Shown here one piece after another: positions 1 through 62,414 of a stretch of DNA of 62,414 nt (position 1 is the first letter of the stretch; every line of letters starts with the position of its first letter). Origin of the DNA: Clostridia bacterium (GTDB lineage Bacteria; Bacillota; Clostridia; Oscillospirales; Acutalibacteraceae); NCBI GenBank assembly GCA_017516315.1, contig JAFXDE010000010.1, positions 1 to 62,414 on the forward strand, in the 5' to 3' direction. Under the pieces are notes generated by a model. It made no database searches. It was not told the origin of the DNA and saw only the letters and a list, made by a program, of their open reading frames with translations. The translations under genes and the position numbers were made by a program.

Positions 1-84
1 CTTTTCGTATTAAATAACTACTCGTCTATAATTCCTTGACTCTTGGCCCTGTCTTTACATCATAAGATATATTTCATTTTTAAG

Positions 85-113
85 TTGACAAAACTGACTA
101 TGATGTGTATAAT
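85..113 (+). promoter_or_regulatory. Sigma-70 type promoter of cysE-cysS
   Basis: A TTGACA box at 85-90 and a TATAAT box at 108-113 are separated by exactly 17 bases. Both hexamers match the vegetative consensus. Transcription would start near 120, just before the T-box leader. Confidence 0.85.
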
Positions 114-149
114 GTACTAAGTAAATATTCAAATGCGTTTAAAGGGAGA

Positions 150-376
150 AGTAATCACATTCCCTTCATCTCAGAGAGAAGCAGTAAGGTGAGAGTGCTT
201 TGATGAAGAAGTGATGAAATGCACCCGTCAGCACCCGAGGGGAAATAAGTATCTGAGGGCGTAGACCGGCGTTAACGGTAAGGCTATTATAATGTAGCTG
301 AGAGTGATAAGTCAGAGTGGAACCGCGTTTTAACGCCTCTGTCCGAAATTTTTTCGGTACAGAGGTTTATTTTTTT
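150..376 (+). promoter_or_regulatory. Cysteine T-box leader with terminator
   Basis: The conserved T-box sequence AGAGTGGAACCGCG lies at 314-327. It is followed by a terminator hairpin (CCTCTGT 336-342 pairing with ACAGAGG 359-365) and a T-run at 366-376. T-box leaders sense uncharged tRNA: the tRNA anticodon pairs with a specifier codon and its 3' end with the T-box bulge, which favours the antiterminator. The best specifier candidate is TGC at 220-222, a Cys codon, in the context GAAATGCACC. This fits the downstream genes, serine acetyltransferase and Cys-tRNA synthetase. The specifier is inferred; the T-box and terminator are seen directly. Confidence 0.9.
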
Positions 377-394
377 GTAAATAGGTGGTAGAAT

Positions 395-1033
395 ATGTTT
401 AATAGATTAAAAGAAGATCTACAGTGTGTCAAAGACCGCGACCCTGCGGCGAGAAGCAATATAGAAATTATGCTTCTTTATCCGGGCTACAAGGCGGTCA
501 GAGCTTACAGACGCGCTCACTGGTGCTGGAAGCATAAAATGTATTTTCTTGCCCGTGCTATCTCACAGCACTGTGTTAAGCAGACAAATATCGAAATCCA
601 TCCCGGGGCACAGATAGGAAAGCGATTTTTTATCGACCACGGAACGGGAGTAGTTATCGGTGAGACAGCCATAATCGGCGATGACTGTACCATTTATCAG
701 GGCGTAACCCTCGGCGGTACAGGTAAGGATCACGGAAAAAGACATCCTACTTTAGGTAATAACGTTCTTGTCGGTGCAGGCGCCAAGGTGCTCGGGCCCT
801 TCCGCATCGGTGATAACTCGAATGTAGCCGCAGGCTCGGTAGTTCTCTCGGAAATTCCCGATAACTGTACCGCTGTCGGAGCTCCCGCGAGAGTAGTAAG
901 GAGAAACGGTAAAAGAGTCGACAGACTCGACCATATTCACACTCCCGACCCGCTTTCGCAGGAAATTTGTGTATTAAAAATGAAAATAGAAAAATTAGAA
1001 AAGCAATTAAAGCAAATGGAGGAAAAACAATGA
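395..1033 (+). CDS. cysE: Serine O-acetyltransferase
   Basis: This enzyme acetylates L-serine with acetyl-CoA to give O-acetylserine, the carbon skeleton for cysteine synthesis. The 212-residue protein has the helical N-terminal part and the left-handed beta-helix of hexapeptide repeats typical of CysE, including the DHGTGVVIGET block with its active-site His. Length suits the short bacterial CysE forms. An AGGTGG ribosome binding site sits just before the ATG. The stop codon overlaps the cysS start (ATGA at 1030-1033), so the two are translationally coupled and share the Cys T-box. The C-terminus ends in a Lys/Glu-rich predicted coiled coil (from about residue 190). Confidence 0.95.
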   Translation: MFNRLKEDLQCVKDRDPAARSNIEIMLLYPGYKAVRAYRRAHWCWKHKMYFLARAISQHCVKQTNIEIHPGAQIGKRFFIDHGTGVVIGETAIIGDDCTIYQGVTLGGTGKDHGKRHPTLGNNVLVGAGAKVLGPFRIGDNSNVAAGSVVLSEIPDNCTAVGAPARVVRRNGKRVDRLDHIHTPDPLSQEICVLKMKIEKLEKQLKQMEEKQ

Positions 1034-2433
1034 AAATTTTTAACACTCTTACAAGAGAAAAGGAAGAATTAATCCCTCTTACCGAAGGCGAATATAAAAT
1101 TTATGCCTGCGGTCCTACGGTTTACAATTTCATTCACATCGGTAATGCCAGACCTCTCTGTGTTTTCGATGTAATGCGCCGTTATCTCGAATACAGAGGA
1201 AATAAGGTTAATTTCGTACAGAACTTCACCGATATTGACGACAAGATTATCCGCCGTGCAAACGAAGAGGGCGTAACCTTTAAGGATATTTCAGAAAAGT
1301 ATATCGAGGAATTCTGGACCGATGCCAAGGGTATGAATGTCCGTGAGGCTACCGTACATCCTAAGGCTACCGAAAACATCGGTGAAATTATCGACATCGT
1401 CTCCACTCTTATCGAAAAAGGCTATGCCTATGAGGTAAACGGTGACGTATATTTCAGCACTAAGAAATTCGATGAATACGGCAAGCTTTCCCATCAGCCT
1501 CTCGAGGATCTGGAAGCAGGTGCACGTATTAATGTAGGTGAAGTCAAGAGAGAACCTATGGACTTCGCTCTTTGGAAGAGTGCTAAACCCGGTGAGCCCT
1601 ATTGGGAGTCACCCTGGGGACAGGGCAGACCCGGCTGGCATATCGAATGCTCCGCTATGGTAAGACGCTATCTCGGTGAAACCATCGACATTCATTGCGG
1701 CGGTCAGGACCTTGTATTCCCTCACCACGAAAATGAAGTAGCTCAGAGTGAATGCTGTAACGGTAAGCCTTTCGCAAGATATTGGATGCACAACGGCTTC
1801 ATCACTGTAGACAAGGTAAAAATGTCAAAGTCACTCGGTAACTTCTTTACAGTCCGTGATGTAGCTGAGCAGTACGGCTACGAGCCTATCCGCTATCTTA
1901 TGATTTCCTGCCAGTACAGAAGCCCCATTAACTACAGCTTTGATGCTATCGCACAGTGCAAGGCTTCTCTCGAAAGACTCTACACCTGCCGTAATAATCT
2001 TGACTTCGCACTTAAGAATGCGGTAGAGGAAGCAGGGGAGAGAGATGCTGAAATCGTAGCTCTTATCGACGGCAAAAAGGATAAGTTTATCGAAGCTATG
2101 GAGGATGACCTTAACACAGGTGAGGCTCTCGGTGCCGTATTCGAGCTTGTCCGTGACATCAATACTCACGTAAACGAAGGCGTACAGTCAAAGACTCTCG
2201 TAGAATATGCCGTAAAGATTTTCGACGAGCTTATGGATGTTCTCGGCTTACTTTATAACCGTAATAAAGAGGATAAGAGCCTCGACGATGAAATCGAAGC
2301 ACTTATCGCCGCCCGTAACGAGGCAAGAAAGAACAAAAACTGGGCTGAGGCAGACCGCATCAGAGACGAGCTGAAGGCACAGGGCATCGTTCTTGAAGAT
2401 ACACCTCAGGGCGTTAAATGGCACAGAGCATAA
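1030..2433 (+). CDS. cysS: Cysteinyl-tRNA synthetase
   Basis: This class I aminoacyl-tRNA synthetase charges tRNA-Cys. The 467-residue protein has the HIGH-type motif (FIHIGN) near residue 36, the zinc-binding Cys/His set (YACGPTVYN, ECSAM, HCGGQDLVFPHHENE) and KMSKSLGN near residue 270. The start is placed at ATG 1030, which overlaps the cysE stop and gives the family-typical MKIFNTLTREKE N-terminus. An upstream in-frame ATG at 967 lies inside cysE and is unlikely. Pairing cysE with cysS under one Cys T-box makes cysteine synthesis and charging respond to the same tRNA signal. Confidence 0.97.
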   Translation: MKIFNTLTREKEELIPLTEGEYKIYACGPTVYNFIHIGNARPLCVFDVMRRYLEYRGNKVNFVQNFTDIDDKIIRRANEEGVTFKDISEKYIEEFWTDAKGMNVREATVHPKATENIGEIIDIVSTLIEKGYAYEVNGDVYFSTKKFDEYGKLSHQPLEDLEAGARINVGEVKREPMDFALWKSAKPGEPYWESPWGQGRPGWHIECSAMVRRYLGETIDIHCGGQDLVFPHHENEVAQSECCNGKPFARYWMHNGFITVDKVKMSKSLGNFFTVRDVAEQYGYEPIRYLMISCQYRSPINYSFDAIAQCKASLERLYTCRNNLDFALKNAVEEAGERDAEIVALIDGKKDKFIEAMEDDLNTGEALGAVFELVRDINTHVNEGVQSKTLVEYAVKIFDELMDVLGLLYNRNKEDKSLDDEIEALIAARNEARKNKNWAEADRIRDELKAQGIVLEDTPQGVKWHRA

Positions 2434-2438
2434 TATGA

Positions 2439-2459
2439 GGGGCTGTATGACAGCCCCTT
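2439..2459 (+). terminator. Hairpin after cysS, possible terminator
   Basis: GGGGCTG at 2439-2445 pairs with CAGCCCC at 2451-2457 around a 5-base loop. Only two T residues follow, so termination may be weak. Confidence 0.5.
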
Positions 2460-2497
2460 AATGAATATTGAATGATGAATATTTGCCTGGCCTGAAA

Positions 2498-2532
2498 GGA
2501 GAGGTGGCAGCCGATAGGCTGACGGAGAGGTT
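2498..2532 (+). repeat. Possible dispersed intergenic repeat
   Basis: A GA-rich stretch contains a small palindrome (CAGCC 2508-2512, GGCTG 2517-2521). It resembles, from memory, a boilerplate intergenic sequence common in gut Clostridia that is often mistranslated as part of neighbouring ORFs. It occurs once in this window, so repeat status is unproven. Confidence 0.35.
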
Positions 2533-2560
2533 ATGTCTGAATAAATATGAGGTACTTTTT

Positions 2561-2905
2561 ATGAAAGAAGATAAATATAAGGATTTATTGAAATTGGTTA
2601 CAGTACCTGTATGGATTTACTGTTCTGTTGAGCTGTTGTACTGTGTGATTTCTTTTATTCTTTATGTCTCGGAACTCTATAGTGCTTTCGCAGTTATGGC
2701 TGAAATATCTCTCTTTTTCAGTATTATGACATTATATTTTGCTCTGCCTGCAGCTGCTGTTGTGGGCTTACTGTCGATGGCAGTATATCATTCTATTAAA
2801 AACAAAAGTATAAAACCTTTACTTAATGTGCGACTTTGGGTTACAATAGTAATAATCGCAATCAGCACTGTCTGCAGATTTGAACTTATCAGTAATAATT
2901 TTTAA
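2561..2905 (+). CDS. Small membrane protein, function unknown
   Basis: I do not recognise this 114-residue protein. After a short charged N-terminus (MKEDKYKDLLKL) it has about three hydrophobic segments, around residues 10-35, 45-75 and 90-107, so it is probably an integral membrane protein. The ATG at 2561 has a GAGG ribosome binding site at 2549-2552. An in-frame ATG at 2468 would add 31 residues coming from repeat-like, non-hydrophobic sequence, and I reject it. It stands alone between the cysS hairpin and murI. Confidence 0.6.
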   Translation: MKEDKYKDLLKLVTVPVWIYCSVELLYCVISFILYVSELYSAFAVMAEISLFFSIMTLYFALPAAAVVGLLSMAVYHSIKNKSIKPLLNVRLWVTIVIIAISTVCRFELISNNF

Positions 2906-2908
2906 AAT

Positions 2909-2938
2909 GTAGGGGACGGCGCCCCCCCGACGTCCCGT
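2909..2938 (+). repeat. GC-rich palindromic intergenic element
   Basis: GGGACG at 2913-2918 pairs with CGTCCC at 2931-2936 around a C-rich 12-base loop, giving local GC well above the neighbours. It resembles the short GGGGACG...CGTCCC palindromes often scattered in clostridial genomes (from memory). There is no T-run, so it is not a standard terminator. Confidence 0.45.
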
Positions 2939-2960
2939 TATTTTATATGAAGGTGCAAAT

Positions 2961-3734
2961 ATGAAATATAACAATCAAAGCCCCATAGCCGTAGTTGACT
3001 CGGGTCTGGGCGGTATTACCGTTCTGCGAAAGCTTTACAAGCTTATGCCAAATGAGGATTACATTTATTTCGGCGACTCGGCTAATGCTCCCTACGGGAT
3101 TAAAACTAAAGAGGAAATAAAAAATCTGACGGTAAAGGCCTGTGAGTCTCTTATGGAGCGAGGTGCCAAGGCGGTAGTTATCGCCTGTAACACAGCTACC
3201 AGTGCCGCCGCCGCATATCTTCGTGAGAAATACCCCGATTTTATCTTTATCGGCCTCGAGCCGGCGCTTAAGCCTGCTGCACTTTCCGGTGAGTATCCGC
3301 GGGTTCTCGTTCTCGCTACACCTCTGACTCTGAAAGAGGAAAAATTCGATAATCTTATGGCAAGATTTGAGGGTAAGGCTGAGTTTATAAAATTACCTGC
3401 TCCCGAGCTTGTTAAATTCATCGAAAGCGGTAATCTTGACTCGGAAGAGGAAATAGCTTATCTTGAAGAGATTCTTGCTCCCTATGCGGGGAAGGTGGAT
3501 GCCGTGGTTTTAGGCTGTACCCATTTTCCCTTTGCCCGTAAGAGTATACTGAAAATCCTGGGCGAAAATGTTCTCGTTTTTGAGGGCAGTAAGGGTGCCG
3601 CCAAGTATTGTAAGCTCTGTCTCGAAGAAAAGGGACTTCTCAATTATGAGGACAGAGAGGGTGTAATTTCCTTCGAAAACAGCGACGGAAATAAAATTGA
3701 AGCAAGTAAAAGAATGTTTTATTATAAAGGATAA
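2961..3734 (+). CDS. murI: Glutamate racemase
   Basis: MurI interconverts L- and D-glutamate and supplies D-Glu for peptidoglycan. The 257-residue protein has the N-terminal VVDSGLGG motif with the conserved Asp/Ser, the first catalytic Cys in ACNTAT (near residue 75) and the second in GCTHFP (near residue 186). Length is standard. Start ATG 2961 follows an AGGTG ribosome binding site. The next gene starts 2 bases after the stop, so the two are probably co-transcribed. Confidence 0.95.
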   Translation: MKYNNQSPIAVVDSGLGGITVLRKLYKLMPNEDYIYFGDSANAPYGIKTKEEIKNLTVKACESLMERGAKAVVIACNTATSAAAAYLREKYPDFIFIGLEPALKPAALSGEYPRVLVLATPLTLKEEKFDNLMARFEGKAEFIKLPAPELVKFIESGNLDSEEEIAYLEEILAPYAGKVDAVVLGCTHFPFARKSILKILGENVLVFEGSKGAAKYCKLCLEEKGLLNYEDREGVISFENSDGNKIEASKRMFYYKG

Positions 3735-3736
3735 TT

Positions 3737-4402
3737 ATGAAACTACAGGATGAATTAAAGGAATATCTTCTCTCTCAGGGCGCTTCCGATGTAGGCTTCT
3801 GCTTTATTCCCGACGGAGATTTCGGTGAGTGCAGATACGCCGTCAGCATCGCTGTGAGACTTTCAGATGCCATCGTCGATGAAATCGGAGCAGAGCCTAC
3901 TCACACCTACTTTAACCATTATCGCTCGGTAAACGCTTTTATTGACTCTCTGCTTTTGAAGGCGGGACTTTTCCTGCAAAGCAAAGGATATAAATATATC
4001 ACCGTAGCTGCCTCTCAGAGTATAAATAAGGACGGGTGGAATTATAAGGGCAGATACTCCCATAAGAAGGCCGCCTGCCTTGCAGGACTCGGCACTGTAG
4101 GTAAAAGCTCTATGTTTCTGCACCGTCTCTACGGGGCAAGAGTCAGACTCGGCACGGTGGTTACGGACTGCCCCTTCGAAAGGGAAAATACAGATTTCGT
4201 TTCGCCCTGTCTTGAATGCGATAAGTGTGTAAGGGCTTGTCCGTCGGGTGCGATTCTCGGAAAATTATGGGACGAAAATACCCTTCGTGAAGAGATGTTT
4301 GATCCCGAAAAATGCAGCAGCTATATGAAAAATCATTTCAAGCATATCGGCAGAGGTGCTGTATGCGGAATATGTATGAAGGTATGCCCTTATGGAAAAT
4401 AA
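3737..4402 (+). CDS. Short QueG-like double [4Fe-4S] protein
   Basis: The 221-residue protein resembles the catalytic core of epoxyqueuosine reductase QueG. It has an N-terminal DUF1730-like region, then a ferredoxin-type cluster CLECDKCVRACP (near residues 156-167) and a second Cys set (KCSS, CGICMKVCP) at the extreme C-terminus. QueG proper is about 370-390 residues and continues with HEAT-like repeats, which are absent here. It could be a short epoxyqueuosine reductase or a related Fe-S oxidoreductase; the substrate is not predictable from sequence. It follows murI by 2 bases. Confidence 0.7.
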   Translation: MKLQDELKEYLLSQGASDVGFCFIPDGDFGECRYAVSIAVRLSDAIVDEIGAEPTHTYFNHYRSVNAFIDSLLLKAGLFLQSKGYKYITVAASQSINKDGWNYKGRYSHKKAACLAGLGTVGKSSMFLHRLYGARVRLGTVVTDCPFERENTDFVSPCLECDKCVRACPSGAILGKLWDENTLREEMFDPEKCSSYMKNHFKHIGRGAVCGICMKVCPYGK

Positions 4403-4432
4403 ATGCAAAATGCAAAATGCAGAATTAATGAA
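4403..4432 (+). repeat. Short AAATGC tandem motif
   Basis: AAATGCA-type units are repeated in tandem right after the QueG-like stop codon, ending in GAATTAATG. This looks like a microsatellite-like intergenic remnant. No function is visible. Confidence 0.4.
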
Positions 4433-4463
4433 CACAACAAATCTGATTTAACAGGTGGAAAAT

Positions 4464-5258
4464 ATGAATGAGAAAATTGCCCTTATAACGGGCGGAAGCT
4501 CGGGAATAGGCAGATGCACTGCTCTGTCACTTAAAAGAATGGGCTGTAAGGTTTACGAAATCAGCCGCCGTAATATACCTGCACAGGGCATAATTCATCT
4601 CACGGCTGATGTAACCGATGAGGCTGCAGTAAAAACCGCCGTGGAGACTGTAGTAAACGCCGAAGGCGGAATCGACATTCTCATTAATTGCGCCGGCTTC
4701 GGTATTTCGGGTGCCGTGGAGTTTACAGAGGAGGCCGAGGTTAAAAAGCAGTTCGATGTGAATTTCTTCGGTACGGTAAATGTAACCAAGGCTGTTCTTC
4801 CCTTTATGAGAGAAAAGAAGAAGGGCAGAATAGTAAATGTCAGCTCCGTCGCCGCCGTGGCGCATATACCCTTTCAGACCTACTAGTCCGCATCTAAGGC
4901 GGCTATCGAAAGCTATACCTGCTGTCTTGCCAATGAGGTGAGACCCTACGGTATAACAGTTACTGCCGTTCAGCCCGGTGATATAGCTACGGAATTTACT
5001 GCCGCAAGAGAAAAATCCTTCGTTGGTGACGATGTTTACGAGGGCAGAATCGGCAGAAGCGTAGCAGGAATGGAAAGAGACGAGGAAAAGGGTATGAGCC
5101 CCGAAAAAGCAGGGGAGTACATAGCTAAAATAGCCTTGAAAAATAAAGTCAAGCCTGTCTACGCCATAGGCTTTACCTATAAGCTTTTAGCTGTTTTATG
5201 TAAGATTTTTCCGTCCTCGGTGAGAAATTACATAGTAGGAAGCCTTTATGCCAAATAA
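4464..5258 (+). pseudogene. SDR-family oxidoreductase split by an amber codon
   Basis: Together the two halves encode a normal-length short-chain dehydrogenase (about 265 codons). The N-terminal half has the TGGSSGIG nucleotide-binding motif (near residue 8), DVTD, INCAG and the catalytic-Ser region NVSSVAA. A TAG at 4884-4886 interrupts the frame and reading continues unshifted into SASKAAIESYTC and the PGDIATEF region. The TAG occupies the place of the catalytic Tyr in the YxxxK motif (TAG-Ser-Ala-Ser-Lys). A single change from TAC or TAT would restore it. The truncated product would be inactive. Alternatives are sequencing error, a recent null allele or read-through. Start ATG 4464 follows AGGTGG. 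Confidence 0.8.
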
Positions 5259-5277
5259 AAATAATCACCCTTACATC

Positions 5278-5306
5278 TTGACAACGGTGTGAGGGTGTTA
5301 TATAAT
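5278..5306 (+). promoter_or_regulatory. Promoter of tRNA-Leu
   Basis: TTGACA at 5278-5283 and TATAAT at 5301-5306 have a 17-base spacer. Both boxes match consensus, as expected for a stable RNA gene. Confidence 0.85.
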
Positions 5307-5331
5307 ATCACTTGTCGTTTTGACATCATAA

Positions 5332-5418
5332 GCCGGTGTGTTGGAATTGGCAGACGAGGCGGACTCAAAATCCGTTGGTAGCGATACCGTGCGGGTTCGA
5401 CCCCCGCCACCGGCACCA
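5332..5418 (+). tRNA. tRNA-Leu (anticodon CAA)
   Basis: This is an 87-base type II tRNA with encoded CCA at 5416-5418. The acceptor GCCGGTG pairs with CACCGGC. The anticodon stem-loop centres on CTCAAAA with anticodon CAA, reading UUG. A long variable arm and the T-loop GGTTCGACCCC are visible. Confidence 0.96.
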
Positions 5419-5421
5419 AAA

Positions 5422-5454
5422 AATCCGAGTCTTTCCGACTTGGATTTTTCTTTT
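5422..5454 (+). terminator. Rho-independent terminator after tRNA-Leu
   Basis: AATCCGAGTC at 5422-5431 pairs with GACTTGGATT at 5437-5446, and a T-rich tail follows. Confidence 0.85.
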
Positions 5455-5498
5455 GTTTGATTAAATTTCAGAAAATTAATATTTATACAGGTGATTTT

Positions 5499-5717
5499 AT
5501 GAAAAAGCTTTCCCGTATTTTTTTAATCGTTTCACTGATTCTCTCACATATTATGTGCGTCTGCACTGCCTATAATTACAGAGGCTATTTATGCGGCATC
5601 GAGCATCAGGGCTTCAGCGCACCTGCCGGGACGGCGCTTCTGACGGCTGTGCCTTTTATTATCGTCATAGGCTTATGCTTAGCTTTGGCGTACATATTCA
5701 GGAGAAGGATTAAGTAA
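5499..5717 (+). CDS. Small two-helix membrane protein, function unknown
   Basis: The 72-residue product has a Lys-Lys-Leu-Ser-Arg start, a hydrophobic segment at about residues 6-24 (signal anchor or cleavable signal), a Cys/Gly/Ala-rich middle and a second hydrophobic segment at about 45-68 ending in RRRIK. This suggests two membrane helices with both ends in the cytoplasm. An AGGTG site lies before ATG 5499; an earlier in-frame ATG at 5457 overlaps the tRNA terminator tail and lacks a good site. I recognise no family. Confidence 0.5.
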   Translation: MKKLSRIFLIVSLILSHIMCVCTAYNYRGYLCGIEHQGFSAPAGTALLTAVPFIIVIGLCLALAYIFRRRIK

Positions 5718-5776
5718 ATTATTCTTTGTACATAAGTGTGTTCAGTTTAATACTGAAAGATTTTCTTTTCAGGGTA

Positions 5777-5805
5777 TTGACATTCCCTTGCTCTTATGCT
5801 ATACT
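5777..5805 (+). promoter_or_regulatory. Promoter of small Cys-peptide unit
   Basis: TTGACA at 5777-5782 and TATACT at 5800-5805 are separated by 17 bases. This near-consensus promoter directs a transcript of only about 140 bases, ended by the hairpin at 5919-5952. Confidence 0.85.
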
Positions 5806-5837
5806 ACATCGAATTAATTTGAAGGAAGGTGAAAAAT

Positions 5838-5927
5838 ATGTGCAGAAGCTGTTCAGTCGGCGCCCATATTTCTTCTCCTTTTATTCCTGTTTTTTCTCTT
5901 TTTGATATTGTTTCTTTTAACGGATAA
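5838..5927 (+). CDS. 29-residue Cys-containing peptide, possible leader
   Basis: The reading frame has a strong ribosome binding site (AAGGAAGGTG) and encodes a peptide that begins MCRSCSVGAHISS and continues with a Phe/Ile/Val-rich hydrophobic tail. A CxxC pair lies at residues 2 and 5. The last three codons and the stop lie in the 5' arm of the following terminator, so a ribosome reaching the stop would cover that arm, as in attenuators. Against simple attenuation of argF, argF has its own promoter after the terminator and the peptide has only one Arg codon. It may be a free small protein or a sensor peptide. I know no matching family. Confidence 0.55.
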   Translation: MCRSCSVGAHISSPFIPVFSLFDIVSFNG

Positions 5928-5952
5928 CTTTTTTGTTATCCGTTATTTTTTT
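5919..5952 (+). terminator. Strong rho-independent terminator of small unit
   Basis: A perfect 10-base stem, AACGGATAAC at 5919-5928 with GTTATCCGTT at 5935-5944, encloses a T6 loop and is followed by A then seven T residues. Confidence 0.9.
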
Positions 5953-5965
5953 GCACTGATTTTTA

Positions 5966-5994
5966 TTGATTTATTAATATATTTGTTATATAAT
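5966..5994 (+). promoter_or_regulatory. Promoter of argF
   Basis: TTGATT at 5966-5971 and TATAAT at 5989-5994 are 17 bases apart in an AT-rich stretch just after the small-unit terminator. It provides argF-carA-carB with a promoter independent of the leader. Confidence 0.75.
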
Positions 5995-6054
5995 ATAAAG
6001 AAAATATTATTATGTGTTTTTATGTTTCTTTTTTAGTGAAAAGGAGTGGTACAA

Positions 6055-6960
6055 ATGAAACATTTACTTAAATTGCTCGACTGGTCAAAGGAGGAAATCC
6101 TCGACACACTCGATCTGGCTGACAAGCTCAAGGCAGAGAAGAAGGCAGGGATAAAGCATCCTCTTCTCGAAGGCAAAACCCTCGGTATGATTTTCCAGAA
6201 ATCATCTACCAGAACGAGAGTTTCCTTCGAGGTAGGTATGTATGACCTCGGCGGTACTCCTCTCTTCCTTTCCTCTAAGGATTTACAAATAGGCAGAGGT
6301 GAGCCTGTCCAGGATACAGCGAGAGTTCTTTCCCGTTTTCTCGACGGTATTATGATAAGAACCTTCGACCAGCAGGAGGTTGAGGACCTCGCAAAGTACG
6401 GCTCCATCCCCATAATAAACGGTCTTACGGATTTCTGCCATCCCTGTCAGGTTCTCGCTGACCTTCAGACTATCCGTGAATATAAAGGCTCTCTTGAGGG
6501 CAAAAAGCTTTGCTACATAGGTGACGGTAATAATATGGCAAACAGTCTTATCGTCGGCTGTCTTAAGGTAGGTATGAAGGTAGTTATTGCCTGTCCTAAG
6601 GGCTACGAGCCCGATGACGGTATAGTAGAATGGGCCAAGGAAAACGGTGAGCTTCTCGTTACCGAGGATATCCTCGAGGCCTGCAAGGGTGCAGATGTTC
6701 TTTACACAGATGTCTGGGCATCCATGGGTCAGGAAAGCGAAGCTGCAAAGAGACAGAGAATCTTTAAGAATTATCAGATTAATGACGAAGCAGTAAATGC
6801 CGCCAACGAGGGCGTAATGGTTCTTCACTGCCTTCCTGCTCACAGAGGCGAGGAAATTACCGATAAGGTTCTCGAAGAACATGCAGACCAGATTTTCGAC
6901 GAAGCTGAAAACAGACTCCACGCGCAGAAAGCAGTTCTTGTCAAGTGTTTTCTTGACTGA
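6055..6960 (+). CDS. argF: Ornithine carbamoyltransferase
   Basis: The enzyme condenses carbamoyl phosphate with ornithine to citrulline in arginine synthesis (or acts in reverse in catabolism). The 301-residue protein has the carbamoyl-phosphate motif STRTR (near residue 46), FCHPCQ (near residue 127) and the ornithine-site HCLPAHRGEE (near residue 260). Start ATG 6055 follows AAGGAG at 6041-6046 with good spacing; an in-frame GTG at 6046 overlaps that site and is rejected. It is followed by carA and carB in the same direction, so carbamoyl phosphate made by these subunits is likely channelled to citrulline. Confidence 0.95.
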   Translation: MKHLLKLLDWSKEEILDTLDLADKLKAEKKAGIKHPLLEGKTLGMIFQKSSTRTRVSFEVGMYDLGGTPLFLSSKDLQIGRGEPVQDTARVLSRFLDGIMIRTFDQQEVEDLAKYGSIPIINGLTDFCHPCQVLADLQTIREYKGSLEGKKLCYIGDGNNMANSLIVGCLKVGMKVVIACPKGYEPDDGIVEWAKENGELLVTEDILEACKGADVLYTDVWASMGQESEAAKRQRIFKNYQINDEAVNAANEGVMVLHCLPAHRGEEITDKVLEEHADQIFDEAENRLHAQKAVLVKCFLD

Positions 6961-7013
6961 TACCGATAAATACTGAAAAGAAAGGAATCACGAAAGTGAT
7001 AAAGGTCTAATGT

Positions 7014-8036
7014 ATGAAAAAGCGTTATTTGGTTTTACAGGACGGCACAGCTTTTGAGGGCTACGCCTTCGGTGCCGACGGTGAAAATATCGGTGAACTT
7101 GTTTTCACCACAAATATGGTCGGTTACATCGAAACCCTTACCGACCCCTGCTACTACGGTCAGATCGTTATGCAGACCTTCCCCATGGTAGGTAACTACG
7201 GTATTATCGAATCCGATTTTATCGGTCAGCCTAAGCTTCACGGCTATGTAGTAAGAGAATGGTGCGAGGCTCCCTCTAACTTCCGTTGTGAGTATGACCT
7301 TGACACCTTCCTTAAAAACAACGGTATCCCCGGAATTTACGGTGTTGACACCAGAGAAATTACAAACATCATCCGTGACGGCGGTACGGTTAATGCTAAA
7401 ATCTGCGACGAGCTTCCCGCTTCGACTGATGACATCAAGGAATATAAAATAATTTCTGCCGTAGAAAATACGGGAAGCAAAGAAAAGAGTGAGTTTGTAC
7501 CGACAGGGGAATACAAAAAGCATATCGCTATAGTAGACCTCGGCTCTACTAAGAATATGGAACAGGCTCTTATGGAAAAAGGCTGCAAGGTTACTCTTCT
7601 TCCCTACGATTTCAAAGCAGCAGAGGTAGAGGCTGACGGAGTTATTATCTCTGAGGGTCCCGGCTGTCCCAAGGCAAATTCAGCTATAATCGCTGAGGTC
7701 GGAGCGCTTATGGGCAGGCTTCCTGTTTTCGGTATCGGCCTCGGACATCAGCTTATGGCTCTTTCTCAGGGCGCTGACACAGAAAAGCTTCTCTACGGCC
7801 ATCACGGCTCAAATCAGCCCGTAAAAATCGTAGGCACTCCCCGTACTCTGATTACTACGCAGAATCACGGCTATGTGGTTAATAAGGACAGCGTAAAGGA
7901 AGGCGTTATCTCTCACCTTAACGGCAACGACGGTACGGTAGAGGGTATCGAATACAAAGATAAGAAAGCATTCTCAGTACAGTTCGAGCCCGATGATGCA
8001 CTTATCGAAAAATTCTTAAAGATGATGGAGGAGTAA
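7014..8036 (+). CDS. carA: Carbamoyl-phosphate synthase small subunit, glutaminase triad lost
   Basis: CarA normally hydrolyses glutamine and passes ammonia to CarB. The 340-residue protein keeps the CarA N-terminal domain (VGYIETLTDP, GQIV, VDTREIT) and the class I amidotransferase fold. The catalytic residues are changed: the nucleophile loop GICLGHQ reads GIGLGHQ, putting Gly at 242 in place of Cys, and the C-terminal QxHPE motif reads QFEPD (323-327), replacing both His and Glu. The usual SNGPGDP loop reads SEGPGCP. The protein ends about 15 residues earlier than usual. It should be unable to use glutamine by the known mechanism. Four bases separate it from carB. Confidence 0.9.
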   Translation: MKKRYLVLQDGTAFEGYAFGADGENIGELVFTTNMVGYIETLTDPCYYGQIVMQTFPMVGNYGIIESDFIGQPKLHGYVVREWCEAPSNFRCEYDLDTFLKNNGIPGIYGVDTREITNIIRDGGTVNAKICDELPASTDDIKEYKIISAVENTGSKEKSEFVPTGEYKKHIAIVDLGSTKNMEQALMEKGCKVTLLPYDFKAAEVEADGVIISEGPGCPKANSAIIAEVGALMGRLPVFGIGLGHQLMALSQGADTEKLLYGHHGSNQPVKIVGTPRTLITTQNHGYVVNKDSVKEGVISHLNGNDGTVEGIEYKDKKAFSVQFEPDDALIEKFLKMMEE

Positions 8037-8039
8037 GAG

Positions 8040-11000
8040 ATGCCACTTAATAAAGATATTAAAAAGGTTCTTGTTATAGGTTCAGGCCCTATCGTTATCG
8101 GACAGGCTGCCGAGTTTGACTATGCAGGCGCACAGGCTTGCCGTGTTCTTAAGCAGGCAGGCGTAAATGTAGTTCTCGTTAACTCTAACCCCGCTACCAT
8201 TATGACAGATAAGGCTCTTGCAGATGAAATTTATCTCGAGCCTCTTACCGCAGAAACAGTAAAGAGAATCATCAAGCTCGAAAAGCCCGACTCACTTTTA
8301 GCAGGTCTCGGCGGCCAGGTAGGTCTTACCCTTGCTATGCAGCTTTCAAAGGAGGGCTTCCTCCAGGCTAACGGTGTTAAGCTTATCGGTACTGATGTAG
8401 AAGCTATAGATAAGGCTGAGGACAGACAGCTCTTCAGAGATACTATGCAGTCCATCAATCAGCCCTGCATTCCTTCGGATATTTCAAATGACATCGAGAC
8501 CTCACTCGAAATCGCAAAGAGAATCGGTTATCCTGTAATTGTACGTCCTGCCTTCACCCTCGGCGGTGCAGGCGGCGGTGTGGCTTATAATGAGGACGAG
8601 CTTCGCATTATCGCCAAAACAGGTCTCGACGCTTCTCCCATTACACAGATTCTCGTAGAAAGATACATAAAAGGCTGGAAGGAAATCGAGTTTGAAACTA
8701 TGCGTGACAGCGCAGGTAACGCTATCGCCATCTGCTCGATGGAAAACTTCGACCCTGTCGGCGTTCATACAGGTGACAGTATCGTTGTCGCTCCCGCACT
8801 TTCTCTTTCCACCAAGGAATACAATATGCTCCGTCAGGCTTCACTTGACATCGTTTCCGCCCTTAAAATCGTAGGCGGCTGTAACTGTCAGTTTGCTCTC
8901 AATCCCGAATCCTTTGAGTATGCTGTTATCGAGGTTAATCCCCGTGTTTCCCGTTCTTCAGCTCTCGCTTCTAAGGCTTCCGGTTATCCCATCGCAAAGA
9001 TGACAACCAAGCTTGCTCTCGGCTATAATCTCGACGAAATCGTAAACGACATCACAGGTAAGACCTGCGCATGCTTCGAGCCCTCACTTGACTATGTAGT
9101 ATGTAAGTTCCCCAAATGGCCCTTCGATAAGTTCCTCGGCTCATCCAGAAAGCTCGGTACACAGATGAAGGCCACAGGTGAGGTTATGTCCATCGGTCAG
9201 TCCTTCGAGGAGGCTATTATGAAGGCTGTCAGAGGTGCTGAAATCTCTCTCGACACTCTTAATGCCGCTCCCCTCAGCGATCTTCCTCTTCTCGAAAGAC
9301 TCGACATCGCAGATGACAGAAGAATCTTCACCGTGTTTGAGGCCATCAAGGCAGGTATATCTGACGAAAAGATTCACGAAATAACCGCTATAGATAAATG
9401 GTTTATTTCTAAGCTCCGAAATCTCGCTAACTTCGAAAATGAAATCGAGGGTAAGGAAATTACCGAGGAGCAGTACCTCAGAGCTAAAAAGCTCGGCTAC
9501 ACTGATAAATCTCTCCGTAAGTTCTGTACCTTCCCCGAAGAATTCCACAGAGAAGCAAGCTACAAGATGGTTGACACCTGCGCAGCAGAGTTCAGCGCAA
9601 CCACACCTTATTTCTATTCTTCTTACGATAAGGCCTGCGAATCCAGACGTTATCAGCGTTCGGGCAAGGATGTAGTTATGGTTCTCGGCTCAGGTCCCAT
9701 CAGAATCGGTCAGGGTATCGAATTCGACTACTCCTCCGTTCACTGTGTATGGACACTTAAGGAGCTCGGCTACGATGTTGTTATCGTAAATAATAACCCC
9801 GAAACCGTCTCTACAGACTACGATACAGCTGACAGACTTTACTTCGAGCCTCTCAACGAGGAAGACGTAATGAACATCATCAAGGTTGAAAAGCCTATCG
9901 GTGTCGTTGTTGCCTTCGGCGGTCAGACAGCCATCAAGCTTACCAAATTCCTTGACGATAACGGAATTAAGATTCTCGGCACATCACAGCAGGGTATCGA
10001 CACGGCTGAGGACAGAGAAAAGTTCGATGCTCTTCTCGAAAAGTACGGCTTTATGCGTCCTGCAGGCTGCGGTGTTATGACCTTAGAGGAAGCACTCGAG
10101 GCTGCCAACAGACTTACATATCCCGTACTTCTCAGACCCTCCTATGTTATCGGCGGTCAGAATATGATGATCGTTCATAACGATGTTGAGGTAGAGAGAT
10201 ATATGAAGAAGATTCTTTCTACCGGTATCGAAAATCCTGTTCTTGTGGATAAATATATGAGTGGTACGGAAATAGAGGTAGATGTAATTTCCGACGGTAA
10301 GGATGTTCTTATTCCCGGTATTATGCAGCACGTAGAGCGTGCGGGTGTCCACTCAGGCGACTCCATCGCTGTTTATCCTCCCTTCTCGCTTACGGACAAG
10401 ATGACACAGACAGTTGTAGACTGCTCCGAAAAGCTCGCTCTTGCTCTCGGTACAAAGGGTCTGGTTAACATACAGTATCTCATTTATGAAAATCAGCTTT
10501 ATGTTATCGAGGTTAATCCCAGAGCCTCCAGAACCATTCCTTACATCAGTAAGGTTACAAATGTTCCTATGGTTGACCTTGCCACCAAGGTTATGACAGG
10601 CTCTGCACTTAAAGACTTAGGCTACGGCACAGGTCTTTACGAGGCACCTCCTTACTTTGCAGTAAAAGCGCCCGTATTCTCCTTCGAAAAGCTCAACGAT
10701 GTAAACAGCTATCTCGGACCCGAAATGAAGTCCACGGGTGAGGTTTTAGGTATCGGCAAAACCCTTAACGAGGCTCTGTTCAAGGGCCTTACCTCCTCGG
10801 GTATAAAGGTAAACGCCAAAAGTGATAAGAGCGAAATGGGTGTGCTTCTCAGCGTGGATGAGCATGACCTTGACGAAATAGTTTCTATCGCTAAAAAGCT
10901 TCAGGATCTCGGCATCAACATCTATGCGGCCAAGGATACAGCGAGAGCTATCGTAAACCTCGGCATCAATGTAACCTATGTAAAGGGCATCAGAGAAAGT

Positions 11001-12074
11001 GACTATTGCTTCAAGCTTCTCGAAAGCGGTAAGATTGACTTCATCGTTTACACAGGCGCACTCTTCGATGCTACTATGGACAACTATATCGCACTTCACA
11101 GAAAGGCTCTTCAGCTCGGCATCGCTTGCTTTACCTCTCTGGACACAGCTAATGCTATGCTCGACATTATGGCAAGTAACTACACTCAGCAGAACACAGA
11201 GCTTATCGACATAAACAGCATGAGAACGAGCAGAAAAATCTTTAAGTTCTCAAAGATGCACGGTACCGGTAATGACTACATCTTTATCGATAACCGTGAC
11301 GGACAGATTACCTGCCCCGAATCACTCTGTATCAATTTCTGTGAAAGACATTACGGTATCGGCGGTTACGGCTTTATCCTTATCGAAAATTCCGATGTAG
11401 CCGATGCTAAGATGCGAGTGTTCAACCGTGACGGCAGTGAAGGCTCTATGGCAGGTAATGCTATACGCTGTGTAGGTAAGTATCTTTACGATAAGGGTAT
11501 CGTAAACAAAGAGGAAATCACCGTCGAAACAGGTGCAGGAATCAAGGAGCTTAAGCTCTATATCTCCAATAAGCGTGTAACAGCTGTTCAGGTTTATATG
11601 GGCAAGCCCACCTTTGACTGTGCATCTATTCCCTGTACTCTCGACGAGGAGGATATTATTGATTATCCTATCACTATCGGTGCAAGCAGCTATAATATTA
11701 CCTGTCTTAACATCGGTAATCCTCACTGTGTAGTATTTGACAAAAATGTAGACGGACTCGACCTTCAGAAAATAGGTCCCTCCTTCGAAAAGGCTGACAT
11801 CTTCCCCGAAAGAATCAATACCGAATTCGTCAGAGTTGTTAACTCACATACTCTTAAGATGAGAGCTTACGAAAGAGGTAACGGTGAGACCTTTGCCTGC
11901 GGTACAGGTGCATGCGCCGCAGTGGTAGCCGCTGTAGAGAACGGCTTCTGTAAAAAAGGCGAGGAGATAACCGTCAAGCTTAAGGGCGGTGACCTTGCCG
12001 TAACCTATAACGACGACGGAATCTTCCTTACAGGTAACGCTGTTCTCGTATTTGAAGGCGAAGCTGAATATTAA
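8040..12074 (+). CDS. carB-dapF: Carbamoyl-phosphate synthase large subunit fused to DapF-like domain
   Basis: This 1344-residue protein is an in-frame fusion. Residues 1 to about 1060 form a complete CarB: two ATP-grasp halves starting at KKVLVIGSGPIVIGQ and, near residue 548, VMVLGSGPIRIGQ, then the MGS-like allosteric domain. Residues about 1066-1344 are a full-length diaminopimelate epimerase fold (KMHGTGNDY, NRDGSEG, ERGNGETFACGTGACA). In the DapF part, Cys1287 is kept, but the other catalytic base position (MCGN in the family) is Ala1138 (MAGN). An internal ATG at 11220 marks a plausible ancestral dapF start but has no ribosome binding site, so the fused protein is the likely product. 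Confidence 0.92.
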   Translation: MPLNKDIKKVLVIGSGPIVIGQAAEFDYAGAQACRVLKQAGVNVVLVNSNPATIMTDKALADEIYLEPLTAETVKRIIKLEKPDSLLAGLGGQVGLTLAMQLSKEGFLQANGVKLIGTDVEAIDKAEDRQLFRDTMQSINQPCIPSDISNDIETSLEIAKRIGYPVIVRPAFTLGGAGGGVAYNEDELRIIAKTGLDASPITQILVERYIKGWKEIEFETMRDSAGNAIAICSMENFDPVGVHTGDSIVVAPALSLSTKEYNMLRQASLDIVSALKIVGGCNCQFALNPESFEYAVIEVNPRVSRSSALASKASGYPIAKMTTKLALGYNLDEIVNDITGKTCACFEPSLDYVVCKFPKWPFDKFLGSSRKLGTQMKATGEVMSIGQSFEEAIMKAVRGAEISLDTLNAAPLSDLPLLERLDIADDRRIFTVFEAIKAGISDEKIHEITAIDKWFISKLRNLANFENEIEGKEITEEQYLRAKKLGYTDKSLRKFCTFPEEFHREASYKMVDTCAAEFSATTPYFYSSYDKACESRRYQRSGKDVVMVLGSGPIRIGQGIEFDYSSVHCVWTLKELGYDVVIVNNNPETVSTDYDTADRLYFEPLNEEDVMNIIKVEKPIGVVVAFGGQTAIKLTKFLDDNGIKILGTSQQGIDTAEDREKFDALLEKYGFMRPAGCGVMTLEEALEAANRLTYPVLLRPSYVIGGQNMMIVHNDVEVERYMKKILSTGIENPVLVDKYMSGTEIEVDVISDGKDVLIPGIMQHVERAGVHSGDSIAVYPPFSLTDKMTQTVVDCSEKLALALGTKGLVNIQYLIYENQLYVIEVNPRASRTIPYISKVTNVPMVDLATKVMTGSALKDLGYGTGLYEAPPYFAVKAPVFSFEKLNDVNSYLGPEMKSTGEVLGIGKTLNEALFKGLTSSGIKVNAKSDKSEMGVLLSVDEHDLDEIVSIAKKLQDLGINIYAAKDTARAIVNLGINVTYVKGIRESDYCFKLLESGKIDFIVYTGALFDATMDNYIALHRKALQLGIACFTSLDTANAMLDIMASNYTQQNTELIDINSMRTSRKIFKFSKMHGTGNDYIFIDNRDGQITCPESLCINFCERHYGIGGYGFILIENSDVADAKMRVFNRDGSEGSMAGNAIRCVGKYLYDKGIVNKEEITVETGAGIKELKLYISNKRVTAVQVYMGKPTFDCASIPCTLDEEDIIDYPITIGASSYNITCLNIGNPHCVVFDKNVDGLDLQKIGPSFEKADIFPERINTEFVRVVNSHTLKMRAYERGNGETFACGTGACAAVVAAVENGFCKKGEEITVKLKGGDLAVTYNDDGIFLTGNAVLVFEGEAEY

Positions 12075-12080
12075 TTTTTC

Positions 12081-12116
12081 AGGGCTGTTGTGCTGATATG
12101 GTGCGACAGCTCTTTT
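12081..12116 (+). terminator. Probable terminator after carB-dapF
   Basis: AGGGCTGT at 12081-12088 pairs with ACAGCTCT at 12106-12113 with one G-T pair. A short T-run follows and the loop is long. Moderate strength. Confidence 0.5.
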
Positions 12117-12138
12117 ATGAATTTTGGAGGTAAAACCT

Positions 12139-13506
12139 TTGGCAAAGACTGATAAAACCTATCTTTTCGAAAATAAATCCATACCTGCGGCGGTGGCATC
12201 CCTGGCACTCCCGACCGTTATGAGCTCCCTTGTAATGATTATATATAATCTCGCCGATACATATTTTATAGGTATGCTGGATAACCCTGTACAAAATGCA
12301 GCGGTAACTCTTTCTGCACCTGTTTTACTCGCTTTTAATGCGGTTAATAATCTCTTCGGTGTAGGCGGCTCGAGTATGATGAGCAGAGCTTTGGGCAGAA
12401 AGGATTATAAAACCGTAAGGGAAAGCTCAGCCTTTTCCTTTTACGGAGCACTTATTTGCAGTGCGTTCTTTTCGCTTCTTTTTATCTTTTTCGGCAAAAG
12501 CATCCTTATGCTTCTCGGTGCTGACGGAGAAACGATTGCTCCTACTATGACATACATAAAATGGACAGTAGTTTTCGGAGCTGTTCCCGCTATTTTGCAG
12601 ACCACTATGGCGTATATCGTGCGCTCTGAGGGATATGCGGCTTTTGCGTCGGTAGGAACAATCAGCGGATGTCTGCTGAATATTATTCTTGACCCTGTTT
12701 TTGCTCTTCCCTTCGGTCTCGGTATGGAAGTAGAGGGTGTGGCACTCGCTACCTTTATTTCCAACTGTGTTTCCTGTATATATTTCCTTGTGCTGATAAT
12801 TTTTATTCTTCGAAAGAAAACCTCTATCAGCATAAATCCGAAGGATTTTCATATAAGAAAGCCTATCGTAACCGGTATCTTTACAGTAGGTTTTTCCGCT
12901 TGCATACAGAATCTTCTTAATGTTACGGGTATGACCATTCTTACTAATTCTGTGTCTGCCTTCGGTACTACTGCTATTGCAGCTATGGGTATCGTGCAAA
13001 AAATTACCCAGGTTCCTCTGTTTGTTTTCCTCGGAGTCTCTCAGGGTGTGGCGCCGCTTATCGCTTATAACTACGCGTCTAAAAATTACGGAAGAATGAA
13101 GCGAACGGTAACCTTTACGGGTAGTCTTATTACCTCTCTCGCTTTCTTGGCTGTAGCCGTTCTTTTCTTCGGAGGAGAGGGAATAATAACGCTCTTTATG
13201 AAAAATGTAGAGGTTGTCATCTGCGGTACGGGTCTTATCAAGGGTTTTTGTATGGCTCTTCCCTTCCTTTGTCTTGATTTCCTTGCCGTAGGTGTATTCC
13301 AATCTCTCGGCAACGGTAAAAACGCTATGATTTTTGCCGTAACACGAAAAATTCTTCTTGAGATACCGGCACTTATTATTCTCAACAGACTATTCCCGCT
13401 TTACGGACTTGCCTGGGCACAGTTCTGCGCTGAGCTTGTTCTGAGTATAGCAGCGGTTATTGTTCTGAGAAATATTTTCAGAAGGCTTGAAAGGGAGGAA
13501 GCATAA
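12139..13506 (+). CDS. MATE family multidrug exporter
   Basis: The 455-residue membrane protein matches MATE exporters (NorM/DinF type), which expel cationic drugs using Na+ or H+ gradients. Twelve hydrophobic segments form two homologous halves; the first begins ALPTVMSSLVMIIYNLADTYF, characteristic of MATE helix 1. Start TTG 12139 is chosen because GGAGG at 12126-12130 lies 8 bases upstream; the in-frame TTG at 12124 overlaps that site. The stop overlaps the ATG of the MFS gene by one base, so the two transporters are co-expressed. Substrate unknown. Confidence 0.9.
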   Translation: MAKTDKTYLFENKSIPAAVASLALPTVMSSLVMIIYNLADTYFIGMLDNPVQNAAVTLSAPVLLAFNAVNNLFGVGGSSMMSRALGRKDYKTVRESSAFSFYGALICSAFFSLLFIFFGKSILMLLGADGETIAPTMTYIKWTVVFGAVPAILQTTMAYIVRSEGYAAFASVGTISGCLLNIILDPVFALPFGLGMEVEGVALATFISNCVSCIYFLVLIIFILRKKTSISINPKDFHIRKPIVTGIFTVGFSACIQNLLNVTGMTILTNSVSAFGTTAIAAMGIVQKITQVPLFVFLGVSQGVAPLIAYNYASKNYGRMKRTVTFTGSLITSLAFLAVAVLFFGGEGIITLFMKNVEVVICGTGLIKGFCMALPFLCLDFLAVGVFQSLGNGKNAMIFAVTRKILLEIPALIILNRLFPLYGLAWAQFCAELVLSIAAVIVLRNIFRRLEREEA

Positions 13507-14678
13507 TGCTTTTGCTTGCTTTGATTGCTGTTTCTTATGTAGCGGTCGGACTTCCCGACTCTGTGCTCGGCACGGTTTGGCCTGCTGTTTACGAGGATTT
13601 GAATCTTCCCGTGTCTATGGCAGGATATATAGGGATGACCGTCAGCGGATGTACGGTAATTTCCTGCCTTCTCAGTACGAGGTTTACGGCTAAATTCGGT
13701 ACAGGTCTTGTCTCAGCCGTAAGCGCACTTATGACGGCTGCGGCACTTCTCGGCCTTTCCTTATCTCAGAGTCCCGTTTATTTCTTTCTTCTCTCAGTTC
13801 CTCTCGGTATGGGTGCAGGCACCGTAGATTCGGCACTTAACGGCTTCGTTGCTTTATACTGCAGTAATTCGCAGATGAGTTATCTGCACTGCTTTTACGG
13901 ACTCGGCGTAACGCTTAGCCCTTATCTGGTTTCGCTGTGTCTTGCCGATGATAATAATTGGCGCAGAGCTTACCTTACTGTCGGAATTATTCAGACGGTG
14001 ATTTCACTTCTTATTTTCTTTGCCGTTCCTTATTGGCGAAGAATGGAAAGGAATAATATTCTTAAGGAAGAATCTGAGCCGAAAACTCTTACTCTCAGTC
14101 AGATGATTAAGATGCCTTCTGTGGTGCTAAGCTGTATTGTTTTTTATCTTATCTGCGCCGCAGAATATACGGCAGGGGTGTGGAGCAGTACCTACTTTGC
14201 CGAATTTAAGGACTTCACACCTGAAAAAGCCGCAAAAACGGCAATGCTTTTTTATGTAGGTATGACCGTGGGCAGATTTATGTCGGGTGTTTTCGGAAAT
14301 AAGCTCGGAAGCAAGAGAATACTTTACATCTGTGTCGGTATTCTGCTTTCTGCTTCGGTTATTATCGCTTTACCGCTTCCTTCCTTTGTCTCGGCTTTGG
14401 GACTTCTTCTTTTCGGCTTCGGTATGGGGCCGACCTTTCCGAATCTTTCCTATCTTGTTCCGTCACTTTTCGGCAGAGACATTTCCTCTTCGGTTATCGG
14501 TGTACAGCTCGCCTCGACCTATGTGGGAATAATGACCCTTCCGCCGGTTTTTGGTGTTCTGGCGGAAAAGGTTTCGGCAGGTATTTTTCCCTATTTTCTT
14601 TTTGCGACTCTCTGTGCCTTCGTAATCGCTTCGGTTATGATGGTAAAGAGTCTGAAAGTAAATATTGATAAAAGCTAA
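13506..14678 (+). CDS. MFS transporter, FHS/fucose-permease-like
   Basis: This 390-residue major facilitator protein has about 12 hydrophobic segments. The first helix region has LPDSVLGTVWPAVYEDL, similar to fucose:H+ symporter-like (FHS) permeases. A charged central loop (WRRMERNNILKEESEP) separates the halves. Overlap with the MATE gene implies translational coupling. A beta-galactosidase gene lies immediately downstream but has its own promoter, so a role in sugar uptake is possible but unproven. Confidence 0.85.
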   Translation: MLLLALIAVSYVAVGLPDSVLGTVWPAVYEDLNLPVSMAGYIGMTVSGCTVISCLLSTRFTAKFGTGLVSAVSALMTAAALLGLSLSQSPVYFFLLSVPLGMGAGTVDSALNGFVALYCSNSQMSYLHCFYGLGVTLSPYLVSLCLADDNNWRRAYLTVGIIQTVISLLIFFAVPYWRRMERNNILKEESEPKTLTLSQMIKMPSVVLSCIVFYLICAAEYTAGVWSSTYFAEFKDFTPEKAAKTAMLFYVGMTVGRFMSGVFGNKLGSKRILYICVGILLSASVIIALPLPSFVSALGLLLFGFGMGPTFPNLSYLVPSLFGRDISSSVIGVQLASTYVGIMTLPPVFGVLAEKVSAGIFPYFLFATLCAFVIASVMMVKSLKVNIDKS

Positions 14679-14693
14679 AACAGATGTTATAAT
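14665..14693 (+). promoter_or_regulatory. Promoter of GH35 gene
   Basis: TTGATA at 14665-14670 and TATAAT at 14688-14693 are 17 bases apart, straddling the end of the MFS gene. The beta-galactosidase can therefore be transcribed independently. Confidence 0.75.
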
Positions 14694-14723
14694 CTTTCTG
14701 AGAAAACAACAGGCGGTGTAAAT

Positions 14724-16460
14724 ATGAATTTTGAAATTAAAGGTAATGAGTTCATAAAAGACGGTAAACCCATTAAAATTATCTCAGGTGCCGTTCACTA
14801 TTTCCGTAATATGCCCGATACCTGGAGTGATATTTTTAAGAAAATGAGAGCCATGGGCTGCAACTGTGTAGAGACCTACTGTGCATGGAATCTTCACGAA
14901 AAAAAGCCGGGAGTTTATGATTTCGAGGGAAATTTAGATATTTCTCTTTTCCTTAAGAAGGCAGCGGAGGAGGGACTTATGGCTATCGTAAGACCCGGCC
15001 CTTATATCTGTGCCGAATGGGAATTCGGCGGTCTTCCCTGGTGGATTCAGGCTGACGACGAAATAGAAATCCGATGCAGCAATAAGGCATACATAAAATA
15101 CTTTGACAGTTATCTTGCGAAGCTTTTCGAGCAGGTTAAACCGCACCTTTCCACTAACGGCGGTAATGTAATAATGCTTCAGTGCGAAAACGAGTACGGC
15201 TACTACGGTGACGATAAGGAATACCTTAAGTATCTTTATCAGAGCTACCGTGAAAAGGGGATAGATGTACCTCTTTTCACCTCAGACGGCACAAGCAAGG
15301 ATAATCTTTTAGACGGCTACATAGATGGCTGTATGGCTACTCTTAACTTCGGCAGCCGTGTGGAGGAGAATTTCCGCGCTCACGATGAGCTTTTTCCCGA
15401 CCAGCCGAAAATGTGTATGGAAATGTGGAACGGCTGGTTTGATGCCTGGGGCGACGAGCAGCATCATACCACCTCTGCCGAGGATTATGCAAAGGCAGTA
15501 GATGATATGCTTACAAAGGGCAGCGTAAATATGTATATGTTTATCGGAGGCACTAACTTCGGCTTTATGAGTGGTGCAAACCATTATGAGAGATTCGCAC
15601 CCGATGTAACGAGCTATGATTATGATGCGCTTCTTACCGAGTGCGGTGATGTTACTGCTAAGTATCACGCTATAAGAAATGTGATTATGAAGCATATGGG
15701 TGAGGAGTTGCCTGAAATTCCTGCTGACAGAGTCAAGAGGGCCTACGGAAAATTCACTCTGACTGAGAAAGCAGGCATCTTTGATAACCTCGACAGGCTT
15801 TCTTCGCCTGTCCGCAGTGATGTACCTCTCTGTATGGAGAAATACGGTCAGGGCTACGGCTTTATCGCTTATACCACAGTTCTCGGCAGAGACTACGAAA
15901 ATGTTAAGCTTTCCCTTGAAAGCCTCGGTGACAGAGCGCAGATTTATATAAACAGAGATTTAATCGACATTCTTTACATAAACGATTCCCTGGAAACAGT
16001 CTTTTCTGCCAAGGCAGGGGACAGACTTACCGTTCTTTGCGAGAATATGGGCAGAGCCAACTTCGGCAGTAAGATGATGCGTAAAAAGGGTATTGCCGGC
16101 AGATGTCTTCTCGATAATAAAATTCATTTCGGCTGGGATGTATACACTCTGCCTATGGATAATCTCAGCAAGGTGGTTTATACCGAAGAGGATATAAAAG
16201 AAAAATCCGTATTCTATAAGGGCAGATTCACCGTCGATGAGGCCTTTGATACCTTCCTTAAGCTCGATAATTTCACTAAAGGCTTCGTAACGGTCAACGG
16301 CTATAATATAGGCAGATACTGGGAAATCGGACCTCAGCAGACTCTTTATATTCCTGCTTCTCTTCTTAGGGAGGGCGAGAACGAAATTATTATCTTTGAG
16401 TCTGACGGAATCAAGGGAGAGCCTGTAATAAAGTTCGTGGATACACCGATTCTCGGGTAA
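14724..16460 (+). CDS. Beta-galactosidase, glycoside hydrolase family 35
   Basis: The 578-residue protein matches GH35 beta-galactosidases, which release terminal galactose with retention. The catalytic TIM barrel starts SGAVHYFR and contains FGGLPWW, the acid/base Glu in QCENEYG (near residue 154) and the nucleophile Glu in CMEMWNGWF (near residue 233). The C-terminal third holds the beta-sandwich domains (TKGFVTVNGYNIGRYW). No signal peptide is seen, so it is intracellular and would act on imported galactosides. Start ATG 14724 follows a GGCGG site. Confidence 0.92.
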   Translation: MNFEIKGNEFIKDGKPIKIISGAVHYFRNMPDTWSDIFKKMRAMGCNCVETYCAWNLHEKKPGVYDFEGNLDISLFLKKAAEEGLMAIVRPGPYICAEWEFGGLPWWIQADDEIEIRCSNKAYIKYFDSYLAKLFEQVKPHLSTNGGNVIMLQCENEYGYYGDDKEYLKYLYQSYREKGIDVPLFTSDGTSKDNLLDGYIDGCMATLNFGSRVEENFRAHDELFPDQPKMCMEMWNGWFDAWGDEQHHTTSAEDYAKAVDDMLTKGSVNMYMFIGGTNFGFMSGANHYERFAPDVTSYDYDALLTECGDVTAKYHAIRNVIMKHMGEELPEIPADRVKRAYGKFTLTEKAGIFDNLDRLSSPVRSDVPLCMEKYGQGYGFIAYTTVLGRDYENVKLSLESLGDRAQIYINRDLIDILYINDSLETVFSAKAGDRLTVLCENMGRANFGSKMMRKKGIAGRCLLDNKIHFGWDVYTLPMDNLSKVVYTEEDIKEKSVFYKGRFTVDEAFDTFLKLDNFTKGFVTVNGYNIGRYWEIGPQQTLYIPASLLREGENEIIIFESDGIKGEPVIKFVDTPILG

Positions 16461-16527
16461 GTAATGCGGAACAGGGGACAGATTTATTTAAATTCCGCCG
16501 CTTCAATAATTTAATCACATAACAGTA

Positions 16528-16557
16528 AAACCCACAGATTTGATTTTCTGTGGGTTT
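16528..16557. terminator. Bidirectional terminator between GH35 and FAD gene
   Basis: AAACCCACAGA at 16528-16538 pairs perfectly with TCTGTGGGTTT at 16547-16557. Flanking A and T runs allow function in both directions for the convergent genes. Confidence 0.85.
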
Positions 16558-16594
16558 AAATTTATTCTTTTAACTTTTATGTGTCAGAAAGCAA

Positions 16595-17923
16595 TTATCT
16601 CTTAAAGCATCCGTTATACTTTTCTACCCATTTACATACCTTTCTGAGGTTGTATTCCTTGGGCATAGCTGCTGTAACTGCCGTCGCGGCTACGATGTCA
16701 GTGCCGAGCTTGATAACCTTTTTAAGTACATCGGTGTTATTAAGGAGACCGCCGACCTTGATTTTGATATCGTCGAGGCTCATACCGCCGAGCATAGCAC
16801 CGAGACTTGTGGAGTCGGCACCGATGGTCATATCGTCAGCGTTAAGGATGCCTTTTTCAAATATGTAATCGAGCTCATCGCATTCGAGTCTCGTAAGAAG
16901 AAGCTTCACGCAGGCGAGGGGAGCGAGAGCAGAGCCGATTTTATCGTAAAAGTCCTTTTGATACTTCCAGAGAGTAGCACCGCTGTAGCTCTGAGTTTTG
17001 TCATCGATAACTGCATTTGCTAAAAGTGCTGCTGCCTTCATACTGTTAGCGATACCTGAGCCGATAATGGGTACTGTCATAAATGCGCTGTCACCGATAG
17101 CTGCATATCCGTCAGCTACGAGAACACCGAGGGGCTGTCTTACGGGAATCTGAACGAATTCACCGCCTCTTACAAGCTTTTTGCCGAGATGGGGATTTTC
17201 CTCGCGGAGGCATTCGAGAGTTTTTTCTACCTCTTCCTCGTCGATAGGAGCGAATCTGCCGATAAGGATGTCTGTGTATTCCTCTTCTGCAGCTACCCAG
17301 GATATACCGAGCTTACCCTTATGGAAAAGAAGTACCTTGAATTTATCCTCTACCTCACCGCAGTCGATTTTTTCATAAAAGCCTCTCCACACATAGAAGC
17401 GCTCGAATTGCTGTGCTTCCTTTTGAATACCGAGATGCTTCGGAAGACCCATACGGACGGGGGAATTGATACCGCAGGCATCGATTACGAGGTCGGCAAG
17501 AATATCCTTTTTGCCGACTTTAACGCCTGCGATACGGTTGCCGAGCATTACAGGTCCGTCTACAGCTTTGCCGAATTCGAACTTTACACCGCATTCCTCA
17601 GCATAGGAAATAAGACAGTCGTAGATAGTCTTTCTCTCCATCTGGATTTCCAGCTGATCCTCGGGGGTGTCCTGTCTTAAGGCAATACCCATACCGGGAC
17701 CGAAGAAGGTCATATCCTGCTTGAGATTAAATTTACTTTCATCAGGAACATTCATACCGATAGCCGTGAAAGCCTTACGGTCGAAAATGTCTGTCCAATC
17801 ATAGCCGACATCTTTTCTTTTGTTCTTCTCGTAAACGGTTACATCAAAGCCGTTTTTGGCGAGAATGGCACCTGCGGCGATACCGCCGTGACCTGCGCCT
17901 GCTATTATGATTTTTTTGCTCAT
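16595..17923 (-). CDS. FAD-dependent oxidoreductase, geranylgeranyl-reductase-like
   Basis: The 442-residue flavoprotein begins with a Rossmann FAD-binding motif (IIIAGAGHGGIAAG) and E in VYEKN. It has a second FAD motif near residue 290 (GYAAIGDSAFMTVPIIGSGI), as in the geranylgeranyl reductase/PHBH superfamily. Two Cys-containing segments (DACGINSPV, YAEECG) are visible. Members reduce isoprenoid chains or hydroxylate aromatics; the substrate cannot be assigned here. It is a single-gene unit with promoter at 17955-17983 and the shared terminator at 16528-16557. Confidence 0.8.
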   Translation of the reverse strand: MSKKIIIAGAGHGGIAAGAILAKNGFDVTVYEKNKRKDVGYDWTDIFDRKAFTAIGMNVPDESKFNLKQDMTFFGPGMGIALRQDTPEDQLEIQMERKTIYDCLISYAEECGVKFEFGKAVDGPVMLGNRIAGVKVGKKDILADLVIDACGINSPVRMGLPKHLGIQKEAQQFERFYVWRGFYEKIDCGEVEDKFKVLLFHKGKLGISWVAAEEEYTDILIGRFAPIDEEEVEKTLECLREENPHLGKKLVRGGEFVQIPVRQPLGVLVADGYAAIGDSAFMTVPIIGSGIANSMKAAALLANAVIDDKTQSYSGATLWKYQKDFYDKIGSALAPLACVKLLLTRLECDELDYIFEKGILNADDMTIGADSTSLGAMLGGMSLDDIKIKVGGLLNNTDVLKKVIKLGTDIVAATAVTAAMPKEYNLRKVCKWVEKYNGCFKR

Positions 17924-17954
17924 ACATATCTCTCCTTTAAAGGTTTATACATTG

Positions 17955-17983
17955 ATTATATAAGAAATGATAATATTTATCAA
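17955..17983 (-). promoter_or_regulatory. Promoter of FAD oxidoreductase gene
   Basis: On the minus strand TTGATA (17978-17983) and TATAAT (17955-17960) are 17 bases apart, about 30 bases before the start codon. Confidence 0.8.
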
Positions 17984-17994
17984 GATGTTTAGGG

Positions 17995-18056
17995 AAAAAT
18001 AATACCGACACCACAAGGGTATCGGTATTATTTTTGGCGGAGAGTTAGGGATTCGA
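17995..18056 (-). repeat. Second copy of tRNA-Ser 3' end plus terminator
   Basis: On the minus strand this copy reads: T-arm/acceptor end of tRNA-Ser with CCA, then the 12-bp terminator stem AATACCGATACC/GGTGTCGGTATT and T-run. It repeats 18161-18224 almost exactly over about 60 bases. It lacks the rest of a tRNA and is fused to the palindromic element at 18043-18147. Confidence 0.85.
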
Positions 18057-18147
18057 CTCTAGCGCGAACTGCGCGCTTCGGTCATTCGCGGCTCTGACAG
18101 TCCACCGGACTGTCATTCACTACCGCTCCTACTACGAATCCCTAACT
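18043..18147. repeat. Palindromic cloverleaf-like element
   Basis: A 13-base perfect inverted repeat (18043-18055 with 18135-18147) bounds a GC-rich core. The core holds AGCGCG 18061-18066/CGCGCT 18072-18077 and GACAGTCC 18096-18103/GGACTGTC 18107-18114. The fold is branched, tRNA-like in outline, but has no recognisable anticodon arm. One outer arm is the T-arm/acceptor end of tRNA-Ser. It may be a small non-autonomous element or structured RNA. From memory, similar sequences lie beside tRNA genes in gut Clostridia and yield spurious ORFs. Confidence 0.7.
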
Positions 18148-18160
18148 TTTGATATGAACA

Positions 18161-18202
18161 AAAAATAATACCGACACCACAAGGGTATCGGCATCATTTT
18201 TT
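18161..18202 (-). terminator. Terminator of tRNA-Ser
   Basis: On the minus strand, directly after the tRNA, a 12-bp stem of the same AATACCGATACC type is followed by a T-rich tail. The near-identical hairpin at 17995-18035 serves as a second copy. Confidence 0.85.
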
Positions 18203-18290
18203 TGGCGGAGAGTTAGGGATTCGAACCCTAGGTGAGTTTCCCCACACAGCATTTCGAGTGCTGCACCTTCGACCACTCGGACAACTCTCC
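18203..18290 (-). tRNA. tRNA-Ser (anticodon CGA)
   Basis: This is an 88-base type II tRNA with encoded CCA (18203-18205). The acceptor GGAGAG pairs with CTCTCC, the discriminator is G, the anticodon loop CTCGAAA carries CGA (reads UCG), a long variable arm is present and the T-loop is GGTTCGAATCC. Confidence 0.95.
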
Positions 18291-18314
18291 CTGTATTTAC
18301 TTTGCAACTTTAAT

Positions 18315-18343
18315 ATATTAACAAATTAATTCTCTCTTGTCAA
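18315..18343 (-). promoter_or_regulatory. Promoter of tRNA-Ser
   Basis: On the minus strand TTGACA (18338-18343) and TAATAT (18315-18320) are 17 bases apart upstream of the tRNA. Confidence 0.75.
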
Positions 18344-18396
18344 CTGAAAAACATCTTATTTCTTTATAATTTTCTATAAATAATGGCGAAAAACTG

Positions 18397-18426
18397 TTGG
18401 CAATTGAATATGCTTTGTGTTATAAT
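18397..18426 (+). promoter_or_regulatory. Promoter of kinase/V-ATPase operon
   Basis: TTGGCA at 18397-18402 and TATAAT at 18421-18426 are separated by 18 bases. It lies about 75 bases before the kinase start and is the only clear promoter ahead of the V-ATPase cluster. Confidence 0.7.
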
Positions 18427-18501
18427 GTAAAAGATATATTATGGCTACTTATGTCTTTATTAGAATATACAGGAAAGTTAAATATAAAAAGGAGAAGAAT
18501 T

Positions 18502-19866
18502 ATGTCAAATTCATTGAATCCCGTTTTCGGTGAATGGTATACCGATAAGCAGATAGGTACAGGCACAGACGGTAAGGTTTTTTCTATTTACCGTGAAAAA
18601 TATGACGGGAGCAAGGAGAGCTCCGTTCTTAAAATTCTCCGTCTCGGTGAAAACAGAAACGAAAGAAAAACCTTCGACCTTACGGAGAATGAAGATATCC
18701 GTGTGGAAGAGGATGAGGACGATTACGAAAAGATTATCAGAAACATAAAAAAGAATATCAAATCCGTCAGAAAGTCCGATAACGGAAAATATTTCGTTAA
18801 ATATGAGGATGTAGAGCTTCGTAAGGCCAGCGACGGAAAAGGAAAGCTTATTCTTATAAGACTCGAGGAGTGCCGTTCTCTTACGGATATTCTCAAGGAT
18901 CTGTCCTTTACTCTTGACGAAACCCTGAGACTCGGCATCAATATCTGTAATTCCCTTATAAAATGCCGTTCCTTCGGTTATATTTATCCTAATCTCAAGC
19001 CGGAGAATATTCTGTTCGACCGTTCAGGCAGATGTAAATTAGGCGATTTCGGTACCTTCAGCTGTCTCGAGCCTTCCAAAACCTCCATAGCATATAAGAG
19101 AACACAGTATTTTATGGCTCCCGAATTTATCAGAACGGGCAATGTGAACTGTACTGTAGACACCTATTCACTCGGACTTATTCTCTATATGCTCACTAAC
19201 AGAAACAGACTTCCCTTTATGGAGCCTTATCCTGAGAATGTGACCATTAATTCTTATAATACTGCTACTCAGATGCGTGTCAGCGGAAACGAGATTTCCC
19301 GTCCTGCACTTTGCAGCGATGAGCTGTGGCAGATTATCCGTAAGGCTTGTGCCTTTAACATCAACGAGAGATATTTTACTCCGAATCAGATGTTATCCGA
19401 TCTTAAAAATGCTTTGGCAAACAAGCCCTTCGAGGAGGCTGTTTACGATGAGGTTTACTCTGTAGCCGATCTCAGTGAGGAGGATACAGAGGAGAGCATT
19501 ATCATTCCCGAAATAGAAATCGCCGAAGAGGTAAAGGAGGAAGAGGTTACACCTGTTCTTTCTCTCAGGGAGGAAATCACTATCCCCGAGATTTCACCTA
19601 TTTATAAAAGCGATATTCCTCAGAAGAAAAAGAAGGCTGTAAGCTTTGCTCAGCTTCCGGAAATAAAAAAGAAAAAGACAGGCGATATGTCTCAGATTAA
19701 AAGGATGGTAATTATCGCGGCTGTGGCTATAGCTCTTATTCTGCTTCTTATAGTGTCCGTAGCTATGAAAATAAGCGACGGCAATGCAGAAAGCACTACG
19801 CTTATAATAAATAATATTTTTCTTTTCGCAGAAAACTACGGAGGTGTTCTTTTAAATGGCTGCTGA
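18502..19866 (+). CDS. Membrane-anchored Ser/Thr kinase-like protein with altered catalytic loop
   Basis: The 454-residue protein has a Hanks-type kinase domain: glycine loop IGTGTDGKV (18-26), Lys44 in SVLKIL, LKPENILF (165-172), DFG (182-184) and an APE motif. The HRD catalytic triplet is Tyr-Pro-Asn (162-164), so the catalytic Asp is Asn and the protein may be a pseudokinase or slow kinase. An acidic linker (about 325-400), a basic stretch and one transmembrane helix (about 408-428) follow, with a short outer tail and no PASTA repeats. Start ATG 18502 has AAGGAG; longer in-frame starts overlap the promoter. Its end overlaps the first V-ATPase gene by 11 bases. Confidence 0.8.
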   Translation: MSNSLNPVFGEWYTDKQIGTGTDGKVFSIYREKYDGSKESSVLKILRLGENRNERKTFDLTENEDIRVEEDEDDYEKIIRNIKKNIKSVRKSDNGKYFVKYEDVELRKASDGKGKLILIRLEECRSLTDILKDLSFTLDETLRLGINICNSLIKCRSFGYIYPNLKPENILFDRSGRCKLGDFGTFSCLEPSKTSIAYKRTQYFMAPEFIRTGNVNCTVDTYSLGLILYMLTNRNRLPFMEPYPENVTINSYNTATQMRVSGNEISRPALCSDELWQIIRKACAFNINERYFTPNQMLSDLKNALANKPFEEAVYDEVYSVADLSEEDTEESIIIPEIEIAEEVKEEEVTPVLSLREEITIPEISPIYKSDIPQKKKKAVSFAQLPEIKKKKTGDMSQIKRMVIIAAVAIALILLLIVSVAMKISDGNAESTTLIINNIFLFAENYGGVLLNGC

Positions 19867-20167
19867 TATGATAAAGGCTGTTCTTGCCGCTGAAAATGCA
19901 GGCAGGGAAATGGAAGCAAAGGCCCTTAAGGCGGCGGAAAAAATGCTCAGCGACGCTAAAATTCAATCTGACATTATAATCAGAACCGCTGTAGAGCAGG
20001 CAGAAAAGGAAGCCAATATTATTTTAAGTGATGCGGAGTTTTCTTCAGCGGGTGTTTTAAAGCAGGCTGAAAAGCTCGCAGAGCTTCGTGAAAGAAAATC
20101 TATCGCAGATACTGAGAAATTATACGAAAAAGCTATAAAGATGATTTTTGATGAATTAATGAACTGA
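19856..20167 (+). CDS. ntpF: V-type ATPase peripheral stalk subunit (H/G type)
   Basis: The 103-residue Ala/Glu/Lys-rich protein is predicted to be almost wholly alpha-helical coiled coil, like the EG-stalk partner in archaeal/bacterial V-type ATPases (AhaH, NtpF). Position as the first ATPase gene, before subunit I, matches the Enterococcus hirae ntp order. It would pair with subunit E to link the catalytic head to subunit I. It overlaps the kinase gene by 11 bases. Confidence 0.75.
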   Translation: MAADMIKAVLAAENAGREMEAKALKAAEKMLSDAKIQSDIIIRTAVEQAEKEANIILSDAEFSSAGVLKQAEKLAELRERKSIADTEKLYEKAIKMIFDELMN

Positions 20168-20201
20168 TATTCCTTGACTTCAGAACGGGGGAGGTGTTGT
20201 T

Positions 20202-22659
<2,458 letters not shown>

Positions 22660-22698
22660 TTCTGCACAGAAAAATTGAAATAAGGAGAAAAAGATTTT

Positions 22699-23289
22699 AT
22701 GACAGGGCTTGATAAAATCAAAGAGAAAATCGAAGAGCAGTCCCGTGAAAGCTGCGAAAAGATTTTCGCTGAGACTAATCTGAAAATCAAAAGGATGATA
22801 GCCGAGGCAAGAGAAGAGGGAAACCGACGCGCTTCTGAAATCGTCGGTGCGGCACAGGCACAGGCTGATAAACAGAACGCTGTATCCAAAAGCACAGCCG
22901 AATCCATTACCCGTAACCGTTATCTCGAAATCAGAAACGCCATTCTTAATGACATAATTTCTGCGGCATATCTGAGTATCGATAATTTCTCTGACGAGGA
23001 ATACTTTGATATGATTTTTTCTCTTTGTAAAAAGAACATACAGCCGGGCGAAGGCGTTATGTATATGAACGGCTACGATCTGTCGAGATTACCTGCCGGT
23101 TTCGCGGAAAGAATAAATTCGGAGTTTCCCGAGGTTTCATCGGTTAAGCTCGGCGAAAAGGCTGTGGACATCGAGAACGGCTTTATTCTCGACTACGGTG
23201 ACATTACGGTAAATTGCACCTTAAGGGCAGTTTTTGATGAAAATATGGATGCTCTTAAGGATATGCTGAGCAAAGAGCTGTTCAGCTGA
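22699..23289 (+). CDS. ntpE: V-type ATPase subunit E
   Basis: The 196-residue peripheral-stalk subunit has a long N-terminal amphipathic helix rich in Glu/Lys/Ala (about 1-90) and a globular C-terminal part (DYGDITVNCTLRAVFDE), as in bacterial and archaeal subunit E. It lies between K and C in the standard order, with AAGGAG ahead of the ATG. Confidence 0.88.
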   Translation: MTGLDKIKEKIEEQSRESCEKIFAETNLKIKRMIAEAREEGNRRASEIVGAAQAQADKQNAVSKSTAESITRNRYLEIRNAILNDIISAAYLSIDNFSDEEYFDMIFSLCKKNIQPGEGVMYMNGYDLSRLPAGFAERINSEFPEVSSVKLGEKAVDIENGFILDYGDITVNCTLRAVFDENMDALKDMLSKELFS

Positions 23290-23299
23290 CGGAGGAAAT

Positions 23300-24265
23300 A
23301 TGAAAAAAACAGATTATGCCTACTGTGTGGCAAGACTCCGCGCCAATGAAGCATACATGCTGAAAAAGGACTTTCTGATGAAGCTTTGTGAAAGTGAAAA
23401 CCTTGATAAGGCTTTATCAGCCTTAATCGAAGAAGGCTGGATAAAGGAAAAGACAGGCATAAGGGAAATAATCCGTTTGAAAAATAACGAGCTGTGGACA
23501 CTCCTTAATGAGTCTGTTCCCGATAAAGGAGAGCTTAATGTTTTCTGCGTGCTTAATGACTTTTTTAATATAAAAACAGCCGTGAAGTGTGCTTTCTGTG
23601 ATGCGGAACCGGAGAATTATTACCTTTATCCTACATCCTTGAATCTCGGCGAGCTGACGGAAAGGGCAAGGCTTCGTGATTTCTCTTCGCTGAAAATCTA
23701 CGGAGCAGCTACGGCTGAGAAGGCCTATAACATGGCTCTTATTACCGAAAACGGACAGAGTGCGGAAATTCTTATCGACAGAGGTGCCATTGACTGCCTT
23801 TGTGAATATGCCGCGGCTAAAAAATCTGAGCTGTCTAATACCGTCTGCGGCTTTCTCTGTGATACGGCGAATATTAAAATAGCTTTGAGAATAAATGCAC
23901 TCGGTAAAGGAAGAGACTTCGCGGAAGAAGCTATAGGGAATACCTTTAAGCTTGACAGAAACAGGCTGATTAATCTTGCTTTAGGAGAGAGGGAGGAGCT
24001 TTATTCCTATCTTCTTGCTACAGTTTACAGCGAGGGCGTCTCTCTTTATTCCGAAAGCACGGCGCTTTACGAAAAATGGTGCGATGACAGAATTATAGAT
24101 TTAGTTTCCGATGCGAAATATACTGCCTTCGGCTTCGATCCCGTATGTGCCTTTTATTACGGAAAGCAGAACGAAATCAAAAGTGTCAGTATAATTCTTA
24201 CAGCGCTTCAGTCGGGCGTTGCCGCTGACGAAATCAAAGAAAGGGTAAGGGCGCTTTATGTATAA
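23300..24265 (+). CDS. ntpC: V-type ATPase subunit C (central connector)
   Basis: The 321-residue protein matches the C/d-type subunit that connects the central axle to the proteolipid ring. It is alpha-helical, with the family start (DYAYCVARLRANEAYML) and a C-terminal half ending [20 protein letters not shown]. It begins 11 bases after ntpE and overlaps the next gene by 8 bases. Confidence 0.9.
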   Translation: MKKTDYAYCVARLRANEAYMLKKDFLMKLCESENLDKALSALIEEGWIKEKTGIREIIRLKNNELWTLLNESVPDKGELNVFCVLNDFFNIKTAVKCAFCDAEPENYYLYPTSLNLGELTERARLRDFSSLKIYGAATAEKAYNMALITENGQSAEILIDRGAIDCLCEYAAAKKSELSNTVCGFLCDTANIKIALRINALGKGRDFAEEAIGNTFKLDRNRLINLALGEREELYSYLLATVYSEGVSLYSESTALYEKWCDDRIIDLVSDAKYTAFGFDPVCAFYYGKQNEIKSVSIILTALQSGVAADEIKERVRALYV

Positions 24266-24569
24266 GATAGCAGTTCTCGGTGACAGAGAAAGTATTTGCG
24301 GCTTTGCCTGTCTCGGTTTGGAAACGATTTCGGTCTGTGGCGAGGATGACGCAAAAGAGCAGTTCCGCCGTCTCGTAAAGGAAGATTATGCAGTTATATA
24401 TATTACGGAATACTGTGCTGAAATGCTTAAGGGTGAAATCTCTGAAACTGAAAATCAGATTACACCTTCCGTTATTCTCATTCCCGGTGTAAAGGGTAAT
24501 ACGGGAAAGGGTATGGAAAATATCGGCAAGGCTGTCGAAAAAGCAGTAGGCTCACTTATTCTTGATTAG
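24258..24569 (+). CDS. ntpG: V-type ATPase subunit F
   Basis: The 103-residue central-stalk subunit has the family beginning [15 protein letters not shown] and the alternating alpha/beta pattern of subunit F (NtpG in E. hirae). It overlaps ntpC by 8 bases and precedes ntpA. Confidence 0.92.
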
Positions 24570-24580
24570 CAGGTGAAAAA

Positions 24581-26344
24581 ATGAACTACGGTACAATTAC
24601 GAAAATTTCGGGTCCTCTTGTGGTTGCAAGCGGAATGAAAAATACAAATATGTTTGATGTGGTTAAGGTAAGCGACCTTAATCTTATCGGTGAGGTCATC
24701 GAAATGCACGGTGACGATGCTTCCGTACAGGTTTATGAGGAAACCTCGGGTCTTCGTCAGGGAGAAAAGGTTGTCTCTACGGGAGAGCCCTTGAGTGTCG
24801 AGCTCGGACCCGGTCTCATCGGAAGTATTTTCGACGGTATTCAGAGACCTCTCAGAGAGATAGTGAAGCTGTGCGGTACGAATCTTCCCCGCGGTATCGA
24901 GGTGCCTTCTCTCGACAGAGAAAAGCAGTGGGTTTTCGAGCCTTCGGTAGCTGTAGGCGAGAGAGTTTTCGGCGGTGATATTATAGGTACCGTTCAGGAA
25001 ACGGATGTGGTTTCCCATAAGATTATGCTTCCTCCCGATAAAAGCGGTATTATTAAGGAAATTACCGGCGGTACATGCACTGTCGATGATGTGGTAGCTA
25101 TCGTTCTCGATGAAAAGGGACAGGAGCACGGTATTACTATTATGCAGAAATGGCCCGTAAGAAAGGGCAGACCTTATTCTAAAAAGCTCTCACCTAAGGA
25201 GCCTCTTATAACCGGTCAGAGAGTTATCGACTCCCTTTTCCCTTTGGCTAAGGGCGGTGTGGCAGCCATTCCCGGACCCTTCGGAAGCGGTAAAACAGTA
25301 ACACAGCACCAGATAGCCAAATGGGCAGATGCTGATATAGTGGTTTACATCGGCTGCGGTGAGCGCGGAAACGAAATGACCGATGTTCTCAATGAATTTC
25401 CCGAGCTTATCGACCCCCGTACGGGCAAATCACTTATGGAAAGAACCGTGCTTATTGCCAATACCTCTGATATGCCCGTTGCCGCAAGAGAGGCATCTAT
25501 TTACACAGGTATCACCATAGCGGAATATTTCCGCGATATGGGTTATAATGTGGCGCTTATGGCTGACTCGACCTCACGCTGGGCAGAGGCTCTCCGTGAA
25601 ATGTCGGGCAGACTCGAGGAAATGCCCGGTGAGGAAGGCTATCCCGCTTACCTCGGAAGCAGACTCGCTCAGTTTTATGAGAGAGCAGGCAGGGTAGAGT
25701 CCGTGGGTAAAAATCCCCGTGAGGGAACCCTTTCGGTTATCGGCGCTGTTTCGCCTGCAGGCGGTGACATATCAGAGCCTGTAAGCCAGGCTACTCTCCG
25801 TATTGTAAAGGTATTCTGGGGACTTGACTCATCTCTCGCTTATAAGAGACATTTCCCCGCCATTAATTGGCTTACAAGCTATTCTCTTTATACCAATGCA
25901 CTTTCTGAGTGGTTTAAAAATAATATTTCCGAAGAATGGAACAGCTTGCGTGATACGGTTATGCTGCTTCTTTCCGAGGAAAGTGAGCTTCAGGAAATGG
26001 TAAAGCTCGTCGGTATAGATGCCCTTTCACCTGAGGACAGACTTAAAATAGAGGCTGCACGCTCCGTAAGAGAGGATTTTCTCCATCAGGCAGCCTTCCA
26101 CGAAACCGACACCTACACTTCATCACATAAGCAGTATCTTATGATGAAGCTGGTTTGTGAATATTACGAAAAATCCCGTGAGGCATTGGCAAACGGTGCA
26201 GACATTAACTTCATTTCCTCTCTTGCCGTCCGTGAGAAAATCGGCAGATTCAAATATGTTAAAGAGGAAGAAACAGAAGACGAATTTGAAAATATCATCG
26301 CACTTTTAGAGAAAGAGCTTTGCGGTGAAGAAAAGGAGGACTGA
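24581..26344 (+). CDS. ntpA: V-type ATPase catalytic subunit A
   Basis: The 587-residue catalytic subunit hydrolyses (or makes) ATP. It has the Walker A loop [13 protein letters not shown] (near residues 230-240), the A-type non-homologous insert before it, the catalytic Glu in GCGERGNEM, and the [12 protein letters not shown] motif. Full length for the family. ntpB starts 2 bases after the stop. Confidence 0.97.
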
Positions 26345-26346
26345 TT

Positions 26347-27714
26347 ATGCCAAAGGAATACAGAACCATAAGCGAAGTGGCAGGTCCTCTTATGCTCGTT
26401 AAGGATGTTACGGGAGTGGCATATAATGAGCTGGGTGAAATAGAGCTTCAAAGCGGCGAAAGAAAGCGTTGCCGTGTACTCGAAATCAGCGGTACCGATG
26501 TTCTCGTTCAGCTTTTTGAATCTTCGGTAGGTATAAATCTTTCAAACAGTAAGGTCAGATTTACCGGTAAGCAGATGGAGCTTGCTGTTTCCGAGGATAT
26601 GCTCGGAAGAGTTTTCGACGGTCTCGGAAGACCTGCCGACGGCGGACCCTCCATTATTCCCGAAAAAAGACTCGATGTTAACGGTACGCCTATTAACCCT
26701 GCCGCACGAAGGTACCCCGAAGAATTCATTCAGACGGGTGTTTCGGCTATTGACGGTCTTAATACTCTCGTAAGAGGTCAGAAGCTTCCTATTTTTTCTG
26801 CTTCGGGTCTTCCTCACGCTGAGCTTGCCGCACAGATAGCCAGACAGGCTAAGGTTTTAGGCTCTGACGATAAGTTCGCTGTAGTTTTCGCTGCTATGGG
26901 TATCACCTTCGAGGAGTCTGATTATTTCATACAGTCCTTTAAGGATACCGGTGCTATCGACAGAACGGTTATGTTTGTAAATCTCGCAAACGACCCTGCC
27001 ATTGAAAGAATAGCTACTCCTAAAATGGCGCTTACTGCCGCCGAATATCTTGCCTTCGATAAGGGGATGCACGTTCTCGTAATTATGACTGATATCACTA
27101 ACTATGCCGATGCTCTGCGTGAGGTTTCAGCCGCACGAAAGGAAGTGCCCGGCAGACGCGGATATCCGGGATATATGTATACCGATCTCGCTTCTATTTA
27201 CGAGAGAGCAGGCAGAAAGAAGGACTGCGAGGGCTCGATCACTCTCATTCCTATTCTCACTATGCCTGAGGATGATAAAACTCATCCTATCCCTGACCTT
27301 ACGGGCTACATCACCGAAGGACAGATCATTCTTTCCCGCGCTCTCTACCGTAAGGGCATCACTCCTCCCGTGGATGTTCTTCCGTCTCTTTCCCGTCTTA
27401 AGGACAAGGGTATCGGTGAGGGAAAAACGAGAGAGGACCACAGAGATACGATGAATCAGCTCTTCTCCGCCTATGCGAGAGGCAAGGAATGTAAGGAGCT
27501 TATGGTTATTTTAGGTGAGGCGGCACTTACCGATATTGATAAGCTGTATGCTGAATTTGCCGACGAATTCGAAAAGACCTATGTTTCTCAGGGAAGCTTT
27601 GCTGACCGAACCGTAGAAGAAACTCTCGATATAGGCTGGCAGCTTCTTAAAATATTACCGAGAAGTGAGCTGAAGAGAATTTCCGATAAATATCTCGACG
27701 AGTATTATGATTAA
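26347..27714 (+). CDS. ntpB: V-type ATPase subunit B
   Basis: The 455-residue non-catalytic nucleotide-binding subunit alternates with A in the head. It has the beta-barrel N-terminus ([14 protein letters not shown]), the QLPIF-like [15 protein letters not shown] segment in place of a P-loop, and [23 protein letters not shown] characteristic of B subunits. Confidence 0.97.
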
Positions 27715-27734
27715 GGCTAAAAGGAGGTGTCACT

Positions 27735-28382
27735 ATGGCAGTAATGAATGTTAATCCTACCCGTATGGAGCTTACAAATTTAAAAAGAAAGCTTGTTACT
27801 GCCAGAAGAGGACACAAGCTTTTAAAGGATAAGCGTGACGAGCTTATGAGGCAGTTTCTCGAGCTTGTCAAGGAAAACAAAAGACTCCGTGAAAGAGTCG
27901 AAGGAGCCGTCTCTGAGGCAAATAAGCATTTCTCTATGGCTGCGGCCTCAATGAGTGAGGAAAGCTTGGCCGTGTCACTTATGATGCCATCTCAGAGAAT
28001 GAGTATCGAGGTTACGGAAAAGAATATAATGAGTGTAAAGACTCCCGTATTTGTTCCCGAATATAAGCTCGCCGATAAGGGTGAGGTTTATTCCTACGGT
28101 CTTGCCTTTACCTCGGGCGACCTTGACGAGGGTGTGAGGACACTGTCAGACATTATGCCTGATATGCTTCGCCTGGCTGAGGTGGAAAAGACCTGTCAGC
28201 TTCTTTCCTCTGAAATAGAAAAGACGAGAAGAAGAGTGAATGCCCTCGAATATGTTATGATACCCGATTACGAGGACACCATTAAGTATATTACTATGAA
28301 GCTCGATGAAAACGAAAGAAGCAACACTACCCGTCTTATGAAAATAAAGGATATGATGCTTCAGCAGTCGCATAATTTTTAA
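27735..28382 (+). CDS. ntpD: V-type ATPase subunit D (central axle)
   Basis: The 215-residue subunit forms the rotating axle. It has the family N-terminus NVNPTRMELTNLKRKLVTARRGHKLLKDKRDEL and two long helices. It ends the ATPase genes; the E. hirae order continues with ntpH and ntpJ, absent here. An AAGGAGGTG site precedes ATG 27735. Confidence 0.94.
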   Translation: MAVMNVNPTRMELTNLKRKLVTARRGHKLLKDKRDELMRQFLELVKENKRLRERVEGAVSEANKHFSMAAASMSEESLAVSLMMPSQRMSIEVTEKNIMSVKTPVFVPEYKLADKGEVYSYGLAFTSGDLDEGVRTLSDIMPDMLRLAEVEKTCQLLSSEIEKTRRRVNALEYVMIPDYEDTIKYITMKLDENERSNTTRLMKIKDMMLQQSHNF

Positions 28383-28385
28383 GCT

Positions 28386-29165
28386 ATGGAAGAAAATGAT
28401 TTACTTGTTTCGCGCTGTCTTGACGGTAAGAAAAAATCTCTCGACAGCTTTATGATAACCTCTACGCCTTTCCTTTCCGCAGATGAAAGAAGCATTCTCG
28501 TTCCTTTGGAAAGGGAATTTAATTCAGATATACAGACCTTTTATTACGGAGGCTACAGCGAGGCAGAAAGAACGGTAGCTCTGTTTGTTCCGTCTGTTTT
28601 CGGTGTGGAGGATATAGAGGAGTATTTTTCCGAAAACGAGGAGGACTGTCCCTTTTGCCTTTTGAAGGTGAGCAAGGACAGGTTTTCCACTCTTACACAC
28701 AGAGATTATCTCGGCTCTCTTATGGGACTCGGAATCAAAAGAGAAACTGTCGGTGATATTATCGTCGGTGAGGACTGTACCTTTATTTTCGTTCTTAAAA
28801 GCATCAGCAGGTATATCTGTGAAAATCTCACCAAGGTCGGCAGGGGATCGGTAAAAACTGAAATATGTCCTCTTTCCGATTTCGTTTATGATGAGGGTGA
28901 GACGGAGACGGTGTTCTGCTCTGTAGCTTCTCTCAGGCTTGACAGCGTAGCTTCCTCAGCCTTTAATCTTTCCCGTACCAATTCCTCCCTTGCCGTGAAA
29001 AGCGGCCTCGTTTTTATCAATTCCCGGCAGATACTGAAAAACGATTATATTCTTAAGGAAGGGGATAAAATCGTTCTGCGCGGAAAGGGTAAGGCAGTTC
29101 TTGACGAAATAATCGGAGAGAGTAAAAAAGGCAGAATACATATCAACATAAAGAAATTTAAGTAG
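28386..29165 (+). CDS. ylmH: YlmH-like S4-domain RNA-binding protein
   Basis: The 259-residue protein has an N-terminal YlmH RNA-binding region (THRDYLGSLMGLGIKRETVGDI) and a C-terminal S4 domain (about residues 180-250, NSSLAVKSGLVFINSRQI). YlmH proteins bind ribosomal subunits or stalled 50S complexes; in Bacillus the gene sits in the division cluster, whereas here it trails the V-ATPase operon, 3 bases after ntpD. The stop codon lies in the terminator stem. Confidence 0.88.
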   Translation: MEENDLLVSRCLDGKKKSLDSFMITSTPFLSADERSILVPLEREFNSDIQTFYYGGYSEAERTVALFVPSVFGVEDIEEYFSENEEDCPFCLLKVSKDRFSTLTHRDYLGSLMGLGIKRETVGDIIVGEDCTFIFVLKSISRYICENLTKVGRGSVKTEICPLSDFVYDEGETETVFCSVASLRLDSVASSAFNLSRTNSSLAVKSGLVFINSRQILKNDYILKEGDKIVLRGKGKAVLDEIIGESKKGRIHINIKKFK

Positions 29166-29187
29166 TCCGTCGGGCTACTTTTTTTTA
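29161..29187 (+). terminator. Terminator of V-ATPase/ylmH operon
   Basis: AGTAGTCC at 29161-29168 pairs with GGGCTACT at 29172-29179 across a GTC loop and is followed by eight T residues. The ylmH stop codon is inside the stem. Confidence 0.9.
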
Positions 29188-29238
29188 TGTAATCCGTATT
29201 TTGCTTTTATTTTCGGAGAAAATATTCTCGGTGATTAT

Positions 29239-30660
29239 ATGAGTGATTTCAGTAAATCTTATAATGAAAACATAAAAACAGTAAGCAAAAAGCTCCGATT
29301 CGGTGAAAGCTACGATATCGTTCTTAAAAAAATAAAGCTCGGTGACAGACAGGCGGCTATGTTTTGTCTGGACGGCTTTTTAAAGGACGAAATGCTTGAA
29401 AAAAACTTTGAGTTTTTTACGAAGCTGACGGCAGAGGATATGAAAAAAGCGGATACGGCACAGAAATTTACGGACAGCTATATCACCTATGTAGAGGCAA
29501 ATGTGGTTGATAAGCTCGACGATTATATTACCTTTGTTCTTTCAGGTGCTGTGGGTATGATAGTAGAAGGCTTTACCGAGGCTATAATTATCGACTCGAG
29601 AACCTATCCTGCCCGTACCGTCGAAGAACCCGAATCTGATAAGGTGCTCCGAGGCTCACATGAGGGCTTTGTGGAAACTATTATCTTTAATACAGCTCTT
29701 ATCCGCCGTAAAATCAGAAATACAAATCTTACCCTGAAAGCATATCAGGTAGGCACCGAATCGAAAACCGATATAGTTGTCTGCTACCTTGAGGATGCGG
29801 TGGACAGAAAGCAGCTGAATATTATAACGGAAAAGCTCGAAAGCATAGAGGTTAAGAGCCTTCCTATGAGCCACGAAAGCCTCCGTGAATGTCTTTTGCC
29901 TTCTCAGCTGTGGAATCCCTTCCCGAAGGTCAGATACACCGAAAGACCCGATGCTGCCGCTGCCTGTATCTATGACGGTAATGTTATTATTCTGACTGAC
30001 GGCTCGCCGACGGCGATGATATTTCCTACGGGTATTTTTGATTTTATTCAGGATATCAATGACTTTTACTTCGCACCCGTTATCGGCTCACTGCTGCGAT
30101 TTATACGGGTCTCGGTCTTTGCTCTGTCTATGGTTTTTATTCCGATATGGTATCTGCTTATGCAGTATGAGGAGATGCTACCCGATGCTATAAAGTTTAT
30201 GCTCATAGAAGAAAAAAACTCCGTGCCGATCATATTACAGCTTCTTATAGTGGAGTTCGTTATCGATACACTCCGTCTCGCTTCGGTTAATACTCCGAGC
30301 GCTCTGAGCAGCTCCTTCAGCGTAGTAGGTGCTCTCGTTTTAGGTGAATTTGCCGTAAGGTCGGGCTGGTTTGTAGCCGAGGTAGTGCTGTTTATGGCCT
30401 TCGTGGCTATTTCGAATTTCACACAGCCGAGCTATGAGCTGGGCTACGCTGTAAAGATTTCGCGCACAATTATTCTTATTCTGACGGCTTTATTTAAGAT
30501 ATGGGGCTTTGCCGCAGGACTTCTGCTGGTTATTCTCGTAATTTCCTTTACTAAAACCATAAGCGGTTACACCTATCTTTATCCTCTTATTCCTTTTAAT
30601 AAGGATGCGTTTAAAAATCTTCTTTTCCGTCATCAGATTAAGTTCAGCTATAAAAAATAA
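29239..30660 (+). CDS. spoVAF: GerA-family spore protein, SpoVAF-like
   Basis: The 473-residue protein belongs to the GerA/SpoVAF family of spore inner-membrane proteins that act in germination. The soluble N-terminal half contains LLPSQLWNPFPKVRYTERPD and the segment IYDGNVIILTDGSPTAMIFPT. Four to five membrane helices occupy the C-terminal half (about 285-455). Length is close to SpoVAF. Without the rest of a spoVA operon nearby the precise name is tentative; a GerA A-subunit is the alternative. It implies an endospore-forming lineage. Confidence 0.82.
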   Translation: MSDFSKSYNENIKTVSKKLRFGESYDIVLKKIKLGDRQAAMFCLDGFLKDEMLEKNFEFFTKLTAEDMKKADTAQKFTDSYITYVEANVVDKLDDYITFVLSGAVGMIVEGFTEAIIIDSRTYPARTVEEPESDKVLRGSHEGFVETIIFNTALIRRKIRNTNLTLKAYQVGTESKTDIVVCYLEDAVDRKQLNIITEKLESIEVKSLPMSHESLRECLLPSQLWNPFPKVRYTERPDAAAACIYDGNVIILTDGSPTAMIFPTGIFDFIQDINDFYFAPVIGSLLRFIRVSVFALSMVFIPIWYLLMQYEEMLPDAIKFMLIEEKNSVPIILQLLIVEFVIDTLRLASVNTPSALSSSFSVVGALVLGEFAVRSGWFVAEVVLFMAFVAISNFTQPSYELGYAVKISRTIILILTALFKIWGFAAGLLLVILVISFTKTISGYTYLYPLIPFNKDAFKNLLFRHQIKFSYKK

Positions 30661-30679
30661 CAGGACTCAAAGCCCTGTT
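30659..30679. terminator. Weak hairpin between spoVAF and cysteine-rich gene
   Basis: AACAGG at 30659-30664 pairs with CCTGTT at 30674-30679 between two convergent genes. The stem is short and the T-tract poor. Confidence 0.35.
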
Positions 30680-30896
30680 ATAATTCGAAATCTTCTTTTG
30701 TAAAGTCGTTATTAATTACTATCTTATTCGGTACGCGCTTAAGAGGGTCATATTTATAGTGTCTGCAGGTGGAGGTGCCTTCGACGATACCTTTTTTGCT
30801 GCAGAGAACCATACTTCTGTCTTTGGGACTTCTGCCGTAGAGACAGTTAGCGCACTGCGGAGTGTATTTCTTTTTGCTTAACATTTTCTGCTTCAT
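30678..30896 (-). CDS. Small four-Cys protein, function unknown
   Basis: The 72-residue basic protein has Cys-x2-Cys (CANCLYG), then VLCSKKG and TCRHYKYDP, giving four conserved-looking Cys that could bind one zinc or a cluster. Small proteins of this layout (CxxC...C...C-R-x-Y-x-YDPLKR) are widespread in Clostridia and usually annotated as hypothetical (from memory). ATG 30896 has an AGGTG site. Convergent with spoVAF. Confidence 0.65.
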   Translation of the reverse strand: MKQKMLSKKKYTPQCANCLYGRSPKDRSMVLCSKKGIVEGTSTCRHYKYDPLKRVPNKIVINNDFTKEDFEL

Positions 30897-30972
30897 TTTT
30901 TCACCTGCTTTTTTTACTTCGCCTTATTTTAGCACAAGAGAGAATTTTTTTCAACCGATATTCCTTAATTAC

Positions 30973-31001
30973 TTGCTTTAAAAAGTAATATATGATAAAA
31001 T
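30973..31001 (+). promoter_or_regulatory. Promoter of rnhA
   Basis: TTGCTT at 30973-30978 and TAAAAT at 30996-31001 are 17 bases apart, about 29 bases before the ATG. Confidence 0.6.
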
Positions 31002-31029
31002 CAACAGGACAAATTAAGGAGTAGATACT

Positions 31030-31467
31030 ATGAAAGAAGTTATCATATATACTGACGGAGCCTGTTCGGGTAATCCCGGTGCAGGCGGATGGGGAACTAT
31101 CCTCGTTTATAAGGGCAAGGAAAAGGAAATGTCGGGCGGTTCGGCAGAAACCACTAATAACCGTATGGAGCTGACAGCTGTTATTGAAGGCTTAAAGGCT
31201 CTTAAGGAGCCCTGCAGTGTTACGGTAGTAACTGATTCCCAATATGTTGCCAACGGAATCAATCTCGGCTGGGCGAAGGGCTGGAAGGAGAATAATTGGC
31301 GTAAAAAGGATAAAAAGCCTGCTCTTAACCCTGAATTGTGGGATGAGCTTCTTACACTGATAGATAAGCATGAGGTTACCATAGAATGGGTAAGAGGTCA
31401 CGACGGCCATCCCGAAAATGAACGCTGTGACAGAATGGCTGTGGCAGAGAGTCAGAAATATCTTTAA
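31030..31467 (+). CDS. rnhA: Ribonuclease HI
   Basis: RNase HI cleaves RNA in RNA-DNA hybrids. The 145-residue protein has all four acidic metal ligands: Asp in [11 protein letters not shown], Glu in NNRMELTAV, Asp in VVTDSQYV and Asp in ERCDRMA, with the His of [12 protein letters not shown]. Single-gene unit with its own promoter and the terminator at 31515-31549. Confidence 0.97.
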
Positions 31468-31514
31468 TAATTCGTAATGCGCGATTGCGCCGAACATTAA
31501 TCTAATAATCAGAT

Positions 31515-31549
31515 AGTACCCGCCGATTTGACGGGTACTGATTTTTTTT
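31515..31549 (+). terminator. Terminator of rnhA
   Basis: AGTACCCG at 31515-31522 pairs with CGGGTACT at 31532-31539, followed by GA and eight T residues. Confidence 0.9.
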
Positions 31550-31580
31550 GTCAATGTATATTGGGCGGAATATTTTTTCT

Positions 31581-32306
31581 TTATTTCTGAAACCTGTCCC
31601 GCGATTCCGAATTAACAAGGTCTCTGACCGCCTCACCTGCAATAATCAGACCTGCCACAGGAGGAACAAAGGCAATAGAAGAGGGAACAGGCTTTCTTCC
31701 GTCAGCAGAAGGGGAGGTTTTTTTCGGTTCCTCGGGAGAAAAAAGCACCTTCAGCTTTTTTATCCCGCGTTTTTTCATTTCGTATCTCATTACTCTCGCG
31801 AGAGGACAGACAGAGGTTTTATAAATATCCGTTATTTCGAATTTGGTCGGATCGGTTTTGTTACCTGTACCCATTGAAGAAATTACGGGTATTTTTTCAT
31901 TTGTCGCTTTTTCGATTATGGCGATTTTACCGGAAACTGTGTCGATGGCATCGATGACATAATCGTAAACCGAAAAGTCAATTTCATCGATATTTGAGGG
32001 CAGAACGAAAATATTATGCTCCTGGATTTTTATGTCGGGATTTATATCCTTAAGTCTTTCGCAGGCGACGGCGGTTTTCAGCTTTCCTACGGTTGAATGG
32101 AGAGCGAAAATCTGACGGTTGATATTGGAAGGAGAGACAGTATCGTTATCGAAAAGGTCTAATGCTCCGACGCCTGAGCGAGCGAGAGCCTCGGCGACAT
32201 AACCACCGACTCCGCCAATACCAAAGACTGCCACACGGCAGTCTTTAAGTCGGGAAAGAGCATCCTTTCCTATTAACATTTCTGTACGGGAAAAAATTTC
32301 ATTCAT
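31581..32306 (-). CDS. tcdA: tRNA threonylcarbamoyladenosine dehydratase, TcdA-like
   Basis: The 241-residue ThiF/E1-like enzyme would cyclise t6A37 of ANN-decoding tRNAs using ATP. It has the ATP-binding GIGGVGGYVAEALARSG, the DNDTVSPSNINRQ motif, the VIDAIDTVSGK segment and the TcdA-type C-terminal section (SSMGTGNKTDPT, SVCPLARVMRYEMKKRGI). MoeB/ThiF-like alternatives usually carry Zn-binding CxxC pairs, absent here. It overlaps the upstream dgkA by 4 bases, so it is last in the yqfC-to-tcdA operon. Confidence 0.88.
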   Translation of the reverse strand: MNEIFSRTEMLIGKDALSRLKDCRVAVFGIGGVGGYVAEALARSGVGALDLFDNDTVSPSNINRQIFALHSTVGKLKTAVACERLKDINPDIKIQEHNIFVLPSNIDEIDFSVYDYVIDAIDTVSGKIAIIEKATNEKIPVISSMGTGNKTDPTKFEITDIYKTSVCPLARVMRYEMKKRGIKKLKVLFSPEEPKKTSPSADGRKPVPSSIAFVPPVAGLIIAGEAVRDLVNSESRDRFQK

Positions 32307-32788
32307 TTCTTTTTACCTTTAAAGGGGTTGCCCCAAAATATAAATAAAAATGCAGGGATGAGACTTATTAGGAGTAGTATAAACATCAAAGGTTCAGCCG
32401 TAAAATAGGCGAACATAGCTTTGAAGGCCTCAGGCTGAAGCATAATGATAAGCCCCGTGATTATGGCAAAGACGGCGGCAACAAGCACGGCACCTGCAGC
32501 GGCATCCTTGGCTATTCTGCCGTACTCCGTATGCTCCCGGGAGGCTAAATTAACGGCGTTTTCTACGGCGGTATTTATTATTTCAGCGCTTATTACCAGG
32601 GCAGAAACCACAGCTAAAACGGCATAATCCGTTCTGCTTAAAAGGAACCAATCCGTAGAAAGGAGAATACTGAACATATAAGTAAGAAAGGTAAGATGTA
32701 TTCTCAGATTTCGTTCACTTTTTATGCAGTGAAGAATACCCTTGGCGGCATAAGTGAAGCTTTTTAACAGTCTTATAATTTCCTGCAT
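32303..32788 (-). CDS. dgkA: Diacylglycerol/undecaprenol kinase, DgkA family
   Basis: This 161-residue integral membrane kinase has the family signature EIINTAVENAVNL with the metal-binding Glu and KDAAAGAVLVAA. In Gram-positives the enzyme phosphorylates undecaprenol to recycle the cell-wall lipid carrier. Three canonical helices are followed by an extra hydrophobic C-terminal segment (LMFILLLISLIPAFLFIFW), making it longer than the usual 120-130 residues. It sits 1 base after ybeY, the common neighbour. Confidence 0.92.
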   Translation of the reverse strand: MQEIIRLLKSFTYAAKGILHCIKSERNLRIHLTFLTYMFSILLSTDWFLLSRTDYAVLAVVSALVISAEIINTAVENAVNLASREHTEYGRIAKDAAAGAVLVAAVFAIITGLIIMLQPEAFKAMFAYFTAEPLMFILLLISLIPAFLFIFWGNPFKGKKK

Positions 32789-32789
32789 A

Positions 32790-33296
32790 TCAGTTTTCGG
32801 TAGTGTAGTAGCTTCCGCTTCTGACGAGTCCTAACTGTGTAAGGACAGCCTCTTCCTTTTCTCTCATACGGACAAGCTCCATTCCGCCCGGCTCATGGTC
32901 GTAGCCTAAGAGGTGAAGCATAGAGTGAACGGTAAGGAAAGCGATTTCTCTGTCGAGACTGTGACCGTAAAGATCGGCCTGCTTGTAGGCGTGTTCGATG
33001 GAAATAACGATGTCACCGAGCATTCTTGCTCCTGTATCGTTATTAATGTCATAAACACCGTCTACACCTAAGGGAAATGAGAGAACATCGGTAGGTCTGT
33101 CGATGCCTCTGTGCTTGAGATTGAGCTCGTGAATAGAGATGTCGTCAACAATGGTAACACTGATTTCTGCAGAGCCTTTGAAGTTTTCGTTTACGAGAAC
33201 AGCGTTACAGCAGCGGCGTATAAGCATACGCACACCGGTAGGAATACGTACTGTATTCTGACCGTTAGTAATGATTACCTTGATTTTGTCTTTCAT
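32790..33296 (-). CDS. ybeY: Endoribonuclease YbeY (rRNA maturation factor)
   Basis: The 168-residue metallo-endoribonuclease takes part in 16S rRNA 3' maturation and ribosome quality control. It has the zinc site HSMLHLLGYDH (H-x3-H-x5-H) near residue 128 and RPTDVLSFPL near residue 66. It overlaps phoH by 4 bases in the conserved phoH-ybeY-dgkA order. Confidence 0.96.
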   Translation of the reverse strand: MKDKIKVIITNGQNTVRIPTGVRMLIRRCCNAVLVNENFKGSAEISVTIVDDISIHELNLKHRGIDRPTDVLSFPLGVDGVYDINNDTGARMLGDIVISIEHAYKQADLYGHSLDREIAFLTVHSMLHLLGYDHEPGGMELVRMREKEEAVLTQLGLVRSGSYYTTEN

Positions 33297-34264
33297 TTCT
33301 TTTTACTCTCCTCATATTTAGAATAAGCCTTTATAATGTCCTGTACAAGCTTATGTCTTACTACGTCTTTTTCGGAAAAACGGACAGTTTCGATATCATC
33401 CACATTTTTCAGAATTTTAATAACATCTACGAGACCGGATCTCTTTCCGTCGGGAAGGTCTATCTGGGTAATGTCGCCCGTTACCACTATTTTCGAGCCG
33501 AAGCCGAGACGGGTGAGAAACATTTTCATCTGTTCGGGTGTGGTGTTCTGTGCCTCGTCTAAAATGATAAAGCTGTCGTCGAGAGTTCTGCCTCGCATAT
33601 AGGCTAAGGGAGCTACCTCAATGCTTCCTCTTTCCTGGTATTTTTGGAAGCTTTCCGGACCGAGCATATCGAAAAGTGCATCGTAGAGAGGTCTTAAATA
33701 GGGGTCTACCTTTGATTGGAGGTCACCGGGTAAAAAGCCTAATTTTTCACCTGCCTCCACTGCGGGGCGGGTGAGTATGATGCGGTTTACCTCCTTGGCT
33801 CTGAAGGCACTTACGGCCAAGGCTACGGCAAGATAGGTCTTACCCGTACCTGCAGGGCCGACACCGAGGACCACGGTGTTCTTTTTTATGGCATCCACAT
33901 ATTTTTTCTGACCGAGGGTTTTAGGCTTTATGGGCTTACCCTTGGCACTGATACAGATACAGTCCGAGCTGAGAGTGGTGAGCTTGTCGTCATTGCCTTC
34001 CTTTACCATAGCGATTACATAACGGATGTTCTGTTCGTTAATGACCTCGCCTCTATTTATGAGGAAGAGGAGATTTTTTATTACTCTTTTTGCCTTGTCG
34101 GCATTTTCCTCGTCACCCTGGATTTTTATGTCGCTTCCGCGGCAGACGATAGCTACGGAGAATTCTTTTTCTATAAGCTTGATATTTTCATCGAAGGAAC
34201 CGACGAGAGTAACTGCGTGTTCCATTCTGTCAATGCTGAAAGTTTGCTCGAACAAGTTTTGCAC
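33293..34264 (-). CDS. phoH: PhoH-family ATPase
   Basis: The 323-residue PhoH-like protein is a cytosolic P-loop ATPase linked to RNA metabolism through its operon with ybeY. It has an N-terminal KH-like region, Walker A GVGPAGTGKTYLAV (near residue 137), Walker B ILDEAQN (near residue 237) and VTGDITQIDLP. Length is typical. Confidence 0.95.
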   Translation of the reverse strand: MQNLFEQTFSIDRMEHAVTLVGSFDENIKLIEKEFSVAIVCRGSDIKIQGDEENADKAKRVIKNLLFLINRGEVINEQNIRYVIAMVKEGNDDKLTTLSSDCICISAKGKPIKPKTLGQKKYVDAIKKNTVVLGVGPAGTGKTYLAVALAVSAFRAKEVNRIILTRPAVEAGEKLGFLPGDLQSKVDPYLRPLYDALFDMLGPESFQKYQERGSIEVAPLAYMRGRTLDDSFIILDEAQNTTPEQMKMFLTRLGFGSKIVVTGDITQIDLPDGKRSGLVDVIKILKNVDDIETVRFSEKDVVRHKLVQDIIKAYSKYEESKKK

Positions 34265-34351
34265 CTCAATTATAGTAAAATCTGTATACTTTTAAAAATT
34301 TTATCACATTTTTTCAAAAAAGTGAATAGTTTTACAGAAATTTTTGTGTAA

Positions 34352-35536
34352 TTATTTTGAGTTTTCTGACAAAATCGGCTTTTCTTCTCCGATGAAATCT
34401 ATTAAAGTGTATTTCCCCGAAAAGATTACAGCCTTATCCGTAACGGTAACAGCTTCGGTTTTATCGGTTACCGTTGAGCTGCTGTTTTGTCTGTATATGT
34501 TATTTTGTATATTTTCGAGAGCGTTTATGCTTACGGTGTCAGACTCTGCTTCTCCTTTTTCGCATATCAGAATTTTTTCGGTGAAAAAGGGCAGAGTATA
34601 TCCGTTGACTGTCAGATGTTTCCTTTCTTTGAATATCTGCTGACTGTCGTCTTTCTGTATGACATCAGACGGAAATACTGCTCCGAAAAGGCCTATTCTG
34701 TATTTTATGTCTTTGATTTTCAGCTTTTCTGAGGCCTTTCCGAGACTTTCATTCAGGTTTATTTCCTTTTCGTGCAGGGCGGTGATTTTGCCCTTTGAGG
34801 CATAAAAGGTAGTAGAGGTATCTTCGTTCACTATAGCGCCGTTAATGAGCAAATCTCCCTTTTTTACGCCGTTACCCCGCTTTACCATACAGTCACCGCA
34901 GAAGGTTTCGGCTGAGAGTATTACTCCGTCGAAATCCGCTACGATATTGCAGGGCGGTCTGTCCTCGGTATGCGTGATTATTCTGTTATCCTCGCGAAGC
35001 TCTATTACGGCAAGACTGCCCTTGATGTTTACGGAAAGCCAGGTTATTTTCCCGTTATAGTCGGCGGCGATGCTTCTCGCTGTCCTGATTTCATCGAAGC
35101 CTCTTTTCAGCGTGCCTTGCTTCAGTCCGTAGCCTTCCGCCATAGTAAGAATCTCGGTTTTACTCAATTTGCTGTTACCCTTGACCTCTATACACCACAC
35201 GAACATACTGAGAAAGAGATGTACGGCAAGAAAAACAGCTATACCCGATAAAATGCCTGCACGCTTATGGTACCTTCTGTATTTGTAAACAAGACCTGTC
35301 TTTTTTATTATTTTTATTTTAACACCCGATTTTTTTGCTATATGACGAAGCCTCGGAAAATCGCTTCTTATTACGGAGAAGAGCAGAGTATCTCCCTTTA
35401 AGGTTACATCCCAGAGGTTTATTTTTCCCGAATAGCAAAGATTTAGGAACCTTTCGGGAAAGCCGCCCACGGCACTTACGGCTACATAGCCGCGTATATA
35501 TCTTAAAATTATAACAGCATATTTCATTTTATCCAC
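34352..35536 (-). CDS. yqfD: Sporulation protein YqfD
   Basis: The 394-residue protein matches YqfD, a stage IV sporulation protein of the mother cell in Bacillus. It starts with a YIRGYVAVSAVGGFPERFLN motif, has one membrane helix at about 92-118, then a large extracytoplasmic domain with VKGNSKLSKTEI. It overlaps yqfC by 8 bases. Either Met1 or Met4 may be the start. Confidence 0.92.
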   Translation of the reverse strand: MDKMKYAVIILRYIRGYVAVSAVGGFPERFLNLCYSGKINLWDVTLKGDTLLFSVIRSDFPRLRHIAKKSGVKIKIIKKTGLVYKYRRYHKRAGILSGIAVFLAVHLFLSMFVWCIEVKGNSKLSKTEILTMAEGYGLKQGTLKRGFDEIRTARSIAADYNGKITWLSVNIKGSLAVIELREDNRIITHTEDRPPCNIVADFDGVILSAETFCGDCMVKRGNGVKKGDLLINGAIVNEDTSTTFYASKGKITALHEKEINLNESLGKASEKLKIKDIKYRIGLFGAVFPSDVIQKDDSQQIFKERKHLTVNGYTLPFFTEKILICEKGEAESDTVSINALENIQNNIYRQNSSSTVTDKTEAVTVTDKAVIFSGKYTLIDFIGEEKPILSENSK

Positions 35537-35798
35537 CCGTAAAATCTACAGTCAAAATGTTTCCGTAAATATTAATACGCTCAGTGGTATCGGATTTTAT
35601 AGTAAGCTCTGTTCCCGTAATTTTAACTATCAGCCTTTTACAGTTTATCCGCACAAGCTCGGAATTATATTCGATTATACCCATACAGCCGTCTACGGAG
35701 GCTTCTCTGTTTGAGCATAAATCTATATGCGGAGTAAGCAGCTCTGCTGTTTCGAGGGGAGAAAACTCATCAAGCTGCTTTTTTACCCTTTTCAGCAT
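35529..35798 (-). CDS. yqfC: Sporulation protein YqfC
   Basis: The 89-residue protein matches the YqfC/YabP-type small sporulation family: it contains LLTPHIDLCSNREASVDGCMGI and IYGNILTVDFTGG. The start is placed at ATG 35798, preceded by AAAGGTG; an open frame continues upstream to 36050 but that part overlaps the divergent ylbJ-like gene and has no family similarity. It heads the yqfC-yqfD-phoH-ybeY-dgkA-tcdA operon. Confidence 0.9.
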   Translation of the reverse strand: MLKRVKKQLDEFSPLETAELLTPHIDLCSNREASVDGCMGIIEYNSELVRINCKRLIVKITGTELTIKSDTTERINIYGNILTVDFTGG

Positions 35799-35904
35799 TT
35801 TAATCACACCTTTTCTTATGGTCTGATTAATATTTATGATGAACTGCATGGTGAATATAATAAAAATTTTTATCTGTGAATAAATATATATGGAGGTGTT
35901 CTGA

Positions 35905-37035
35905 ATGAAAGCATTGACCGAAAACCGTATGTTATCTGCAAACAATAAAGCATATTTGTTCGTATTCCGATATATTCTTAGTGCTTTTACTGTATGCACC
36001 GCCGCTTTTATACTGCTTAAATTTCCTGCTATTTCTGCCTCGGGAGTCAAAAAGGGGATAGATATATGTCTTGCGAGTCTTATACCCTCACTTTATCCCT
36101 TTATGATTCTGACTAATTATTACGCTATGTCGGAAATATCACGGATAAGAATAAAAACGGCAGATAAGCTCTGCAACTTTCTTTTTCGCCTGCCCGGGTG
36201 ATGCATAGCGGTTATTCTGCTTTCCTTCGTAGGCGGACTTCCCGTAGGAGCTAAGATGTCAGCTGAGCTTTATGAGAGGGGACTTATCTCTAAGGAGCAG
36301 TTCGCAAGGCTGCTGAGCTTCTGTGTAAATCCGGGTCCTGCCTTCGTTATCTCGGCTGTAGGCGTAAGTATGCTCCGTTCAAAGGAAACAGGTATAATTT
36401 TATATGTGAGTCTTATTATGTCTTCACTTTTTATCGGTATTCTTTCCCGTTATTTCGCCCCTGCCGACGAAACCTACATAAGCTGTACAGCTAATGATAA
36501 TTCATCAAAAAATAAAAGAGCTCCCTTCGAAAAGGCTGTAATCAAAAGCTCAAAATCACTCTTTTCGATTTGTGCCTGGGTGACGGCATTTTCCTGCTTT
36601 AATGAAATAACGGCAAATCTTAATATAAGCGATGCACTCAGAAGCTTTATTTTGTGTACATCCGAGATGACAAACGGAAGTATGACGGCGTCTGAATGCT
36701 TTTCCGTACCTGTAGTGGCCGCCGTAATCGGCTTCAGCGGCTTTTGCGGACATTTACAGCTTATAGGTGAAATAAAAAAGGCCGGGATGAAATATAAGTA
36801 TTTCCTCGTTAGCAGAATTATCAATTCGGGACTTTCAGCGGTTATATGCAGCTTTATTCTGAAATACTTTCCCGTGGCTGAGGAAACCTTTGCCGTAGGT
36901 ATAAAGCCTGAGGCAGGCGAGAATTCCGGTTCTTTGTTTTTGTCGGTAATGATGTTGTTTATGGCTGCTTTGTTTCTTATAGGTGATGATTACAGAGTAG
37001 GAAGAAAAAATACGAAAAAGTTTAATTTTTACTAA
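35905..37035 (+). pseudogene. ylbJ: YlbJ-like sporulation integral membrane protein, split by TGA
   Basis: The two halves together (about 376 codons) resemble YlbJ/SpoVV-type nucleoside-recognition membrane proteins, which in Bacillus export dipicolinic acid from the mother cell. The first part ends LFRLPG, then TGA at 36199-36201, then in the same frame CIAVILLSFVGGLPVGAK, matching the family's PG...GGYPVGAK segment. The stop falls on a variable position, and one base change (for example CGA, GGA or TGG) would restore it. GGAGG precedes ATG 35905. Divergent from the other sporulation genes yqfC-yqfD. It may be a null allele, an error or read-through. Confidence 0.75.
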
Positions 37036-37053
37036 AATATTTTCAAAAAACTA

Positions 37054-37082
37054 TTGACATTGAGCGAAGGAATGTATATAAT
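37054..37082 (+). promoter_or_regulatory. Promoter of tRNA-Pro
   Basis: TTGACA at 37054-37059 and TATAAT at 37077-37082 are 17 bases apart; both match consensus. Confidence 0.88.
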
Positions 37083-37112
37083 AATGAAGCTGTCTGAAAA
37101 GAACAGCGACAT

Positions 37113-37189
37113 CCGGGTGTGGCGCAGCTTGGTAGCGCGCTTGACTGGGGGTCAAGAGGCCGCAGGTTCAAGTCCTGTCACTCGGACCA
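37113..37189 (+). tRNA. tRNA-Pro (anticodon GGG)
   Basis: A 77-base tRNA with encoded CCA. Acceptor CCGGGTG pairs with CACTCGG, anticodon stem CTTGA/TCAAG encloses a loop with GGG (reads CCC/CCU), and the T-arm reads GGTTCAAGTCC. Confidence 0.96.
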
Positions 37190-37193
37190 GTCG

Positions 37194-37227
37194 AAGGAGA
37201 TTGCTTGAGAGAGCAGTCTCCTTTTTT
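37194..37227 (+). terminator. Terminator after tRNA-Pro
   Basis: AAGGAGATTGCT at 37194-37205 pairs (one internal mismatch region) with AGCAGTCTCCTT at 37212-37223; T6 follows. Confidence 0.85.
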
Positions 37228-37262
37228 GTTATATCATTATGCGGTAAAGGAGACGAAATGTT

Positions 37263-37865
37263 GTGAGCAATAAGGAAAAAATGCATTCGGGCGAAATTTA
37301 CGACCCTAATGAAAGCGATATAATGAGCGAGCAGGCGAAATGCCTCGAAAAGCTTTACGATTTTAATGCTACCCGACCCTCTGAGGCTGATAAGAGACAG
37401 GCGCTACTTAAGGAAATGTTTGCCGAAATAGGTGAGGACTGCTATATAGAGCCTCCTTTACGCGCTAACTGGGGCGGAAAGCACATACATTTCGGTAACA
37501 GCGTTTACGCTAATTTTAATCTTACCTGTGTGGATGATACACATATTTATGTAGGTGACTGCACTATGTTTGCGCCTAATGTGGTTCTTGCCACAGCAGG
37601 CCATCCCATCCTTCCCGAGCTACGTGAAAAGGCTTATCAGTTCAATATGCCCATACATATCGGCAGAAACTGCTGGCTCGGTGCAGGAGTTATCGTTATG
37701 CCCGGTGTGACCATCGGTGATAATACGGTTATCGGTGCAGGCAGCGTAGTTACTAAGGATATTCCCGCCAATGTAGTAGCTGTTGGCAATCCCTGCAGAG
37801 TTCTCCGTCCTATCGGAGAAAGAGATAAAGAGTATTATTATAAAGACAGAAAGATTAATTTGTAA
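37263..37865 (+). CDS. Sugar O-acetyltransferase, maltose/galactoside type
   Basis: The 200-residue left-handed beta-helix acetyltransferase has the LacA/Maa signature: YIEPPLRANWGGKHIHFG, the catalytic His in TAGHPI (near residue 118) and the PGVTIGDNTVIGAGSVVTKDIP hexapeptide C-terminus. Family members acetylate galactosides or maltose. The start is GTG 37263, because AAAGGAG at 37246-37252 is well placed and the ATG at 37258 is followed at once by a stop (ATG-TTG-TGA). It lies 12 bases before the CDF gene. Confidence 0.9.
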   Translation: MSNKEKMHSGEIYDPNESDIMSEQAKCLEKLYDFNATRPSEADKRQALLKEMFAEIGEDCYIEPPLRANWGGKHIHFGNSVYANFNLTCVDDTHIYVGDCTMFAPNVVLATAGHPILPELREKAYQFNMPIHIGRNCWLGAGVIVMPGVTIGDNTVIGAGSVVTKDIPANVVAVGNPCRVLRPIGERDKEYYYKDRKINL

Positions 37866-37877
37866 CAGGTGATTAAT

Positions 37878-39062
37878 GTGACTGAATTACTTCTGAAAGC
37901 CTTCGTAAAGAACAGCGGTGACCTTAGTTCTTCTTCGGTGAGAGCATCTGTCGGTATGCTGTCGGGGGTAGTCGGCATTATCTGTAATGTAATGCTGTTT
38001 GTTATGAAAATTCTCGTAGGTACTGCCGTCGGCTCAGTTTCGATTACGGCTGATGCTATGAATAACCTTTCCGATGCCTCCAGCTCCATAGTGACTCTTA
38101 TCGGCTTCAGACTCGCTAAAATGCCTGCTGATGAGGATCATCCCTACGGTCACGCAAGATATGAATACCTCTCGGGTCTTGCCGTAGCAGCTATGATAAT
38201 CGTTATCGGCTTCGAGCTCGGAAAAACCTCCGTAGAAAAGATAATGAATCCTGCTTCTGTCGAGCTTACGGTACCTGCCGGTATTGTGCTTATCGGCTCT
38301 GTTGCGATGAAGATATGGCTCTGTGTTTTTAACGGCAGTCTTGGCAAAAGGATTAATTCTTCTGCTCTTCTCGCTACCTCTGCCGATAGCCGTAATGATG
38401 CTGTAGCTACCTCGGTCGTCTTTTTAGCGGGGATAGTTGAGCTTATTTTCCATATACAGATAGACGGTATTATGGGACTTTTGGTAGCTCTCTTTATCCT
38501 CTACAGCGGTGTAAATCTCGCTAAGGAAACCATCAGTCCGCTTTTAGGTGAAAACGCTTCACCTGAGCTTAAGGAGCTTATTATAAATGTTATGAGAACC
38601 TGTCCTGAGGTACTCGGCTATCACGACCTTATGGTTCACGATTACGGCCCCGGTCAGCGATTTGCGAGTATTCACGTGGAAATGGACCATAAGGCAGATC
38701 CTCTTTACTGTCACGAGCTTATCGACGCTCTCGAAAGGAACTGTCTCGAGGAGCATAATATTCATCTCGTTATCCACTATGACCCCGTGGTAACGGGTGA
38801 TGAAGAGCTTGACAGACTCCGCCATATCGTTTCCGAGCTTCTGCGTGCTCAGGATGACAGAATTTCCATCCATGATTTCCGTATGGTAAAGGGTGAGAAG
38901 CAGACTAATCTTATCTTTGATATTGCGCTTCCCGCTGAGCTTATGCCGAAAAAGAAGGAGATCAAATCAAAGCTTGACAGCTGTCTTGCCGTTATAGACG
39001 ATATGACCTATTATACGGTAGTAGAGTTTGATATGATAGCGTTTAATCACGATATTTCTTAA
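37878..39062 (+). CDS. Cation diffusion facilitator family exporter
   Basis: The 394-residue CDF transporter would export divalent metals (Zn, Mn, Fe or Co) by antiport. It has six predicted helices, the metal-site sequences ITADAMNNLSDASSS and HPYGHARYEYLSG, and an extended C-terminal cytoplasmic domain (about 215-394) with MVHDYGPGQRFASIHVEMD. GTG 37878 follows AGGTG; GTG 37869 is inside that site. The metal is not predictable with confidence. Confidence 0.9.
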   Translation: MTELLLKAFVKNSGDLSSSSVRASVGMLSGVVGIICNVMLFVMKILVGTAVGSVSITADAMNNLSDASSSIVTLIGFRLAKMPADEDHPYGHARYEYLSGLAVAAMIIVIGFELGKTSVEKIMNPASVELTVPAGIVLIGSVAMKIWLCVFNGSLGKRINSSALLATSADSRNDAVATSVVFLAGIVELIFHIQIDGIMGLLVALFILYSGVNLAKETISPLLGENASPELKELIINVMRTCPEVLGYHDLMVHDYGPGQRFASIHVEMDHKADPLYCHELIDALERNCLEEHNIHLVIHYDPVVTGDEELDRLRHIVSELLRAQDDRISIHDFRMVKGEKQTNLIFDIALPAELMPKKKEIKSKLDSCLAVIDDMTYYTVVEFDMIAFNHDIS

Positions 39063-39151
39063 GGCTCCGGTTCGGTAATTAAGCATATAAAAATATAAAC
39101 CATTGTATCAGCAATAAGCTTTTACAATGGTTTAATCTTTTTATGTTTGTT

Positions 39152-39826
39152 TTAATCGAGAATGTAAAGACCTGATTTGAGCCATACAAATTCTCTGCCC
39201 ATAACATTGATGTATTTGTAAACCTTTTCGTTAAAAACTCTGTAGTCTCTTACGGAGTTTGTCTGAATGTTAAGGGTACGGATTTTCTTTGAAGCCTGAT
39301 TGCAGATGTAAAGAATATTGCCCTGAAGAGAAACGGCACAGGGACTTTCAAAGGCTGTGGCATCTCCTCCGCCTACACGCAGAAGTATTCTGCCTTCACG
39401 CGGAGAGTATTTGATTATGGCATTCTCTGAGGGTACTGCACACCAAACATAAGCACCGTCTACAGCGATATCGCATACGGGGGAGCCGTGATAGGTGAGC
39501 AGTGAGGAGACATTGAGTGAGCCGTCGGTATTGAAAATGTTATATTCTCCGTTAGGGAAGATAGCCATAATTCTTCCGTCTCCGAGCACACCTACATCGC
39601 AGGAAACATAGTCACCGAGCTGCTGTGCTATTTCCTCGTATTCATAGCCGAATTTAACCTTCAGAAAGACGGATTTTTTAATGTGAGTAAATTTATCGTT
39701 GATAGCATCGTAGCCGTAGAAGTTTGCTTTGAGCTTACCGTCATCCGTGAGGCTTTTGGTAGCAAAAACAAATCCGTTTTTAAAGGGAGTAATATTTAAA
39801 ATTTCACCAGAAAATACTATTTCCAT
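39152..39826 (-). CDS. Uncharacterised beta-propeller-like protein
   Basis: I do not recognise a family for this 224-residue protein. It is beta-rich, with repeating patterns of about 40-45 residues (GDYVSCDVGVLGDGRIMAIF, SPVCDIAVDGAYVWCAV, SPCAVSLQGNILYICNQ) similar to NHL/YVTN-type blades, enough for about four to five blades. No signal peptide or membrane helix, so probably cytosolic. Single-gene unit with its own promoter at 39884-39912. Confidence 0.55.
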   Translation of the reverse strand: MEIVFSGEILNITPFKNGFVFATKSLTDDGKLKANFYGYDAINDKFTHIKKSVFLKVKFGYEYEEIAQQLGDYVSCDVGVLGDGRIMAIFPNGEYNIFNTDGSLNVSSLLTYHGSPVCDIAVDGAYVWCAVPSENAIIKYSPREGRILLRVGGGDATAFESPCAVSLQGNILYICNQASKKIRTLNIQTNSVRDYRVFNEKVYKYINVMGREFVWLKSGLYILD

Positions 39827-39883
39827 TTTATTTTTCCTTTCTTTGAAGGGATAGAGAAATTACCCTGTCATAATCCATCTTAT

Positions 39884-39912
39884 ATAATACATTATTATTT
39901 CTCTTTGGTCAA
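39884..39912 (-). promoter_or_regulatory. Promoter of beta-propeller gene
   Basis: On the minus strand TTGACC (39907-39912) and TATTAT (39884-39889) are 17 bases apart. Confidence 0.65.
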
Positions 39913-40218
39913 GTGCGAAAAACAACAATATTTGCATAATAGGGCAGGAAAGTTTTGTTTAAAGTAAAATATTACCTCAGCAGGTGAAAAAACTCCTGTT
40001 TATTGTTGACAAAATTACAGTTTTAAAGTAAAATAGGAATGAAATAATGAAAACACAGTTATCGGGAGAATAGATTATGTGTTTTCGGAATATTTATTGC
40101 TATGAGATATGATTCTATGGAGATGAGAGAATAGATAAAATATCCCATCCGTGGGTAATTATGTCTGTTTTTTCATTTTTCTTTTTTTGTGTCCCACAGC
40201 AAAGGAGGAAAAGAAAGT
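39913..40218 (+). promoter_or_regulatory. Upstream region of glpK with promoter and repeated motif
   Basis: This AT-rich stretch has no gene. TTGACA at 40006-40011 and TAAAAT at 40029-40034 (17-base spacer) form a good promoter, leaving a roughly 180-base leader before glpK. The motif TTTAAAGTAAAAT occurs near 39959-39970 and again at 40023-40034 over the -10 box. A small CCCATCCGTGGG hairpin lies near 40144-40155, followed by T-rich sequence. A regulatory leader is possible, but I recognise no known riboswitch. Confidence 0.55.
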
Positions 40219-41733
40219 ATGAGTGAAAAATTAATCCTGGCCCTTGATCAGGGTACCACCAGCTCCAGAGCGATTGTTTTCGATAAGAAGGGTAACATTA
40301 TCGCTAAGGCACAGAACGAATTTGAACAGATTTATCCTAAGGCAGGCTGGGTTGAGCACGACCCCCTTAACATTCTTTACAGTCAGTTCAATTCAATTAC
40401 CACAGTTCTCCGTTCCGGTAAGTTCTCAGCTTCCGACATCGCAGGTATCGGCATCACAAATCAGCGTGAAACTACAATTCTCTGGGACAGAAGCACAGGC
40501 AAGCCTGTTTATAACGCTATCGTATGGCAGTGCAGAAGAACAGCTGATATGTGCGAAAAAATCAAAGAGGATAAAGAGCTTTGCGATTATATTACTGAGC
40601 ATACAGGTCTTATCGTAGACGCCTACTTCTCCGCTACAAAGATTAAATGGATTATTGATAACGTTCCCGGTGTAAAGGCTCTCGCTGAGGCAGGACAGCT
40701 TCTTTTCGGTACGGTTGAAACCTGGCTTATTTGGAATCTTTCCGGCGGTAAAACTCACGTAACCGACTATTCAAACGCATCCAGAACTATGCTCTTTGAT
40801 GTTGATAAGCTTTGCTGGGACGAATATCTCTGTGAAAAATTAGGCGTTCCCATGAACATCCTTCCCGAGCCCGTTCCCTCAAGTGAAATTTACGGATATG
40901 TCGCAAATAACATTATCGGTATTGAGGAGCTTGCAGGTGTACCTATCTGCGGCGCTATCGGTGACCAGCCTTCGGCACTTTTCGGTCAGGCATGCTTCAA
41001 GCCCGGTATGTCAAAGAACACCTACGGTACAGGCTGCTTCCTTCTTATGAATACAGGTAATAAGCGCGTAGTTTCAAAGAATAATCTTCTCACAGGTGTA
41101 GCCTGGAGCTTTAACGGTCAGACCACCTATTCTATCGAAGGCAGTGCCTTTAATGCAGGCTCTGTTATCAAATGGCTTCGTGACGAGCTTCAGCTTATCG
41201 ACAGTCCTAAGAGATGTGACGAGCTGGCTGAAAGCGTACCTGATGCAAACGGCTGTTATCTTGTTCCTGCCTTCACGGGTCTCGGCGCTCCTTATTGGGA
41301 TATGTATGCAAGAGGCTGTATCGTCGGTCTTACAAGAGGCGTTAACAGAAAGCATATCGCCCGTGCCGTTCTCGAGTCAATAACATATCAGATGACCGAC
41401 CTTCTCGAGGCTATGAAGGACGACTCAGGTATAGACATTTCCGACCTCCGTGTAGACGGCGGCGCAAGTGTAAGTAACATTATGATGCAGATTCAGGCTG
41501 ATATGGCTCAGACTAAGGTTGACCGTCCCAAGACAGTCGAAACCACTGCTCTCGGTGCCGCTTATCTTGCCGGTCTCGCTGTAGGCGTATGGGACAGCCT
41601 TGAGGATATAGAAGCCAACCGTGAGGTTGACCGTATCTTTACTCCCGAAATGAGCCTCGAAGTGAGAAATAAGTATTATGAAGGCTGGAAAAAGGCCGTT
41701 ACCAGAGCTATGAGCTGGGAAGATAAGGAATAA
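40219..41733 (+). CDS. glpK: Glycerol kinase
   Basis: GlpK phosphorylates glycerol to sn-glycerol 3-phosphate. The 504-residue FGGY-family protein has the N-terminal phosphate loop LDQGTTSSRAI, GITNQRETT, the TYGTGCFLLMNTG segment and the C-terminal DGGASVSNIMMQIQAD motif. Start ATG 40219 follows AAAGGAGG; a longer open frame from 40189 covers the ribosome binding site. No glpF or glpD is adjacent. Confidence 0.97.
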   Translation: MSEKLILALDQGTTSSRAIVFDKKGNIIAKAQNEFEQIYPKAGWVEHDPLNILYSQFNSITTVLRSGKFSASDIAGIGITNQRETTILWDRSTGKPVYNAIVWQCRRTADMCEKIKEDKELCDYITEHTGLIVDAYFSATKIKWIIDNVPGVKALAEAGQLLFGTVETWLIWNLSGGKTHVTDYSNASRTMLFDVDKLCWDEYLCEKLGVPMNILPEPVPSSEIYGYVANNIIGIEELAGVPICGAIGDQPSALFGQACFKPGMSKNTYGTGCFLLMNTGNKRVVSKNNLLTGVAWSFNGQTTYSIEGSAFNAGSVIKWLRDELQLIDSPKRCDELAESVPDANGCYLVPAFTGLGAPYWDMYARGCIVGLTRGVNRKHIARAVLESITYQMTDLLEAMKDDSGIDISDLRVDGGASVSNIMMQIQADMAQTKVDRPKTVETTALGAAYLAGLAVGVWDSLEDIEANREVDRIFTPEMSLEVRNKYYEGWKKAVTRAMSWEDKE

Positions 41734-41802
41734 AAAGCAGTTTAAGCGTTAATGCTTGAATATATAAAAGAAAATAATTTTAAATTATAGGAGTGGATTA
41801 AA

Positions 41803-42915
41803 ATGCCTAAAGTAATTCTCGACTGGAAAACCACACACGACTTTGTCAAGGATGCCTTCATCGGTGTAGGTGTACCTGCTGATGATGCAGAAATCGTTAC
41901 CGATGTTCTTCTCGAATCTGACAGAAGAGGTATCGAATCTCACGGCTGTAACCGCTTTAAGCCTGTTTATATTGACCGTATCAATGCAGGTATTCAGCAG
42001 CCCGTAACTAACTTCGAAATTCTTAAAGAAACTCCCACTACAGCAGTTGTTGACGGTCACCACGGTATGGGTCAGGTTATCGGCTACAAGGCTATGAGCA
42101 TGGCTATCGAAAAGGCTAAGAAATACGGTATGGGTATGGTTGCAGTGCGTAACTCCTGCCACTACGGTATCGCAGGCTACTACACCACTATGGCTACTAA
42201 GGCCGGCTGCATCGGTATGACCGGTACAAATGCCCGTCCTTCTGTTGCTCCTACACTCGGTGTAGAGGGTATGTTCGGTACTAACCCCTTTACTCTCGGT
42301 GTTCCCACTGATGAAGAATTCGACTTTAACTTTGACTGTGCTACATCAATCACACAGAATGGTAAGGTTGAATATTATGAGAGAATCGGTGAAGAGATTC
42401 ATCCCGGTACTGTTATCGACCTCGACGGTAATCCCGTAGAAGGCGATGCAGGTGTTGCTCTTAAGAAGATCCGTCAGGGTACTGCTGCTCTTACTACTCT
42501 CGGCGGTATCGGTGAAGCACTCGGCGGCTACAAGGGCTACGGCTTCGCTCTCTTCGTAGAGTTCCTTTCTTCTATTCTTCAGGACGGTGCATACGGTAAG
42601 GATCTCGACGGTAAGGATGAAAACGGTAATATCCGTCCCTATCAGCTCGGTCATTTCTTCGTAGCTATCGATACAGAGCACTTTATGGGTGAGGAGATCG
42701 CACGTAAGAAGGCAGGCGATATCATCCGTTCAATGAGAGCATCAAAGAAGGCTCCCGGCGAAGACAGAATTTATACTGCAGGTGAGAAGGAATACGAAAT
42801 CTGGATGCAGAGAAAAGACAGCGGTGTACCTATCAATGAGTCTGTTCAGGCAGAAATGAACAAGGTTCGTGATGATCTCGGTCTTACACAGTATACCTTC
42901 CCCTGGGAGAAATAA
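41803..42915 (+). CDS. Type 2 malate/L-lactate (ureidoglycolate) dehydrogenase family
   Basis: The 370-residue NAD(P)-dependent enzyme belongs to the LDH2/MDH2 (YlbC, AllD, ComC) family. It has RRGIESHGCNRF near the N-terminus, the catalytic-His region RNSCHYGIAGYY (near residue 122) and FGTNPFTLGVPT. It would interconvert a 2-hydroxy acid and its 2-oxo acid: malate, lactate, sulfolactate and ureidoglycolate are all known substrates. It follows glpK with a 69-base gap and a good AGGAG, so co-transcription is possible. Confidence 0.9.
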   Translation: MPKVILDWKTTHDFVKDAFIGVGVPADDAEIVTDVLLESDRRGIESHGCNRFKPVYIDRINAGIQQPVTNFEILKETPTTAVVDGHHGMGQVIGYKAMSMAIEKAKKYGMGMVAVRNSCHYGIAGYYTTMATKAGCIGMTGTNARPSVAPTLGVEGMFGTNPFTLGVPTDEEFDFNFDCATSITQNGKVEYYERIGEEIHPGTVIDLDGNPVEGDAGVALKKIRQGTAALTTLGGIGEALGGYKGYGFALFVEFLSSILQDGAYGKDLDGKDENGNIRPYQLGHFFVAIDTEHFMGEEIARKKAGDIIRSMRASKKAPGEDRIYTAGEKEYEIWMQRKDSGVPINESVQAEMNKVRDDLGLTQYTFPWEK

Positions 42916-42927
42916 TTAAATATGAAT

Positions 42928-42963
42928 GTGCCGGCAGAAATAGATCTGTCGGCACTGTTTTAT
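42928..42963 (+). terminator. Terminator after malate/lactate dehydrogenase gene
   Basis: GTGCCGGCAGA at 42928-42938 pairs with TCTGTCGGCAC at 42945-42955, followed by TGTTTTATT. Confidence 0.85.
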
Positions 42964-42964
42964 T

Positions 42965-42992
42965 AAAAAAGAACCTGCCAAACGGCAGGTTC
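42965..42992 (-). terminator. Terminator of M20 peptidase gene
   Basis: A perfect 9-base stem (42971-42979 with 42984-42992) is followed on the minus strand by six T residues. Confidence 0.88.
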
Positions 42993-43003
42993 TGCTTATT
43001 TGT

Positions 43004-44479
43004 TTAGTTTTCTGCGCTTGCTCTTCTGATGTAATTTTTAAAGAAGATGAGAGCGTTTTCCATACAGGAGATGGGCAATCTTTCGTTAGTACCGTGAGTA
43101 CAGCGAAGAAGAGGAACATCTACCTTAAAGGGTGCGTATCTGTAAATATTATCACAGATAGGCTCGTAGTTATAAGCGTCGGTACCGCCCATAACGAGAT
43201 AAGGTGCTACGATTCCGCCGGGCTCAATAGCTTTGTTTATGTCGGAGATAATCTTATAAGCTCTGGAATCGGTGGGGGAGAATTTCGATGCTTCCTTTGA
43301 GTTGAGAACATTGATTTCGATATCCTTGTAGCGGACACACTTCCTGATGTGGTCTACGAGGTCCTGCTTGGTTGTGCCGGGCATAGCACGGAAGTTGACC
43401 GTAGCAGAGGCTCTCTGAGGAAGAACATTAGCGGCAGGACTGCCCTGAGCCATAGTTACGGCTGTAGTGGTTCTGACGAGACAGGCACCGAAGGGGATAG
43501 CCTTGAAGCCTTCGAGAAGAAGGGGCATCAGTAAAGGTAGATTACAGGTAATGAGACGGACGGGATATGTACATTCTCTGGCGATAGAATCGATAAGCAT
43601 TTTCATATTCTCGTTGAAATATGCCTTGAACTGATTCTTTTCCAGATCAGAGATAGCCGTAGCGAGTCTGCCGAGAGCAGAATGGACGGGAGGCTGTGAT
43701 GAATGGCCACCCTTAGCGTTAACTACGATTTCGATGTCAGAATATCCCTTTTCAGCTACGCCTACACCTACGAGGTATTTGTCATTGAGTACACCGGGAA
43801 CATTAATGGGGATGATAGCGCCGCCTTCGTCGATAACGCTGTCGAGACGGATTCCTCTCTCCTTAAGTGTTTCCATAAGGTCATGGGCGCCGTTTTTATC
43901 GTTTGCCACTACCTCTTCGTTGTCACCGAAAAGAAGATAAACATCTCTTTCGGGTCTGAAGCCGTCCTTGAGAAGTGCTTCTACGGATTCCATAACTGCG
44001 ATAAGGTGGTTCTTCATATCGATAGAGCCGCGGCCCCATACGAATTCACCGTCATCGTATCCGCTGAAAGCATCATACTTCCAATCCTTTTCCGTACCCT
44101 CGGAAACGGGAACCACATCCTGATGAGCCAAAAGAGCAATAGGCTCCAGATCATCTCTTGTACCCTTCCAGCGATAGAGAAGATTAGCAGGGGGTACGAT
44201 TTCTTTTTCGAGATTTTCCTTGATAAGAGGATATGCCTCGTCTAAAAATTTGTGGAATTTTTCAAACTCCTGCCAGTCCACTTTTTCGGAATCTCTGTAG
44301 GAAACAGTTTTGAAGCGGATAGCCTCAGAAAGATGCGCACGGTAAGAAGCTACATCTACAGCTTCCTCGGGAAGGGGAGTTACCTCTGTTTTTTTAGGGC
44401 GGTAAACGGCGGCATGAACAGCATTGCCTACTGCAGCGACACCGAGAGCACCGAGAACGGCTTTGGTTGATTTCTTCAT
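43004..44479 (-). CDS. M20-family metallopeptidase, membrane-anchored N-terminus
   Basis: The 491-residue protein resembles M20 carboxypeptidases of the PM20D1/CPG70 type. Motifs: metal His in LLAHQDVVPV (near residue 118), GRGSIDMKNH with the bridging Asp, VIDEGGAIIP with Glu ligands and YLVMGGTDAYNY near the C-terminus. The first about 25 residues (KKSTKAVLGALGVAAVGNAVHA) look like a signal anchor. Substrates may be N-acyl amino acids or peptides. Single gene with promoter at 44521-44549. Confidence 0.88.
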   Translation of the reverse strand: MKKSTKAVLGALGVAAVGNAVHAAVYRPKKTEVTPLPEEAVDVASYRAHLSEAIRFKTVSYRDSEKVDWQEFEKFHKFLDEAYPLIKENLEKEIVPPANLLYRWKGTRDDLEPIALLAHQDVVPVSEGTEKDWKYDAFSGYDDGEFVWGRGSIDMKNHLIAVMESVEALLKDGFRPERDVYLLFGDNEEVVANDKNGAHDLMETLKERGIRLDSVIDEGGAIIPINVPGVLNDKYLVGVGVAEKGYSDIEIVVNAKGGHSSQPPVHSALGRLATAISDLEKNQFKAYFNENMKMLIDSIARECTYPVRLITCNLPLLMPLLLEGFKAIPFGACLVRTTTAVTMAQGSPAANVLPQRASATVNFRAMPGTTKQDLVDHIRKCVRYKDIEINVLNSKEASKFSPTDSRAYKIISDINKAIEPGGIVAPYLVMGGTDAYNYEPICDNIYRYAPFKVDVPLLRCTHGTNERLPISCMENALIFFKNYIRRASAEN

Positions 44480-44520
44480 AAAATCTGCCTCATTTCTTAA
44501 TATTAAAAATCTACCGGATA

Positions 44521-44549
44521 ATTATATAACAGTTTTATTTGAATTTCAA
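44521..44549 (-). promoter_or_regulatory. Promoter of M20 peptidase gene
   Basis: On the minus strand TTGAAA (44544-44549) and TATAAT (44521-44526) are 17 bases apart. Confidence 0.7.
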
Positions 44550-44567
44550 TAATTATCGTAATAATTA

Positions 44568-44595
44568 TTTACTTTGGCGAAAAAAAGTGTATAAT
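44568..44595 (+). promoter_or_regulatory. Promoter of nadE
   Basis: TTTACT at 44568-44573 and TATAAT at 44590-44595 have a 16-base spacer. The -10 is perfect and the -35 weak. Confidence 0.55.
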
Positions 44596-44627
44596 CTTTA
44601 CTATAATAAAAAACAGAGGTGCTATAT

Positions 44628-45371
44628 ATGTTTGATGTAAAGAAGGTAACCGACGGCGCGATACAATGGATAAGAGATTGGTTTGAGGAAAACGGTAAGG
44701 GCTGTAATGCCGTTATCGGTATTTCCGGCGGAAAGGATTCTACTGTTGTTGCCGCTTTATGTGTAGAAGCTTTAGGCAAGGAAAGAGTTTACGGAATTCT
44801 TATGCCTAACGGTGAGCAGAAGGATATTAACGATGCTTTACAGCTTGTGGATTTTTTAGGTATAAAGTATTACATCTGTAACATAAAGGATGCTTATGAC
44901 GGAGTAATCAAGGGTATGAATGATTGCGGACTTGAAATAGGGGAGCAGACTAAAATCAATCTTGCACCGAGAGTGAGAATGACCACTGTTTATGCCTTTT
45001 CTCAGTCTCTTAACGGCAGAGTTGCTAACACCTGTAATCTTTCAGAGGACTGGGTGGGTTATTCGACCCGTTACGGCGACAGCGCAGGTGATTTCAGTCC
45101 GCTTTCCCACCTAACTGTTCAGGAGGTTAAGGAAGTAGGCAGATGCCTCGGTCTTCCCGAGAATCTCATCGAGAAGGTACCCTCAGACGGCCTCTGCGGC
45201 TATACCGATGAGGATAAGCTCGGCTTTACCTACGCTGTTCTGGATAAATACATCAGAACAGGTGTGTGCGAGGATGAAAAGACTAAGGAAAGAATTGATT
45301 GGCTTAACCGTATCAATGCCTTCAAATTAAAGACCATCCCCGGTTATATTCCCGATGAAAAATATATCTGA
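44628..45371 (+). CDS. nadE: NAD+ synthetase, ammonia-dependent type
   Basis: NadE converts deamido-NAD to NAD+ with ATP. The 247-residue protein is the short form lacking an N-terminal nitrilase glutaminase domain, so it uses free ammonia. It has the PP-loop GISGGKDSTVVAAL (near residue 30), the ANTCNLSEDWVGYSTRYGD segment and the C-terminal PSDGLCGYTDEDKLGF. Start ATG 44628 follows AGAGGTG; a GTG at 44619 overlaps that site. Confidence 0.95.
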   Translation: MFDVKKVTDGAIQWIRDWFEENGKGCNAVIGISGGKDSTVVAALCVEALGKERVYGILMPNGEQKDINDALQLVDFLGIKYYICNIKDAYDGVIKGMNDCGLEIGEQTKINLAPRVRMTTVYAFSQSLNGRVANTCNLSEDWVGYSTRYGDSAGDFSPLSHLTVQEVKEVGRCLGLPENLIEKVPSDGLCGYTDEDKLGFTYAVLDKYIRTGVCEDEKTKERIDWLNRINAFKLKTIPGYIPDEKYI

Positions 45372-45381
45372 TGAGGTAAAA

Positions 45382-45861
45382 ATGGAAATAAGAAAAACTA
45401 CACCGGCTGATATAGACAGAGTTATGGAGATTTATGCTCTTGCCCGTGACTTTATGGTGAAAACAGGTAATCCCAACCAGTGGAAAACTCACAAGCCTCA
45501 GAGAGCGCTCATCGAAAAGGATGTGGAAATCGGTCAGAGCTATGTCTGCACGGAAGGAGATAAGGTTATAGGTGTCCTTGCCTTTATTTACGGCGAGGAC
45601 CCTACATATAAGGTCATATATGACGGTAAATGGCTGAACACTGAGCCCTATGCGGTAGTACACCGTATCGCATCCTCGGGTGAGGTGAAGGGCACAGGCA
45701 CCTTTATGATGAAATGGGCAGAGAGTCAGTTTCCGCATATCAGAATAGACACTCACAGAGATAATAAGGTAATGCAGAATATGCTCTCTAAGCTCGGCTA
45801 TACCTACTGCGGAATAATTCACCTCGAAGACGGCGACGAAAGACTGGCTTTCGAAAAATAA
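45382..45861 (+). CDS. GNAT-family N-acetyltransferase
   Basis: The 159-residue protein has the GNAT fold: an N-terminal IRKTTPADIDRVMEIY, central beta-strand KVIGVLAFIYG, a modified acetyl-CoA loop (SSGEVKGTGTFMMKWAE) and C-terminal LSKLGYTYCGIIHL. Substrate unknown. Start ATG 45382 has GAGG 6 bases ahead. It follows nadE by 10 bases, so it is co-transcribed. Confidence 0.82.
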   Translation: MEIRKTTPADIDRVMEIYALARDFMVKTGNPNQWKTHKPQRALIEKDVEIGQSYVCTEGDKVIGVLAFIYGEDPTYKVIYDGKWLNTEPYAVVHRIASSGEVKGTGTFMMKWAESQFPHIRIDTHRDNKVMQNMLSKLGYTYCGIIHLEDGDERLAFEK

Positions 45862-45867
45862 ACAAAT

Positions 45868-45904
45868 ACAGCACCTTTGGATTTTCTCCTTAGGTGCTGT
45901 TTGT
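45868..45904 (+). terminator. Terminator after nadE-GNAT
   Basis: ACAGCACCT at 45868-45876 pairs with AGGTGCTGT at 45892-45900, then TTGTATTT. The loop is 15 bases. Confidence 0.75.
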
Positions 45905-45929
45905 ATTTAATCCTTGTCCCTCGGCCTTA

Positions 45930-46814
45930 TCAATACCTGTACTTACCCTCAGCTACCTTCTTAAGATGCTGACCGTAAAGGGATTTGCCGTATTTTTCGG
46001 CGGCTCTTTTAAGCTGTTCATCGCTTATCCAACCCTTGATGTATGCTATTTCTTCGGGTGCGGAAATCATAACGGACTGTCTGGTCTCCGTGATTCTGAC
46101 AAACTCTGCCGCCTCGTGGAGGCTTTCCACAGTACCTGTATCCAGCCAGGCGAAGCCTCTGCCCAAAAGCTTTACTGCCAGAGCATTTTCTTTCAGATAA
46201 CGGACGTTAAGATCGGTTATCTCATATTCTCCTCTGTCGGATTTCTTTATAGATTTGGCATATTCGCTTACTCGGTTATCGTAGAAATAGAGACCCGTTA
46301 CGCAGTAGTTTGACTTCGGATTTTCGGGCTTTTCTTCTATAGAAATCACATTTTTATCTTCATCGAATTCTACGACACCGAAGCGCTCGGGGTCATCCAC
46401 ATAATAGCCGAAAACGGTAGCGATGCCTTTTTCGGCATTTTCTTTTGCTTCAGTTAAAATTTTTGTAAAGCCGTTTCCGTAAAAAATGTTATCACCCAGT
46501 ACCATAGCACAGCAGTCGTCACCGATAAATTCCTCGCCGATAATGAATGCCTGAGCCAGTCCGTCGGGAGAGGGCTGCTCAGCGTAGGAAAGATTGACAC
46601 CGAAATCACTGCCGTCGCCTAAAAGTCTCTCAAAATTAGGCAGGTCGGTGGGTGTAGAGATAATAAGAATGTCCTTTATTCCTGCGAGCATAAGAACAGA
46701 AAGGGGGTAGTAAATCATAGGTTTGTCATAAACGGGGAGAAGCTGCTTTGACATAACCATAGTAAGGGGATAAAGTCTCGTGCCGGAGCCTCCGGCTAAA
46801 ATGATACCTTTCAT
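45930..46814 (-). CDS. rmlA: Glucose-1-phosphate thymidylyltransferase
   Basis: RmlA (RfbA) makes dTDP-glucose from dTTP and glucose 1-phosphate, the first step to dTDP-rhamnose and related cell-surface sugars. The 294-residue protein has [13 protein letters not shown] at the N-terminus, [16 protein letters not shown] and the [12 protein letters not shown] motif. No rmlBCD genes are adjacent in this window. It lies 15 bases after the ABC permease gene. Confidence 0.94.
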
Positions 46815-46829
46815 ATTTTTCGTCCTTTC

Positions 46830-48389
46830 TTATCTGTTATTGTATTCGGCATATTCGAGTACATTTCTGCAAAGATAAATCAGCAGAAAAGAAACAGCCG
46901 TATTGAGTATTGCCATAGAAATATAAGAAATTTCAGCATTGAAGGGGAAGGCTATTCCCGTGAGTATACCTACAGCCACAGAAGGCAGAGAAAACACCGC
47001 AGCTAAAAGAAAGTAAATCATTACGGAAAAAACTTTTTTCTCCGAGTCTCCCGTAAATCTTTGTAAAATGAGATTCACTCCGATGAAGAGGAGGCCAAAG
47101 GTAAATCTTGCCACAGTCATAGCAGCGCCTTCGATAACTCCGCAGGAGCCGAGAACAACAAGGGGGATGAAGCAAATTACGCTTTCGAGAAGCAGAAGGG
47201 GGATATCTGCTCTTAAAAGACAGAGAAGCTTTCTGAAATTACTTTCGGGAATGAGATAAACATAAGGATAGGTAAACTCCTTGGCCCATCTTCCGATACA
47301 TACTGTCATAGACATAGTATATACATTTATGACGAAAAGTGCAAGGTTTTCTCCTGAAAACATCAGACAGTAAACAAGGGAAAAGCCTGCCATAAAAAAT
47401 GAAACGGGACTTAAAAGGAAGGGATTGCTCCTTTTGTTTTCTTTTTTGTGCTTAAAGGTTATGGCTGAGGCACCATAGCCCTTTCCTATTCCGGTTTTTC
47501 CGATTTTAATATTTCTCGGTGCATTTTCCGCTGCCTTGCCTTCTTTTCTCGCTGTTATGGCTGAGTGGCTTATCTGAGTAGCCTTGAGAACATCCTCGTA
47601 AAAATCACCCTTGATTTTCGAAAGAATGAAGTAAAAAAGGATACACAGTGCTGTGAAAATTATGGCGCCGGGGACAAGATTTTTAAATCCTTCTTCGATT
47701 ACGCCCTGAACGGTAAAGGAAATAAAACCGCTGACGGGAAACAGGTACATTATTCTCTCTCTTGAAGCATAAACGAGGCTCTCAAGCTTCATTCCCGATG
47801 TGTAAGTATTATAAAGCAGTACGGCTGAAAAAACAGCGAACACACCGTAAAAAAACACTTTTCCTTTTTTCGTCCTTTTGTCATCGGAGCAGGTCAGAGC
47901 ATAAATTACCGTAGCTGTCATCTGTCCTAAAAAAACTACTGCGCCGTAACCGATAAGCACGGAAAAAAGGGCGGATACGGGAAGTCCGTAGATATTATTT
48001 ACGAGTGAGGATTGATATAGGATGAAAATTCCCAAGGTAAGAGACTTGCCCAGCTGCTGAAAGAGACCGAAGGTAAGCACGCTTTTTTCTTTTAAGGGTG
48101 CAGTAAACATAAGGTTTACATCAGCCATGGAAAACATAGAAGCGCCGTTTATAAAGCCGTTTTTTGCCGTCATATAAAAGGCGTAGGTGTAAAGTGCGAA
48201 AACGATAGCATAAAGCTCGGTTTTATCTCTCATCATACTGACATCAGGTGTGCTGACTGAGCTTGTGTAAAAGCTGAAAGCCAGAATAGCGAGAAAAAAC
48301 AGCATAAAGATAATACGGGAAGGCCTATGCAAGGATTCTCTGACAGTGTTTTTGGCCTTTCGTGTTACGAGATAAAGGAAGGGTTTCAT
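46830..48389 (-). CDS. ABC exporter permease
   Basis: The 519-residue membrane protein with about 12 hydrophobic segments resembles the putative ABC-exporter permease family found beside an ATPase in Firmicutes. Both ends are cytoplasmic in prediction, and a soluble loop lies around residues 270-310. It overlaps the ATPase gene by 4 bases, so the two form one transporter. Substrate unknown. Confidence 0.82.
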   Translation of the reverse strand: MKPFLYLVTRKAKNTVRESLHRPSRIIFMLFFLAILAFSFYTSSVSTPDVSMMRDKTELYAIVFALYTYAFYMTAKNGFINGASMFSMADVNLMFTAPLKEKSVLTFGLFQQLGKSLTLGIFILYQSSLVNNIYGLPVSALFSVLIGYGAVVFLGQMTATVIYALTCSDDKRTKKGKVFFYGVFAVFSAVLLYNTYTSGMKLESLVYASRERIMYLFPVSGFISFTVQGVIEEGFKNLVPGAIIFTALCILFYFILSKIKGDFYEDVLKATQISHSAITARKEGKAAENAPRNIKIGKTGIGKGYGASAITFKHKKENKRSNPFLLSPVSFFMAGFSLVYCLMFSGENLALFVINVYTMSMTVCIGRWAKEFTYPYVYLIPESNFRKLLCLLRADIPLLLLESVICFIPLVVLGSCGVIEGAAMTVARFTFGLLFIGVNLILQRFTGDSEKKVFSVMIYFLLAAVFSLPSVAVGILTGIAFPFNAEISYISMAILNTAVSFLLIYLCRNVLEYAEYNNR

Positions 48390-49078
48390 TTGCTTTCACC
48401 TTCCGTTACATCGAAAAAGATATCGTTAAGGCTCTCGCACTCACGGTCTTTAAGTATTCTTTTCTTAAGCTGACCTCCTACCATAATGTATGCGGTGTCC
48501 CAATAATCCTCTACGCTGTCAATCATGTGCGTGCTTATGAACACTGCGGCACCTTCTTTTTTTAGCCTTATAAAGATTTCCTTTAAATTTTTAATGGCGA
48601 GAGGGTCAAGACCTACCATAGGCTCATCGAAAATAACTACCTTCGGCTTGTGTACGAGGGCACAGCAAACGGAAAGCTTTTGCTGCATTCCTTTAGAAAG
48701 CTCCTTCGCCAAAGTATCCTTTTTATCCTTAAGCTCAAACAGCTCAAGAAGCTCGTCGCCGTAGCCGTCATCATCTTTTTTGTAGGCTCTTAGGATGAAT
48801 TCGATATGTTCACCGACAGTAAGCATATCGTAAACGGCGGGCATTTCGGGGACATATCCTAAAAGGCCCTTGGCATAAAGACTATTATTGCTTTTACCGT
48901 CTACGGTTATTTCTCCCTCGAAGCGCAGAAGCCCCGTGATGCTTTTTATAAGTGTAGATTTGCCTGCGCCGTTGGGACCGAGCAGTACAGCGATTTCACC
49001 GCCGTCCACAGTAAGAGTTATGTTATCGTTGGCAGTAAGTCTGCCGTATTTTTTAGTTACGTTTTTAACTTTGAGCAT
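48386..49078 (-). CDS. ABC transporter ATP-binding protein
   Basis: The 230-residue ATPase has Walker A LLGPNGAGKSTL, a Q-loop, signature ELSKGMQQKLSV, Walker B KVVIFDEPMVGLDP and the H-loop STHM. It powers the adjacent permease. Start ATG 49078 gives the family N-terminus MLKVKNVTKKYG; an in-frame ATG at 49123 would add 15 basic residues and is less likely. Divergent from the TetR gene. Confidence 0.92.
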   Translation of the reverse strand: MLKVKNVTKKYGRLTANDNITLTVDGGEIAVLLGPNGAGKSTLIKSITGLLRFEGEITVDGKSNNSLYAKGLLGYVPEMPAVYDMLTVGEHIEFILRAYKKDDDGYGDELLELFELKDKKDTLAKELSKGMQQKLSVCCALVHKPKVVIFDEPMVGLDPLAIKNLKEIFIRLKKEGAAVFISTHMIDSVEDYWDTAYIMVGGQLKKRILKDRECESLNDIFFDVTEGESK

Positions 49079-49223
49079 ATTAATTTCATCCTTGGACTGT
49101 CTTTTTTTATGATTATAACACATTTTTTGTATTAAATATATAATTAAAACATATTTTATGAAATTATTCGGATTACCGGATTATGATTTTATAGTGACAG
49201 TATGAATTTTTTTCTACACAGTG

Positions 49224-49252
49224 TTGCAATTTTGACGTAGTTATGATATAAT
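49224..49252 (+). promoter_or_regulatory. Promoter of TetR gene
   Basis: TTGCAA at 49224-49229 and TATAAT at 49247-49252 are 17 bases apart. A TTGACG at 49232 is too close to the -10 box to serve. Confidence 0.65.
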
Positions 49253-49285
49253 GAAACGAATTAAACTTTTCGGGGAGTAGTGTAT

Positions 49286-49855
49286 ATGTCTGAATTAAAA
49301 GAAAGCCGCAGAGTAAAAATGACTAAAATACTTCTTAAGGAGAGTCTTATCGACCTTATGAAGGAAAAGTCTATACACACCATCAGCATAAAAGACATTT
49401 GTGACGGAGCAGATATAAACAGAAGCACCTTCTACCGTCATTATGATACTCAGTATGAGCTTTATGACGATATCGTTCAGGATCTGGTCTTTGATATAGG
49501 TGAGATATATGAGCAGGTAAAAAATGACGGCTACAAGGCTACTATCTTCCTTACCCGTCTTTTAGAGTATATCGAAAGTAAGAGAGAGATTTTCCTTATC
49601 GTTTTAAGTGATAAAGGTAACATCGGTGTCGGTGAAGCTTACACTAAGATTATTTCTAACTTTATCGATACAGAATCTTATCCTGAGCTTGCAGTTTATG
49701 TAGTTAACTTTATAGCTGCAGGTATGACGAGCTTTCTCTGGACCTGGCTTAATCAGGAAAACCGCCGACCTGCCGCAGAGGTGGCTATGCTTATGTCCAG
49801 TCTTATGAGGCACGGACTCGGCAGAGGAATTGACAATCATCCCGAGAAAAATTAA
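49286..49855 (+). CDS. TetR/AcrR-family transcriptional regulator
   Basis: The 189-residue protein has an N-terminal TetR helix-turn-helix (ISIKDICDGADINRSTFYRH, about residues 33-52) and an all-helical C-terminal ligand/dimer domain. Start ATG 49286 follows GGGGAG. It is divergent from the ABC exporter genes, a common arrangement for local repressors; this pairing is an inference. Confidence 0.9.
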   Translation: MSELKESRRVKMTKILLKESLIDLMKEKSIHTISIKDICDGADINRSTFYRHYDTQYELYDDIVQDLVFDIGEIYEQVKNDGYKATIFLTRLLEYIESKREIFLIVLSDKGNIGVGEAYTKIISNFIDTESYPELAVYVVNFIAAGMTSFLWTWLNQENRRPAAEVAMLMSSLMRHGLGRGIDNHPEKN

Positions 49856-49865
49856 TACTTTTTGC

Positions 49866-49895
49866 TTGACAAAATATATTACTGTATAGTAAAAT
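49866..49895 (+). promoter_or_regulatory. Promoter of alaS T-box leader
   Basis: TTGACA at 49866-49871 and TAAAAT at 49890-49895 are 18 bases apart. Confidence 0.7.
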
Positions 49896-49914
49896 TAATA
49901 TGTTATGGATAATT

Positions 49915-50141
49915 TAACGACTATGACGAAAGAAACCTCTTTTGCGGTCATTTCAGAGATAATGAGCCTTGGCTGTGAGCTCATTTATGACGGAAGGAAA
50001 GGTTGCTGCTTTCATCAGTTGCTCCCGAAAGGGATGCCGTATAATCTGCGTTAGAGATTAAAGAGTGGTGCTTTATGCACAAATCGGGTGGTACCGTGGC
50101 TATGTTCACCCCGAGGTTGTGTGTGGCACTATATTTTTTTG
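49915..50141 (+). promoter_or_regulatory. T-box leader of alaS
   Basis: The conserved T-box CGGGTGGTACCGTGG is at 50085-50099, about 80 bases ahead of alaS. Stem I elements are suggested by GAGC pairs around 49964-49983 and a purine-rich region. By context the specifier should be an Ala codon (GCN); several GCT/GCC triplets lie at 50004-50037 and I cannot choose between them without folding. A T-run at 50134-50140 marks the end, but the terminator stem is imperfect as I read it. Confidence 0.82.
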
Positions 50142-50179
50142 TAAAAAATTTCAATTTATACTGAAAGGAAATCAGACTT

Positions 50180-52816
50180 ATGAAATGGATGGGACTTAAT
50201 GAAATCAGAGAGAAATATCTCTCATTTTTCGAGAGCAAAGAGCATCTCAGACTCCCAAGCTTTTCTCTTGTGCCTCAGGGCGATAAGAGTATTCTTCTTA
50301 TCAATGCAGGTATGACACCGATGAAAAAATACTTCACGGGCGAGGTAACTCCTCCCAGTAAGAGAGTTACTACCTGTCAGAAATGTATCCGTACACCTGA
50401 CATCGAAAATGTAGGCAAGACTGCCCGTCACGGCACCTATTTCGAAATGCTCGGCAATTTCTCCTTCGGTGACTACTTTAAAAGAGAGGCTACTGCCTGG
50501 GCGTGGGAATTCTTTACTAAGGTTATGGAAATCCCCGAGGAGCTTCTTTATGTGAGTGTTTATCTTGACGATGACGAAGCCTTTGATATATGGACCAAGG
50601 AGGTAGGTGTTGACCCCTCTCACATGGTTCGCTTCGGTAAGGAGGATAACTTCTGGGAGCACGGTGCAGGCCCCTGCGGACCCTGCTCAGAGATTTATTT
50701 CGACAGAGGTCCCTCAAAGGGTTGCGGTAAGCCTGACTGTAAGGTAGGCTGTGACTGTGACAGATATATCGAGGTCTGGAATCTCGTTTTCACACAGTTC
50801 GAAAATGACGGCAATAACAACTATACCCGTCTAGCAAATCCCAATATCGATACGGGTATGGGTCTTGAAAGACTTGCATGTGTTATGCAGGATGTAGATA
50901 ATCTTTTCGAGGTTGACACCGTGCGTAACATTATGAAGCACATTATCGACATCGCAGGTATTAACTATCACGATGATGAAAAGAAGGATATTTCTCTTCG
51001 TGTTATTACTGACCATATCCGCAGTACCACATTTATGGTAGGCGACGGTGTTCTTCCTTCAAACAGCGGCAGAGGCTATGTTCTCCGCCGACTTCTCAGA
51101 AGAGCTGCCCGTCACGGCAGACTTATCGGTATCGACAGACCCTTCCTTGCTGAGGTTTGCGAGACAGTTATTACTGAAAATATGAACGCTTATCCCGAGC
51201 TTGTAGAGAAAAAGGACTATATTAAAAAGGTTATCTCTATGGAAGAGGAAAGCTTTTATAAGACTATCGATTCCGGTCTCGGTCTTCTTAATGAAATGAT
51301 TGCTAAATCCGAGGGCGGAGTAATCTCCGGTGAGGATGCCTTCAAGCTTCAGGACACTTACGGCTTCCCCGTTGACCTTACAAAGGAAATCGCTGAAGAA
51401 AAGAATATGACAGTTGACGAGGAAGGCTTCAGAAAGCTCGTCGAAGAGGCAAGAAAGAAGGCAAAAAGCGGAAGAGGTGCTACGGCTGAATCCGACTGGA
51501 GAAATACAGGTGTTTCTCTTAAGGATATTACCGCTACCGATTTTCTCGGCTATACGGAAAATGATGCAGATGCTAAGGTTGTCGCTATCGTAGCTGACGG
51601 CGAAAGAAAGGATTTCATCGAAGACGGCACAGAGGCTACTCTTGTCCTCGATAGGACCTCCTTTTATGCTGAAAGCGGCGGACAGGCAGGCGACAGCGGA
51701 GTTATCACTGTCGGTGAAAGCACCTTTGAGGTAAATAATACCACTAAGGATGCTGACGGCGTAATTCTTCATCACGGTGTACTTTCGGGCGATACGGTAA
51801 AGGTAGGCGACAGCGCAGTTGCTTCCTACTGCGACTGTAAGAGAAAGGCTACTATGAGAAACCACACAGCAGCCCATCTTCTCCAGGCTGCTCTCAGAAG
51901 GGTGCTCGGAACTCATGTAGAGCAGGCAGGTCAGTTAGTAAACAGTGACATTCTCCGCTTCGACTTTACTCATTTCGCCGCAGTAACCGCTGAGGAGCTT
52001 AAGCAGGTAGAGGCTTTGGTAAACGAGGAAATTCTTTCTTCAGTTTCTATGATCGTTAAGGAAATGCCTATCGACGAGGCTAAGGCTATGGGCGCCATGG
52101 CTCTCTTCGGTGAGAAGTACGGTGATGTGGTAAGAGTAGTAAAGGCCGGAGATTTCTCCACTGAGCTTTGCGGCGGTACACATGTAGAAAATACAGGTAA
52201 TATCGGCCTTTTCAAAATCGTTTCAGAGTCCTCCGTAGCTTCGGGTGTAAGAAGAATCGAAGCTGTTACAGGTATGAATGTTATGTCTTACATTGACTCT
52301 AAAAACGCTCTTATCCGTGATACGGCTGTAGCTATTAAGGCTCCTAATCCCAATGATATAGCCACAAAGGCTGTATCTGTTATGGCTGACCTTAAGGCAA
52401 AGGAAAAGGAAATCGAAAAGCTTTCAGGTGTTCTCGCTAACATTAAAACTGAGTCTATGCTCGGCAACGCTGTGGAAATCGACGGCGTAATGCTCGTTAC
52501 CGCCTTCCTTGACGATACCACTCCCGATGAGCTTCGTAATATGTGTGACCTCGTAAAGAGCAAGGGCGATAACTATGTAGGTATTATCGCAGGTGTTCAG
52601 AAGGCTAAGGGTACAGGTAACATCTGTACCTGCTGCGGTAAGACTGCAGTAGCAAAGGGCGCTCATGCCGGTAATCTCGCCAGAGAAATAGCTAAAAAAG
52701 CAGGCGGAAACGGCGGCGGTAAGCCTGACAGCGCTATGGCCGGTGCCAAGGATATCGCACTTCTTCCCGATGCAGTAAAGAGTGCCTCAGAGGTTCTCGC
52801 AGCTATGCTTAAATAA
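50180..52816 (+). CDS. alaS: Alanyl-tRNA synthetase
   Basis: The 878-residue class II synthetase charges tRNA-Ala. It has the class II catalytic core (INAGMTPMKKYFTG, RTPDIENVGKTARH, HGAGPCGPCSE), the zinc-dependent editing domain (HTAAHLLQAALR, ELCGGTHVENTG) and the C-terminal DHHA1 domain with the Gly-rich AKKAGGNGGGKPDSAMAG. Full length. Start ATG 50180 follows AAAGGAA. Confidence 0.98.
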   Translation: MKWMGLNEIREKYLSFFESKEHLRLPSFSLVPQGDKSILLINAGMTPMKKYFTGEVTPPSKRVTTCQKCIRTPDIENVGKTARHGTYFEMLGNFSFGDYFKREATAWAWEFFTKVMEIPEELLYVSVYLDDDEAFDIWTKEVGVDPSHMVRFGKEDNFWEHGAGPCGPCSEIYFDRGPSKGCGKPDCKVGCDCDRYIEVWNLVFTQFENDGNNNYTRLANPNIDTGMGLERLACVMQDVDNLFEVDTVRNIMKHIIDIAGINYHDDEKKDISLRVITDHIRSTTFMVGDGVLPSNSGRGYVLRRLLRRAARHGRLIGIDRPFLAEVCETVITENMNAYPELVEKKDYIKKVISMEEESFYKTIDSGLGLLNEMIAKSEGGVISGEDAFKLQDTYGFPVDLTKEIAEEKNMTVDEEGFRKLVEEARKKAKSGRGATAESDWRNTGVSLKDITATDFLGYTENDADAKVVAIVADGERKDFIEDGTEATLVLDRTSFYAESGGQAGDSGVITVGESTFEVNNTTKDADGVILHHGVLSGDTVKVGDSAVASYCDCKRKATMRNHTAAHLLQAALRRVLGTHVEQAGQLVNSDILRFDFTHFAAVTAEELKQVEALVNEEILSSVSMIVKEMPIDEAKAMGAMALFGEKYGDVVRVVKAGDFSTELCGGTHVENTGNIGLFKIVSESSVASGVRRIEAVTGMNVMSYIDSKNALIRDTAVAIKAPNPNDIATKAVSVMADLKAKEKEIEKLSGVLANIKTESMLGNAVEIDGVMLVTAFLDDTTPDELRNMCDLVKSKGDNYVGIIAGVQKAKGTGNICTCCGKTAVAKGAHAGNLAREIAKKAGGNGGGKPDSAMAGAKDIALLPDAVKSASEVLAAMLK

Positions 52817-52872
52817 AAACAAACACCGCCTCTCTTTTGAGGGGCGGGAGAAAAAACAAAGGAGAATAGATT

Positions 52873-53211
52873 ATGGATTGCATTTTTTGTAAAATCGCAA
52901 AGGGCGAAATCCCTTCAAAGAAAGCATACGAGGATGAAAGTGTTCTCGCTTTCTATGATCTCGAGCCTCAGGCTCCCATTCACATTCTTATTATTCCCAA
53001 AGAGCATATTTCTTCCTGTGCCGAAATAACAGAAGAGAACAGTTCTGTAATTTCCCATATTTTCGAGGTTGCAGCTAAGCTCGGCAAAGAGCTGGGACTC
53101 GATAAGGGCTACAGAATAGTAAATAACTGCGGTGAGGACGGCGGCCAGACCGTAAAGCATCTTCACTTCCATCTTATGGGCGGCAGACAGTTTACCTGGC
53201 CCGCAGGCTGA
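52873..53211 (+). CDS. HIT-family nucleotide hydrolase, HinT-like
   Basis: The 112-residue protein has the histidine triad KHLHFHLMGG (H-x-H-x-H) near the C-terminus and the IFCKIAKGEIPSKKAYED start of HinT purine-nucleoside phosphoramidases. It follows alaS after a GC-rich hairpin (52827-52848) without a T-run. Confidence 0.95.
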   Translation: MDCIFCKIAKGEIPSKKAYEDESVLAFYDLEPQAPIHILIIPKEHISSCAEITEENSSVISHIFEVAAKLGKELGLDKGYRIVNNCGEDGGQTVKHLHFHLMGGRQFTWPAG

Positions 53212-53232
53212 TAAAAAAGGAGAGTAAAAATT

Positions 53233-53772
53233 ATGGCTACTTATAAAATGACTATCGCAGGTCTCGAAAGAGAGCTTCCCATCTGTAAAGTAAACGATAA
53301 GCTTGACATCGCAGGCTTCGTAATTTTCGGTGATGTGGAAATAACCGTCGCTTCCGCCGCTGAGCTTCTTAAGAAGTGTCCCGATTTTGACTTCATTGTA
53401 GCTCCCGAGGCCAAGGCAATTCCTTTGGCTCACGAAATGGCAAGACAGAGCGGCAAACCCTATTTCATCTGCCGTAAGGGCGCAAAGCTTTATATGCAAA
53501 GCCCCGTTTCCGTAAATGTTCGCTCTATTACTACCGATAAAGAGCAGACACTCTTCCTTGACGGACTTGAGGGTGAAAAGATGAGAGGCAAAAAGGTGCT
53601 TGTCCTTGATGATGTTATCAGTACAGGTGAATCTCTTCTCGCAGTAGAAAAGCTTCTTGAGCAGTTCGATGTTGAAATCGTAGGTAAGGCTGCTATTCTC
53701 GCTGAAGGTGATGCCGCTGACAGAAAAGATATCATCTTCCTCGAAAAGCTTCCCTTATTTTTCCACGATTAA
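53233..53772 (+). CDS. Phosphoribosyltransferase, adenine/xanthine type
   Basis: The 179-residue type I phosphoribosyltransferase has the PRPP-binding motif VLVLDDVISTGES (near residues 120-132) and an N-terminal hood region. The sequence is closest to Apt/Xpt-type purine salvage enzymes, but the base specificity is uncertain. The gap to comEC is 3 bases. Confidence 0.85.
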   Translation: MATYKMTIAGLERELPICKVNDKLDIAGFVIFGDVEITVASAAELLKKCPDFDFIVAPEAKAIPLAHEMARQSGKPYFICRKGAKLYMQSPVSVNVRSITTDKEQTLFLDGLEGEKMRGKKVLVLDDVISTGESLLAVEKLLEQFDVEIVGKAAILAEGDAADRKDIIFLEKLPLFFHD

Positions 53773-53775
53773 GAA

Positions 53776-55812
53776 ATGAAACGGCCCCTTGCATACATAG
53801 GTTTTACATTGTTTTCAACTTTACTGTGCCTCAATTTAATTGAGAGTACGGCGGTTTCGGTGAGCCTTCTTTTGCTTGGGACGGTACTTTTTGTCGCCTC
53901 TTTTATGTTTAAAATGGTAAGACAGACTGTTACTATTCCGACGGTATTATTCGGAATAGTCGCAGCCTGTCTTTTGTTTTATGTTTTTCAGCTTAATTAC
54001 GAAAGGACCGTTTCTCTTGTCGGTGAAAACACTTATGTAAGCGGTACTGTAGCTGAGAGACCGGAATTTTCCCGGGAAAACAGACGCTATTATTGTGTAA
54101 TTAAGGCTGACACCGTAGACGGAAGAAAGGTAAACTGCAAGCTTCGTTTTTCGTTTTCCGAAACCTATGATAATATAGATTCCTCGATTTTTCAGATAGG
54201 TGACAGAGTGAGCTTTACCGGTACTGTCTATAAGACGGGAGCTAATGCTGAAAAAACACGGTATAGTTATAAATCACACGGAATATATATCGGTGCTTAT
54301 TCCGTAAAAAAGCTCGAAATATCAAAGGCTGAACACAGACCCATAGGCTATTATATTGACCTTCTTCGTCAGAAGACTGCTCGTAATCTTCTGCACGATT
54401 TCGATAATGAAAACGCATCACTTATGATAGCTCTGCTTACAGGTGATAAGGATTATATGTCAGAAGAAGTCTATGACAGCTTCATTGAAGCCGGAATAGT
54501 TCATATTATGGCTGTTTCGGGGCTACACCTTTCGGTCTGGGTAGCATTTTTGTCCTTTTTTATGGATTTCAGAGGTAAAAGAGGCAAGCTTTTAGCGGCA
54601 GGGATGATAATATTTACCGTTTTTATGATGAACTTTGCCTGTTTTACCGGCTCAGTAAAAAGAGCGAGTGCTATGACTGTTCTTTATTTCGTCGGTAAAA
54701 TACTCGGAAAACGGACTGATTCACTTAACTCTTTAGGCTTTGCCGGCGTATGCGGTCTTATATTTAATCCCTTCGGTGTTCTCGATATAAGCTTTCTGCT
54801 TTCCTTTCTCTCTACTATGGGTATAATAGTTATGGGTGTACCCTTAAGCGAAAAGATAATTACCAAGCTTAATGTTCTTGGCGAAAATATGAAGAAAATA
54901 CTTTCGCCTGCAGCAGCTACTGCTTGTTTGAGTGTTTCTGTTACTTTCTTCGTGTTTCCTGTATCGGTGCTTGTTCTCGGAGGAGTTTCTTTTGTGTCAC
55001 CCATATCAAATATTCTCTGTTTTATTGCTGTTTCGCCGCTTTTGGTTATGACGGGACTTTATTCGTTTTTACGGCTTGTGCCGCTTGCTTCGCCCTTTAT
55101 GGCGGTAATAATGAAGTATCTTTCCTCTTATATCATCCGGGTGGCAGATTTTACTGCAGAGCTGCCGTTTTCTTATGTTGATACCGGATTCGAAAACCTC
55201 GCTGAATGGTTTATGGTTGCCTTCACATTTCTTTTTATCTCGATGCTTTTATATAACTACAGCCGTATTCTTATGAAGATGACCGCCATAATCTCAGCAG
55301 GCATTTTTCTCCTATCCTTCAGTGTGAATTTTTACGGCTCTCTCGATAAATGTAAAATTACTCTTTACGGCGAGGAAAACGGAAGCTGTGCCGTAGTATC
55401 TTTAAACGGAAAGGGAGTTCTTATCGGCTTCGACGGTGACAGCTACGATGAAAATAGAATAACGGAGTATGTGAAGCGTAACAGAATTGAGACAAATGCT
55501 GCCGTTTTTACCCGTGAATTTGTTTCCGACGGAAAAGAGTCTTTGTGTGAGGCTTTAGGTGTGGAGAAAATTCTTAATGCAGACGGTGAAAATGTCGTGC
55601 TTTTCGGCAGGGTGAGAATAACGAAAGAAAAAAATAATATAACTGTAGATGTATCTGAAACAAAAACAGAGATTTTTTCCGAAGAATATTTGCAAGATGA
55701 GAAGAAATATGATACAATAAGCCTTAATGACGGAAAAGAGGTTTTCTTTTTCGGTGGAAATGATCCTTTTACGGTTACGGTTATAGCATCAGGAGGTGAA
55801 AAGGATGGCTGA
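53776..55812 (+). CDS. comEC: ComEC/Rec2-family DNA uptake protein, C-terminal domain degenerate
   Basis: ComEC forms the channel for single-stranded DNA uptake. The 678-residue protein has the OB-like N-terminal domain (about 65-185), the competence core with HIMAVSGLHLSVW (near residue 248) and about ten helices. The C-terminal part (about 530-678) keeps the outline of the metallo-beta-lactamase domain (SLNGKGVLIGFDGD, VKRNRIETNAAVF) but lacks the HxHxDH metal site. It could be a nuclease-dead variant. It overlaps holA by 8 bases. Confidence 0.88.
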   Translation: MKRPLAYIGFTLFSTLLCLNLIESTAVSVSLLLLGTVLFVASFMFKMVRQTVTIPTVLFGIVAACLLFYVFQLNYERTVSLVGENTYVSGTVAERPEFSRENRRYYCVIKADTVDGRKVNCKLRFSFSETYDNIDSSIFQIGDRVSFTGTVYKTGANAEKTRYSYKSHGIYIGAYSVKKLEISKAEHRPIGYYIDLLRQKTARNLLHDFDNENASLMIALLTGDKDYMSEEVYDSFIEAGIVHIMAVSGLHLSVWVAFLSFFMDFRGKRGKLLAAGMIIFTVFMMNFACFTGSVKRASAMTVLYFVGKILGKRTDSLNSLGFAGVCGLIFNPFGVLDISFLLSFLSTMGIIVMGVPLSEKIITKLNVLGENMKKILSPAAATACLSVSVTFFVFPVSVLVLGGVSFVSPISNILCFIAVSPLLVMTGLYSFLRLVPLASPFMAVIMKYLSSYIIRVADFTAELPFSYVDTGFENLAEWFMVAFTFLFISMLLYNYSRILMKMTAIISAGIFLLSFSVNFYGSLDKCKITLYGEENGSCAVVSLNGKGVLIGFDGDSYDENRITEYVKRNRIETNAAVFTREFVSDGKESLCEALGVEKILNADGENVVLFGRVRITKEKNNITVDVSETKTEIFSEEYLQDEKKYDTISLNDGKEVFFFGGNDPFTVTVIASGGEKDG

Positions 55813-56845
55813 ATTTGATGAAAAGAGTCTTAAGGCGCATATAAAAAGCGGTGAATTCTTACCCGTTTATCTTGTTTACGGTGACGAGGATTATCTTAAG
55901 AAAAATTATGTGGATACTATCATTTCGAAGAATGTAGACCCGTCCTTTGAATCCTTTAACTATGAAAAATTCGACGGAAAGGGTCTCGACCTCGACACTG
56001 TCTTTCAGGCGGCGACGATTATGCCGATGATGAGCGATAAAAGGTGTCTTGTTATTGAGGACTTCAAGCTCGAGGGCATCAGCGAGGAAAATTTTCGTAT
56101 TATGGAAAGCTTTTTTGCAGACCCTCCCGAAACCTCTGTAATTATTTTTTATCAGAAAAAGACTGACTTTTCAGTTGCAAAGGCTAAAAACGCCATAAAT
56201 CTCATTAAAAAGTTCGGCGGCGTTTGCGTTCTTAACAAGAGAACGGGAAATGACCTTATAAAGCCTCTTATCAGTGCTGCGGCGAAGCAGAAGTGTGTTC
56301 TTTCCGTTCAGATGGCGAATTATCTTGTTTCACTCTGCGGCGATGATAATAATATGCTCGTAAATGAGGTTAATAAAATCTGTAATTTCGTCGGTGAGGG
56401 CGAGATAACCAAGGCACATATCGATGCCGTCGCCACCAGAACGGATGATGCGAAAATTTATGCCCTTACCAAGGCTCTTATGAATAAAAACTTCGATGAA
56501 GCCTATAAAACCCTCCATTCTCTTTTCAGACAGAAGATAGAAGCTGAGTATATCCTCGGTGTTATCGTCAGCTCCTATGTGGATATGTACAGAGCTAAGG
56601 TTTCTTTTTCCTGCGGTCAGAAGGCCGATGAGCTTGCGGAGACCTTCGGCTATAAAAACCGTAAGTTTGCACTAACTAATGCAGGAAGAGATTCATCGAG
56701 AATAGATATGGCAGTTATCAGAAGCTGTCTTGAGGAGCTTGCCAAGGCTGACAGACAGCTGAAATCCGGTTCATCTGTGCCGTCGCTTGTTCTCGAGCAG
56801 CTTATGGTAAAGCTCTTTCTTATAACAAACGGTGAGAAGGTATGA
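55805..56845 (+). CDS. holA: DNA polymerase III subunit delta
   Basis: HolA opens the sliding clamp within the clamp loader. The 346-residue protein has the N-terminal FLPVYLVYGDEDYL motif and the AAA+-like fold without a functional P-loop, as expected. The start is ATG 55805 with AGGAGG 8 bases upstream; an in-frame GTG at 55796 overlaps that site. comEC-holA is a frequent Clostridia order. Confidence 0.92.
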   Translation: MAEFDEKSLKAHIKSGEFLPVYLVYGDEDYLKKNYVDTIISKNVDPSFESFNYEKFDGKGLDLDTVFQAATIMPMMSDKRCLVIEDFKLEGISEENFRIMESFFADPPETSVIIFYQKKTDFSVAKAKNAINLIKKFGGVCVLNKRTGNDLIKPLISAAAKQKCVLSVQMANYLVSLCGDDNNMLVNEVNKICNFVGEGEITKAHIDAVATRTDDAKIYALTKALMNKNFDEAYKTLHSLFRQKIEAEYILGVIVSSYVDMYRAKVSFSCGQKADELAETFGYKNRKFALTNAGRDSSRIDMAVIRSCLEELAKADRQLKSGSSVPSLVLEQLMVKLFLITNGEKV

Positions 56846-57438
56846 TTAAGCTCGACAGACCCGTTATAGTAGAGGGTAAATACGATATAATAAAGCTAAG
56901 CGGTATTATTGATTCTCTGATTATTAAAACTGACGGCTTCGGAATATTCAAGGATAAGGAAAAACAGCTTCTCCTTCGCAGACTTGCCCGCGAAAAAGGC
57001 ATAATAGTGCTTACTGACAGCGATTCCGCAGGCTTTCTTATAAGAAACTTCATTAATTCTACTGTACCGAAGGATAAAATTACACATGTTTACATCCCTG
57101 ATGTTTTCGGCAAGGAAAAAAGAAAGACCGAAAAATCAAAGGAGGGTAAGCTTGGAGTCGAAGGCATAAGTGAGCAGATACTCGTTGATGCTTTTACTAA
57201 GGCGGGTGTTTTAACTGTAGAGAGTAAAAACACCGAAAGAAGACTTATTACCAATATAGATTTATATGAATACGGTCTTACAGGCAGAGAAAACAGCAGT
57301 GAGAAAAGAAAGCTTTTGCTTAAAAGACTTGCTTTGCCCGAGAGACTTTCCACCTCGTCACTGATAAAAATACTTAATACATTTGTAACCTACGAGGAAT
57401 TTACCGAAACATTAAAGGAGCTTGGATTATGCGAATAG
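56842..57438 (+). CDS. rnmV: Ribonuclease M5
   Basis: RNase M5 matures 5S rRNA. The 198-residue protein has the Toprim domain with VIVEGKYD (Glu), LTDSDSAG (DxD) and the C-terminal basic region. It overlaps holA by 4 bases and ispF by 10 bases. Confidence 0.9.
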
Positions 57439-57902
57439 GTCACGGATATGATGTTCATAAATTAGTCGAAGGCAGAGACCTTATTTTAGGCGGAGTCAAA
57501 ATACCTTATGAAAAGGGACTTTTGGGCCATTCTGATGCAGATGTACTTCTGCATGCCGTAACCGATGCACTTTTAGGTGCGGCTGCACTTGGGGATATAG
57601 GTAAGCTTTTCCCCGATACGGATATGAAATATAAGGGTGCAGACAGCATCGTTCTTATGAAAAAGGCCTACGAGGAAGTCAAGGCAAAGGGTTATGTGGC
57701 AGAAAATATTGATGCTACCATCTTATGCCAGAGACCGAAGCTTCGCCCTTATATTGACATTATGAGAGAAAATATCGCTTCGGCTTTAGGTTTAGATATT
57801 GACTCTGTAAGCGTAAAAGCCACTACTGAGGAGGGACTCGGTTTTACGGGCGCAGGTGAAGGAATAGCTGTACACAGCGTATGCCTTTTAGGGAAAGGAT
57901 AA
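57429..57902 (+). CDS. ispF: 2-C-methyl-D-erythritol 2,4-cyclodiphosphate synthase
   Basis: IspF catalyses a step of the MEP isoprenoid pathway. The 157-residue protein starts [12 protein letters not shown] (Asp/His zinc ligands), has [26 protein letters not shown] and ends with [18 protein letters not shown]. Standard length. Confidence 0.97.
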
Positions 57903-57907
57903 GGATA

Positions 57908-58258
57908 ATGAATATACAGATTTACGGTACAAATAAGTGCTTCGACACGAAAAAAGCACAGAGATATTTTAAGGAAAGAAACATTAAGTTTCAGTTTGTA
58001 GACCTTGCGAAATTCGGTATGAGCAAGGGTGAATATCAGTCAATAAAAAGAGCCCTCGGCTGTAGCCTTGAGGACCTTGTTAACGAAAAAAGCAAAAAAT
58101 ACGATTCATCATATATAAAATATCTTGCCTCGGAGGAGGCCAAGGAAGAAAAGCTTTTAGAAAATCAGGAGCTTTTTAAAACTCCGATAGTCAGAAACGG
58201 AAAGAAGGCCACATTAGGCTTCTGCCCCGATGAATGGAAGAAATGGGAGAGTGAATAA
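57908..58258 (+). CDS. ArsC/Spx-family thioredoxin-fold protein
   Basis: The 116-residue protein belongs to the ArsC/Spx/YffB group: YGTNKCFDTKKAQRYF has the single N-terminal Cys11 in CxxTKKA form, and the C-terminus has FKTPIVRNGKKATLGF. It lacks the CxxC of Spx and the C-terminal Arg pattern of true arsenate reductases is unclear. Start ATG 57908 has AGGAT; a longer frame begins within ispF. Confidence 0.85.
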   Translation: MNIQIYGTNKCFDTKKAQRYFKERNIKFQFVDLAKFGMSKGEYQSIKRALGCSLEDLVNEKSKKYDSSYIKYLASEEAKEEKLLENQELFKTPIVRNGKKATLGFCPDEWKKWESE

Positions 58259-58260
58259 TT

Positions 58261-58476
58261 ATGGTAACACAAGCACAGATAGACAGAATAAACGAGCTTG
58301 CACGAAAGGCTAAGACACCCGAGGGTCTGACCGAAGAGGAGCAGGCGGAAAGAGCTGTTTTAAGACGCGCTTACATCGATTCCTTTAAGGAAAGTCTCGT
58401 AGGTCAGCTCGAAAATACCTACATCGTAGATGAAAAGGGTAATAAGACAAAGGTTACGAGAAAAGGTAAAAAATAA
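58261..58476 (+). CDS. DUF896 family protein (YnzC-like)
   Basis: The 71-residue protein matches the DUF896/UPF0291 family: QAQIDRINELARKAKTPEGL, EEEQAERAVLRRAYIDSFK. These are two-helix cytosolic proteins; the Bacillus homologue ynzC lies in an SOS operon. Its stop codon overlaps the thiN start by one base. Confidence 0.93.
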   Translation: MVTQAQIDRINELARKAKTPEGLTEEEQAERAVLRRAYIDSFKESLVGQLENTYIVDEKGNKTKVTRKGKK

Positions 58477-59099
58477 TGAGTAAAACTTGTTATATTATAG
58501 GCGCAGGGGATGTAACGAAGACTGATTTTACAGCTGAAGCGGATGATTATATTATCTGCGCAGACGGCGGTTACAGATATAAAGATCTTCTCGGAAGAGA
58601 GTGCGACTGTGTGGTAGGGGACTTTGATTCCTTTGGCTCCGTCCCCGAAACCGAAAATAAAATAGTGGCGCCCTGTGAAAAGGACGAAACGGATATGATG
58701 CTCGCTGTGGACACAGGCTATGCCAAAGGCTACCGTGATTTTATTCTTTTCGGTGCCTTGGGCGGTGAGCGTTGGGACCATTCAGTGGCCAATATCCAGC
58801 TTCTCCATTATATCGCATCTAAGGGCGGAACAGGAACAATCATCCACGGCGATGAGATTTTTACTGCTTTTAAGGATGATACGCTTATTCTTGATGAAAA
58901 ACTCAAAGGCTACATTTCCGTCTTTTCTCTTTCTGACGAAAGCAGGGGAGTAACTCTGAAAAATCTCAAATACACCCTCGAAAATGCTGTTTTAAATGCA
59001 TTTAATCCTGTAGGGGTAAGTAATGAGTTTATCGGTGAAAAGGCTGAAATAAGCGTAAAAGACGGAGTGTTACTCGTTGTTTACAAAAAAGTAAAGTAG
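58476..59099 (+). CDS. thiN: Thiamine pyrophosphokinase
   Basis: ThiN converts thiamine to thiamine pyrophosphate. The 207-residue protein has IICADGGYRYK, the ATP site VVGDFDS, CEKDETDMMLA and the ALGGERWDHSVANIQLL motif of the family. Last gene of the alaS-to-thiN run, followed by the terminator at 59176-59210. Confidence 0.95.
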   Translation: MSKTCYIIGAGDVTKTDFTAEADDYIICADGGYRYKDLLGRECDCVVGDFDSFGSVPETENKIVAPCEKDETDMMLAVDTGYAKGYRDFILFGALGGERWDHSVANIQLLHYIASKGGTGTIIHGDEIFTAFKDDTLILDEKLKGYISVFSLSDESRGVTLKNLKYTLENAVLNAFNPVGVSNEFIGEKAEISVKDGVLLVVYKKVK

Positions 59100-59175
59100 T
59101 TACGTAAAACAATTCTGCTTCCCGGTGCGTTAAAAAGTGTGTCCTACATAGGTTCAGTTATATGTTTAGCAAAAA

Positions 59176-59210
59176 AATGAGGCTGATTGATTTCAGCCTC
59201 ATTTTTTTAT
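59176..59210. terminator. Bidirectional terminator between thiN and gpmI
   Basis: AATGAGGCTGA at 59176-59186 pairs with TCAGCCTCATT at 59193-59203, with A7 before and T7 after, serving both convergent operons. Confidence 0.92.
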
Positions 59211-59220
59211 ATCAGTTTAA

Positions 59221-60753
59221 TTATTCTACGATTGAAACGCCTGTCATTTCTGCGGGCTGATCCATACCCATAATCTTAAGCATTGTGGGAGCGATATCGC
59301 AGAGCTTACCGCCTTCACGAAGCTTACAGTCATAGCCGCAAACAACGAAGGGAACGGGGAAGGTGGTGTGTGCTGTGAAGGGTGAGCCGTCTTCCTCATA
59401 CATCTTGTCTGCGTTACCGTGGTCAGCTGTGATGAGCATTACGCCATCCATTTTCATTACTGCATCGTAAACCTTGCCTACGCAGGTGTCTACAGCTTCT
59501 ACAGCTGCCTTAGCGGCATCGAAAATACCTGTATGACCAACCATATCGCAGTTAGCGAAGTTGAGAATAATGGCATCGTATTTTCCGCTTTCGATAGCTT
59601 CTACTACCTTTTCGGTAACTTCGTATGCACTCATTTCGGGCTGTAAATCGTAGGTGGGAACCTTGGGAGAAGCTACGAGAATTCTGTCTTCGCCCTCGTA
59701 CTGCTTTTCAACACCACCGTTAAAGAAGAAGGTTACATGAGCATATTTCTCAGTTTCAGCGATTCTGAGCTGAGTTTTGCCCATTTTAGCCATATATTCT
59801 CCGAAGGTGTTTTCGAGAGTCTGAGGCTTGAATGCTACGTGTACATTGGGCATTGTGGCATCGTACTGAGTCATACATACATAGTAGAGAGGGAAGAAGC
59901 CGTTCTTTCTTTCGAAGCCGTCGAAAGTCTCGTCAACGAAGGTTCTTGTGATTTCTCTGGCTCTGTCGGGGCGGAAGTTAAAGAATACGACGCTGTCATT
60001 AGCCTTGATTTTGCCGTCTTCGGTAAGCACTGTGGGAAGAACGAATTCGTCGGTAAGGTTTTTGCCCTCTGCATCGATGGTTTCGTAGCTCTTTCTGATA
60101 GCTTCTACGCCGCAGTCAGCCTTGACTCCTTCACCGTATACCATAGCAGCGTAAGCCTTGCCTACTCTGTCCCAACGGTTATCTCTGTCCATAGCGTAGT
60201 ATCTGCCCATTACTGTAGCGATTTTGCCGAGACCGATTTCAGCGAGCTTACCGTAAGCTTCTTTTACATAATCAGCACCTGAAGCGGGGGGAACATCACG
60301 GCCGTCGAGGAAGCAATGAACGAAGACTTCCTTAACGCCCATCTTCTTTGCGAGCTCGACAATAGCATAAAGATGAGTGTTATGTGAATGAACACCGCCG
60401 TCGCTCATAAGACCCATAAGGTGAAGAGCAGAGCCGTTCTTTACGCAATTTTCCATAGCACCGCAGAGAGCTTCGTTTTCGAAAAAGTCACCGTCAGAAA
60501 TTGACTTGGTGATTCTTGTAAGCTCCTGGTAAACTACACGGCCTGCACCGATGTTTGTGTGGCCTACCTCGCTGTTACCCATCTGACCGTCGGGAAGACC
60601 TACATCCATACCTGATGCGCCGATAAAGGTCATGGGGTTTTCTTTCATAATTTTATCTAAATTGGGAGTTTCGGCGGCTACGATAGCGTTACCGTAGTCG
60701 GAGGGATTTTTACCGAAGCCGTCCATAATGCAAAGTAAAACAGGTTTTTTCAT
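59221..60753 (-). CDS. gpmI: Phosphoglycerate mutase, cofactor-independent
   Basis: The 510-residue Mn-dependent mutase converts 3- to 2-phosphoglycerate. It has CIMDGFG (metal Asp), the phosphorylated Ser in GQMGNSEVGH (near residue 60), the HCFLDGRD segment and ITADHGNADKM near the C-terminus. The gene lies downstream of tpiA on the minus strand. Confidence 0.97.
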   Translation of the reverse strand: MKKPVLLCIMDGFGKNPSDYGNAIVAAETPNLDKIMKENPMTFIGASGMDVGLPDGQMGNSEVGHTNIGAGRVVYQELTRITKSISDGDFFENEALCGAMENCVKNGSALHLMGLMSDGGVHSHNTHLYAIVELAKKMGVKEVFVHCFLDGRDVPPASGADYVKEAYGKLAEIGLGKIATVMGRYYAMDRDNRWDRVGKAYAAMVYGEGVKADCGVEAIRKSYETIDAEGKNLTDEFVLPTVLTEDGKIKANDSVVFFNFRPDRAREITRTFVDETFDGFERKNGFFPLYYVCMTQYDATMPNVHVAFKPQTLENTFGEYMAKMGKTQLRIAETEKYAHVTFFFNGGVEKQYEGEDRILVASPKVPTYDLQPEMSAYEVTEKVVEAIESGKYDAIILNFANCDMVGHTGIFDAAKAAVEAVDTCVGKVYDAVMKMDGVMLITADHGNADKMYEEDGSPFTAHTTFPVPFVVCGYDCKLREGGKLCDIAPTMLKIMGMDQPAEMTGVSIVE

Positions 60754-60776
60754 TTGTTTTATCCTTTCTTCGTTAA

Positions 60777-60799
60777 AAAGGGGCTCACAGAGCCCCTTT
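60777..60799 (-). terminator. Hairpin terminator between tpiA and gpmI
   Basis: AAAGGGGCTC at 60777-60786 pairs perfectly with GAGCCCCTTT at 60790-60799; on the minus strand the stem is followed by T residues. It probably lowers read-through into gpmI. Confidence 0.75.
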
Positions 60800-60813
60800 A
60801 AGTTTTATTAAAA

Positions 60814-61587
60814 TTATTTCTGCTCGGAAGCAGCCTTAACGATTACTGAGAAATCAGCAGCCTTAAGAGAAGCACCGCCGATGAGACCGCCGTCTACATT
60901 TACCTTTGAAACGAGCTCAGCAGCGTTAGCAGCGTTCATTGAACCACCGTACTGGATAGTAACTGTTTCAGCTACATCAGCACCGTAAGCCTCAGCGATA
61001 GCGGCACGCACATAGCCGTTGCCTTCGTCAGCCTGGTCAGCAGTAGCAGTTACGCCTGTACCGATAGCCCAAACGGGTTCGTAAGCGATAACTACATTCT
61101 TAAGCTCTTCGGCAGAAACGTTTGTAAGAGCCATCTTAGTCTGATACTTGAGGAGAGTTTCGGTGTAGCCGAGTTCTCTCTGCTCGAGGGTTTCACCTAC
61201 GCAGATGATGGGCTTAAGACCTGCCTTGATAGCTGCGAGAGAACGAAGGTTTACAGTCTGGTCTGTTTCACCGAAGTACTGTCTTCTTTCACTGTGGCCT
61301 ACTACTACATATTCTACGCCTGTTTCCTTAAGCACATCAGCGGAAATTTCACCTGTGTATGCACCGGAAGCTTTGAAGTGTACATTTTCAGCACCGATTT
61401 TGATGTTTGAGCCCTTAGCTGCTTCGATAGCTGCAGCGATATCTACGAAGGGAACGCAGAGAACTACTTCACAGTCAGCACCTGCTACGAGAGGCTTCAT
61501 CTCGTTGATGAGAGCAGTAGTCTGAGAGGGAGTCATATTCATTTTCCAGTTGCCGGCAATTACTGCCTTTCTGAGAGTTTTGTTCAT
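60814..61587 (-). CDS. tpiA: Triosephosphate isomerase
   Basis: The 257-residue TIM barrel interconverts dihydroxyacetone phosphate and glyceraldehyde 3-phosphate. It has AGNWKMN (catalytic Lys), [10 protein letters not shown] (catalytic His), [11 protein letters not shown] (catalytic Glu and flexible loop) and GGLIGGASL. It follows pgk by 25 bases. Confidence 0.98.
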
Positions 61588-61612
61588 TTTTATTACTCCT
61601 TATATTTTATTC

Positions 61613-62414
61613 TTATTTATCGTTGAGAGCTACTACGCCGGGAAGATCCTTACCCTCGAGGAATTCGAGAGAAGCACCGCCGCCTGTAGAGATGTGGCTC
61701 ATCTTATCAGCGAAGCCGAGCTTCTGAACAGCTGCAGCAGAGTCGCCGCCGCCTACGATGGAGATAGCACCGCTGTTTGCGATAGCTGTAGCTACTGCGA
61801 TAGTACCGGAAGCAAAGTTTTTCCATTCGGAAACACCCATAGGACCGTTCCAGATAACTGTACCTGCATCCTTAACAGCGTCTGCGAAGAGAGCTTCAGT
61901 CTTAGGTCCGATGTCAAGACCCATCCAGCCGTCGGGGATATTATCTGAATCTACTACCATATTTTCGGTATCTTCTGCGTATTCCTTACCTACTCTGTTG
62001 TCGATGGGGATAAGGAAGTTTACACCCTTAGCCTTAGCTGTTTCCATCATTTCCTTAGCCATATCGATTTTGTCGGTTTCGCAGAGAGAGGTACCTACAG
62101 AGTAACCGAGAGCAGCGAAGAATGTATATGCCATACCGCCGCCTACGATAAGAGTATCAACTGTGTTGAGAAGGTTAGTGATAACGCCGATTTTGTCGGA
62201 AACCTTTGCACCGCCGAGAATAGCAACGAGGGGTCTCTTCGGATTTTCGAGAGCGCCGCCGATGTATTCGAGCTCTTTTCTGATGAGGTAGCCGCCTACA
62301 GCGGGAAGGTAATCAGCTACGCCTGTAGTAGAGGAGTGAGCTCTGTGAGCAGAACCGAAAGCATCGTTTACATAGATTTCTGCAAGAGAAGCAAGAGCTT
62401 TGCTGAAATCAGCA
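61613..62414 (-). CDS. pgk: Phosphoglycerate kinase, partial (5' end outside window)
   Basis: About 266 C-terminal codons are present, with the reading frame open to the window edge. Visible motifs: [47 protein letters not shown] and the C-terminal nucleotide-phosphate loop GGGDSAAAV with [14 protein letters not shown]. It transfers phosphate from 1,3-bisphosphoglycerate to ADP. Order pgk-tpiA-gpmI matches the common lower-glycolysis operon. Confidence 0.97.

Follow-up and report, generated by a model that had tools for sequence, protein, structure and literature searches.

What does a diaminopimelate (DAP) epimerase do at the end of a carbamoyl phosphate synthase (CPS)? CarB works early in the synthesis of arginine and of pyrimidines, DapF serves cell-wall and lysine synthesis, and the two are encoded by a single gene in a contig from a Clostridia bacterium of the gut (JAFXDE010000010.1). 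The whole stretch analysed, 62,414 nucleotides, is called the window below. Its relevant features are the following.

6046..6960, + strand: argF, ornithine carbamoyltransferase (TIGR00658, 428 bits, cut-off 281), the upstream neighbour, which marks the arginine context
7014..8036, + strand: carA, CPS small subunit (NF009475/TIGR01368, over cut-off)
7737..7739, + strand: codon 242 of carA, where alignment places the nucleophile and the window has Gly
8040..12074, + strand: carB-dapF fusion gene in the ORF list (ATG start, 1344 aa, 0 internal stops)
8040..11225, + strand: complete CarB part, residues 1-1062
10875..11135, + strand: MGS allosteric domain (Pfam MGS 946-1032)
11199..11225, + strand: junction, native CarB C-terminal motif ELIDINSMR, containing the internal ATG 11220
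11235..12071, + strand: DapF-type domain, residues 1066-1344, beginning KIFKFSKMHG at residue 1066
11451..11453, + strand: codon 1138 (Ala), aligned with Cys73, the first of the two DapF catalytic cysteines (MAGNA in place of MCGNG)
11898..11900, + strand: codon 1287, still a cysteine, aligned with Cys217, the second of the pair

The ORF, NCBIfam and Pfam data agree with the initial annotation, which had described one uninterrupted frame joining a complete CarB to a complete DapF-type domain from near residue 1066. Residues 1-1048 were assigned to CarB (NF003671, 1418 bits; TIGR01369, 1383 bits, cut-off 1027) and residues 1069-1342 to DapF (TIGR00652, 286.5 bits and also 291.5 bits, cut-off 114.65). 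The Pfam assignments were concordant, with both ATP-grasp halves, the oligomerisation domain, the MGS domain and two DAP_epimerase stretches, and DapF sequences from the PDB matched the DapF-type domain down to 5e-65. The carB start is preceded by GGAGGAG, and no comparable site precedes the ATG at 11220, as had been remarked. An internal dapF start at this codon was ruled out: the ATG is part of CarB's own C-terminal tail, the unfused CarB of a relative (L168) terminates in a matching motif (...VDINTIR), and only three residues lie between the tail and the DapF part.

This completeness does not extend to the catalytic residues. Cys73 and Cys217 are the catalytic residues of DapF named in the available text of PMC3581254, and in the window the first is replaced by alanine. 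Among 88 distinct fused domains, 83 have a residue other than cysteine at position 73, a substitution seen in none of the 40 standalone domains; A, G, S, F or T occupies the position across the 73 genomes whose fused domain lacks Cys73. Both cysteines are present in 14 of the 97 fused loci, the window not being among them.

The fusion is neither a chance event nor an assembly artefact. A survey of the order found open frames spanning the junction in 62 of its 127 genomes, and one of the class in 32 of 196; relatives thus do not all have separate genes, about half of the order being fused, and the search for the same two-domain architecture that the initial annotation had proposed found it widely. 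Within the genus, including the window's own genome, 28 of 34 genomes have the fusion, some copies being interrupted by contig ends (e.g. G011, G015). Fused genes also occur in three further MAGs (L033, L034, L035), with a DapF part 96% identical to that of the window. An assembly error or frameshift was ruled out by these independent MAGs and the order-wide survey.

Trees of both halves indicate one origin of the fusion. The first DapF set was reduced from 162 to 128 rows by dropping truncated sequences (L063, L069, L078), fragments (L113-L124), E. coli (L166) and near-copies. In the resulting tree, 14 Bacilli fell within the fusion clade, at the end of a branch 3.28 long; this membership was judged to be long-branch attraction, so these Bacilli, L090, L160 and E. 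coli were omitted from a second tree (112 of 129 rows kept). In the CarB tree, a quick tree with a long-branch warning that flagged L158 among others, the CarBs of L158 and L176 nest within the fusion clade and have no DapF domain, which is therefore not indispensable. In six loci, carB and dapF are unfused and share a reading frame, with a stop codon between them, and dapL adjoins dapF in all six. A literature search on a CarB-DapF fusion or a dead DapF yielded no report among the matches listed.

Gene neighbourhood, surveyed over 97 distinct full-length fused frames from 115 loci, splits the fusion into two forms. Near dapL, pyrG, guaA or nadE, both cysteines are present in 8 of 9 fused loci and the CarB residues Lys993 and Arg1020 in 9 of 9. 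Near arginine genes, Cys73 and Arg1020 are absent in 59 of 59 and Lys993 in 55 of 59, and the window belongs to this form. Examples of the former are L061, L126, L264 and L273, sister lineages whose fusions share the window's architecture (L061 and L126 also lie within the same fusion clade) but which, unlike the window, have both catalytic cysteines by sequence, stand beside pyrG, nadE or dapL and keep MGS Lys993 and Arg1020. The link between the two halves had been described as having no obvious pathway logic, a view not borne out by the eight both-cysteine fusions beside dapL, pyrG, guaA or nadE and by the six unfused carB-dapF pairs with dapL. The original fusion was probably an ordinary bifunctional protein.

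In the window's genome (82% complete), the single PF01678 protein is the fused domain, so that the proposed check for a separate dapF found none. A search that covered DapL (LL-DAP aminotransferase) and the meso-DAP dehydrogenase Ddh found Ddh and no DapL above cut-off in this 82% complete genome. If Ddh works, the genome should therefore need no epimerase, and LL-DAP may not even be made; a DAP epimerase as pathway partner of this CPS is accordingly disfavoured. Both cysteines are kept in 9 of the 11 genomes that have DapL and in which no DapF besides the fused domain was found, and in 4 of the other 77, an association that reflects few independent changes (4-7) and is not significant in a sign test. 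This comparison used 88 of 89 genomes, the truncated G086 being left out, and G015, whose fused gene is in fragments, was not entered. Its exceptions are G096 and G123, which keep both cysteines despite a standalone DapF, and G056, which does so despite Ddh and no DapL.

Around the lost cysteine, the pocket residues checked are intact in the window. N11, N64, G74, N75, N157, N190, E208, R209, C217, G218 and T219 are invariant in the focal clade of 17 sequences; residues 74, 75, 218 and 219 are presumably the helix-start residues of DapF. The DAP contacts given for Anabaena DapF in the available text of PMC12039745 (Asn13, Asn66, Asn164, Asn197, Glu215, Arg216) correspond by our renumbering to N11, N64, N157, N190, E208 and R209, all intact in 17 of 17 focal sequences. 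The whole ten-site string is kept in 64 of the 73 Cys73-less genomes, and Cys217 in 71. Other DapF-conserved sites are likewise kept (median 100% in the focal clade), so that a conserved pocket alone is no proof of binding. In a divergent clade (n=13), Asn190 (0/13), Arg209 (1/13) and Gly74 (0/13) are gone and the domain is nevertheless retained, which fits a structural role better there.

The DapF domain of the window's clade is under strong purifying selection. Once pairs saturated at synonymous sites had been removed, which left 24 of the 55 focal pairs, median omega was 0.095 for the DapF part and 0.076 for the CarB part, with values of 0.03-0.14 per pair over the domain, against 0.15 for standalone dapF of the genus (29 pairs). 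Elsewhere in the genus, another subclade of fusions gave 0.213 for the DapF part (10 pairs), a weaker constraint than on standalone dapF.

The synthase itself has also changed. Of 30 CarB ATP-grasp site residues, a set of our choosing, 25 are identical to E. coli, and positions 208, 210, 242, 754 and 756 differ. In the MGS domain (E. coli numbering), Lys954 is replaced by Leu, Lys993 by Gly and Arg1020 by Asp, and Thr977 is kept; we take Lys954 and Arg1020 to be nucleotide-site residues. For Thr977 and Lys993, the available text of PMC6245113 gives a role in nucleotide regulation of CarB. The nucleotide site of the window's CarB thus seems to be lost. The CarA glutaminase triad is gone as well (Cys269 to Gly, His353 to Glu, Glu355 to Asp in alignment with E. 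coli K-12 CarA, E. coli numbering). Cys73 loss is not tightly tied to this: among fused CarB-tree rows with both states scored, Cys73-less fusions have 27 live and 21 dead CarAs and Cys73-bearing ones 4 live and 1 dead, 13 further fused rows being without a cysteine state. At the CarB ornithine-site position 892, the rows reaching it have Ala, Val, Met or Phe, E. coli apart; the position varies in fused and unfused CarBs alike and is uninformative.

With middling confidence, we read the domain as an epimerase that has been retired and now serves an arginine-operon CPS as a structural or amino-acid-sensing part, after a single fusion that was formerly bifunctional. In this lineage of events, carB would have merged, probably once in Clostridia, with the dapF gene next downstream, and the early fusion would have been an active enzyme making both carbamoyl phosphate and meso-DAP. 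In the window's lineage, where the gene lies in an arginine operon and meso-DAP dehydrogenase can supply DAP, the epimerase would have been retired through loss of the base Cys73, Cys217 and the rest of the substrate pocket being kept. We infer that the window's domain has no epimerase activity; it is now most likely a non-epimerising, amino-acid-binding accessory part of the CPS. Our guess is that the distal pocket, still intact, binds an L-amino acid (ornithine, arginine, lysine or DAP) and that this ligand tunes the synthase or makes it more stable, its binding perhaps taking over from the apparently lost MGS nucleotide site. More specifically, and only tentatively, the former epimerase may be an allosteric sensor whose old pocket detects a diamino acid from the arginine or the lysine/cell-wall pathway; it would then replace the nucleotide site and govern a glutaminase-dead CPS in ammonia-rich guts. 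The retention of Thr977 argues against such a replacement, and the persistence of Cys217 in 79 of 82 Cys73-less fused domains is more than plain binding would require. Of the structural, allosteric or new catalytic role suggested initially, a non-epimerase structural or allosteric role is probable, and new catalysis is only a rival reading, taken up below.

DapF forms dimers, and a dead epimerase might only stabilise or oligomerise the CPS, sensing no ligand. We consider this doubtful: retention of the domain where the pocket is degraded, a junction nearly without linker that may let the domains pack, and the precedent of an "active or inactive DHO" fused to fungal CPS (PMC6022934, available text) speak for it, but the polar pocket residues and Cys217 are fully conserved in the focal clade, beyond a scaffold's needs. 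The same Cys217 could instead be the sole base of a new enzyme that deprotonates its substrate on one face and then either eliminates or reacts in one direction only. In glutamate racemase, replacing one Cys by Ser yields mutants that eliminate chloroglutamate, and a racemase in which Thr takes the place of one Cys is one-way (PMC8142540, available text), yet the scatter at position 73 suggests loss and not one new active site, and no neighbouring gene hints at a substrate, which leaves this reading improbable.

That the domain is a functionless passenger, carried by its fusion to an essential enzyme, is very unlikely. Cys73 changes state 4-6 times on the trees, two lineages lack the domain and one subclade shows the higher omega given above; against this, per-pair omega in the focal clade lies below the standalone median and the pocket is invariant. 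Highly unlikely, finally, is a DAP epimerase that still works, as its Cys73-bearing sisters probably do, water or a different residue serving as its second base. The domain is the sole DapF-family match in the genome, scores as a TIGR00652 equivalog and has intact DAP contacts at every position checked, but its catalytic Cys73 is Ala, LL-DAP may not be made, and both cysteines are mostly kept where an epimerase seems needed.

Compared with known systems, the window's domain shares with DapF (TIGR00652; PDB 2OTN, 9MRO, 1BWZ) its family by sequence, the checked DAP contacts and Cys217, but it has Ala at 73, sits behind CarB and belongs to a genome apparently without need for an epimerase. The window's CarB has the full domain order of E. 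coli CarB (TIGR01369, the glutamine-dependent CPS large subunit) and nearly all of the active-site residues that were compared; the E. coli protein differs in lacking the extra C-terminal domain, in keeping MGS Lys954, Lys993 and Arg1020 and in pairing with a CarA that has the glutaminase triad. Vertebrate CPS1 is an ammonia-dependent single chain, activated by N-acetylglutamate and without a DapF domain; its glutaminase part is retained without the catalytic cysteine, a functional likeness to the window's CarA. The dihydroorotase of fungal CPS-ATCase differs from the DapF domain in fold, pathway and position and is not homologous. Fungal CPS-ATCase with inactive dihydroorotase is a functional likeness, a dead enzyme domain inside a CPS protein, and CPS I is named as ammonia-dependent in the same available text (PMC6022934).

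A domain that has lost a catalytic residue and is still conserved suggests an enzyme converted in evolution into an internal sensor or support. The stages run from adjacent genes through an active-looking and then a retired fusion to domain loss, each represented by living examples; the series shows how one enzyme becomes another's built-in domain, and the change from enzyme to sensor is directly testable. By family models, these proteins are DapF and glutamine-hydrolysing CPS, yet each is without a catalytic cysteine; metabolic models for gut bacteria would be misled by such calls.

The single open frame that the initial annotation described as joining CarB to DapF was recovered intact, positions 8040 to 12074 of the forward strand encoding a protein of 1344 amino acids. 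The relevant parts of this protein and of its neighbor CarA, the small subunit of carbamoyl-phosphate synthase (CPS), are as follows.

Residues 1-1062 of the fused protein: CarB part
Residues 1066-1344 of the fused protein: DapF part
Window 7014-8036: CarA without glutaminase triad, Gly-Glu-Asp in place of Cys-His-Glu

A strong ribosome-binding site stands at the start of the fused gene, while the internal ATG at 11220 has none, as previously noted; this ATG sits inside CarB's own tail motif. Three other MAGs carry fused genes with a DapF part 96% identical to the window's, and the fusion is very likely real. A MATE-family transporter gene (12124-13506), barely over the TIGR00797 cut-off, lies directly downstream.

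Protein search of 59 genomes, own included, detected the fusion in 28 of the 34 same-genus genomes. With a junction-spanning query, 62 of 127 Oscillospirales genomes showed the same architecture as an uninterrupted fused frame (query start ≤17, end 133, no stop), as did, class-wide, 32 of 196, some being cut by contig ends. Carriers with a named record are for the most part uncultured Clostridia or Oscillospiraceae, and ruminant guts are the source of many. No report of a CarB-DapF fusion was found in the open-access literature searched; subscription papers or domain databases may list the architecture.

In a careful DapF tree, 87 fused domains formed one clade (81/70; 84% of bootstraps), nearest to the standalone L143 and with L061, a locus retaining both catalytic cysteines and adjoining pyrG and dapL, as its first branch. 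In a quick CarB tree, the 76 fused rows all share a single 100% branch with three others scored as unfused: L076, whose frame is broken, and L158 and L176, without DapF domain. Six loci present carB, a stop and dapF in one reading frame, separated by 3-5 codons in L152, L257, L258, L259 and L260 and by 21 in L148, where another stop lies in frame. These likely picture the pre-fusion state. Because L148 and L152, the two of the six included in the trees, fall in other clades of both, the pairs are best read as illustrating the fusion step rather than as its ancestor.

The domain initially annotated as a complete DapF is full-length, but alignment with E. coli DapF revealed that the catalytic Cys73 is replaced by Ala, Cys217 being kept. 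Among 88 distinct fused domains, 83 lack Cys73, one combines Cys73 with Ser217 and four have both cysteines, as do 40/40 standalone DapF. In the window's clade (17 sequences), all checked pocket residues except Cys73 are invariant; other standalone-conserved sites (Thr4, Tyr15, Ser34, Asp43, Pro50, Val153, Trp207, Met260) are kept in less than a quarter of rows, with Tyr at the Asp43 and Trp207 positions. Since Asp43 neighbors residue 44 and Trp207 neighbors Glu208, the reaction-centre side may have been reshaped and the distal amino-acid pocket retained. Five fused loci from five genomes of one genus (L245, L248, L249, L251, L252) carry Phe at the Cys73 position (MFGN), their remaining ten pocket sites being intact. 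In 19 of the 82 fused domains that lack Cys73 (e.g. L043, L044, L050), Asp takes the place of Asn11, a proximal amine contact; this may reflect a changed ligand.

The check for a separate dapF in the window's own genome, 82% complete, returned the fused domain as the sole DapF-family protein, alongside one CarB, one CarA and the meso-DAP dehydrogenase Ddh, with no LL-DAP aminotransferase (DapL) above cut-off. Across 88 scored fused genomes, both cysteines are kept in 9 of the 11 that have DapL and in which the fused DapF is the only one found (exceptions G063 and G156, the latter 83% complete) versus 4/77 of the remainder (G056, G096, G123, G132; Fisher p 6e-8, relatedness ignored). An independent-pairs test of this association was not significant, since only 4-7 changes occur on the tree. 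dapL often adjoins standalone dapF.

Ninety-seven distinct fused loci were surveyed for context, with neighbor names checked against NCBIfam on representatives (the argJ-like one under its cut-off). In the arginine context (argF, argD or argJ-like genes within 6 kb; 59 loci), Cys73 and the CarB allosteric residue Arg1020 are always absent and Lys993 is present in four. In the dapL/pyrG/guaA/nadE context (nine loci), eight have both cysteines and all have Lys993 and Arg1020. The 29 loci in neither context, several cut by contig ends, comprise 22 without Cys73, six with both cysteines and one with Cys73 and Ser217. Lys993 and Arg1020 are present in all 14 fused loci with both cysteines; Lys954, Lys993 and Arg1020 occur together in 8/82 Cys73-less loci. 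At many loci (e.g. L065, L075, L084), a cysteine-desulfurase-like gene and thiI follow the fused gene; part of the loci so flanked have a degraded DapF pocket.

The window's domain is, with high probability, no longer an epimerase. Nei-Gojobori omega between the window and locus L033 was 0.030 for the DapF part and 0.014 for the CarB part; medians in the window's clade were 0.095 and 0.076 (24 kept pairs), and standalone dapF of the genus gave 0.15 (29 kept pairs). Given this low omega, the domain is not decaying in the window's clade. Outside it constraint is weaker, yet well below neutral: a second fused subclade gave 0.213 and 0.136 (10 pairs). We favor a sensor over a scaffold or a new enzyme, at roughly even chances overall; the second subclade's DapF part, less constrained than standalone dapF, counts against this reading.

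Regarding the partner subunit, E. coli CarA without Cys269 reportedly can no longer use glutamine but still uses ammonia. As the triad is gone, the window's CPS is likely ammonia-dependent, judging from sequence. No CarA match was found in 11/59 relatives, some of them incomplete genomes. Same-genus G007, G026, G027, G029, G031 and G033 (81-98% complete) show no CarA match, and four of these six have CarB. At L181, in genome G010, pyrK- and pyrD-type genes come after carB, and the sole CarA match of that genome is on another contig. Among the 66 of 76 fused rows of the CarB tree in which CarA was scored, 25 lack the nucleophile cysteine, requiring at least eight changes; this repeated loss suggests a recurrent shift to ammonia-dependent CPS in gut Clostridia.
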